Assembly: GCF_028687955.1 (NCBI RefSeq) | Contig: NZ_JAQTZC010000014.1 | Location: forward strand, 1 to 37,202 | Length of the DNA stretch: 37,202 nucleotides | Direction of reading: 5' to 3' | DNA from: Acidocella sp. | GTDB taxonomy: Bacteria > Pseudomonadota > Alphaproteobacteria > Acetobacterales > Acetobacteraceae | In this document: positions 1 through 37,202 of the stretch, in pieces | Layout of the letters: each line of letters begins with the position of its first letter | How positions within the stretch are numbered: position 1 is the first letter of the stretch | Notes under the pieces: model-generated | The model's database searches: none | What the model was told of the DNA's origin: nothing | Seen by the model: only the letters and a program-made list of their open reading frames with translations | Position numbers and translations under genes: made by a program

Positions 1-110
1 CGTGGAGCGGTTACGCAAAAAACCTTATAACGCGTTGTTATTTTTAGTAAAGATTTCGCTTGCACCCCAATTTGTGCGGATTTGATACGAAAAAACAATA
101 AAAAACAATA

Positions 111-237
111 ATACCAGTCAGCCTTAAGGCTGACTGGTATGCGCGCGGGGCTGGTGGGGCGGCCGCGCGCAAACTCAAGAGCTTATACCAGCCCGCCACC
201 AAACCCAGAGAGTCAAGCTCTTGGCGGGCTGGTATAA
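111..237. repeat. 127-bp triple-hairpin repeat, copy A
   Basis: The element contains three successive inverted repeats. Positions 111-140 are a perfect 30-bp palindrome with half-site ATACCAGTCAGCCTT. Positions 141-170 are a GC-only imperfect palindrome with ends GCGCGCGG/CCGCGCGC. Positions 183-198 and 222-237 are 16-bp perfect arms (TTATACCAGCCCGCCA and its complement) around a 23-nt loop. The outer ends, ATACCAGTCAGCC and the complement of GGCGGGCTGGTAT, resemble each other, so the whole unit has terminal inverted repeats like a small non-autonomous mobile element. A second copy at 19342-19468 differs at only two positions. It lies downstream of the minus-strand gene ending at 358. It could be a MITE/REPIN-like element or a family of intergenic terminator structures. 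Confidence 0.85.
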
Positions 238-255
238 AAAGCCGGTCTCGCGCGT

Positions 256-299
256 CAGAGCCTGATTGGTTTGAGTGTGATCAGGCTCTGGTTATTTTT
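256..299 (+). terminator. Rho-independent terminator-like hairpin
   Basis: An 11-bp perfect stem (CAGAGCCTGAT at 256-266 with its complement at 280-290) and 13-nt loop is followed by GTTATTTTTC. The T-rich tail orients it for plus-strand transcripts entering from the left edge of the window; the stem could also stop the leftward operon ending at 358. Confidence 0.5.
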
Positions 300-323
300 C
301 TGACGGCGATTCACGCTTTCGGC

Positions 324-339
324 TCGCTCAGCTGAGCGA
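324..339. repeat. 16-bp perfect palindrome after the leftward operon
   Basis: TCGCTCAGCTGAGCGA is a perfect palindrome about 20 nt beyond the stop codon of the gene ending at 358. It may form part of the operon's transcript end or be a protein-binding site; the sequence alone does not decide. Confidence 0.4.
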
Positions 340-357
340 ACCTCAAACGATCGCGCT

Positions 358-1095
358 CTAGTCCAGCCAGACAAGACGGTGATAGTCGAAATGGGACGGG
401 GTATCGGGCTTGATGATCTCGAAAAAGGGGGAGACGTCAAAATCGCGCGGGACGAAGAGTTCCGAGCCATGAATGTGGAAAATTTCCAGGGCGCGGCGGC
501 GGGTGGCGGGGTGGGCCAGGGCTTGTTCGGTGATTTCCGGCAGGATCGGGTAGCCGATGTTTTTAAATGCCTGGGCGATGAGGGTGGAGCAGATGGCGCG
601 CGTGGGGTCGGCGGAGAGGAAGCCGATGGCGCGCCGCCGCCAGCGCTGCGGCACGGGGAGGGGGAAGAGGTAGCGCGCGAGGTCAACGACGTAGCGCAGA
701 TCGTACTGGGTGCCGAGTTTGCTCATCGCGAAATCAACCACGGCCTGACGGTCTTGCGTGGAGAGGCCAATGGGGCGGCAGATGCGGACATGGTAGGGTA
801 GCAGGGCTTCCAGGTTGAAGCGGCGCACGCCGGCGATGATGTCAGCCTCGATGCAGTCCGGGCTGCCGCCGGGGGCGGCGTCGCCGGCGTAGAGCACGGC
901 GTGCGACCAGGTGGACTGGGTGAGGTATTTGACCATCGAGCTGATACGCAGGCGGCCTTCGACGAGGATGACATCGCCCGGCTGGAGCAGGGCGCGGAAC
1001 TGGCGGAGGTCAACCGGGAAGACGGGCGGCGCGTCCACCGGAACGGTGAGGAAGCGGGCGATGGCGTGGCCGATGGCCTGTTGGATGCGGCGCAA
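358..1095 (-). CDS. YiiX/YebB-like permuted papain-fold hydrolase (NlpC/P60 superfamily)
   Basis: Predicted 245-aa protein of the permuted NlpC/P60-like (YiiX/YebB, formerly DUF830-type) families, which act on amide or thioester bonds in lipids or peptides. The hallmark PGDVILVEG near residue 40 is followed by STWSHAVLYAGD near residues 61-72, carrying the candidate catalytic His, and by RAICSTLIAQAF near residue 167, carrying the candidate catalytic Cys. No signal peptide is obvious. The first available start is TTG at 1095, one codon after the in-frame TAA of the upstream gene, and there is no clear Shine-Dalgarno, so translation probably depends on re-initiation. It is the last gene of a three-gene leftward operon. 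The fold assignment is fairly sure; the substrate is unknown. Confidence 0.75.
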   Translation of the reverse strand: MRRIQQAIGHAIARFLTVPVDAPPVFPVDLRQFRALLQPGDVILVEGRLRISSMVKYLTQSTWSHAVLYAGDAAPGGSPDCIEADIIAGVRRFNLEALLPYHVRICRPIGLSTQDRQAVVDFAMSKLGTQYDLRYVVDLARYLFPLPVPQRWRRRAIGFLSADPTRAICSTLIAQAFKNIGYPILPEITEQALAHPATRRRALEIFHIHGSELFVPRDFDVSPFFEIIKPDTPSHFDYHRLVWLD

Positions 1096-1098
1096 GGG

Positions 1099-1650
1099 TT
1101 AGGGCCCCAGGTGGCGCACCGCCGCGGCGACGCAGAGTTCGAAAATATCCAGGGAGTCGAAGGGGCGGGAGATGCCGTCCGGCGGGAGGGTGATGGGCAG
1201 GCCGCCGCCATATTCCACGCAGCCTGGGATCATGAGGTTGTCGGGCAGGTTGAATGGCTCGATGGCGAGGCCGGGGAGAGGGTCCGCCACGGCGGCGGCC
1301 TGCGCGGCGCTGCGTTCGGCGAAGGAGGCGGCGGTGTTGGAATAGCCGAACACCGGGCGGGCACGGCCGAGGAACCAGCCGATTTCCACCAGGGTGCCGG
1401 AATCGGCCGAGGCGCCGCGGAAGGGGGTGAGGTTGGCAATGACGAGGTCACTGGCTTGCATCATGGCGATGTCGTCAAGGTAGATCTGGCGCCAGAGAAT
1501 GTCCGGCGGCAGGGACAGGTCCAGCTTGGGGTTGAAGGGCGCGAGCCCGGTGAGGCCGTGGCAGGCGCAGATGGCGATTTTTGCCGCCGCGTTGGCCGCG
1601 GCGCTTGGGAGAAATACATCCGGTCCGGCGAGATAGGCTGTGCGCGCCAT
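1099..1650 (-). CDS. Nucleoside 2-deoxyribosyltransferase-family protein
   Basis: 183 aa. The N-terminal YLAGPDVF, the middle DLVIANLTPFRG near residues 68-79 and ADSGTLVEIGWFLGRARPVFGY near residues 81-102 are the classic pattern of the nucleoside 2-deoxyribosyltransferase family, which exchanges bases on deoxynucleosides in purine/pyrimidine salvage. In that family the Glu of the 'GTxxEIG' motif is the catalytic nucleophile and is present here. The start ATG lies 6 nt past the upstream TGA without an obvious ribosome site, which suggests coupling to the regulator gene. Some members of this fold are nucleotide hydrolases, so the exact reaction is not settled. Confidence 0.8.
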   Translation of the reverse strand: MARTAYLAGPDVFLPSAAANAAAKIAICACHGLTGLAPFNPKLDLSLPPDILWRQIYLDDIAMMQASDLVIANLTPFRGASADSGTLVEIGWFLGRARPVFGYSNTAASFAERSAAQAAAVADPLPGLAIEPFNLPDNLMIPGCVEYGGGLPITLPPDGISRPFDSLDIFELCVAAAVRHLGP

Positions 1651-1656
1651 GGCGGG

Positions 1657-2580
1657 TCAGGCCGGTTTGAGCTGGTGTTCGGCCAGCGCGGCCATTAGCC
1701 CGGAGAAGGCCTCATCGACGGTTTTGCCGCTGGTGTTATAGGCGGAATCCGCCTTGGCGTAGAAGGCGGCGCGGCTTTCCAGGGTGACGCGAAGGTCCTC
1801 GATGGCTTTGCGGCTGTCGGCCATTTGGCGTTGTTCGCCCTGGGCGATGACGCGGTTCATGTGGTCCTCGGGGTCGGCCTGGAGCCAGATGGTGAGGCAG
1901 TTGGTGAGCAGCAGGTCAAAGGTTGAGGGGTCTCCGACGAGGCCGCCGGCGGTGGCGATGACGCAATGGGGGTAGGTTTGCACGGCATCCTCCAGCGCCT
2001 GGCGCTGGTAGCGGCGGTAGGCGTTGGAGCCGTAGAGGGCCTGGATTTCCACCGGGCTGCAACCGGCGATGCGGGTGATCTCGGCGCGCAGCTCCACGAA
2101 GGGCCAGCCAAGCTGAGCGGCGGCCATGCGCCCCAGGGTGGATTTGCCGGCGCCGCGCAGGCCCACGAGCGCGATGTGGTTGCGCCGCTGGCCGGGGGTG
2201 ATGGCGCCGAAGAGCTCGGCCAGGGCCTTGTGGGCGCGTTGCAGCTCCTCCGGCCCACGGCCGTGCAGGAGCTTGCGGATCATCAGGCCTTCGGGGGTGC
2301 TGGTGGTCTCATCGCCGAGCAGCTCGGCCAGGGAGGAGCCCAGCGCCAACGCCACCTGCTGGAGCACCAGCACGGAGACATTGCCGATGCCCGACTCGAG
2401 ATTGGCGAGATGGCGCTCGGACACGCCGGCCTCCTCGGCCAGCATGCGCCGGGACATGCCGCCGCGCGCGCGCAGCAGTTTGACACGCTGGCCGAGGCCA
2501 GAGAGGAGCGGGTCTTTTTCGGAGGGACTGGCTTCCATTGCTTTGAAGGGGGATTGCGGGCTCATACGCCTGTGTATCAT
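1657..2580 (-). CDS. BzdR/BoxR-type regulator: XRE helix-turn-helix plus shikimate-kinase-like domain
   Basis: About 307 aa from ATG 2580; in-frame ATGs at 2565 and 2538 are alternatives, and a longer reading would run into hslV. The N-terminal part holds an XRE helix-turn-helix (GQRVKLLRARGGMSRRMLAE...GVSERHLANLE). The C-terminal half is a shikimate-kinase-like fold with Walker A GLRGAGKST. The shikimate-binding site is not conserved: the Asp-x-Asp of AroK reads Glu-Leu-Arg (FVELRAEI) and the glycine triplet reads ATAGGLV. This is the layout of BzdR/BoxR regulators, where the kinase fold senses an acyl-CoA such as benzoyl-CoA. It is divergent from hslV and heads a leftward operon. No benzoate genes are in view, so the effector is unknown. 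Confidence 0.8.
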   Translation of the reverse strand: MIHRRMSPQSPFKAMEASPSEKDPLLSGLGQRVKLLRARGGMSRRMLAEEAGVSERHLANLESGIGNVSVLVLQQVALALGSSLAELLGDETTSTPEGLMIRKLLHGRGPEELQRAHKALAELFGAITPGQRRNHIALVGLRGAGKSTLGRMAAAQLGWPFVELRAEITRIAGCSPVEIQALYGSNAYRRYQRQALEDAVQTYPHCVIATAGGLVGDPSTFDLLLTNCLTIWLQADPEDHMNRVIAQGEQRQMADSRKAIEDLRVTLESRAAFYAKADSAYNTSGKTVDEAFSGLMAALAEHQLKPA

Positions 2581-2673
2581 CGCCTTCCGGCCGCCAAAAG
2601 GGTTTTGACGAAATATATTGCAGGAGCGGAGGCTCCCTTGTCTGCACGCGGTTGAGGTGCCATTTCTGCGGGC

Positions 2674-3225
2674 ATGACAAATCCAAATGATCCGGTCGGC
2701 TGGCATGGCACGACAATTTTATGTGTGCGGCGCGATGGCGCGGTGGCGCTGGCCGGGGATGGCCAGGTGAGCCTGGGCAATACGGTCGTGAAGGGTAATG
2801 CGCGAAAGGTGCGGCGCATCGGCAATGGGGCGGTGATCGCGGGGTTCGCCGGGGCGACGGCGGATGCTTTTACGCTGCTGGAGCGGCTGGAGGCGAAGCT
2901 GGAGCGTTTTCCCAATCAGCTGGAGCGGGCCTGCGTGGAGCTGGCCAAGGATTGGCGGATGGACCGTTATCTGCGGCGGCTGGAGGCGATGCTGATTGTC
3001 GCCGACAAGGAGCGCGGCTTTACCATTACCGGCAATGGCGATGTGCTGGAGCCATCGGATGGGATTATCGCCATTGGCTCCGGCGGGAATTATGCGCTCT
3101 CGGCGGCGCGGGCGCTGATGACGGTGCCGGACCTGGCGGCCGAGGAGATTGCCCGCCGCGCGATGAAGATTGCCGCGGATATTTGCATCTACACCAATGA
3201 AAACCTGATTGTTGAAACACTGTAA
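2674..3225 (+). CDS. hslV: ATP-dependent protease HslVU, peptidase subunit
   Basis: 183 aa. HslV is the proteasome-like threonine peptidase that stacks with the HslU ATPase and degrades misfolded proteins in the cytoplasm. The segment [11 protein letters not shown] aligns with the mature N-terminus TTIVSVRR of E. coli HslV, so Thr13 should be the nucleophile after removal of a 12-residue leader. [21 protein letters not shown] and [14 protein letters not shown] are family-typical. A GAGGTG about 14 nt upstream of the ATG is a distant ribosome site. The stop overlaps the hslU start (TAATG), giving translational coupling. First gene of the hslV-hslU-dsbB-coq7 operon. Confidence 0.97.
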
Positions 3226-4532
3226 TGGAAACACCCACATATTCGCCGCGTGAGATTGTTGGCGAGCTTGACCGGTTTATCATTGGGCAGAACGACGCCA
3301 AGCGCGCGGTGGCGATTGCGCTGCGCAACCGCTGGCGGCGGTTGCAACTTCCCGAGGATATGCGCGATGAGGTGGTGCCGAAGAATATTCTGATGATCGG
3401 GCCGACGGGGTGCGGCAAGACCGAGATCGCGCGGCGGCTGGCGAAGCTGGCGCAGGCGCCGTTCATCAAGGTGGAGGCGACGAAGTTTACCGAGGTTGGC
3501 TATGTGGGGCGCGATGTGGAGAGCATTGTGCGCGACCTGGTGGAGGCGAGCATCACCATGCTGCGCGAGCAGAACCGCAAGGGCGTGGAAGCCAAGGCGG
3601 AGCTGGCGGCGGAAGAGCGGTTGATCACCTCGCTGGTGGGCGAGGGGGCCAGCGCCGATACGCGGGTGAAATTTCGCCGGATGCTGCGCGCGGGTGAGCT
3701 TGAGGACAAGGAGATCGAGATTTCGCTCAGCGAGGGCGGGGGCGCGCAGATCGGCATGATCGACATGCCGCAGAATGGCGCGATCAACCTTGGGGATATG
3801 ATGAAGGGGATGTTCGGGCGCCAGGCCAGCAAGCGCAAGATGCTGGTGCCTGACGCGCGCCGGGCGCTGGAGCGCGAGGAGGCTGACCGGCTGCTGGATA
3901 CCGAGGCGCTGACCAAGGATGCGCTGCGCCATGCGGAGAGCAACGGCATCGTGTTTCTCGACGAGATCGACAAGATCTGCGCCAAGACCGAGGGCGGGTT
4001 CAGGGGTGGGGATGTCTCACGCGAGGGGGTGCAGCGCGATTTGCTGCCGTTGATCGAGGGGACCACGGTTTCCACCAAATACGGGCCGATCAAAACGGAT
4101 TATATTCTCTTCATAGCCTCGGGGGCTTTTCATGTCGCCAAGCCGGCGGATTTGTTGCCCGAATTGCAGGGGCGGTTGCCGATACGGGTGGAGCTATCTT
4201 CGCTCTCGCGGGAGGATTTCAGGCGGATTCTCACCGAGCCGGAGCATTCGCTGCTGAAGCAGTATAGCGCGCTGCTGAACACAGAGGGCGTGAATTTGAC
4301 GTTTGCCGATGATGCGGTGGATGCGCTGGCCTCGCTGGCGTTTGATATTAACGACCGGGTGGAGAATATCGGGGCGCGGCGGCTGGCCACGGTGATTGAG
4401 AAATTGCTGGAGGAGATCAGCTTTTCCGCGACTGACCGCGCGGGAGAGAGCGTGGTGGTGGATGCGGCCTATGTGAATGAGAAGGTTGCGCCGCTGGCTG
4501 CCAAGGGCGATCTCAGCCGGTTTATTCTGTGA
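3225..4532 (+). CDS. hslU: ATP-dependent protease HslVU, ATPase/unfoldase subunit
   Basis: 435 aa, the normal length. This AAA+ unfoldase feeds proteins to HslV. Visible features: Walker [10 protein letters not shown] at about residues 59-67, the pore loop GYVGRD at 92-97, the Walker B region [11 protein letters not shown] near residue 243, an intermediate domain (residues ~110-230) and a C-terminal sensor-2 helix region with GARRL. The start ATG overlaps the hslV stop by one base. dsbB follows after 7 nt. Confidence 0.98.
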
Positions 4533-4539
4533 GCATTTG

Positions 4540-5010
4540 ATGAGATATCGTATCGCGGGCGCGTTGGCTGCCCTTGTGGCCCTGGGTGCGCTGGGGGTCG
4601 CGTATTTCGCGCAATATGTGCTGCTGCTGACACCGTGCGAACTCTGCCTGTGGGAGCGCTGGCCTTACCGTATTGTGGTGGTGCTGGGGTTGCTGGCGGT
4701 GTTGCTGCGCCGGGGCAGCGCGCGGGTGCTGCTGGGGCTGGCGGCGCTGGCGATGATCGGGGATGTGTTGATCGCCGGGCTGCATGTGGGGGTGGAGTTT
4801 GGCTGGTGGGCCTCGCCGTTGCCCGAGTGTAACGGGATTCTCACGCCCGGCGCGGCGTTGCCGATGGTGCCGGCAACGCCTTGCGACAAGCCGGTGTATT
4901 TGATCGCGCATTTGCCTGTATCCATGGCGCTGATGGATTTTTGCGGGGCGTTGCTGTTTGCCACGGCGCTGCTGGTTTATGTGCTGAAAAAGCCAAGGAA
5001 GTTTAAATGA
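4540..5010 (+). CDS. dsbB: Disulfide bond formation protein B
   Basis: 156 aa inner-membrane protein with four predicted helices. DsbB re-oxidises DsbA and passes electrons to ubiquinone. The two redox pairs are visible: Cys33-Cys36 (TPCELC) in the first periplasmic loop and Cys97 and Cys115 (LPECNGIL, ATPCDKP) in the second. The ATG at 4540 was preferred over the earlier in-frame codon at 4477 because the latter lies inside hslU. Its last four bases (ATGA) overlap the start of coq7. Co-transcription with a ubiquinone biosynthesis gene fits a quinone-dependent enzyme, though that link is inference. Confidence 0.92.
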   Translation: MRYRIAGALAALVALGALGVAYFAQYVLLLTPCELCLWERWPYRIVVVLGLLAVLLRRGSARVLLGLAALAMIGDVLIAGLHVGVEFGWWASPLPECNGILTPGAALPMVPATPCDKPVYLIAHLPVSMALMDFCGALLFATALLVYVLKKPRKFK

Positions 5011-5516
5011 GCGCGCAGGTGAAGCGGTTCATCCGGGTGGACCATGCCGGGGAATACGGCGCGGCGCGGATTTATGCCGGGCAGCTGGCGGTGCTGGGGC
5101 GTGGCGCGCAGGGGCCGGTGATAGAGCATATGCGGGCGCAGGAGTTGGAGCATCTGGAGCGTTTTGCTGAGATGATTCCCGCGCGCCGGGTGCGCCCGAC
5201 CGCGCTGCTGCCGTTCTGGCATGTCGCGGGCTTCGCGCTGGGGGCGGCCACGGCGGCGCTGGGTGAAAAGGCGGCGATGGCCTGCACAGTGGCGGTGGAA
5301 GAAGTGATAGACGCGCATTACGCCGGGCAGGAGGCGGCGCTGGACGAGCGGGAGGCGGCGTTGCGCGAGACGATTGCCACGTTCCGCGCCGAGGAGCTGT
5401 CGCATCGCGATATCGGCCTGGCGAACGGGGCGGAGCAGGCGCCGGGATACCGGCTGTTGACGGCGCTGATTAAAACCGGCTGCCGCGTGGCGATTAAACT
5501 GAGCGAACGGGTTTAG
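5007..5516 (+). CDS. coq7: Demethoxyubiquinone hydroxylase (COQ7/CAT5 family)
   Basis: 169 aa di-iron hydroxylase that performs the C6 hydroxylation, a late step of ubiquinone synthesis, at the inner face of the membrane. The iron-ligand pattern is complete: Glu16 (VDHAGEYGA), Glu46 and His49 (AQELEHLE), Glu98 (AVEEVIDAHY) and Glu130/His133 (EELSHRD). It overlaps dsbB by ATGA. It is shorter than eukaryotic COQ7 because it has no targeting sequence, and it ends the operon; a hairpin follows at 5531-5557. Confidence 0.95.
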   Translation: MSAQVKRFIRVDHAGEYGAARIYAGQLAVLGRGAQGPVIEHMRAQELEHLERFAEMIPARRVRPTALLPFWHVAGFALGAATAALGEKAAMACTVAVEEVIDAHYAGQEAALDEREAALRETIATFRAEELSHRDIGLANGAEQAPGYRLLTALIKTGCRVAIKLSERV

Positions 5517-5530
5517 AGTGCGATGACTTC

Positions 5531-5557
5531 AGATTAACCCGTCTCGCGGGCTAATCT
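5531..5557 (+). terminator. Hairpin after coq7
   Basis: AGATTAACCCG at 5531-5541 pairs with CGGGCTAATCT at 5547-5557 (one A-C mismatch) around the loop TCTCG. There is no T-tract, so it is only a probable transcript end for the hslVU operon. Confidence 0.4.
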
Positions 5558-5788
5558 ACAGAAATCATATCGGGGATTCCCCAGACCGTACATAAATTAC
5601 CTTTGGATAAAAGTGTAGATGAAAATTTGGCAGCCTTGGATTTCGCAAGTATGTTTGACCGACTCATCATCGGACCGACTTCTTATCCGGTGGTCATTGG
5701 CGAGGCGTTGACTACTGCATTGATGCTCACCGGCGTAAATAATGCGGGATTACGTGTGACCGTTTCCGATATTCCAATCCGCACTTGA
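5555..5788 (+). pseudogene. Fragment resembling the C-terminus of a DUF2971-type protein
   Basis: An open stretch follows an in-frame TAA at 5552 and has no ATG start; its first candidate start is TTG 5603. The encoded end, FDRLIIGPTSYPVVIGEAL...AGLRVTVSDIPIRT, resembles the C-terminal 'IIGP...S.IPxR' block of DUF2971-family proteins, with the N-terminal domain missing. Codon use is more AT-rich than the neighbouring housekeeping genes. It most likely is the tail of a gene cut off by rearrangement near the IS remnant downstream. The family match is from memory and uncertain. Confidence 0.4.
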
Positions 5789-5862
5789 TTGAACTTCACG
5801 CCAATGGGTTGTCAAAATGTCGGTTTATGATCAACGAGACAGACGGAACCCGCTTAGCAAGC

Positions 5863-5950
5863 GTAGGGTGGGCATAGCCAGCCATCCATTCCGGGACCTG
5901 ATGGGCAAATAATCGGTCGGTACACGAATGGTGGGCGTTGCCCGCCCTAC
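5863..5950. repeat. Imperfect inverted repeat of the GTAGGG(T/C)GGGCA type
   Basis: The left arm begins GTAGGGTGGGCATAGCC at 5863 and the right arm ends GGGCGTTGCCCGCCCTAC at 5950. Arms of about 25-29 bp surround an AT-richer centre. Such arms are common in decayed intergenic mobile or REP-like elements. It sits between the DUF2971-like fragment and the IS630-like fragment. Confidence 0.55.
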
Positions 5951-6017
5951 TTGTCTCGTGTCTGCTTTCGGGCACGCTGGAAGTGGGATGCAATGTCCAC
6001 CTTGGGCGCAATGCTGA

Positions 6018-6123
6018 ACGTCGGCTGAACCGCACCTCAATCCGATTGAACGATTGTGGGGGCTGACTCGCTCAGTACCGCGCGCAAGGGACACGCTTCC
6101 TGTGTTTCAGTTTTTAACAGCCT
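6018..6123 (+). pseudogene. IS630-family transposase remnant (C-terminal DDE block)
   Basis: The plus-strand frame beginning at 6018 (after an in-frame TGA at 6015) reads TSAEPHLNPIERLWGLTRSV and then drifts from the family. 'LNPIERLWG' is the diagnostic block containing the catalytic Glu of IS630/Tc1-mariner-type transposases. Upstream stops and lack of the preceding Asp motifs show this is a broken remnant, abutting the end of the flavin monooxygenase gene. Confidence 0.55.
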
Positions 6124-6198
6124 GCTGCCAGCAAGTATCCGGAAGCGCGTTTCAAATGGCATTTAAGGAACCGCCCATTTTCCCCCCTGATCGCAGCA

Positions 6199-7524
6199 TT
6201 AACGGAAAAACCTGTTCGCTGGGCGCGGCAGGCCAAGGTGTTCGCGCAATGTCGTGCCTTCGTACTCGCGGCGGAACAGGCCGCGCCGTTGCAGTTCGGG
6301 GATAACTTGATCGACGAACTCCTCTAGCCCGGCGGGCACGGTGTGGAACATCAGGTTGAAGCCATCGGCTGCTCCGGTGAGAAACCATTCCTCCATCTGG
6401 TCGGCGATATCGGCCGCCGTGCCGACAAAGCTGTTGCCGCCATAGCTGCCGGCCCGCGCCGCGAGCTGGCGGACGGTGAGGTTTTCCCGCCGCGCGCTGT
6501 CGATCACCCGTTCGCGGCTGGATTTGCTGGCATTGGTTTCCGGGATGTCCGGCAACGGGGCGTCCAGCTCAAAATGCGAGGCATCGACGCCAAGCGCAAC
6601 GGAGAGGGAGGCGAGGCCGCTATCGGGGTGAACCAGGCTGTCGATAAGGTCTTTTTTGGCTTGCGCCTCGTCCCGGGTGGCCCCAACGACAACCAGCGCG
6701 CCGGGCAGAATTTTCAGATGTTCCCGATTGCGGCCCAATTTCACCATGCGCCCTTTCACGTCCGCGTAGAATTCACGGGCGGCGTCGAGCGGGCCGCCGG
6801 CGCCAAAGACCATTTCAGCGGTTTCAGCCGCGAGCTGGCGGCCGGCTTCCGATGCGCCGGCTTGCACGATGACCGGCCAGCCCTGTACCGGGCGGGCGAC
6901 ATTGAGCGGGCCGCGGACCTTGAAAAATTCGCCCTGGTGATTGAGCACGTGCATTTTATCGGGGTCGAAGAACACACCGGAAGCCTGGTCGCGCAGAAAG
7001 GCGTCGTCGGCGAAACTATCCCACAGCCCGGTCACCACGTCGTAGAATTCACGGGCACGGCGGTAGCGTTCTGCGTGGTCGAGATGGTCATCGAGACCGA
7101 AATTGCGCGCGGATTCCGGATTGCCGGTGGTGACGATATTCCAGCCGGCGCGGCCATTGCTGAGCGCATCCAGTGACGCAAAGCGGCGGGCAACGTGAAA
7201 GGGCTGGTCGTAACTGGTGGAGCCGGTGGCAATGAGGCCGATGCGCTCGGTAACGGCAGCCAGGGCTGGCAGCAGGATCATGGGGTCGAAGGAGGTAACC
7301 GTGGCGCTGCGCTTGAGCGCCTGGATCGGCATGTTGAGCACGGCCAGGTGATCGGCCATGAAAAAAGCATCGAATTTGCCGCGTTCAAGGGTCTGCGCAA
7401 AGTGTTTGAGCGCGGCGAAATTGAAATTGGCATCGGTTTGCGCACCGGGGTAACGCCACCAGGCAGTGTGAATTGAAACCGGGCGCATGAAGGCGCCGAG
7501 ATGCAGTTGCCGGGCTTGCGTCAT
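6199..7524 (-). CDS. LLM-class flavin-dependent monooxygenase (NtaA/SnaA/DszA family)
   Basis: 441 aa from ATG 7524, chosen because AGGAG lies 9 nt upstream; a longer frame to 7602 has no such site. The protein has the bacterial-luciferase-like TIM barrel: HLGAFMRP...AWWRYPGA at the N-terminus, FFMADHLAVLN, EPxx-like TERIGLIATGSTSYDQPFHVARRFASLD and SNGRAGWNIVTT, all typical of the nitrilotriacetate/dibenzothiophene-sulfone monooxygenase branch. These enzymes use FMNH2 from a separate reductase to oxidise N- or S-containing organic compounds. No flavin reductase is adjacent. The gene stands between an IS remnant and a palindromic repeat, consistent with acquisition. The substrate is unknown. 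Confidence 0.88.
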   Translation of the reverse strand: MTQARQLHLGAFMRPVSIHTAWWRYPGAQTDANFNFAALKHFAQTLERGKFDAFFMADHLAVLNMPIQALKRSATVTSFDPMILLPALAAVTERIGLIATGSTSYDQPFHVARRFASLDALSNGRAGWNIVTTGNPESARNFGLDDHLDHAERYRRAREFYDVVTGLWDSFADDAFLRDQASGVFFDPDKMHVLNHQGEFFKVRGPLNVARPVQGWPVIVQAGASEAGRQLAAETAEMVFGAGGPLDAAREFYADVKGRMVKLGRNREHLKILPGALVVVGATRDEAQAKKDLIDSLVHPDSGLASLSVALGVDASHFELDAPLPDIPETNASKSSRERVIDSARRENLTVRQLAARAGSYGGNSFVGTAADIADQMEEWFLTGAADGFNLMFHTVPAGLEEFVDQVIPELQRRGLFRREYEGTTLREHLGLPRPANRFFR

Positions 7525-7717
7525 GCCATTCTCTCCTATGTTTTTAGGCATATAGGGCACGGGATCGGGAATCTGAACCGCGCCGGGTTTGCCGGAGGCC
7601 ATTTGGTTTGAGTCAGGCCACCATAGCCAGATCGTTCATATGTTCATAGTAGCGCTTCGGCGCTGGGCCAGGGCCCGCGATCACTGTGATGCACGAGGCC
7701 ATCCTGCTGCGCGGGTG

Positions 7718-7757
7718 GGGTAATACCAGTCAGCGTTAAGGCTGACTGGTATTACCC
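7718..7757. repeat. Palindromic repeat, short copy C
   Basis: The 30-bp palindrome seen in copies A and B recurs at 7723-7752 with one change (AGCGTT for AGCCTT), and here the symmetry extends to 40 bp (GGGTAATACC...GGTATTACCC). The other two hairpins of the full element are missing. It lies 38 nt beyond the stop of the aldehyde dehydrogenase gene and could end its transcript. The rest of the 7525-7794 gap shows no gene. Confidence 0.75.
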
Positions 7758-7794
7758 GGAAGCAAAACCCAATTCAGCTATTTCCTAACAAGCC

Positions 7795-9222
7795 CTAAGC
7801 GCCGTAGCCGATCATGCCTTTGATTTCGAGCATGTCATTCAGGCCGAAATCCACATATTCACGGCCGTTGCCCGATTGCTTGTAGCCGCCGAAGGGAGCG
7901 AACAAATCCCATTCGGGATAGTTGATGTATACGCTGCCCGCCCGCATTTCACGCGCCACCGCGCGGGCTTTTTCCAGGTCCTTGCTCTGCACGTAAGCCG
8001 CCAGGCCGTAGACTGTGTCGTTGGCGATCTCGATCGCCTCGTCCAGCGTGTCATAAGGCAGGATCGAGAGTACGGGGCCAAAAATCTCCTCGCGCGCGAT
8101 GGTCATGTTGCGCGTGACATTGCCGAACACGGTTGGCTTCACGAAATAGCCGCCGCTCAGGCCATCGGGGCGGCCCAGTCCGCCGGTTGCCAGCGTTGCG
8201 CCCTCCTCGATGCCGGTTTTGATCAGGCGCTGCACCTTGTCAAACTGAACCTGGCTGACTAGCGGCCCCAGCACCGTGCTGTTGCCAAAGGCCGGACCGA
8301 CCGTCTGCTTGGCGGCTTCATCGGCGGCGATGGCCATCGCCGCATCGTGCATCATGCGCGGCACCAGCATGCGCGTTGCCGCATCGCAGGACTGGCCGCT
8401 GTTGACGAAACAGGCGCCGACGCCCTGGCGTACGGCGGCGTCCAGATCCACATCGGGCAGCAGGATGTTGGCGGATTTGCCGCCAAGCTCCTGCGCGACG
8501 CGCTTCACTGTATTAGCCGCGGCCTTGGCCACCAGAATTCCCGCGCGGGTGGAGCCGGTGAAGGACATCATGTCCACACCAGGATGTTCGGCGAGTTTCT
8601 GGCCGACGGAGGGCCCATCGCCGTTGACCATGTTGAACACGCCCTTGGGCAGCCCGGCCTCATGCATGATCTCGGCGAAGATGATCGCGTTGACCGGCGC
8701 GATTTCGCTGGGTTTGAGCACCATGGTGTTGCCGGCCGCAATCGCGGGGGCGACCTTTGAGACGATCTGGTTCAGCGGCCAGTTCCAGGGGGTGATGAGC
8801 CCAACGACACCGAGGGGTTCCTTCACCACCAGCGTGGTGCCGCGCTTCTCGCTCCACTCGAAATTCGGCAGCGCCTTGATCAGCGCGGCAAAATGCGCCT
8901 GCCCGGCGACAACCTGCGCCTCGCGCGCAAAGCCGATGGGCGCGCCCATTTCATGTGCGCAGGCATCCGCGATTTCACCCATCCGGCGTTCATAAATCGC
9001 CAGGCAGGTTTTCAGCAGCTCCAACCGTTCCTTCGGCGTGGTGTGCGAGAACGAGTGGAAAGCCGCCCGCGCCGCTGCCACGGCTTTGTTTACATCGGCA
9101 ACGCTGCCGCCGGAAATCTCGGTATAGGGCTGCCCGGTTGAAGGATCGATGACGGTGATGCGGTTGGGCACCACCGGGTCAACCCAGGCGCCATCGATGT
9201 AGAATTTCAGGTTATTGGACAT
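7795..9222 (-). CDS. NAD(P)-dependent aldehyde dehydrogenase
   Basis: 475 aa, the full length for the ALDH superfamily. Catalytic Cys279 (NSGQSCDAAT) and general base Glu245 (QELGGKS) are present, with the cofactor-binding block TPWNWPLNQ and KPSEIAP and the C-terminal FGGYKQSGNGRE. A strong ribosome site (AGGAG, 7 nt before the ATG) fixes the start. It oxidises an aldehyde to an acid; the substrate cannot be read from sequence. It is divergent from the GFA-family gene and lies in the accessory stretch with the flavin monooxygenase, so a shared catabolic role is possible but only inferred. Confidence 0.92.
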   Translation of the reverse strand: MSNNLKFYIDGAWVDPVVPNRITVIDPSTGQPYTEISGGSVADVNKAVAAARAAFHSFSHTTPKERLELLKTCLAIYERRMGEIADACAHEMGAPIGFAREAQVVAGQAHFAALIKALPNFEWSEKRGTTLVVKEPLGVVGLITPWNWPLNQIVSKVAPAIAAGNTMVLKPSEIAPVNAIIFAEIMHEAGLPKGVFNMVNGDGPSVGQKLAEHPGVDMMSFTGSTRAGILVAKAAANTVKRVAQELGGKSANILLPDVDLDAAVRQGVGACFVNSGQSCDAATRMLVPRMMHDAAMAIAADEAAKQTVGPAFGNSTVLGPLVSQVQFDKVQRLIKTGIEEGATLATGGLGRPDGLSGGYFVKPTVFGNVTRNMTIAREEIFGPVLSILPYDTLDEAIEIANDTVYGLAAYVQSKDLEKARAVAREMRAGSVYINYPEWDLFAPFGGYKQSGNGREYVDFGLNDMLEIKGMIGYGA

Positions 9223-9321
9223 TTGCTCTCCTGTGCAGCTGCGGTGTGTTAAGCATGGCCGGTAAAACCGCGGTCAGCGGTGGTGCTTGCCATGACGTGA
9301 AACTGGTCAGGAGTTTAGCAG

Positions 9322-9726
9322 ATGCGGCTTACGGGTGCTTGTCTTTGCAGCGCAATCGCCTATGAATTTTTGTGCGCAGGCGGCGAGGTTGCCGATTATT
9401 GCCACTGCCGCCAATGCCAAAAATCCAGCGGCGCGCCGGTGCTGGCTTGGATTCAGGTGGCGCCGTCAAACTTCCGCATTACGCGCGGCCAGGCCAGGGC
9501 CTATGGCTCATCGGCCCATTCAACCCGCTGGTTCTGCCCCGATTGCGGCACGCCGCTGTATATGACCGACAGGGAAGGCCGGTCGGTGGGGATCACCCTG
9601 GGAACGCTGGATACCCCCAACGCCATCCACCCCACCGTTCATGGCTGGGATTGCGAGCGCCTGGAATGGTTTGCCACAACTGACAGCCTGCCGCGCTACG
9701 CGAAGGCACCGCCTTACGATTTGTAG
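9322..9726 (+). CDS. GFA-family zinc-binding protein
   Basis: 134 aa. Zinc-ligand cysteines of the GFA (glutathione-dependent formaldehyde-activating-like, CENP-V) fold are all present: Cys7 and Cys9 (GACLCSAIAY), Cys27/Cys29/Cys32 (YCHCRQCQKSSG) and Cys72/Cys75 (FCPDCGTPLY). AGGAG 11 nt upstream supports the ATG. The Gfa enzyme activity of the family is disputed, and most members have no proven reaction. It converges on pckA with 20 nt between stops. Confidence 0.88.
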   Translation: MRLTGACLCSAIAYEFLCAGGEVADYCHCRQCQKSSGAPVLAWIQVAPSNFRITRGQARAYGSSAHSTRWFCPDCGTPLYMTDREGRSVGITLGTLDTPNAIHPTVHGWDCERLEWFATTDSLPRYAKAPPYDL

Positions 9727-9746
9727 GGCGGCGCCAGGGGGCAGCT

Positions 9747-11363
9747 TTAAGCCGCGGCGCGGATGGCGGCGGCCTTCACATCTTCGTCGACCAGATCGGC
9801 GAAGGTCGAGAAATTATCGACGAAGCGCTGCACCAGGCCTTTGGCGGCCAGGTCATAAGCCGCGGGGTCGGCCCAGGCGGTGCGCGGGTCGAGCACCTCG
9901 TCGGGCATGTTGTTCACATGCAGGGGGATTTGCAGCCCAAAGAACGGGTCGGTGCGGTATTCCACATTGTCCAGCTCGCCCGCCAGGGCGGCGCGCAGCA
10001 GGGCGCGGGTATGGGTGATGGACATGCGCTTACCCACGCCATAGGCCCCGCCGGTCCAGCCGGTGTTCACCAGCCAGCAGGAGGCGCCGGTTCTGGCGAT
10101 GAACGCCTGCAGCAGCTTGCCATAGACCTGCGGGTGGCGCGGCAGGAAGGGCGAGCCGAAACAGGTTGAGAAGGTGGCCTGCGGCTCGGAGCCGAGGCCC
10201 TTTTCCGTCCCGGCGACGCGCGCGGTGTAGCCGGAGAGGAAGTGGTACATTGCCTGCGCCGGGTTGAGCCGGGAAATCGGCGGGAGCACGCCGAAGGCAT
10301 CGGCGGTGAGCATGATGACGTTTTTGGGCGTTCCGCCGCGGCCGGAAAGCTCCACATTGGGGATGAATTCCACCGGGTAGCAGGCGCGGGTGTTCTCCGT
10401 ATAGGTCTGGTCGGTCAGGTCCAGGCGGCCTTGCGGGTCGGCCACGACATTTTCCAGCACGGTGCCGAAACGGTGCGACGCAGCCCAGATTTCCGGCTCG
10501 TTCTTCTGGCTGAGGTCGATGACCTTCGCGTAGCAGCCGCCTTCGAAGTTGAACACGCCTTCCGGCCCCCAGCCATGCTCGTCATCGCCGATCAGGCGGC
10601 GGGCGGGGTCGGAGGAGAGGGTGGTTTTGCCGGTGCCCGAGAGGCCGAAGAACAATGCGGCGTCTTCCTGCGGGCCGATATTGGCGGAGCAGTGCATCGG
10701 CAGCACGCCGCGCTCCGGCAGGATCCAGTTCATCACCGTGAAGATCGATTTTTTGATTTCACCCGCATATTGCGTGCCGGCGATGACGATCATCTTTTCC
10801 GCGAAGGAGAGTACGACGGCGGATGAGGATTTCACCCCGTCGATGGCGGGGTCCGCCTCGAAATCCGGCGCGTGCAGAATCACATAATCGGGCACGAATC
10901 CGGCGAGGTCTTCCGCCGGCGGGCGGATGAACATGTTGCGTGCGAACATCGCGTGCCAGGCGCCCGTTGTAACCAGGCGGATGCTGATGCGGTTTGCCGG
11001 ATCGGCCCCTGCGTAGACGTCTTGCGTGAAGAGCTCGCGGCCCTGCAGATATGCCTGCACGCGGCCTTTGAGCATGGCGAAGCTGCTTTCCGGTAGCCGC
11101 TGGTTGACCTTGCCCCACCATACACTCCCGGTGGTGGAGGGTTCATCGACGACAAATTTATCCCCGGCCGAGCGCCCGGTATGCACGCCGGTGCGCACGA
11201 TAAGCGCGCCGTCAGCCGAGAGCCGGCCCTCGTTTTTGCGCAGGGAATGCGCCACGAGAGCCGGGGCGGTGAGGTTGGCGTGCAGTGCGGCGGCGACGCG
11301 AACACCTGTGCCGGCGAGGGGAACTGCATCATGGAGATTGGCGAGATCGGTCATGTGGGTCAC
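9747..11363 (-). CDS. pckA: Phosphoenolpyruvate carboxykinase (ATP)
   Basis: About 538 aa. It decarboxylates and phosphorylates oxaloacetate to PEP, the entry step of gluconeogenesis. The P-loop GLSGTGKTTLSSDP, the metal site LIGDDEHGW, the kinase-1a-type block ILPERGVLPMHCSANIG and the FLSGYTARVAGTE segment are all visible. The start is uncertain: GTG 11363 lies 11 nt after AGAGGA, ATG 11354 is 9 nt farther, and TTG 11390 extends the frame. In many alphaproteobacteria pckA neighbours chvI-chvG and responds to ChvI; the same neighbourhood is kept here with one gene in between. Confidence 0.96.
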   Translation of the reverse strand: MTHMTDLANLHDAVPLAGTGVRVAAALHANLTAPALVAHSLRKNEGRLSADGALIVRTGVHTGRSAGDKFVVDEPSTTGSVWWGKVNQRLPESSFAMLKGRVQAYLQGRELFTQDVYAGADPANRISIRLVTTGAWHAMFARNMFIRPPAEDLAGFVPDYVILHAPDFEADPAIDGVKSSSAVVLSFAEKMIVIAGTQYAGEIKKSIFTVMNWILPERGVLPMHCSANIGPQEDAALFFGLSGTGKTTLSSDPARRLIGDDEHGWGPEGVFNFEGGCYAKVIDLSQKNEPEIWAASHRFGTVLENVVADPQGRLDLTDQTYTENTRACYPVEFIPNVELSGRGGTPKNVIMLTADAFGVLPPISRLNPAQAMYHFLSGYTARVAGTEKGLGSEPQATFSTCFGSPFLPRHPQVYGKLLQAFIARTGASCWLVNTGWTGGAYGVGKRMSITHTRALLRAALAGELDNVEYRTDPFFGLQIPLHVNNMPDEVLDPRTAWADPAAYDLAAKGLVQRFVDNFSTFADLVDEDVKAAAIRAAA

Positions 11364-11425
11364 GGTTGAAACGTTCCTCTCTGGCTGCAATCTGTTTCTT
11401 CATAAGCAGCGTAATATACCTTGTA

Positions 11426-11914
11426 TCAACCGGAATACTTCTCAAAAATGAGGTTAATTTCATGCTGCAATGCGGCGAGCTGCAGCCGGGACGCAGCGGC
11501 AAATCCGCCGACATAATGCGCGTCGTTCACTTCCAGGCGCCATAGGTTGAAATCCGTGAACCCGGCATATTGGGCGGCATAGGGGTGTATCCGTAGGAAG
11601 CGTTCACGGGCTGTGGGGGCGGTGCTGATCCGCGCCGTGCCGCTGAGCAGCAGCCGCGGGGCCGTCTGCGGGTTTTCATCCACGGGGGCGCCGGTGATCA
11701 GCAGGGCGCAGGCCGGGTTGGCGCGCAGGTTTCTGGTGTGGGCCGCAAGGTCTGAGAGCAGCAGGAGGGGAGCGCCGTCCGCCGCTGGCGCCGGTGTCGC
11801 AAGGGCGGCATGGGGCAGGCCGGCCGGGGTTGTGGTGGCCAGAGTGCCCGCCCGCGCGGTTGCAAGCAGGCTGGCCGCCTCCGCGTAAAAATTCCGCTCT
11901 TGATTTGCTGCCAT
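11426..11914 (-). CDS. Pyridoxamine-phosphate-oxidase-like FMN split-barrel protein
   Basis: 162 aa from ATG 11914, with GGAG 10 nt upstream. LLATARAGTLATTTPAGLPHA and the later GAPLLLLSDLAAHTRNL...PACALLI are typical of HugZ/PNPOx-like split barrels, and the C-terminal HYVGGFAAASRL also fits HugZ-type proteins. The C-terminal DUF2470 domain of some HugZ-type proteins is missing. Members bind FMN or heme; the role here is unknown. It is divergent from chvI (59-bp shared upstream region) and upstream of pckA on the same strand. Confidence 0.82.
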   Translation of the reverse strand: MAANQERNFYAEAASLLATARAGTLATTTPAGLPHAALATPAPAADGAPLLLLSDLAAHTRNLRANPACALLITGAPVDENPQTAPRLLLSGTARISTAPTARERFLRIHPYAAQYAGFTDFNLWRLEVNDAHYVGGFAAASRLQLAALQHEINLIFEKYSG

Positions 11915-11973
11915 AATCCGGTCACTCCCACGATGCACTTGACACTTATGTCCGTAAATATGAGTCCCAGTAG

Positions 11974-12675
11974 ATGAAACACACAATTGCCCTGGTCGAT
12001 GACGACCGCAACATCCTTACCTCCGTCTCGATGACGCTGGAACAGGAGGGGTTCGACGTGCGGACCTTCACGGACGGTGAGTCGGCATTGCAGGCCCTTT
12101 TGGCCAAACCGGCCGACCTTGCGGTGCTGGACATTAAAATGCCGCGCATGGATGGCATGGAACTGCTGCAAAAATTACGCGCACGCTCGGCCATGCCGGT
12201 GATCTTCCTCACCAGCAAGGACGATGAGCTGGACGAGTTGATGGGTCTGCGCCTGGGCGCGGACGACTACATTACCAAGCCGTTCAGCCAGAGGCTGCTG
12301 CTGGAGCGTATCCGCGCCCTGCTGCGCCGCAACGAGGCGTCCAAGGCCGAGGGGTCGGGCGCTGCCCCCGCGAGCGTTTTAACCAGGGGCAACCTCACGC
12401 TGGACGAGACCAAGCACCAGTGCCTCTGGAAGGGCAAGGACATCCAGCTTACCGTCACCGAGTTTCTTCTGGTGAAGGCTCTGGCCCAGCGCCCCGGCAT
12501 GGTGAAGTCGCGCGACCAGCTGATTGACGCCGCCTATGGCGAGAACGTGTATGTGGATGATCGCACCATCGATAGCCATGTGAAGCGTCTGCGCAAGAAA
12601 TTCCGCAACGAGGATGGCGAGTTCGACCAGATCGAGACGCTCTACGGGATCGGCTACCGCTACAAGGAAGCGTAA
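11974..12675 (+). CDS. chvI: Response regulator ChvI (OmpR/PhoB family)
   Basis: 233 aa. The receiver domain has the acidic pocket LVDDDRN, phospho-acceptor Asp53 ([12 protein letters not shown]) and Lys102 (YITKPF). The C-terminal winged helix ends with [16 protein letters not shown]...YGIGYRY. The match to ChvI of alphaproteobacteria is close along the whole length. ChvI/ChvG senses acidity or envelope state and controls envelope and metabolic genes. No good ribosome site precedes the ATG. The sensor gene chvG follows, and pckA is nearby on the other strand. Confidence 0.93.
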
Positions 12676-12703
12676 GTTTGCATATGACCGTCCCGGCCGC
12701 CGC

Positions 12704-14338
12704 ATGACGCATAAAAAACCCCGCCTTTCGCGGCTGCTGCGCGATATCCTGCTGGTCAACCTGCTCCCCGTGGCGTTGATATTCGCGGCGCTGTTCTATC
12801 TGGACCAGTATCAGCAGGGGCTGCTCAGCGCCGAGGTTTCCGCCTTGCGTGAGCAGGCGCGGATTTACGCCAGCGCCGTGGCGCAAACCGCCGTGCAGGA
12901 AAACACCAGCGGGGCCACCATCAATCCGGATCTGGCGCAGCCGCTGCTCTACCAGCTGACCGAGCCTTCCCCCAACGCGCAGGCGCTGATCTACGGGCCG
13001 GATGGCGAGTTGATCGCCAATTCGCGCGTGCATCCCGGCCCTGGCGGGGCGATTGTTACCGAACCGCTTGCCGCGCCGCCGCCGCAGGGGTTTTTCCCCC
13101 GCGCGATCAGCTTCATTTACGACCAGTTGCTGGGGTCCGTGGCGGGGCCGGTTGATGAAACCGGGCTCGTGGGCTCCGGCGCCGGGCAGAACCCGGCCAC
13201 CTTGGGCTGGCAGCCCGATGCGCGTCAGGCTCTGCAACTCACCAGCGCCGGCCCGGACCAGGAGGCTCCGCCGTTTGTGCGGCGCGACAAGCAGGGGCAG
13301 TTGCTCATTACAGTCGCCGAGCCGATCCAGCGCAGCCAGCAGAGCGTGGGGACGGTGCTGCTGACGCGCGAGGCCGCCGAGGTGGACAGTGCCGTGCTGG
13401 CGGTGCGAATTTCCATCCTCGGTCTGTTCGCCCTGGCGCTGGGGCTTACCGTCATCGTCTCGTTCTATCTGGCCCGTACCATCGCCAGCCCGATTCTGCG
13501 GCTGGCCGGGGCGGCAGCACTGATGCGAGAGGGCCGCGCGCGCACCCAGGCGCTACCCGAGAGCATAACCGAGCGCAACGATGAGATCGGCACCCTGGCC
13601 CGCGCGCTGGATGGCTCGGCCAAAGCGTTGTGGGCGCGGATGGACGCGATCGAGCAATTTGCCGCCGATGTCAGCCATGAGATCAAAAATCCGCTGTCCT
13701 CCATCCGCTCGGCCATTGAGACACTGAGCCGCGTCGAGGACCCCGCCCGTGCCGCGCGCCTGCTCGCCATCATCACCCAGGATGTCGCCCGGCTGGACCG
13801 GCTGATCACCGATATCTCGGATTCTTCGCGGCTGGATTCCGAGCTTTCGCGCAGCAAGATGGATATCGTCGATATGGCGCGCATTCTCGCCACGCTGGCC
13901 GAGATCCACGATGCCACCCGCAAGGAAGGCGGCCCCTATGTGGTGGTGGACGCCCCGGCGGTGGGGCTTTTCGTGCGCGGGGCGGAAAACCGGCTGGTCC
14001 AGGTGCTGCGCAACCTGATTGGCAATGCCATTTCCTTCAGCCCGCCCAATGGTAAAATCTGGCTACGCGGGCGCGAGACCGGCGGCATGGTGGAGTTGGC
14101 GGTGGAGGATGAAGGCCCCGGCATCCCCGATGCCAAGCTGGACGGTATTTTTGACCGTTTTTATTCCGAACGGCCGCAGAGCGAGCAGTTCGGCAGCCAT
14201 TCCGGCCTGGGCCTCTCCATCTCCCGCCAGATCGTCGAAGCGCATCTGGGCCGCATCTCGGCCGAGAACCGGCGCAATGAGGAAGGCGCCATCATCGGCG
14301 CGCGCTTCGTGATCAGACTGCCAAAAGCCGAAGGGTGA
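12704..14338 (+). CDS. chvG: Sensor histidine kinase ChvG
   Basis: 544 aa from ATG 12704. Two membrane helices (about residues 10-30 and 235-257) enclose a periplasmic sensor domain, followed by a HAMP region, the HisKA box with phospho-acceptor His325 ([13 protein letters not shown]) and the ATPase domain with N-box [10 protein letters not shown]1 DEGPGIPD and a later [15 protein letters not shown]. It transfers phosphate to ChvI. The intergenic gap to chvI is 28 nt and carries a tiny frame (ATG 12684) that stops over the chvG start. In Rhizobiales chvG is followed by hprK and PTS genes; here upp follows 4 nt downstream. Confidence 0.92.
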
Positions 14339-14342
14339 GCAA

Positions 14343-14966
14343 ATGGTTACCGTGATCGATCATCCTCTGGTGCAGCATAAGTTGACCTTGCTGCGCCGCA
14401 AGGAGACCACCACCGGCGAGTTCCGCCGCCTTTGCCGGGAAATCGCGTTGCTGCTCGGCTATGAGGTGCTGCGCGATCTGCCGCTGGAGCCCATCACCAT
14501 CGAAACGCCGCTGGAGCGGATGCAGGCGGTGCAGGTCTCGGGCAAAAAACTCTGCTTCATCTCGGTGCTGCGGGCCGGGGAAGGGATTCTGGACGGTATT
14601 CTGGATCTGGTGCCCTCGGCGCGGATTGGCCATGTGGGGCTGTACCGCGACCCGGTGACGCATGAGCCGGTGAAATATTATTTTAAGGTGCCTGAGGGCA
14701 TGGCCGAGCGCTTGTGCATCGTGGTGGACCCGATGCTCGCCACCGGCCACTCAGCCGCCGCCGCCGTGACCATGTTGAAGGAGGCCGGCGCAAGGCGGAT
14801 CAAATTCGTCTGCCTGCTCGCCGCACCCGAGGGGCTGGCGTGGTTTGAGGCCGCGCACCCGGATGTGCCGGTGTTCGCCGCCGCGGTGGACCGTGAGCTG
14901 GACGACCACGCCTACATCCACCCCGGCCTGGGCGACGCCGGGGACCGGCTTTTTGGCACGAAGTAG
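14343..14966 (+). CDS. upp: Uracil phosphoribosyltransferase
   Basis: 207 aa, standard length. It converts uracil and PRPP to UMP in pyrimidine salvage. The PRPP-binding loop [16 protein letters not shown] near residues 128-143, the N-terminal [12 protein letters not shown] and the uracil-binding C-terminal [16 protein letters not shown] are diagnostic. It begins 4 nt after the chvG stop, so it is probably co-transcribed with chvIG. Confidence 0.96.
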
Positions 14967-14970
14967 GGCC

Positions 14971-14995
14971 GGCCAGGAGGCAACGCCCCCTGGCC
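14971..14995. terminator. Bidirectional terminator hairpin between upp and acs
   Basis: GGCCAGGAGGC pairs with GCCCCCTGGCC (one mismatch) around AAC. It lies between two converging stop codons and lacks a long T-tract. Confidence 0.5.
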
Positions 14996-15003
14996 CTGAG
15001 GGC

Positions 15004-16938
<1,935 letters not shown>

Positions 16939-17264
16939 ATTCGACGCTCCATATCTATTATAGGCTTGATTGCTTATGCCAAGAATTGCGCGGCTTCGGA
17001 AGCCTGTCCCAAATTTTAGCACATAGCGAACCGGGGCCGCAGGAAAAATCAGGCTTCAGGAAGGGGCGTGCCGTGGCGGAGGGATTAGGAAGTCGTTGAC
17101 AATACCAAAGGTTTCTGCGCGAGATTTGGGGGCAATCGACTTTGGCTTGACTTGGGAACGCGCTCCCGGCGACCGGACGCATACAAGATTAACCAGAACC
17201 CGGTTGTCCCTCAATCCGCGCGGCAGGCGCGCGGCGGGCCAATGTTAAGGAGCGACGACGAGTA
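16939..17264. other. Divergent intergenic region acs / cold-shock gene
   Basis: 326 bp without a credible gene. It must hold the promoters of both flanking genes. TTGACA at 17096 and TTGACT at 17147 resemble -35 boxes for the cold-shock gene, but no matching -10 box at normal spacing is clear. The part near 17205-17235 is GC-rich with short inverted repeats and may be a structured leader, as is common for cold-shock mRNAs. Confidence 0.35.
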
Positions 17265-17468
17265 ATGGCTACCGGCACTGTTAAGTGGTTCAACACCACC
17301 AAAGGATATGGTTTTATTGTTCCCCAGGACGGCGGCAAGGACGTGTTCGTCCACATTACCGCTGTGCAGTCCGCAGGTCTGCGCGGCTTGAACGAGGGCC
17401 AGAAGGTCACGTTCGACATCGCGATGGAACGTGGCAAGGCAGCCGCGATCAATCTTAAAGCGGTCTGA
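17265..17468 (+). CDS. Cold-shock-domain protein (CspA family)
   Basis: 67 aa single cold-shock domain. RNP1 (KGYGFIVP, residues 13-20) and RNP2 (VFVHI, residues 27-31) are intact, with the family start TGTVKWFN. It binds single-stranded RNA/DNA and melts RNA structures. AAGGAG lies 12 nt before the ATG. A strong terminator follows, so the gene is monocistronic. Whether it is cold-induced cannot be told. Confidence 0.95.
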
Positions 17469-17514
17469 GCCGCAGCGCCGGCGTGATGCCGGTTGAACCG
17501 GGTTCGCGCAGGCT

Positions 17515-17545
17515 AAACGGGGTCCTCGGGCCCCGTTATTTTTGT
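17515..17545 (+). terminator. Rho-independent terminator of the cold-shock gene
   Basis: AACGGGG (17516-17522) pairs with CCCCGTT (17531-17537), followed by ATTTTTGTT. Classic form. Confidence 0.8.
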
Positions 17546-17694
17546 TGCGCTGGGTGAAAAACACCGCTACCCGGGCATATGGTTCAGGGTATGCTTGGCA
17601 AACGGGCTGCGGGCTGAACGGAGCTGTCGCCGGTGCTGAATGATGACTCTTCCACAATACCGGGTCTGCGCGGCGGCATCATGAGGGGGAAGGC

Positions 17695-19338
17695 ATGGAC
17701 GGTTTGAACACGCCGCAGCCGGTGCCGGTCTTTGAGCCGGCGGGTGAGCCGGCCTTTGCCATGCTCGACGATGCCGTGCGCCGGTTCGCCACCCGGCCGG
17801 CGCTTGATTTTCTGGGCCGCCGCTGGAGTTATGGGCAACTGGGCCAGCTGACCAACCGTGCCGCCGCCGGCCTGCAGAAGCTCGGTGTCAGGCAGGGGGT
17901 GAATGTCGGCCTTTGCCTGCCCAACTGCCCTTACAGCGTTATCATGTACCATGCCATCCTCAAGGCCGGCGGCACGGTGGTTAACTTCAACCCGTTGTAT
18001 ACCTTGTCCGAGATCGAGGCGCAGGCGCGCGAAACCGATGTCACGATCATGGTTTCCATGGATCTTGCCCTCATCCAGGACAAAATCGGCAAGCTGGCGG
18101 CGGGCGGGCTGTTCAAGCGTGTCATCGTCTGCCCGATGGCCTCCCTCCTCACGCCGCTTAAAGCCATCGCGTTGCGGCTGTTCAAGCGCAAGCAACTGGC
18201 GCGGGTTCCTGATCATGCCCCTTATGTAACATTCGAGCGGCTGACCTCCGGCCTGGCGCAGCCAGCCCCCGTCGCGGTCGATCCGGCCCGCCATATCGCG
18301 GTGCTGCAATTCACCGGCGGCACCACGGGAAAGCCGAAGGCCGCCCAGCTCACCCATGCCAATATCAGTGTGAATGTCCGCCAGGTGCTGGCGGCGCTGC
18401 CTGGCGTTATCCCTGGCGAGGAGCGGATGCTGGCAATTCTGCCGCTTTTTCACGTCTTCGCCATGACCGCCGTGATGAATCTGTCGTTGAGCATCGGCGC
18501 TGAGATTATTCTGCTGCCCAGGCTGGACCTGAAGCTGCTGATGCGAACCATTCACCGCCGCCGCCCGACCATTCTGCCCGGCGTGCCCACGCTCTTCACC
18601 GCCATCAGCAACGCCGCCGAGGCATCGGGCAAAACCGATCTGAGCTTCATCAAATTCTGCGTCTCCGGCGGCGCTCCGCTCTCCGAGGAGGTGCGCGCCC
18701 GATTCGAGCGCATTTCGCGTTGCCATATCCTGGAAGGCTATGGCCTTTCGGAAACCTCGCCGGTGCTCACACTTAGCCTGCCGGGGACGGGCAAGCGCGG
18801 CAGCGTCGGGCGCGCGCTGCAAGGCACAACCATTGAAATTCGCGACCTTGAAAACCCGGTGGTGATTCTGCCGCAGGGCGCGCGCGGCGAGATTTGCGCG
18901 CGTGGGCCGCAGGTGATGCCCGGTTACTACCACCAGCGCGAAGAAGCCCAGGTTTTCATCGATGGCGCCTTTCGCACCGGCGATATCGGCTATCTCGACG
19001 AGGATGGCTATCTCTTCATCGTTGACCGTATCAAGGACATCATCATCTGCGGTGGTTACAATGTTTATCCCCGCACAATCGAGGAAGCGGCCTACCAGCA
19101 CCCCGCCGTGCAGGACGCCATCGCCATCGGCGTGCCGGACGCGTACCGTGGCCAGGCGCCGAAGCTGTTTGTTGCCTTGCGCCCCGGCCAGCAGGCCACC
19201 GGCGCGCAAATTCTGGAATTTCTGCAAACGCGCCTGAACAAAATTGAAATGCCAAGGTCGGTTGAGGTGCGCGAGACCCTGCCGCGCACCATGGTCGGCA
19301 AACTCTCCAAAAAGGAATTGCTGGCCGAGGAGACGTGA
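17695..19338 (+). CDS. Acyl-CoA synthetase (long/medium-chain fatty acid or dicarboxylate CoA ligase)
   Basis: 547 aa member of the AMP-binding adenylate-forming family. Motifs: FTGGTTGKPKAAQLTH, GYGLSETSPV, RTGDIGYLDEDGYLFIVDR, IIICGGYNVYPRTIEE and C-terminal catalytic Lys in MVGKLSKKEL. It activates a carboxylic acid as an acyl-CoA, most like FadD/PimA-type ligases. A purine-rich GAGGGGGAAGG just before the ATG sets the start. It stands alone, with repeat copy B beginning 4 nt after its stop codon. The full-length open frame on the opposite strand is a codon-bias shadow. Confidence 0.9.
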   Translation: MDGLNTPQPVPVFEPAGEPAFAMLDDAVRRFATRPALDFLGRRWSYGQLGQLTNRAAAGLQKLGVRQGVNVGLCLPNCPYSVIMYHAILKAGGTVVNFNPLYTLSEIEAQARETDVTIMVSMDLALIQDKIGKLAAGGLFKRVIVCPMASLLTPLKAIALRLFKRKQLARVPDHAPYVTFERLTSGLAQPAPVAVDPARHIAVLQFTGGTTGKPKAAQLTHANISVNVRQVLAALPGVIPGEERMLAILPLFHVFAMTAVMNLSLSIGAEIILLPRLDLKLLMRTIHRRRPTILPGVPTLFTAISNAAEASGKTDLSFIKFCVSGGAPLSEEVRARFERISRCHILEGYGLSETSPVLTLSLPGTGKRGSVGRALQGTTIEIRDLENPVVILPQGARGEICARGPQVMPGYYHQREEAQVFIDGAFRTGDIGYLDEDGYLFIVDRIKDIIICGGYNVYPRTIEEAAYQHPAVQDAIAIGVPDAYRGQAPKLFVALRPGQQATGAQILEFLQTRLNKIEMPRSVEVRETLPRTMVGKLSKKELLAEET

Positions 19339-19341
19339 TTA

Positions 19342-19468
19342 ATACCAGTCAGCCTTAAGGCTGACTGGTATGCGCGCGGGGCTGGTGGGGCGGCCGCACG
19401 CAAAATCAAGAGCTTATACCAGCCCGCCACCAAACCCAGAGAGTCAAGCTCTTGGCGGGCTGGTATAA
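19342..19468. repeat. 127-bp triple-hairpin repeat, copy B
   Basis: Identical to copy A (111-237) except for two substitutions in the GC-rich middle (near 19399 and 19405). It starts 4 nt after the acyl-CoA ligase stop. Arms: palindrome 19342-19371, GC-rich palindrome 19372-19401, and perfect 16-bp arms 19414-19429 / 19453-19468. Near-identity over 19 kb suggests recent spread or active conservation. The following 19469-19613 stretch holds no gene and ends AT-rich. Confidence 0.85.
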
Positions 19469-19613
19469 GCGCCTTCCTGGGGGACAAAAAAGCCGCGGCA
19501 TCCGCGCTCGGTGGCGCTCGTCAGAGCTTACGAAACCAAATGGCAGCCCTGGATTGTGAGAGGCTAAGCCATTGATAAAATTTTGATAATTTTAATTTTT
19601 ACCAGGGAAATAC

Positions 19614-19688
19614 TGGTAGCGACGGGCGGATTTGAACCACCGACCAAGGGATTATGATTCCCCTGCTCTACCGCTGAGCTACGCCGCC
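19614..19688 (-). tRNA. tRNA with CAT anticodon (probably elongator tRNA-Met)
   Basis: 75 nt including an encoded CCA. The acceptor stem is GGCGGCG with CGTCGCT, the D arm is GCTCAGCGGTAGAGC, the anticodon arm is GGGGA-ATCATAA-TCCCT with T33 and anticodon CAT, and the T arm has TTCGAAT. Acceptor pair 1-72 is G-U, and pair 1-72 is not the C-A mismatch of an initiator tRNA. G4-C69 and G5-U68 pairs argue for Met over Ile2, though identity needs modelling. Confidence 0.9.
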
Positions 19689-19820
19689 ATGCAGTGCAGC
19701 AGCGGGGTAATGCGGTGGCGTGGAGAAGTCAATGCGGATAAAACAGAGCCGAATTTTGCAGTTGCCCGCTTGCCTCCGTGGAGGGGCGGCGATGCCGGAG
19801 AAATGGTGATGGAGACGCGG

Positions 19821-20405
19821 ATGCGGCTGATTCTGGCGAGCGGCTCGCCGGCCCGGCTGGCGATGTTGCGCCAGGCCGGGCTGGTTTGCCGGGTGGTGCG
19901 GCCTGATGTGGACGAGTCGGCCCTGAAGCGGGGGTTTGCGGGCGAGGTGCCGGCGCTGGCGCTGACCCTGGCCGCCGCCAAGGCCGCGCGGGTGGCGGTG
20001 GATGAACCGGGTGCGCTGGTGATCGGGGCTGACCAGGTGCTGGAGTGCGAGGGAGAGGTTTTCGGCAAGCCCGGCGGCATGGCCCAGGCGGCGGCGCAAC
20101 TGCGGCGCCTGCGCGGACAGGCGCATACGCTGGTGACGGCGGTTTGCGTGTATGAGGGCGGGCGGATGGTATGGTCCGACGTGGCGCAGGCGCGGCTGAG
20201 CATGCGGGCGCTCTCGGATGAATTTATCGCGGCGTATTTGCAGGCTGAGGGCGAGGATGTGCTGGGTTGCGTGGGTGTGTACCGCCTGGAAGGGCTGGGA
20301 GCGCAGTTGTTTTCGGCCATCGAAGGGGATTTTTTCACGATTCTGGGTTTGAATCTGCTGCCTTTGCTCGGGTTTTTGCGCGCGGCGGGAGCGATTCGGA
20401 CGTAG
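19821..20405 (+). CDS. maf: Maf-family nucleoside triphosphate pyrophosphatase
   Basis: 194 aa. The ATG at 19821 follows GGAG by 6 nt and gives the family start MRLILASGSPARLAML. Maf proteins hydrolyse non-canonical or modified NTPs (m7GTP for the YceF branch, dTTP/UTP for the Maf branch). VIGADQVLE, GKPGGMAQA and the C-terminal AIEGDFFTILGLNLLPLL are typical of the alphaproteobacterial YceF-like type. Its 3' end overlaps the 3' end of the converging XRE gene by 71 bp. Confidence 0.93.
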   Translation: MRLILASGSPARLAMLRQAGLVCRVVRPDVDESALKRGFAGEVPALALTLAAAKAARVAVDEPGALVIGADQVLECEGEVFGKPGGMAQAAAQLRRLRGQAHTLVTAVCVYEGGRMVWSDVAQARLSMRALSDEFIAAYLQAEGEDVLGCVGVYRLEGLGAQLFSAIEGDFFTILGLNLLPLLGFLRAAGAIRT

Positions 20406-20763
20406 CTTCCTGGGCGGCGTCCAGGAGTTTGTGCATGGCGGCGACGGTTGGCGGGTCCAGGTCGCGTAAGGCGCGGGCGATGCGGTTGCCGAGCGCGGTT
20501 TGCTCGGGGGTCAGCCCGGCGGTGTGGAGTTTCAGGCGGGGCCGGGAGAGTTTGGCCAGGGCTTTCAGCTCGTCGGCGTCGTCCCAGATGAGGCCGAGGT
20601 AGGAGCAGATCTGGTGGATCAGCCCGGCGCTGGGGGCACCGCGCCGGCCGTGTTCAAGTGCTGAAAGGTAGGCGGGAGAGACTTCCAGGGCGGCGGCCAT
20701 GTCGCGTTGCAGGATGCCGCGTTCGGTGCGCAGGCATCGAAGTTTTTCGCCAAAGGGGGTCAT
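20335..20763 (-). CDS. XRE-family helix-turn-helix regulator
   Basis: 142 aa. The N-terminal XRE HTH spans residues ~5-62 (GEKLRCLRTERGILQRDMAA, VSPAYLSALEHGRRG). The C-terminal half has no recognised domain and ends in a charged tail. ATG 20763 overlaps the end of the smr gene by 4 bp, so it is translationally coupled to it. The last 71 bp are antisense to the end of maf. Confidence 0.85.
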   Translation of the reverse strand: MTPFGEKLRCLRTERGILQRDMAAALEVSPAYLSALEHGRRGAPSAGLIHQICSYLGLIWDDADELKALAKLSRPRLKLHTAGLTPEQTALGNRIARALRDLDPPTVAAMHKLLDAAQEATSESLPPRAKTRAKAADSNPES

Positions 20764-21269
20764 GCGCGCAGGCGGCGGAGCAGGATGCGCACCGAGCCGG
20801 TGTTGGCGGCGTGCGGGTGGGCGATGGCCAGGATGAGCGGGCGCAGCGAGGGGGCGTTGAGCCAGTACGGCAGCTCGCGCGAGAGGATCTCGCCTTTGCC
20901 GGTGATGATTTCGATGCAGCGGAGCTGGCTGGAATAGGAGTGCTCGATGAAATGAATGACCGCGTGATGCGCGCGCGCGGCGGTGTGGCCGTGCAGGTCT
21001 AGCCGCTGGACGGCGCGGATTTTGCCGGTGGCGAATTTTTTCCAGGTGGATTTGTCGAGTCCGGTGGGGGTGGTGTCCAGGCTGATATAGGGGGCGTGGC
21101 CGGCTGGGGCGCGCGGCTTGAGCGGCGGGTCAAGCGCGGGGGCGGTTTGGGCTGAGGGTTCGGGCTCCACGGGCAGGCGGGTTTTTCCGGGCATTAGGCG
21201 CGAGAGCGTCTGGCTGTAGGCCGCCCAGAGCTTCAGGTCAGCCGTGGAGAGCGCTTTAGCCCTGGCCAT
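20760..21269 (-). CDS. Smr (small MutS-related) domain protein
   Basis: 169 aa. A variable, proline-rich N-terminal half (residues 1-85) is followed by the Smr domain with RLDLHGHTAARAHHAV and IITGKGEILSRELPYWL. The DLHGH and TGKG motifs are those of standalone Smr nickase/endonucleases such as YdaL/SmrB. In E. coli SmrB cuts mRNA at collided ribosomes; the alphaproteobacterial form is less studied. It sits between a small ORF and the XRE gene in a leftward operon. Confidence 0.9.
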   Translation of the reverse strand: MARAKALSTADLKLWAAYSQTLSRLMPGKTRLPVEPEPSAQTAPALDPPLKPRAPAGHAPYISLDTTPTGLDKSTWKKFATGKIRAVQRLDLHGHTAARAHHAVIHFIEHSYSSQLRCIEIITGKGEILSRELPYWLNAPSLRPLILAIAHPHAANTGSVRILLRRLRA

Positions 21270-21462
21270 TGAGGATCAAGATATGCAGGCGGCGCGGGCC
21301 GTGGGCGCCGAGTTCCAGGGTTTGCTCGGCGCGCAGGAGGTCTATCGCGGCCTGGCGCTTTTTGGCGAAATGGGGCTTCGCGCGGGCCAGCCCGCGCTGC
21401 AGCCCGGCATTGCCGATTGCGCTTGTGGTGTTCTCCTTAAAGGCCGCGAGGCTTTGCAACAT
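21256..21462 (-). CDS. Small uncharacterised protein upstream of smr
   Basis: 68 aa from ATG 21462, chosen over ATG 21468 because GGAG sits 7 nt upstream of the former. The sequence (LQSLAAFKENTTSAIGNAGL...AAIDLLRAEQTLEL...RRLHILILNGQG) has no domain I recognise. Support for a real gene: a good ribosome site, 56 of 68 codons ending in G or C as in its neighbours, and a 14-bp overlap into smr that would couple translation. It fills the only gap in this operon. Confidence 0.5.
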   Translation of the reverse strand: MLQSLAAFKENTTSAIGNAGLQRGLARAKPHFAKKRQAAIDLLRAEQTLELGAHGPRRLHILILNGQG

Positions 21463-21492
21463 CTGCATTCTCCATCGGGTGCCGATATTGAG

Positions 21493-22299
21493 TCAGATTG
21501 CCTCGTGGGTCCAGATGGTGAAACTTTCCAGCGTGTTGGGGCCGAAGGTAGTGGAGATGGCGACATCGGTGGCGTCCCGCCCGTGGGCGATGAGCACGCG
21601 GCCCTGGCGGGGTTTGTTGTTGCGTGGGTCGAACATGTGCCAGGCACCGCCCAGATAGGCTTCGAACCAGCCGGCGAAATCGCCCGCGGAATAGGGCGGG
21701 GGCTCGCCGATGTCGCTTAGGTAGCCGGTGCAGTAGCGCGCGGGAATGTTGAGGCAGCGGCAGAAGGTGAGGGCCAGATGCGCGTAGTCGCGGCAGACGC
21801 CGGTGCCTTCGTTATAAGCTTGCAGGGCGGTGCGGGTGGCGCGGGCCTTCATGTAGTCGAACTTGATATGGTGATGCACGAAGTCGCACACCGCCTGTAC
21901 GCGCGCCCAGCCGGGCGGGGTGGCGCCGAAGAGCTTCCAGGCGGTTTCGCTCAGCTCGTCGGTCTCGCAATAGCGGCTGCCGAGCAGAAACAGGAGGGTC
22001 TCGTCCGGCAAATCCTGCACCGCGTGTTGCGCGGCTAGTGGGAAAACGGGATCTGGCAGGCCGGAATCGGCCACCGTGCCGGCACTGGCGATGCGCACGC
22101 GCCCGGCGGGGGCGGTCAGCCGGGTGCACCAGTTGCCGAAGCTGTCCCGGTAGGAGGTGCGGGGCACGCTGGGGGTGATGGTCATGACGTCAGGGACCAG
22201 AATGTCCGGCGCGCGGGTGTAGTGGACGCCCAGGAGCAGGACCATCGGAGTCGGTTGCGGGAATTGATAGATGAGTTCGTAGCCGACGGCGATTTTCAA
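21493..22299 (-). CDS. Transglutaminase-like cysteine protease-fold protein
   Basis: 268 aa. Catalytic triad positions are visible: Cys169 (GTGVCRDYAHLA), His221 and Asp224 (AWHMFDPR). The N-terminal half is the beta-rich domain that goes with bacterial transglutaminase-like proteins (YELIYQFPQPTPMVLLLGVH). There is no signal peptide. Such proteins are often encoded with alpha-E/circularly permuted ATP-grasp proteins, but none is here. The start codon lies after a weak ribosome site. The substrate is unknown. Confidence 0.88.
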   Translation of the reverse strand: MKIAVGYELIYQFPQPTPMVLLLGVHYTRAPDILVPDVMTITPSVPRTSYRDSFGNWCTRLTAPAGRVRIASAGTVADSGLPDPVFPLAAQHAVQDLPDETLLFLLGSRYCETDELSETAWKLFGATPPGWARVQAVCDFVHHHIKFDYMKARATRTALQAYNEGTGVCRDYAHLALTFCRCLNIPARYCTGYLSDIGEPPPYSAGDFAGWFEAYLGGAWHMFDPRNNKPRQGRVLIAHGRDATDVAISTTFGPNTLESFTIWTHEAI

Positions 22300-22369
22300 A
22301 TGCTTTGCCCCTTACGGCCGCGGCGGCCGCTGAACTGCTTTACAGCAAAGCGGCGGGGGGGATACGGCT

Positions 22370-22570
22370 CTATGGGGGCTGGCGCTTGAAAAAAGCCTCG
22401 GCGGCGTTGCGGTGGGCCTGTTTGGCGGCAATGGCCATTTTGACGCGGGCGATCTCGGCGTGCAGATCACCGATATAGGCTTCCAGCTCATCCACCCCGA
22501 GCTTATCCAGCACCGGGGGAACCAGAATTTTTTTTGACGGGCGAGGGAGGTCTTCTTCAGGATTTGTCAT
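22370..22570 (-). CDS. DUF1192 family small protein
   Basis: 66 aa from ATG 22570 (a 78-aa form from ATG 22606 is possible; no ribosome site decides). LGVDELEAYIGDLHAEIARVKMAIAAKQAHRNAAEAFFKR is the alphaproteobacterial DUF1192 pattern, a short helical coiled-coil-like protein. The function is unknown. It is divergent from the trcR-like gene across a 126-bp region. Confidence 0.8.
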   Translation of the reverse strand: MTNPEEDLPRPSKKILVPPVLDKLGVDELEAYIGDLHAEIARVKMAIAAKQAHRNAAEAFFKRQPP

Positions 22571-22696
22571 AAAACGATCTTGACCGATGGGTAGCGTGGG
22601 TTCCATACCCCGCGCAAGGTTAACTTGCGAACAGCAAGAGAACAGTTGTGTCCGTTCCAGGCCTGCCGGCCTGCGGCGTTAAAAGGTATTTGAATC

Positions 22697-23266
22697 ATGT
22701 CCCTACCCCTGATGCCCAAAGCTACCGCAGTTTGGTTGATTGACAAGACGGCGCTGACCTTCGAGCAGATTGCCGATTTTTGCGGCATGCACCCGCTGGA
22801 GATTCAGGCGATTGCCGACGGCGAGGTGGCGCAAGGAATCAATGCCTACGATCCGGTGGCCAACAAGCAGGTGACGGCCGAGGATATCGCGCGGTGCGAG
22901 AAAAACCCGGCGCTGCGGCTCAAATTGCTGGCGGCGGCGGACCCGCATCCCAAAAAGGGCAAGGGCGGGCGCTATACCCCCGTGGCCAAGCGTAACGACC
23001 GCCCGGATGCGATTGCATACCTGCTGCGCAACTACCCGCATCTGACTGATGCGCAGATTATCAAGCTGTTGGGCACGACTAAGGATACCATCCACAAGAT
23101 CCGGGAGCGCTCGCATTGGAACAGCAGCAATATCAAGCCGCGCGACCCGGTGATTTTGGGGCTGTGCAAGCAGTCTGACCTGAATGATGCCGTGGCGGCA
23201 GCCAATGAGCGCCTGACCCGTGAAGGCCAAACCCCGCCGGCGCCGCCTTCAACCGAAGCGGCTTGA
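22697..23266 (+). CDS. trcR: DUF1013 / TrcR-type cell-cycle transcriptional regulator
   Basis: 189 aa. The whole sequence fits the DUF1013 family, conserved through alphaproteobacteria and named TrcR in databases as a cell-cycle transcriptional regulator. PKATAVWLIDKTALTFEQIA and FCGMHPLEIQAIADGEVA form a first HTH-like region, and LTDAQIIKLLGTTKDTIHKI a second, near residues 114-135. The C-terminal ~25 residues are Ala/Pro-rich. It is monocistronic with its own terminator at 23279-23312. Confidence 0.85.
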   Translation: MSLPLMPKATAVWLIDKTALTFEQIADFCGMHPLEIQAIADGEVAQGINAYDPVANKQVTAEDIARCEKNPALRLKLLAAADPHPKKGKGGRYTPVAKRNDRPDAIAYLLRNYPHLTDAQIIKLLGTTKDTIHKIRERSHWNSSNIKPRDPVILGLCKQSDLNDAVAAANERLTREGQTPPAPPSTEAA

Positions 23267-23278
23267 AGCAGGGTTGGT

Positions 23279-23312
23279 AAACATAAGGCGGCACAATGGC
23301 CGCCTTATGTTT
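23279..23312 (+). terminator. Terminator hairpin after trcR
   Basis: A 14-bp perfect stem AAACATAAGGCGGC with its complement surrounds the loop ACAATG. The T-rich run near 23320-23340 follows after a gap. It may also serve the converging DUF465 gene ending at 23337. Confidence 0.75.
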
Positions 23313-23336
23313 ATGCGATTTTGGGGTTTTTGGGGG

Positions 23337-23504
23337 TTATTGCGTTTTCAGGCGCTCAATTTGTTCCTTTAGCCGCAATTTCTCGACTTTCATGCGGGAC
23401 AGAATCGAATTGTCCGGGCTTGGGCGGCTGTCTTCCGCGGCAATCTTGTTTTCCAGACTGGCGTGCCGCCCCTTCAAGGCGTCGAGATGCGATTGCAGGT
23501 TCAT
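23337..23504 (-). CDS. DUF465 (YdcH-like) small coiled-coil protein
   Basis: 55 aa from ATG 23504; GGAGG 5 nt upstream fixes the start. NLQSHLDALKGRHASLENKIAAE and RMKVEKLRLKEQIERLK match the DUF465 helical-hairpin pattern. The role is unknown. A second family member is encoded divergently 158 bp away. Confidence 0.8.
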   Translation of the reverse strand: MNLQSHLDALKGRHASLENKIAAEDSRPSPDNSILSRMKVEKLRLKEQIERLKTQ

Positions 23505-23662
23505 AATGCCTCCAAAATAGGTTGCCATAGCATAGCCGGAGCTGCCCATCCGGGTGAACGCCGGGAGTATCAGGCTAATCCTGTTGCCACGGGATTGTCA
23601 TCTAAAATCTTGGCTAAATTTTCCGGTTTCCGGTTTGCGAAAATCCCTCTATTGCTCGCGCC

Positions 23663-23866
23663 ATGTTGACAGACAAAGACAATCTGCTCCGCCGGTTGCA
23701 TGCCCTGCGCAGTGAGCACCGGGATTTGGATACCGTGATCGCCCGTGTCACCGAGCAGGGGCCGCTCGACCAGTTGCAGGTGCAGCGGCTGAAGAAGCGC
23801 AAGCTGGGGTTGAAGGATGAGATTGCGCGGCTGGAGAGCCGGTTGATCCCGGACCGCACGGCATGA
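23663..23866 (+). CDS. DUF465 (YdcH-like) small coiled-coil protein
   Basis: 67 aa. [22 protein letters not shown] and [22 protein letters not shown] are the typical DUF465 two-helix pattern. The ribosome site is weak. Its stop overlaps the purE start by ATGA, so it is the first gene of a purEK operon. It is divergent from another DUF465 gene. Confidence 0.85.
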
Positions 23867-24348
23867 GCCAGGCTTTGGTGGGGATTATCATGGGCAGCAA
23901 GTCCGACTGGCCCGTGATGCAGCATGCGGCGGAGATGCTGGAGCGGCTGGGGGTGGCTTATGAAGCCAGGGTGGTCTCGGCGCACCGCACGCCCAAGCGG
24001 CTGTATGATTATGCCACCAGCGCGCAGGCGCGGGGGCTGAAGGTGATTATCGCGGGGGCCGGTGGGGCGGCGCATCTGCCGGGCATGGCGGCTTCGATGA
24101 CCATTTTGCCAGTGCTGGGGGTGCCGGTGGCGGCCACGGCGTTGCAGGGGCAGGATGCGCTGCTGAGCATCGTGCAGATGCCGGGGGGGATTCCGGTGGG
24201 GACGCTGGCGATCGGCAAGCCGGGGGCGATTAACGCGGGGTTGCTGGCGGCGTCGATATTGGCGCTCTCCGACCCTGAGTTACGCGCGCGGGTGGCGGCG
24301 CTGCGGGCGGAGCAGACGGCTGGCGTGCCGGAGTTCCCGTTCGAATGA
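23863..24348 (+). CDS. purE: N5-carboxyaminoimidazole ribonucleotide mutase
   Basis: 161 aa, class I PurE. It moves the carboxyl group of N5-CAIR to C4 in purine synthesis. [13 protein letters not shown] at the N-terminus, [13 protein letters not shown], and the glycine-rich [17 protein letters not shown] are family signatures. It overlaps both neighbours by ATGA, which gives tight coupling with purK. Confidence 0.97.
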
Positions 24349-25463
24349 GGCTGGCTCCGGGGGCGGTGATCGGGATTATTGGCGGCGGGCAGCTTGGGCG
24401 GATGTCCGCCATGGCGGCGGCGCGGCTGGGGTATCTGACGCATATATTCTCGCCCGAGGTGTTTGGGCCGGCGGCGCAGGTGGCGGCTTATAACACCGTG
24501 GCGGATTATACCGACCAGGCGGCGTTGCGGCGGTTCGCCGAGGCTGTGGATGTGGTGACGTTTGAGTTCGAGAACATTCCGGCGGAGAGTTTGACGCTGC
24601 TGGCGAGCCTGCGGCCGGTGCGGCCGGGCCCGGGGGTTTTGGCGGTGAGCCAGGACCGGCTGCTGGAGAAGCAGTTTTTGAACGATGCTGGGATTGCGAC
24701 GGCGCCCTGGGTGGCGGTGCATGACGAGGCGGCGCTGGTGGCGGCGGTGGCCGGGCTGGGGCTGCCCGCGGTGCTGAAGACGACGCGGCTGGGCTATGAC
24801 GGCAAGGGGCAGGCGATGTTGCGCGCGCCCGGGGATTTGGCGGGGGCGTTTGCCGGGCTGGCGCCAAAACCACTGGTGCTGGAGGGATTTGTGGATTTCG
24901 CCGCGGAAATTTCCGTGATGGTGGCGCGCGGGGTTGATGGCGCGATCGTGGCGTTTGACGCGGTGGAGAATAAGCACAAGCAGCATATTCTGGACCTGAC
25001 CTACGCCCCGGCGCCGCTGCCGCTGGACCTGCTGGAAGAAGCGGGGGCGATTGCGCGCACGGTGGCGGAGCGGCTGGACCTGGTCGGACTGCTGGGCGTG
25101 GAGATGTTCGTGACCTCAACCGGCGGGCTGCTGGTGAATGAGATCGCGCCGCGGCCGCATAATTCCGGGCATTGGACGATTGATGCCTGCGGGTGCAGCC
25201 AGTTTGAGATGCATATTCGCGCGGTGGCGGGGCTGCCGCTGCCGCCGGCGGTGCGCCATTCCGATGCGGTGATGAAGAATCTGGTGGGGCCGGAGGATAT
25301 GGCGCTGTGGCCGGAGATTATGGCGGCACCGGGGTTGATTGCGCACCATTACGGCAAGACCGAAGCGCGACCGGGCCGGAAAATGGGGCATTTTACCAGG
25401 TTGTTTCCCAAGGGCGGGTTGCCGGGCGCCTTTGGGATCGAGGATGCGATCAGGTTGGGGTGA
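24345..25463 (+). CDS. purK: N5-carboxyaminoimidazole ribonucleotide synthase
   Basis: 372 aa ATP-grasp ligase that makes N5-CAIR from AIR, ATP and bicarbonate for PurE. The N-terminal [19 protein letters not shown]-grasp [12 protein letters not shown] and the metal/ATP site [18 protein letters not shown] are clear. Its last 14 bp overlap the end of the converging glycosyltransferase gene. Confidence 0.97.
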
Positions 25464-26514
25464 GGGTGCCTGGGCGGGTTTGTGCAAACGCCCGCGCGGG
25501 GACCAGATTATCCATGAAGCGTTGCGTGCAGGCGGCCCATGAGTAGGTCTGGGCGTGCGGGCGGCAGGCGGCGCGGTCGATGGTCAATGCATCCAGGGCG
25601 GCTTTTTGTAAATCCTCGTTCAGCGCGCCGACGGGGGTTGCGGTTTCGCCCAGAATGTCCATGGGGCCGGTGACCGGGTAGGCGGCGACGGGCAGGCCGC
25701 AGGCGAGGGCTTCGAGAATCACCAGGCCGAAGGTGTCGGTTTTGGAGGGAAAGACGAAGACATCCGCCCCGGCATAAGCGGCGGCGAGGCCTGCGCCATG
25801 GCGCGCGCCGGCGAAATGCGCGTTGGGATAATCACGCTCCAGGGCTTTGCGTTGCGGACCGTCACCGACGATGAGTTTGGTGCCGGGAAGCTCAAGGTCC
25901 AGAAAGGCGCGGAGGTTCTTTTCCACCGCCACGCGGCCAACGTAGGCGAAGACGGGGCGCGGGAGATTCCAGTTTTCTTTTGGTTCGGGGTGGAATGCTT
26001 CAAGGTCAACGCCGCGTGACCAAAGGCGGACATCGCGAAAGCCGCGGGCGGTGAGTTCGTTGCGCAGCGATTGCGTGGCGACCATGACGCCGGAGCTTGC
26101 GCCATGGAACCAGCGCAGCCAGGCATAGGTGAGGCGCAGCGGCATTTTGATGCGTGCATGTAGGTATTCGGCAAAGCGCGTATGAAAGGCGGTGGTGAAG
26201 GCGATTTTGCGGCGCCGTGCATAAGCGCGGGCGGCTATGCCGAGCGGGCCCTCGGTGGCGATGTGCAGCGCGTCGGGGGCGAAATCGTCGATCAGCTTCT
26301 CCAGCCGGCGGCGTGGAAAAACAGCGAGGCGGATTTCCGGGTAGGATGGCATCGGCACGGAGAAGAACTGATCCGGCCCGATGATTTCGACGATATTGCC
26401 CAAGACGCGCATTTCCTGCGCGATCATGCGCAGAGTGCGGACCACGCCGTTAACCTGCGGCTCCCATGCGTCGGATACGATGAGGATGCGGCGCAGACCA
26501 GGAAACGCGAGCAG
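25450..26514 (-). CDS. GT4-family glycosyltransferase
   Basis: About 355 aa. It is a retaining GT-B glycosyltransferase: N-terminal RRILIVSDAWEPQVNGVVRTL, hinge YVGRVAVEKNL, nucleotide-sugar site VFVFPSKTDTFGLVILEALACGLPVAA. The usual EX7E motif starts with Asp (TDTFG). The start is unusual: no ATG, GTG or TTG lies close to the expected N-terminus. CTG 26514 is 9 nt after GGAG and gives the normal length; the next ATG (26634) would overlap the upstream gene by more than 110 bp. The acceptor could be a lipid, as in MgtA-like enzymes, given the neighbours, but this is inference. Confidence 0.82.
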   Translation of the reverse strand: MLAFPGLRRILIVSDAWEPQVNGVVRTLRMIAQEMRVLGNIVEIIGPDQFFSVPMPSYPEIRLAVFPRRRLEKLIDDFAPDALHIATEGPLGIAARAYARRRKIAFTTAFHTRFAEYLHARIKMPLRLTYAWLRWFHGASSGVMVATQSLRNELTARGFRDVRLWSRGVDLEAFHPEPKENWNLPRPVFAYVGRVAVEKNLRAFLDLELPGTKLIVGDGPQRKALERDYPNAHFAGARHGAGLAAAYAGADVFVFPSKTDTFGLVILEALACGLPVAAYPVTGPMDILGETATPVGALNEDLQKAALDALTIDRAACRPHAQTYSWAACTQRFMDNLVPARAFAQTRPGTLTPT

Positions 26515-26518
26515 CGGC

Positions 26519-27427
26519 TTAGGCTCCGGCAGACAGGGCGCGCGTGGATTCGGGCTTGCGCGGCAGGGAGGCGATTTCCGCCGCGAAATTTTCCAGGACA
26601 GCGGATTTTGAGGCGCTGGCCTTGGCGTTGGCATTACTGAGCAGCGAGAGTTTGTTGCGGGCCACCCAGTCCACGAGTTCGAGCTTGCCGTCACGGTGTT
26701 CCACCAAAGCGGTGCAGCTTTCCACCCAGTCGCCGTCGTTGAGGTACATGATGCCGTTCACTAAGCGCATTTCAGCGTGGTGGATGTGGCCGCAGACCAC
26801 GCCATCAAACCCGCGGACGCGGGCGTCATCGGCGAGCGCGCCCTCGAAACGATCGATGGCTTTGACAGCTTCCTTCACCTGCAATTTGAGCCAGGCGGAA
26901 AGCGACCAGTAGGGATAGCCGAGTTTGACGCGGATGTTGTTGAAGTAGCGATTGACCCCAAGGGCCACGGTGTAGGCCCAGTCCCCCAGCAGAGCGAGGA
27001 TTTTGGCGTGGCGGACCACGGAGTCGAAGGCATCGCCATGGGTGATGAGGAGGCGTTTGCCGTCAGCGGTGGTGTGCTCGGCTTCCATCTGCATTTTTAC
27101 GCCGCAGACCTCGACGCCGAGGGGAATGTATTTACGCATCATCTCGTCATGATTGCCGGGGATGTAGACGACATTTGTACCGCTGCGGGCCGCGCGCAGG
27201 ATGAGGCGCAGGACTTCGTCGTGGTGGTGGTCCCAGAACCAGGAGCGGCGCAGGCGCCAGCCGTCGATGATGTCACCGACGAGAAAAAGATTTTCGCATG
27301 TTACTGATTTAAGGAAATCAGCGAGGAATTCGGCGCGGCAGCCGCGCGTGCCGAGGTGCGTATCAGAAATGAAAACACTGCGATACGAGGTCATATTCAT
27401 ATGGCGGGCGGGCGCTGTTGCGTTCAT
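26519..27427 (-). CDS. LpxH-like metallophosphoesterase (UDP-2,3-diacylglucosamine diphosphatase family)
   Basis: 302 aa. All calcineurin-like metal-binding blocks are present: SDTHLG (near 21), GDIIDGW (near 50), GNHDE (near 95), THGD (near 130) and GHIHHAE (near 213). The family includes LpxH/LpxI-type lipid A enzymes and related phosphoesterases. Start at ATG 27427; in-frame ATGs at 27400 and 27394 are possible. It runs into the glycosyltransferase gene with about 4 nt between stop and the CTG start, so the two form a unit, probably in envelope lipid or glycan synthesis. Confidence 0.85.
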   Translation of the reverse strand: MNATAPARHMNMTSYRSVFISDTHLGTRGCRAEFLADFLKSVTCENLFLVGDIIDGWRLRRSWFWDHHHDEVLRLILRAARSGTNVVYIPGNHDEMMRKYIPLGVEVCGVKMQMEAEHTTADGKRLLITHGDAFDSVVRHAKILALLGDWAYTVALGVNRYFNNIRVKLGYPYWSLSAWLKLQVKEAVKAIDRFEGALADDARVRGFDGVVCGHIHHAEMRLVNGIMYLNDGDWVESCTALVEHRDGKLELVDWVARNKLSLLSNANAKASASKSAVLENFAAEIASLPRKPESTRALSAGA

Positions 27428-27596
27428 GACTCAGGCAATAGGCCGGGAGCGCGCGCCGGTGACAGTGAAGTTTCCATGACTCAAGTCTGGAAGTTTTTGA
27501 AAAGAATGTATCATGATTATGTCATGGTGCGGTCATTCCAGTGACACATGAGCACGGCAGAAGGCGAGTTTACTCTGGTCTGCCGGGAATTTTGTG

Positions 27597-28469
27597 ATGT
27601 TGGTTATTTTTAATCCGGTAGCGGGGCGCAGGCGGGCGGCAGCACTTTGGCGTGTGCTGGATCTGCTGATCGAAAACGGGGTTATGGTGGAGGTGGCCGA
27701 GACCCGCCATGCCGGGCATGCGACCGTGCTGGCGCGCGCTGCGGCGTGCGAGGGGCGGGCCATGGTGGTGGCGGCCGGAGGAGACGGCACGATTGCGGAG
27801 GTCGTGAACGGTCTGCTGGGCAGCAATACGGCGCTGGGGGTGATCCCGCTGGGCACGGCGAATGTACTGGCCAAGGAATATGCTCTTTCCACCAACCCGC
27901 GCGGCATTGCCAACGCCCTGGCCTACCAGCGGACCCGGATGCTTTGGCCGGGTGTGGCCAAGGTTGGGGGGCAGGACCATGTCTTTGTGCAGATGGTGGG
28001 ACTGGGGTTTGACGGCGCGGTCGTGCAGGGGCTGCCGCCGCTGCTCAAGCGTGCCATCGGCCGGGGGGCGTATGTGTGGCAGTCGTTGTGGGAGTCGGTG
28101 GCGTACGGCTTCCCAAAGTTGCGGCTGCGCGTTGATGGCCGGGATTATGAGGCGGCCAGCGTGGTGGTGACCAAGGGGCGGCTCTATGGCGGGCCATATA
28201 TGCTGGCGCCCAATGCCGCCTCCACGGCGCCGGGTTTTCAGGTGGCGCTGTTCGAGACACCGGGAACATTGGCGGCCTTGCTCACAGGCGCGGCACTGCC
28301 GCTGGGGTTGCTGCCGCGCTGTCCGGGGGTGCGGGTGATCGCGGGCAGCCATATTGATTTTTTGCCGGAGAATGGCGCGATCATGGCGCAATCCGACGGG
28401 GATGCCCTGGAGGGCACGCCGGCCTGTATTGTGGATGCCAGCTGCCCGATTGCGTTGATCGTGGGGTAG
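27597..28469 (+). CDS. Diacylglycerol kinase-family (DagK_cat) lipid kinase
   Basis: 290 aa from ATG 27597 (GTG 27594 adds one residue; GGGA lies upstream). NPVAGRRR at the N-terminus, the nucleotide site [29 protein letters not shown] and a second-domain [13 protein letters not shown] show the DAGK/YegS/sphingosine-kinase fold. It phosphorylates a lipid alcohol; the substrate is open. It is divergent from the LpxH-like/GT4 pair, which suggests a lipid-related set. Confidence 0.88.
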
Positions 28470-28542
28470 GGTTGCGGCACAGGGGTTGAGGCCGCTCCGG
28501 CGAAGGGATAAGGGGGGGGCGCAAATTCACGGAGACCAAAAT

Positions 28543-29523
28543 ATGAAAACCCCCGTTCGCGTTGCCGTTACCGGTGCTGCTGGTCAGATTGGTTATGCTA
28601 TCCTGTTCCGCATCGCCAATGGCGATCTGCTTGGCAAGGACCAGCCGGTTATCCTGCATCTGCTCGACCTGCCGGTGGCGCAGAAGGCGCTGAACGGTGT
28701 GATCATGGAACTGAAGGATTGCGCCTTCCCGCTGCTGGCCGGCGTGGTGCCGAGCGATGACCCGAATGTGGCGTTCAAGGATGTCGATATCGCTATTCTC
28801 ATCGGCTCGCGCCCGCGCGGCCCCGGCATGGAGCGCCGCGACCTGCTGGCCGCCAATGCCGAGATCTTCAAGGTGCAGGGCAAGGCGCTCAACGATGTCG
28901 CCAAGCGCTCGGTTAAAGTGTTGGTTGTGGGCAATCCGGCCAATACCAATGCTTATATCGCCATGAAGTCGGCGCCGGGCCTGCCCAAGAGCGCGTTCAC
29001 CGCGATGCTGCGGCTTGACCATAACCGTGCGGTCTCGATGCTGGCGGAAAAGGCCGGGGTTGCGGTTGCGGATATCGAGAAGGTGGCGGTGTGGGGCAAT
29101 CATTCGCCCACTATGTATGCCGATTACCGCTTTGCCGCGGTGGGGGGCGAGTCGCTCGCCGCCAAGATCAACGATGAGACCTGGTATCGTGAGACCTACC
29201 TCGGCGCTGTCGGCAAGCGTGGCGCCGCCATCATCGAGGCGCGCGGCCTGTCTTCGGCCGCTTCCGCCGCCAATGCCGCGATCGACCATGTGCGTGATTG
29301 GGTGCTGGGCACCAAAGGCAAATGGGTTTCCATGGGCATTCCCTCCGATGGCTCCTACGGCGTGCCGGAGGATGTGATGTTCGGCGTGCCTGTTATCTGC
29401 GAGGGTGGGGCGTATAAGCGGGTTGAAGGTCTGCCTGTCGATGAATTCTCTAAGGGCCGGATTCAACACACGTTGAACGAGCTGCTGGAAGAACGTGAGG
29501 CGGTTGCCGCGCTGCTCGGCTAG
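28543..29523 (+). CDS. mdh: Malate dehydrogenase (cytosolic-type, two-domain)
   Basis: 326 aa from ATG 28543; GGAG lies 9 nt upstream, and the earlier in-frame codon at 28486 has no such site. It interconverts malate and oxaloacetate in the TCA cycle. [19 protein letters not shown] is the NAD-binding start typical of the cytosolic/NADP-MDH-like branch, [15 protein letters not shown] the mobile loop and [11 protein letters not shown] the catalytic His. It is followed by a strong terminator. Confidence 0.96.
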
Positions 29524-29528
29524 TATCT

Positions 29529-29546
29529 TGCGTCATTCATGACGCA
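29529..29546. promoter_or_regulatory. Inverted repeat TGCGTCAT-TC-ATGACGCA
   Basis: An 8-bp perfect inverted repeat with a 2-bp spacer starts 6 nt after the mdh stop codon, upstream of the Ehr-type operon. It could be an operator for that operon or part of the mdh transcript end. Confidence 0.35.
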
Positions 29547-29553
29547 GGGTACT

Positions 29554-29580
29554 GCGCGCGGGCTGGTGGGCGGCGCGCGC
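29554..29580. repeat. Isolated GC-rich core related to the 127-bp repeat
   Basis: GCGCGCGGGCTGGTGGGCGG followed by CGCGCGC matches the middle hairpin of copies A and B (141-170, 19372-19401) with small deletions, without the flanking palindromes. Like the other copies it lies just after a gene end. Confidence 0.55.
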
Positions 29581-29592
29581 TGATATGACTGG

Positions 29593-29627
29593 AAAAGGCC
29601 AGGGGATTGATCTCCTGGCCTTTTTTT
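29593..29627 (+). terminator. Rho-independent terminator after mdh
   Basis: AAAAGGCCAGGGGA pairs with TCTCCTGGCCTTTT (one G-U), followed by a continuous T run. A strong intrinsic terminator. It leaves only about 25-30 nt before the start of the hyfB-like gene. Confidence 0.85.
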
Positions 29628-29656
29628 AATGAAGGCCGGTTGCCTGGGATGTGGGT

Positions 29657-31363
29657 ATGCGCCTTCCGGCGCGCAGGCTGGTTTGCTATGGCTTGGTTGT
29701 GGGTAATTCCTTTGCTTTGATGTTTGGTTTGCCGGGGCAGGGGATGCATTTGCGCCTTGATGCCTTGTCCGTGCTGTTTCTGTGCATTCTCGTGCCGCAG
29801 ATTGTGGCCAGCGCGCTGGCCGAGCGGCGGGGGTCCATCGCGTTCTGGGTGTTTGCGGGCGCCATGGTCCTCACGCTTCTGGCGGGTGATGCGTTCACGC
29901 TGATTTTTGGCTTCGAGCTGATGAGCGCGGCTTCGTGGCTGCTGGTGCTGCGCGGCGATGCCAGGCCGGCGACTCTGTATGCCGGCATGGCGATGTTTTC
30001 CGCCGCTTGTTTGATCCCGGCGGTGTTTCTGCCTGCGAGCTCACTCGCGTTTATGCTGGTGTTGCTGGGCGCTGGCGCCAAGGCGGGGCTGGCGCCATTG
30101 CATTTCTGGCTGCCGCGCGCGCATCCAGCGCCGCCTGCCGGGGTTTCTGCTTTGATGTCCGGCGGGATGGTGAAGGTCTCGCTCTATATCCTCATTCGCT
30201 ACGGTTTTATTGAGTTCGGCGCGGCGGCGCAGCCCTGGTGGGGTTCGGTGCTGATCGTCGCTGGGGCGGCTTCGGTGTTGATCGGTGCGCTGCGGGCCAT
30301 GCTCGAGGTTGAGCTGAAGACCATGCTGGCCTGTTCGACGGTTGAGCATGTTGGGTTGATCGCGGTTGGGTTGGGGATTGCGCTGCGGGCGAAGGCTATG
30401 GGCAACCTGGATCTGGCGTCGCTCGCGCTGCAGGGGGCTTTGCTTTGCGCGGTGGCGCATGGGTTATTCAAGCCGATGCTGTTCCTGGGGGCTGGGGCGG
30501 TAAAGAAGGCGACGGGGACAACGTCGCTGGATTGGCTAGGCGGGCTGATGCGCGGCATGCCGCGGTTGGGCCTGCTGATGCTGGCGGGCGCCGCTGGGAT
30601 GGCGGCGCTGCCGCTGGGGCCGGGGTTTGCGCCGGAGTTTTTGCTGCTGCATGCCGTGATCAAGGCCGCCGCCACGGGTGGGATTCTGGCGCGGATCGGC
30701 TTTACGGCCCTGCTGGCGGGATTGGGCTTGAGCGCCGCGCTGGCGCTGGGCGCCGTAGTGCGGTTGATCGGCATAGGTTTTCTGGGGCGCCCGCGCAGCC
30801 TGCACGCCGCCGCCGCCGGGGATGCCAATCGTGCGACGCTGGCCGGTATGGGGTTTTTGGCGGCTCTTTGCGTGCCGGTGGCGCTGCTGCCGGGTGTGGT
30901 GCTGGGCATGATGGAGCCGGTTATCCAGCTGTTGGCGCCCAATTCCGCCCCAGCGCCGCTCAGCTATGCGCCGCTGTCGCTGTTTTTGTTGCTGGCGGCC
31001 GCGGCCGCCGCCGCGTTTTTTGGGCTGCGCCGCTTTGCGGTGCGCGGCACCCGCGAGGTGCCGGCCTGGACATGCGGATTTGGCAGCCCGCCGGCGTGGT
31101 TGCCCTTTGGCGATCCGCTGACCCAACCCAGTGCCACCGGGTTTGCCGAGCCGGTCCGCCGCGCCATCGCGCGCGGGGTGCTGGCGCCGCAGGGCGTTGA
31201 CCCGGCGGAGGCTTATCTGTTGTTCCCCTTGTCGCAAGTGAGCCTGCGGCTGACGCGGGTGGCGGAGCATATTCGCCGCTCCACCATACGCCAGCGGCTT
31301 GCTTTCGTGTTTGTGGCGCTGGTGATGTTTTTGCTGGCGCTGGGGCTGAGTGAGGGGGGCTGA
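29657..31363 (+). CDS. hyfB: Hydrogenase-4 subunit B-like (NuoL/Mrp antiporter-type) subunit of an Ehr complex
   Basis: 568 aa from ATG 29657 (GTG 29651 is an alternative; neither has a strong ribosome site). It is very hydrophobic with many predicted helices. The proton-channel region GAGAKAGLAPLHFWLPRAHP near residues 139-158, with its key Lys, and VEHVGLIAVGLG further on, are shared with NuoL/M/N and HyfB. The C-terminal domain (WTCGFGSPPAWLPFGDP, then a terminal helix) is typical of HyfB. The N-terminus is shorter than in E. coli HyfB. It is the first gene of a six-gene operon; its TGA overlaps the next start. Confidence 0.85.
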   Translation: MRLPARRLVCYGLVVGNSFALMFGLPGQGMHLRLDALSVLFLCILVPQIVASALAERRGSIAFWVFAGAMVLTLLAGDAFTLIFGFELMSAASWLLVLRGDARPATLYAGMAMFSAACLIPAVFLPASSLAFMLVLLGAGAKAGLAPLHFWLPRAHPAPPAGVSALMSGGMVKVSLYILIRYGFIEFGAAAQPWWGSVLIVAGAASVLIGALRAMLEVELKTMLACSTVEHVGLIAVGLGIALRAKAMGNLDLASLALQGALLCAVAHGLFKPMLFLGAGAVKKATGTTSLDWLGGLMRGMPRLGLLMLAGAAGMAALPLGPGFAPEFLLLHAVIKAAATGGILARIGFTALLAGLGLSAALALGAVVRLIGIGFLGRPRSLHAAAAGDANRATLAGMGFLAALCVPVALLPGVVLGMMEPVIQLLAPNSAPAPLSYAPLSLFLLLAAAAAAAFFGLRRFAVRGTREVPAWTCGFGSPPAWLPFGDPLTQPSATGFAEPVRRAIARGVLAPQGVDPAEAYLLFPLSQVSLRLTRVAEHIRRSTIRQRLAFVFVALVMFLLALGLSEGG

Positions 31364-32325
31364 TGGGGATGTTCCTGCTCCGCCTGGTGGCGACTCTACT
31401 GCATATCGGCTTGGTGTTTGCTCTGGCGCCGTTGTTGATGGGGCTGGTGACCAAGCTGCGGGCGCGGCTGCTTGGGCGGCGGGGGCCGCCGGTGGTGCAG
31501 CCATACCGCAACCTGCGCCGGTTGCTGCATAAGACCACGCTGGTGCCGGACACCGCGACCGATCTGTATCCCATCTGGCCATTTGTATGCTTTACCGCCA
31601 CGGCCGGGGCGGCAATGCTGGTGCCGGGGTTTTCGCTCGGGCTGCTGACCGCCAACGTTGGCGATTTTATTACGTTGATCGGTCTGTTTGCGCTGGCGCG
31701 TGGCGCGACCATGCTGGCGGGGATGGAGTCGGGCTTTGGTTTTGGCGGGGCGGCGGCCGCGCGCGAGGCGCTGTTTAGCGTGTTCGCGGAGGCGGCCCTG
31801 CTGGTGATCCTGATTAGCTTCGTGCTGATTGCTCATTCGCCCACGGTGGATGGGGTGGCGGCGGCGTTCCGGAACGGGCAACTGGGCATTTCAGTTTCGC
31901 TGGGCTTTGCACTGGCAGCCATGCTGGCCGTGGCGCTGACTGAAACGGGGCGGATTCCAGCGGATAATCCCGCCGGGCATCTGGAACTCGCCATGGTGCA
32001 TGAGGCGATGCTGCTGGAGTATTCCGGGCGGTTTCTGCTGTTGTTCGAATATGCGGCGATGCTGCGGCTGATGGTATGGATGTGCTTGATCGGCACGGTG
32101 TTTTTTCCTTTCGGCATGGCGCGCGCGGGGGAGATTCTCACCTGGCCGGGCGGACTGGTGCTGTGGGCGGGGAAACTGGGCGCGATGGCGGTGGTGCTCT
32201 CGCTGTTTGAGATCGGCACGGCCAAGATGCGGGTCTTCCGGGTGCCGGAATTTTTGGGCGTGGCGGTGTTGCTCGGCGTGCTCGCCGGGGTGTTTTTATT
32301 CGTGGCGGCGAGGATTGGTGGATGA
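31363..32325 (+). CDS. hyfC: HyfC/HycD-like (NuoH-type) membrane subunit of an Ehr complex
   Basis: 320 aa, about eight helices. The NuoH/HyfC signatures are present: QPYRNLRRLLHKTTLVP near residue 46 and ADNPAGHLELAMVHEAMLLE near residue 199, the acidic cytoplasmic loop at the junction with the hydrophilic subunits. In complex I and group 4 hydrogenases this subunit links redox chemistry to the ion path. Start overlaps the hyfB stop (TGATG); the stop overlaps the next gene by ATGA. Confidence 0.9.
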   Translation: MGMFLLRLVATLLHIGLVFALAPLLMGLVTKLRARLLGRRGPPVVQPYRNLRRLLHKTTLVPDTATDLYPIWPFVCFTATAGAAMLVPGFSLGLLTANVGDFITLIGLFALARGATMLAGMESGFGFGGAAAAREALFSVFAEAALLVILISFVLIAHSPTVDGVAAAFRNGQLGISVSLGFALAAMLAVALTETGRIPADNPAGHLELAMVHEAMLLEYSGRFLLLFEYAAMLRLMVWMCLIGTVFFPFGMARAGEILTWPGGLVLWAGKLGAMAVVLSLFEIGTAKMRVFRVPEFLGVAVLLGVLAGVFLFVAARIGG

Positions 32326-32981
32326 ATCTGGATTATCCGCTGGCGCATCTGATGGGTGGGGTGATCCTGATGTGCGCGTTCTCGATGCTCTCCCAACGCC
32401 GGCTTGCGGCGATGATCACGCTGTATCAGGTGCAGGCACTCACCCTCTCCGCCGCGGCGTTCTGGCAAGGATTCGCGCAAGGGGCGGGGGATCTCTACCT
32501 CACCGGCCTCATCACCCTCGTCATCAAGGGTATTTTGCTGCCCATGGGCATGCGCCAGATCGTGCAGCGGTTCAACATGGTCCGCGCCGTGGAAACCGCC
32601 GTGCCGGTCGGGTTCTCGATGATTCTGGGGGTTGGGTTGATTGGCATTGCGGTGCTGGTGGTGTTGCCGACGACGGTAAGCGCGGTTTCGCTCACGCGCG
32701 AGGATCTGGCGATTTCGCTCTCGGTCGTGTTGCTAGGCCTGCTGGTGATGACGCTGCGGCGCAATGCCATCGCGCAGGTGATCGGATTTCTTTCCACTGA
32801 GAACGGGCTGGTGCTGGCGGCCACCGGCATGCCGGGGATGCCGTTTGTCGCCGAGCTTTCAGTGGCGTTGCTGGTGCTGCTGGCTTTCCTGGTGATCGGC
32901 GTGTTTCTGTTTCGAATCCGCGAGCATTTTGACACGCTGGATCTGGTGGGCATCGAGGAAATCGAGAGGCGCGGACGATGA
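32322..32981 (+). CDS. hyfE: HyfE-like (NuoK-related) membrane subunit
   Basis: 219 aa of mostly helices. HLMGGVILMCAFSMLSQRRLAAMI, VLLGLLVMTLRRNAIAQVIGF and STENGLVLAATGMPGMPF are HyfE-like, with the NuoK-related portion in the C-terminal half. It overlaps both neighbours by 4 bp. It is a structural membrane subunit of the ion-translocating arm. Confidence 0.85.
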   Translation: MNLDYPLAHLMGGVILMCAFSMLSQRRLAAMITLYQVQALTLSAAAFWQGFAQGAGDLYLTGLITLVIKGILLPMGMRQIVQRFNMVRAVETAVPVGFSMILGVGLIGIAVLVVLPTTVSAVSLTREDLAISLSVVLLGLLVMTLRRNAIAQVIGFLSTENGLVLAATGMPGMPFVAELSVALLVLLAFLVIGVFLFRIREHFDTLDLVGIEEIERRGR

Positions 32982-34432
32982 ACCTTTGTTTGCCGGCGGT
33001 GTTTTTGCCGTTGCTGGCGGCGCCCGCGATTGGAGTGTTTGGCACGCGCGCGCAGGGGGCGCTGGCGAATTTGGCGCTGAACGTGATTGTGTTCGGGTTT
33101 ACGGTTGGTGTGTTTTTCGAGCCTGGGAGCGGGCTGATCCATGCCGATGATCTGGGGATGATCTTTGGCGCTCTCACCAGTTTTGTTTGCATGACCACGG
33201 CGCTCAGTAATCTTGGTTTTGTATGGAGCGGCAACGAGGTGCTCAGCTTGCGGCGCTGGCGGGTGTATCATGCGATGTGCCAGGTGGTGCTGGGGAGCAC
33301 GCTGCTGGGGCTTTACGCTGATAATATCGGGCTGCTGTGGGTTGCGGTGGAGGGGGCGACGATTGCCGCGACGGTGGGGGTGAGTCTCTCGCGCACGGCT
33401 TCGGCGCTGGAGGCCGCGTGGAAATATTTCATCCTCGGCGGCGTGGGCATCGCGCTGGCGCTGTTTGGCACCATGCTGGTTTATTTGGCGGCGCAGCCGG
33501 CGCTGGGGCCTGGGCTGGCGGCGATGAGTTTTACCGCGCTTGGCGCGCATGCCACGAAACTGGACGGTTCGCTGCTGACGCTGGCGTTTGTGTTTCTGCT
33601 GTTCGGCTATGGCACCAAGGCGGCGCTGGTGCCGCTGCATGGCTGGTTGCCCGATGCCTATGCCGAGGGGCCGATACCGCTGACCACGGCGCTGAGCACG
33701 TTGATGCTGAATGTCGCGCTGATCGCAATTTTACGGTTCCGGCATTTGATGCAGGCGAATTTTGCCGGCGGCGGCGGGGCGTTGCAGCCGGGGGTGTTTT
33801 TGCTGACGCTGGGGTTGGCCTCGCTGCTGCTCACCGCTTTTTCGCTCTCGCGGCGGCGTGATGCGCGGCGGTTTTTTGGTTTCTCGTCCATTGAGCATTC
33901 GGGAATCGCGGTGTTTGCTTTTGGCATTGGCGGCCCGGCGGCGATTTTTGGCGGGCTGCTGCATATGCTGGTGCACACGCTGATAAAATCGGCGCTGTTT
34001 CAGGCGTTGATGCGCGGGGCGGCGCTGCGCGGCTCGGCGGCGCCAGGAAATTATAGCTTCTCGCATCTGCGCGGCATGATCCACAGCAATAAATATCTCG
34101 GCTGGCTGCTCGGCGGTTGCGTTTTTGCGCTGACAGGCCTGCCGCCGTCTGGTTTGTTCGCCAGCGAGTTCATCATCATCAGCCAGACCATTCAGCGCGA
34201 TCCTTATGTGTCGCTGCCGCTTGGCCTGGGGCTTGTTTTATGCGCGGTGGCGATCATCCGCCATGTCGGCCCGCTGGTGTTTGGCCATGCGCCGCCGCAT
34301 ACGAAGCACCAGAAGGCGGGGGTTGGCATTAATTTGGCCGGGTTGCAGCTGGCGCTGGGGTTTGGCATTGCCTTTGCCATGCCGTGGTTTCTGCTGAACG
34401 CGCTTTCCTCTGTCGCGGCGGCGCTGCAATGA
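32978..34432 (+). CDS. hyfF: HyfF-like (NuoM/N antiporter-type) subunit
   Basis: 484 aa with about 13-14 helices. LFGYGTKAALVPLHGWLPDA near residues 207-226 contains the conserved TM7 Lys, FSSIEHSGIAVFAFG the following channel motif, and GLPPSGLFASEFIII the next block. It is a second ion-translocating antiporter-like subunit. It overlaps hyfE and hyfG-like genes by 4 bp each. Confidence 0.88.
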   Translation: MNLCLPAVFLPLLAAPAIGVFGTRAQGALANLALNVIVFGFTVGVFFEPGSGLIHADDLGMIFGALTSFVCMTTALSNLGFVWSGNEVLSLRRWRVYHAMCQVVLGSTLLGLYADNIGLLWVAVEGATIAATVGVSLSRTASALEAAWKYFILGGVGIALALFGTMLVYLAAQPALGPGLAAMSFTALGAHATKLDGSLLTLAFVFLLFGYGTKAALVPLHGWLPDAYAEGPIPLTTALSTLMLNVALIAILRFRHLMQANFAGGGGALQPGVFLLTLGLASLLLTAFSLSRRRDARRFFGFSSIEHSGIAVFAFGIGGPAAIFGGLLHMLVHTLIKSALFQALMRGAALRGSAAPGNYSFSHLRGMIHSNKYLGWLLGGCVFALTGLPPSGLFASEFIIISQTIQRDPYVSLPLGLGLVLCAVAIIRHVGPLVFGHAPPHTKHQKAGVGINLAGLQLALGFGIAFAMPWFLLNALSSVAAALQ

Positions 34433-35796
34433 AGCTGCTCTCAGCGCAGGATTGGCAGGCGTACCCTGGAAAATTCATCGCCCTGTGGACGGATGCGCAG
34501 TTTGCCTATGCGCTTTACCAGCCGGCGGAGCTGGTGGCGACGCCGCTGGTGGAGGGCGCTTATCCGGCGCTGCGCCATAAAGGGGCGGCGTGGTTTCAAC
34601 GCCTGGCGTATGACAGCCATGGCCATAATGCCATCGGGGCGGCGGACACGCGCCCGGCGATCGAACATTTCCGCAGCGCGGACGGGACGGCGCCCTGGCC
34701 GGAGTTTGCCAGCCCTGGCGGAGAGGGGGTTCATCAGGTCGCCGTTGGGCCGATCCATGCCGCGATCATTGAGCCGGGGCATTTCCGCTTCTCGCTGCGC
34801 GGTGAGGAGGTGCTAAAGCTTGAGGCGCGGCTGGGGTATTCCCACAAAGGCACGCTGGCGCTGATGCGCGGGAAATCGCCACGGCTGGCGGCCCGCTTCG
34901 CTGCCCGGATTTCAGGCGATGCCACGGTTGCCCACAGCATTGCCTTCGCGCATGCGGCCGAGGCCGCGCTGGGAATGACGCCGCCGCCGCGCGCGGTTTA
35001 TTTGCGCGCGATCATGGCGGAGTTGGAGCGTCTGGCGAACCATGGCAGCGATGTTGGGATGATCGCAGGAGATGCGGGGTTCTCATTCCTGGATGCGCGC
35101 TTCGCCTTGCACCGCGAGGCGCTGTGCGAGGCCGCGCGGGTGGCGTTCGGGCACCGGCTGATGATGGACATGGTGATACCCGGCGGTGTCGCGGGGGATA
35201 CCTCCTCTGGCGGCGCGACCGCGATTTTAGCCGCCCTACTGGCATTGGAGAGCGAGCTTCCCAGTCTGACGCGCGTGTTCGAGGATTATGCCAGCTTGCA
35301 GGACCGGGTGGTGGGGACCGGCATTGTTTCGCCCGCTTTGGCGGCGGCCTATGCCGCGGGTGGGTTTACCGGGCGGGCCGCCGGGCAGAACCATGACGCG
35401 CGGGTTTCCCCCGGCTATGCGCCTTATGAACATTTTGGCTTGGAGGTTCCTGTTGAGCAGGATGGCGATGTGGTGGCGCGCATCCGCATCCGGCTGGCTG
35501 AAATGACCGAGAGCATCCGCCTGATCCGCGATATGCTGGCCAATTTACCCGATACCGTGATCGCGATAGCGCCGCCTTCGGGCAGCGGCAGCGGGCTTGG
35601 CGTGGCGGAGAGCTTCAGGGGGCCTGTGTGGCACTGGTTGCGCATAGAAGCGGGTACGATCAGCGATGTGTTTGTCGCCGATGCGAGCACGCTGCAATGG
35701 CCGTTGGTGGAGTTCGCCGCCGCCACCGGGATTCTTGCGGATTTCCCGCTGATCAATAAATCCATCAATGCCTCCTACTCGGGAGTGGATCTGTAA
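34429..35796 (+). CDS. hyfG: HyfG/HycE-like large subunit lacking the Ni-Fe ligands (Ehr type)
   Basis: 455 aa. Residues 1-90 resemble the NuoC-like domain of HycE; the rest is the large-subunit (NuoD-like) domain with VGPIHAAIIEPGHFR (residues 106-120) and LGYSHKGTLALM. In HycE the first cysteine pair lies in RVCGICGFAHS; here the same place reads RISGDATVAHS, so Ser162 and Ala165 replace the cysteines. The C-terminal DPCxxC region reads NASYSGVDL (Ser449, Gly452). All four Ni-Fe ligands are therefore missing and the protein cannot be a hydrogenase. This defines an energy-converting hydrogenase-related (Ehr) complex. The C-terminus also lacks the extension cut off by maturation peptidases. 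Start ATG 34429 overlaps hyfF. Confidence 0.9.
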   Translation: MKLLSAQDWQAYPGKFIALWTDAQFAYALYQPAELVATPLVEGAYPALRHKGAAWFQRLAYDSHGHNAIGAADTRPAIEHFRSADGTAPWPEFASPGGEGVHQVAVGPIHAAIIEPGHFRFSLRGEEVLKLEARLGYSHKGTLALMRGKSPRLAARFAARISGDATVAHSIAFAHAAEAALGMTPPPRAVYLRAIMAELERLANHGSDVGMIAGDAGFSFLDARFALHREALCEAARVAFGHRLMMDMVIPGGVAGDTSSGGATAILAALLALESELPSLTRVFEDYASLQDRVVGTGIVSPALAAAYAAGGFTGRAAGQNHDARVSPGYAPYEHFGLEVPVEQDGDVVARIRIRLAEMTESIRLIRDMLANLPDTVIAIAPPSGSGSGLGVAESFRGPVWHWLRIEAGTISDVFVADASTLQWPLVEFAAATGILADFPLINKSINASYSGVDL

Positions 35797-36341
35797 TGGT
35801 GTGGAAAACCCTCCTGCAGCACTGTATCTCTCAGCCGGCCGCGCCGCGCAGGCAGGACCCCGCCGCCGTTGCCGCGTTGCGCCAGAGGCTTGCCGCTGCA
35901 GGGCATGAAAAACTTGGGCGTAGCCTCGCTATCCGCCATGTTGCCGCAGGCAGCTGCAATGGCTGCGAGCTGGAACTGCGGGCGACGCAGAACCTGATTT
36001 ATGACCTGACGCAATACGGGCTGAGCTTTACGCCCAGCCCGCGGCATGCGGATGTGCTGCTGATAACCGGCGTTGCCGGAGACAACATGATCGCCGCGGC
36101 GCGCCAGGCACGCGAGGCGATGGCTGATCCGGTGCTCGTGCTCGCCATGGGGGATTGCGCGGTGGATGGCGGGGTTTTTAAGGGCTCGCCGGCCATTGCC
36201 GGTGGAGCGGAGGCGATTATGCCGGTGGATCTGTTTGTTCCGGGCTGCCCGCCGGCCCCGGCGCAGATTATCGAAGGGCTGCTGGCCTTGCTTGAGGTGA
36301 ATGACATTCTCCCAGCCAGGCCGGTGAGGGGGCCGAGGTAG
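35796..36341 (+). CDS. hyfI: HyfI/HycG-like (NuoB-type) iron-sulfur small subunit
   Basis: 181 aa. All four cysteines for a proximal [4Fe-4S] cluster are kept: Cys54 and Cys57 (GSCNGCELEL), Cys121 (MGDCAVDGGVFKG) and Cys151 (VPGCPPAPAQII). So the complex retains at least one redox centre although its partner lost the Ni-Fe site. ATG overlaps the previous stop (TAATG). No ferredoxin-like (HyfH/NuoI) gene follows; a terminator and the converging ppa gene end the operon. Confidence 0.92.
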   Translation: MVWKTLLQHCISQPAAPRRQDPAAVAALRQRLAAAGHEKLGRSLAIRHVAAGSCNGCELELRATQNLIYDLTQYGLSFTPSPRHADVLLITGVAGDNMIAAARQAREAMADPVLVLAMGDCAVDGGVFKGSPAIAGGAEAIMPVDLFVPGCPPAPAQIIEGLLALLEVNDILPARPVRGPR

Positions 36342-36343
36342 AC

Positions 36344-36368
36344 ACCAGGGGACAGCGCGCCCCCTGGT
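36344..36368. terminator. Bidirectional terminator between the Ehr operon and ppa
   Basis: ACCAGGGG (36344-36351) pairs with CCCCTGGT (36361-36368) between two converging stop codons. No long T-tract is seen. Confidence 0.55.
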
Positions 36369-36389
36369 CTGGTTCGCGGGTTGCCGGTG

Positions 36390-36914
36390 CTACTTGGCCG
36401 CGCGGGTCAGGCTCGCGGAGATGGCGGCTTCGGCGGCGGCGCGGTCTGCCCAGCCGGTGATTTTGACCCATTTGCCCTTTTCGAGGTCTTTGTAGTGCTC
36501 GAAGAAGTGTTTGATGGCATCGCGGGTGATGGCGGGAAGCTGCGCGACTTCGTTGATGTCAGTGTACTGGGGGTGGACCTTGTCATGCGGGACGCAGACG
36601 ATTTTCTCATCCATGCCGGCTTCGTCTTCCATGAGGAGCAGGCCGATCGGCCGGGCGCGGACCACGGCACCTGGAACGACGGCGGTTGGCAGCAGCACCA
36701 GGGCGTCAGCCGGGTCGCCGTCATCGGCTAGCGTGCCGGGGATGAAGCCGTAGGCGGCGGGGTAGGTCATGGGGGTGAAGACCACGCGGTCCACGATCAG
36801 GGCGCCGCTCTCCTTGTCGATCTCATACTTCACGCCTGAGCCGGCGGGGATTTCCACCACGATGTTGATGTCGCGCGGTACGTCCTTACCAGCCGATAGT
36901 TTGCTCACGTCCAT
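36390..36914 (-). CDS. ppa: Soluble inorganic pyrophosphatase (family I)
   Basis: 174 aa from ATG 36914, preceded by AGGGAG 11 nt upstream; a longer frame to 36983 lacks support. It hydrolyses pyrophosphate in the cytoplasm. The family I signature DDGDPADALVL, the N-terminal EIPAGSGVKYEIDKESG and the YKDLEKGKWVKITGW region carry the metal- and phosphate-binding residues. It is monocistronic and converges with the Ehr operon. Confidence 0.97.
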   Translation of the reverse strand: MDVSKLSAGKDVPRDINIVVEIPAGSGVKYEIDKESGALIVDRVVFTPMTYPAAYGFIPGTLADDGDPADALVLLPTAVVPGAVVRARPIGLLLMEDEAGMDEKIVCVPHDKVHPQYTDINEVAQLPAITRDAIKHFFEHYKDLEKGKWVKITGWADRAAAEAAISASLTRAAK

Positions 36915-37009
36915 GGTCAAAAACTCCCTGTTGAATTCCTGGGGCGCTATAACCCGCCGGGGCCCATCTTGCCAACGCGGCATGCCCCGCTATGTTGCGC
37001 TAGCTTTAA

Positions 37010-37085
37010 GCGCCGGTAGCTCAACGGTTAGAGCGGACCGCTCATAACGGTTTGGTTGCGGGTTCGATTCCTGCCCGGCGCACCA
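37010..37085 (+). tRNA. tRNA with CAT anticodon (candidate tRNA-Ile2 with lysidine, or elongator tRNA-Met)
   Basis: 76 nt with encoded CCA. The acceptor stem is GCGCCGG / CCGGCGC, D arm GCTCAACGGTTAGAGC, anticodon arm GACCG-CTCATAA-CGGTT, and T arm GCGGG-TTCGATT-CCTGC. It is not an initiator (pair 1-72 is G-C). Pairs C4-G69 and C5-G68 are those that in E. coli favour TilS and thus Ile2, in contrast to the tRNA at 19614. The remaining 117 nt of the window hold no gene I can support. Confidence 0.9.
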
Positions 37086-37202
37086 TCTGCCCTTTGGGGG
37101 ACGCATGCGGAAAAACCGCTGGGATGGAAAAACCCCGGGCGTGGGTCCTGCGGGGCAGTTGCCGCTCACCACCGCCGCCCCTATACCGTGCCCAACCCTT
37201 TA

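Follow-up and report, generated by a model that had tools for sequence, protein, structure and literature searches.

Six overlapping genes occupy positions 29651-36341 of the window (the whole 37,202-nucleotide stretch that was analysed, from an Acidocella draft genome); they lie on the same strand in the order B-C-E-F-G-I. The overlaps B/C, C/E, E/F, F/G and G/I are 1, 4, 4, 4 and 1 bases, respectively, in line with an earlier note on this DNA that had described the genes as overlapping like one transcription unit. The operon is flanked by malate dehydrogenase and pyrophosphatase genes. The genes, and two sites within the large subunit gene, are as follows.

29651..31363, + strand: EhrB/HyfB-type antiporter-like subunit, 570 aa (Pfam Proton_antipo_M, 2.9e-34)
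31363..32325, + strand: EhrC/NuoH-type membrane subunit, 320 aa (Pfam NADHdh, 8.2e-26)
32322..32981, + strand: HyfE-type (NuoK-like) membrane subunit, 219 aa (NCBIfam PRK11492, 1.1e-18, below cut-off)
32978..34432, + strand: EhrF/HyfF-type antiporter-like subunit, 484 aa (Pfam Proton_antipo_M, 9.4e-37)
34429..35796, + strand: large subunit G, HyfG/NuoD-type, 455 aa (Complex1_49kDa plus NiFeSe_Hases)
34912..34929, + strand: G codons 162-167 (S-G-D-A-T-V), the place of the first Ni-Fe cysteine pair
35767..35793, + strand: G codons 447-455 (N-A-S-Y-S-G-V-D-L), where the second Ni-Fe cysteine pair would lie; C-terminus of the protein
35796..36341, + strand: small subunit I, HyfI/NuoB-type, 181 aa (Pfam Oxidored_q6, 1.8e-28)

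The operon begins with a GTG start codon at 29651; the ATG at 29657, given as the start earlier, lies two codons further in. In-frame stops lie approximately 8 codons 5' of the start, and subunit B lacks N-terminal residues of its longer homologues. An Rfam search of positions 29400-36500 gave no match at gathering scores. A promoter scan gave 1 site against 1.1 expected, and the 21 terminator-like sites (13.0 expected) all fall within the six genes and were not used.

The Pfam and NCBIfam matches agree with the earlier listing of two antiporter-type subunits, NuoH- and NuoK-type subunits, a large subunit and an FeS subunit, with subunit E being of the HyfE type. The best NCBIfam match of subunit B is hydrogenase 4 subunit B (7.8e-103) and subunit F matches hydrogenase 4 subunit F (5.6e-125), both below cut-off. 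For subunit E, a Pfam search gave no match, and PRK11492, a hydrogenase 4 membrane subunit, is the sole NCBIfam match. The membrane subunits carry strongly conserved charged residues: E89, K144, K274 and E329 of B are kept at 96-97% (88-92 sequences), R134, E143, D201, E208 and E219 of C at 97-100% (93-95 sequences), K69, E160 and E178 of E at 98-99% (97 sequences) and E125, K214, K337 and E397 of F at 97-99% (99-100 sequences). The Glu and Lys residues of B and F, kept at 96-99%, align with those of E. coli NuoM, HyfB and HyfF, and we take their channel role to be that of complex I. The retention of ion-channel residues in Ehr membrane subunits is new here. The earlier note had called the complex an ion-pumping machine; the conserved channel residues speak for this, and pumping itself may be inferred from them.

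Small subunit I contains one complete 4Fe-4S ligand set, C54, C57, C121 and C151, besides C10. Among 98 aligned small subunits the first three are kept at 100% and C151 at 99%, so that the retained cysteines and the single FeS cluster noted earlier both stand. These are the ligands of a proximal/N2-type cluster, and the nearest solved chains are MbhJ (6cfw_J) and FHL subunit 7 (7z0s_G).

In large subunit G, S162/A165 and S449/G452 replace both Ni-Fe cysteine pairs, exactly as numbered earlier, and the only Cys of the protein is C233. Where [NiFe] group 4 hydrogenases have RxCGxC and DPCxxC, the window has RISGDA and NASYSG. We aligned 107 sequences, including the window, from 110 distinct loci, omitting L045-L047 (30-33% identity). 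R160, S162, G163, D164, T166, N447, S449, G452 and D454 are all fixed at 95-100% (S162 97%, G163 99%, T166 98%, S449 95%, G452 100%), V167 is kept at 98%, and position 165 is S in 71, A in 26 and T in 10 sequences. The clade motifs are accordingly SGD[SAT]TV and NxSYSGxDL. Four acids are near-invariant (D164 99%; D247, D418 and D454 100%). Cysteines occur at position 442 in 69 and at position 448 in 70 of the 107 sequences; the window has I442 and A448, and the aligned genus mates likewise have no Cys at either. The N-terminal part is short and the C-terminal tail absent, with 0 residues beyond position 455, whereas E. coli HyfG, HycE and the Azospirillum FHL extend for another 32 from that alignment column. 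The predicted model of the large subunit (pLDDT 89.7, pTM 0.91) has FHL HycE (7z0s_E) as its nearest fold, with a TM of 0.92 by query length.

The earlier note had suggested looking for a quinone at the former Ni-Fe site. E. coli NuoCD H224 and Y273, the quinone head-group residues of complex I, align with I114 and G163 of the window and are not conserved, and the complex I residues thus do not support a quinone at that place. Judged from the alignments, a conserved polar pocket has taken the place of the metal site, and it matches neither a hydrogenase nor the quinone residues of complex I; this too is new here.

By comparison with published descriptions, the six genes are assigned to the Ehr complex, a class that is in print and whose function is not established. 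Three papers, as far as their consulted parts go, describe a class with the same loss of Ni-Fe motifs and give its function as unknown (PMC4378227, PMC10284858, PMC6349859); both the name and the statement that the substrate is not established had been given in the earlier note. The portions of the literature examined state no demonstrated Ehr substrate.

Ehr is common among relatives of the strain. At E <= 1e-40, 73 of 147 related genomes have the large subunit, among them 37 of the 38 genomes of the genus, its own included. Of 126 loci, 82 have the gene order B-C-E-F-G-I; among the others, many are cut by contig ends or have unrecognised subunits. In a sample of the phylum, 76 of 398 genomes match at 1e-60. 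For 62 of these the match reaches 1e-130 or better, and the weakest 14 may include true hydrogenases. Annotated records of Rhizobium, Methylovirgula, Bradyrhizobium, Paraburkholderia and Burkholderia contain the six genes and no recurring donor gene, as does a Rhodococcus record in which the order is I-B-C-E-F-G. With members in rhizobia, Azospirillum and Rhodococcus, Ehr is not confined to acidophiles. Public records label its genes as parts of a hydrogenase or NADH dehydrogenase. In a 36-row tree no branch separates all rows labelled Ehr from the rest (2 changes): three distant rows are nested within the Ehr rows, and Rhodococcus lies outside. Median dN/dS values are 0.146 for B, 0.124 for C, 0.128 for E, 0.125 for F and 0.150 for G (9 pairs each), and 0.205 for I and 0.127 for the neighbouring malate dehydrogenase (8 pairs each).

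The Acidocella genome is a 93.35% complete draft, which limits the absences found in it. A four-cysteine large subunit encoded elsewhere, which the earlier note had allowed for, was not found there: with PF00374 at E <= 1, this gene was matched together with two weak matches, which are two NuoD genes located on other contigs than the Ehr operon. HypD, which alone represents the Hyp maturation genes here, was absent from this genome in a search where the E. coli control matched. It is also missing from 53 of the 73 Ehr-bearing relatives. Against expectation, HypD is commoner with Ehr (20/73, one below the curated cut-off, vs 4/74; p 0.0003). Since 53 of the 73 have no HypD, we take this excess as a reflection of shared lifestyle or genome size.

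Clustering by blastP of 1052 neighbouring ORFs from the 110 distinct loci, with unequal flanks, gave no widely recurring partner. The largest cluster (23/110 loci), perhaps a shadow ORF, matches no Pfam family, and a small HTH gene clustered in 8/110 loci. We then compared the 73 Ehr-bearing relatives with 74 others for possible donors; these tests are uncorrected and ignore genome size, incompleteness and relatedness within strata. PF01558 (2-oxoacid:ferredoxin-type), present in the Acidocella genome, is associated with Ehr within the family (25/29 vs 12/23, p 0.013) and the class (7/7 vs 29/50, p 0.039), both uncorrected, and not significantly overall (51/73 vs 41/74, p 0.089); the association may stem from genome size. 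A separate FixX is found in 5/73 vs 1/74 genomes and is enriched in the class stratum (3/7 vs 1/50, p 0.005). The formate dehydrogenase family TIGR01591 at 1e-100, where 70 of the 95 matching genomes exceed the curated cut-off, is found in 54/73 vs 41/74 (p 0.025), with no significance within the genus, family or class strata. An obligatory donor family was rejected, as none of the three is universal in Ehr-bearing relatives, and therefore no donor was identified. The lack of a universal donor among the families tested is new here.

So is the finding of Ehr beside a broken nuoBCD in G258, an alphaproteobacterium with a genome of 0.95 Mb. The single draft was examined over 948 kb (contigs up to 49, less 3 kb at one end of contig 45). 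It retains B, C, E, F, G and I with the same pocket motifs; ehrC is split across two contig ends, with approximately 13 residues unseen. Of nuoB-C-D only broken collinear pieces are left, at L184:5184-6331 near the Ehr genes. Searches by tblastn used E. coli queries, whose sensitivity is low where genes have diverged, and gave no match to nuoA, E, F, H, I, J and K, to cyoA/B/C/E, cydA/B and ndh, or to hypB/D, fdoG/H and rsxB/C/D; E. coli nuoH fails to match even the intact ehrC of this strain. MenA and FrdAB score above their curated cut-offs, whereas a YfhL-type ferredoxin and a set of fixABCX-like genes score lower than the cut-offs for their families. An Nfn-like fusion protein is also present. 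Two observations weigh against a ferredoxin-fed Ehr pump: a further ion pump, HppA, is present, and the pyruvate:ferredoxin enzyme query YdbK gave no match. The gene content points to an economy of menaquinone and ferredoxin, with no complex I-like pump found besides Ehr. The apparent loss of complex I with retention of Ehr suggests that Ehr feeds electrons into the membrane quinone pool.

We suggest that Ehr couples ion pumping to electron transfer from a soluble low-potential donor to quinone, a reading to which we give an even chance and in which assembly, pumping, donor, acceptor and direction are all inferred. In brief, Ehr would belong to the complex I/group 4 hydrogenase family as a membrane ion pump that has a single [4Fe-4S] cluster and, at the old Ni-Fe site, a remodelled pocket free of metal. 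As the usual electron-input subunits are absent, the donor would be a ferredoxin or flavodoxin that docks directly on the small subunit. Through the single cluster, electrons would reach quinone where the large, small and NuoH-type subunits meet, and a change at this interface would drive charge through the antiporter-type subunits. The reverse mode is conceivable too, where the proton gradient is spent to make low-potential reductant; proton-gradient-driven ferredoxin reduction is proposed, in the part of PMC2621215 consulted, for the six-gene cluster of A. ferrooxidans. We speculate further, at rather less than even odds, that Ehr is the smallest quinone-linked relative of complex I (six subunits, one cluster) and can replace it, that in G258 electrons from FixABCX-like ferredoxin reduction pass to menaquinone and on to fumarate reduction with pumping, and that the SGDST/NxSYSGxD pocket is a third type of site, besides the Ni-Fe centre and the complex I quinone head that occupy this position elsewhere.

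Other readings have to be weighed against this. The lost Ni-Fe ligands, together with deranged respiratory enzymes (bc1) reported in Acidocella (PMC10715153, in part), could be taken to mean that the genes are a degenerate, inactive hydrogenase retained by chance, or assembly errors. We find this scarcely credible given dN/dS of 0.12-0.21, the same replacements across 107 aligned sequences, which also speak against the sequencing error at these codons considered earlier, the 76 matching genomes of the phylum sample (62 at 1e-130 or better) and the keeping of Ehr in the reduced genome of G258, where nuoBCD is broken. Ehr could instead pair with a formate dehydrogenase in a formate-linked energy-conserving chain, a role proposed in Margulisbacteria, Acidithiobacillus and Geobacter. 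Going by the consulted parts of the papers, such a pairing was proposed (PMC6349859) and also put forward for A. ferrooxidans (PMC2621215), Ehr subunits of Geobacter were more abundant on formate than with hydrogen in proteomics (PMC7894505), and in A. caldus a few genes separate a core hyfBCEFG from a formate dehydrogenase (PMC3826726). The overall excess of TIGR01591 fits this too; however, the Acidocella genome has no match at 1e-100, nor do 19 of the 73 Ehr-bearing relatives, and G258 has no fdoG or fdoH match. The annotated plasmid stretches examined have no formate dehydrogenase gene close to the operon, in contrast to the true FHL of Azospirillum argentinense, which is adjoined by fdhD, hypA, hypC and hycI. 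We regard a formate-linked role as quite unlikely.

Two readings dispense with quinone. Mbs-type complexes act on sulfur compounds, and Ehr may likewise convert a non-quinone substrate, such as a small molecule, in its remodelled pocket. The pocket resembles neither that of hydrogenases nor that of complex I, it has the near-invariant D164, D247, D418 and D454, and many members have Cys 442 or Cys 448 (69 and 70 of 107), but the window and its aligned genus mates have neither cysteine and no co-located substrate pathway recurs among the loci; we consider such a substrate unlikely. Alternatively, Ehr may have no redox turnover, its large and small subunits serving as plug or gate of a Mrp-like device for ion or pH homeostasis, e.g. 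under acid stress or for handling CO2/bicarbonate. Its strong hold in an acidophile genus (37/38 genomes), the single cluster and the absent donor subunits are compatible with this, as is a second A. caldus hyfBCEFG adjoining a beta-carbonic anhydrase (PMC3826726, in part). A plug would not need four cluster ligands and pocket residues conserved at 95-100%, and Ehr also occurs in rhizobia, Azospirillum and Rhodococcus, making this role improbable.

Ehr genes are widespread in ordinary bacteria of soil, plants and acid waters. If the ferredoxin-quinone reading is true, Ehr is an overlooked entry into the respiratory chain, and a very simple model for how electron transfer drives complex I-type ion pumping. 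The remodelled pocket and G258, which appears to have lost complex I, make the job of Ehr directly testable.

Compared by description, as far as the published accounts consulted go, the Ehr of Sulfobacillus, comammox Nitrospira and Margulisbacteria also has a group 4-like large subunit without CxxC motifs and syntenic antiporter- and NuoH-type subunits, whereas the clade described here has its own fixed motifs, SGD[SAT]TV and NxSYSGxDL. In its Acidocella members, moreover, Cys 442/448 are missing and subunit B is without its N-terminal stretch. Likened here by its names, the Acidithiobacillus ferrooxidans cluster hyfBCEFGI has the same six gene names and a catalytic subunit that is non-hydrogenase by HydDB (PMC7735108, in part). 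Subunits B, C, E, F, G and I are shared with E. coli Hyf/Hyc (FHL, hydrogenase-4), which also provides the best PDB sequence match and the nearest fold of the large subunit; the operon here is without HyfA, D and H, the four cysteines and the 32-residue C-terminal tail, and its genome without HypD. MbhJ and the Mbh large subunit of Thermococcales are close PDB sequence matches as well, but this operon, compared with Mbh/Mbs/Mbx, has no Mrp-type extra subunits. With complex I, Ehr shares NuoD-, B-, H- and M/N-type subunits and the ion-channel residues, and differs in having no NuoE, F, G or I gene in the operon, one cluster and no conserved counterpart of NuoCD H224/Y273. For an 11-subunit complex I-like enzyme, electrons are proposed to come from ferredoxins (PMC11238625, in part).

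The energy-converting hydrogenase-related (Ehr) complex is encoded by six genes, ehrBCEFGI, lying head to tail, neighbours overlapping by 1 or 4 bases.

29651-36341, the ehrBCEFGI operon
29651-31363, ehrB, an antiporter-type subunit

Pfam and NCBIfam place the products in the HyfB-type, NuoH/HyfC-type, HyfE-type, HyfF-type, NuoD/HyfG-type (large subunit) and NuoB/HyfI-type (small subunit) classes. The earlier note's description of one overlapping unit with two antiporter-type, NuoH- and NuoK-type, large and iron-sulfur subunits thus holds in both respects. A malate dehydrogenase gene lies upstream and an inorganic pyrophosphatase gene downstream on the opposite strand; the flank neighbour clusters shown have members in near relatives only. 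Subunit B of Acidocella has approximately 540-580 aa and lacks N-terminal residues of longer homologues (629-641 aa in the Roseomonas type, 672 aa in E. coli HyfB). In-frame stops lie a short way upstream of its start in the window.

The large subunit has a single Cys, C233. Ser162, Ala165, Ser449 and Gly452 align with Cys241, Cys244, Cys531 and Cys534 of E. coli HycE, and all four cluster ligands are present in the small subunit, so that the replaced Ni-Fe cysteines and retained cluster cysteines reported in the earlier note were both recovered. The large subunit stops at residue 455; E. coli HyfG, HycE and the Azospirillum formate hydrogenlyase (FHL) each continue for 32 residues beyond this alignment column. 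We aligned 107 large subunits from 110 distinct loci, the window included, leaving out the distant L045-L047. The site at the former Ni-Fe place is, as judged from this alignment, a distinct, defined site of its own, since S162 (97%), G163 (99%), D164 (99%), N447 (96%), S449 (95%), G452 (100%) and D454 (100%) are kept, and position 165 is restricted to S (71), A (26) or T (10) and position 169 to H (79) or Y (28). Nor is it the complex I site, because H224 and Y273 of E. coli NuoCD, which we take to be quinone-binding residues, align with I114 and G163.

Cysteines near the lost second Ni-Fe pair, at position 442 (69 of 107) and 448 (70 of 107), are found in none of the Acidocella sequences and are probably lineage-dependent. 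L045, L046 and L047, from three genomes of the family, encode distant relatives with further altered motifs, e.g. RAAAGASVAH. An Alicyclobacillus plasmid locus (L268) encodes a large subunit with no recognised partner genes nearby.

The earlier note had considered that a large subunit with all four cysteines might lie elsewhere in the genome. The genome holding the window is a draft (2.15 Mb, 122 contigs, 93.35% complete); a PF00374 search of it at E <= 1 yielded no second Ni-Fe large subunit, matching only the Ehr large subunit and, weakly, both NuoD genes. HypD was not found there either (E. coli control positive). The two NuoD-type genes (G000:C24 and G000:C87), a 400 aa NuoD and a 592 aa frame resembling a fused NuoCD, suggest two complex I sets.

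Among 147 related genomes, HypD was missing at E <= 0.001 from 53 of the 73 bearing Ehr, and was nevertheless commoner with Ehr (20/73 versus 4/74 other relatives). This excess may reflect lifestyle or genome size. Azospirillum argentinense serves as an internal control: plasmid p2 encodes a true FHL with HycH, HycI, hypA, hypC and fdhD alongside, and plasmid p1 an Ehr-type large subunit (a sequence match in a record without annotation).

Several features suggest that the Ehr genes encode a working machine. Median dN/dS for the six genes is 0.12-0.21 (eight or nine Acidocella pairs); the neighbours give 0.13 (malate dehydrogenase, eight pairs) and 0.07 (pyrophosphatase, three pairs). In both antiporter-type subunits, the Glu and Lys residues that align with ion-channel positions of E. 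coli NuoM, HyfB and HyfF are 96-99% kept; in the NuoH-type subunit, R134, E143, D201, E208 and E219 are 97-100% kept. The large-subunit model (pLDDT 89.7, pTM 0.91) is nearest in fold to FHL HycE (7z0s_E, TM 0.92, 24% identity), followed by E. coli complex I. Its residues below pLDDT 50, 109-113 and 452-455, would form two loops beside the old metal site.

The Ehr large subunit occurs in 73 of the 147 related genomes and 37 of 38 genus genomes, our own included (1e-40), and in 36 of 385 genomes of the class sample (1e-60). In the phylum sample 76 of 398 match at 1e-60, 62 of them reaching 1e-130; the 14 between 1e-71 and 1e-83 may include true hydrogenases or fragments. Plasmid records with all six genes annotated come from Rhizobium, Methylovirgula, Bradyrhizobium, Paraburkholderia, Burkholderia and Rhodococcus, the last with the small subunit first. 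For Azospirillum thermophilum an incomplete gene table lists five, with a gap at the HyfE place. In a 36-row tree, the FHL rows group together with good support, and so do the Nuo rows; Ehr-labelled rows do not fall on one side of a branch, as three distant rows are nested among them and Rhodococcus lies outside.

We screened 15 chosen genomes with PF00346 at 1e-10. In one, the reduced alphaproteobacterial draft G258 (0.9 Mb, about 50 contigs, GC 33%, listed as 100% complete), the Ehr large subunit was the sole match. The analysis took in 948 kb including small overlaps, from contigs 1-49 minus the final 3 kb of contig 45. The six Ehr genes sit on two contig ends, which divide ehrC, and the pocket motifs of the large subunit match those of other Ehr. 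Approximately 6 kb from the intact ehrB, on the same contig, lies a nuoB-nuoC-nuoD remnant (L184:5184-6331) of collinear pieces in different frames with parts missing, with matches to the Acidocella proteins of 38% (74 residues), 31% (90 residues) and 60% (47 residues). Complex I thus appears to have decayed in G258 while Ehr was kept. E. coli queries for nuoA, E, F, H, I, J and K, cyoA/B/C/E, cydA/B, ndh, hypB/D, fdoG/H, rsxB/C/D, gltA, aceE/F and lpd gave no match; it should be noted that queries of this kind detect divergent genes poorly, and that of nuoH missed even ehrC. The pyruvate:ferredoxin enzyme query YdbK also gave none, and nuoL, M and N matched ehrB and ehrF only.

G258 has atpA and atpD. 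Scores exceed the curated cut-offs for the fumarate reductase flavoprotein and iron-sulfur subunits, GlpC, MenA and a membrane pyrophosphatase, and fall short of them for a fixABCX-like set of four genes and a YfhL-type ferredoxin. The two halves of one protein pass the PRK06222 and TIGR01316 cut-offs, and it resembles the NfnAB fusion. Because of the pyrophosphatase, Ehr is not the sole pump there. This one draft genome we read as that of an anaerobe whose fumarate respiration is linked to menaquinone and which relies on a ferredoxin economy, Ehr having outlived complex I there. No report of an Ehr genome lacking complex I was met in the literature searched, a limited collection in which this question was not asked directly.

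From these findings we propose that Ehr is an ion-translocating oxidoreductase working reversibly between quinone and a soluble carrier of low potential, and rate this as about as likely right as wrong. We infer the quinone step from Ehr's company in G258 and from its family, conserved quinone residues being absent. Of the 73 Ehr-bearing relatives, 19 lack formate dehydrogenase (TIGR01591), 22 lack PF01558 proteins and 68 lack a separate FixX, so none of these candidate donors is universal. TIGR01591 has no match at 1e-100 in the genome holding the window, which encodes one PF01558 protein. Genomes with Ehr are enriched in PF01558 within the family (p 0.013) and class (p 0.039) strata, p uncorrected, and not across all related genomes (p 0.089). 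Neighbour clustering gave no recurring electron-donor gene beside the operon; a small helix-turn-helix gene precedes it in Rhizobium, Methylovirgula and Bradyrhizobium.

A survey of Acidocella ubiquinone reductases contains the term hydrogenase a single time, referring to a type 1 enzyme, and its available sections do not mention this complex (PMC10715153). Group 4-like complexes that lack the Ni-Fe motifs already bear the name Ehr in print, and their function is called unknown or given as proposals in the sections available (PMC4378227, PMC10284858, PMC6349859, PMC7894505), in line with the earlier note's view of the class and its substrate. According to the accessible text, a formate dehydrogenase lies near one hyfBCEFG of Acidithiobacillus caldus, and a second hyfBCEFG adjoins a carbonic anhydrase (PMC3826726). 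Likewise in part-text sources, A. ferrooxidans hyfBCEFGI was first interpreted as a group 4 hydrogenase whose role involved formate or ferredoxin (PMC2621215), and its catalytic sequence is later given as non-hydrogenase (PMC7735108).
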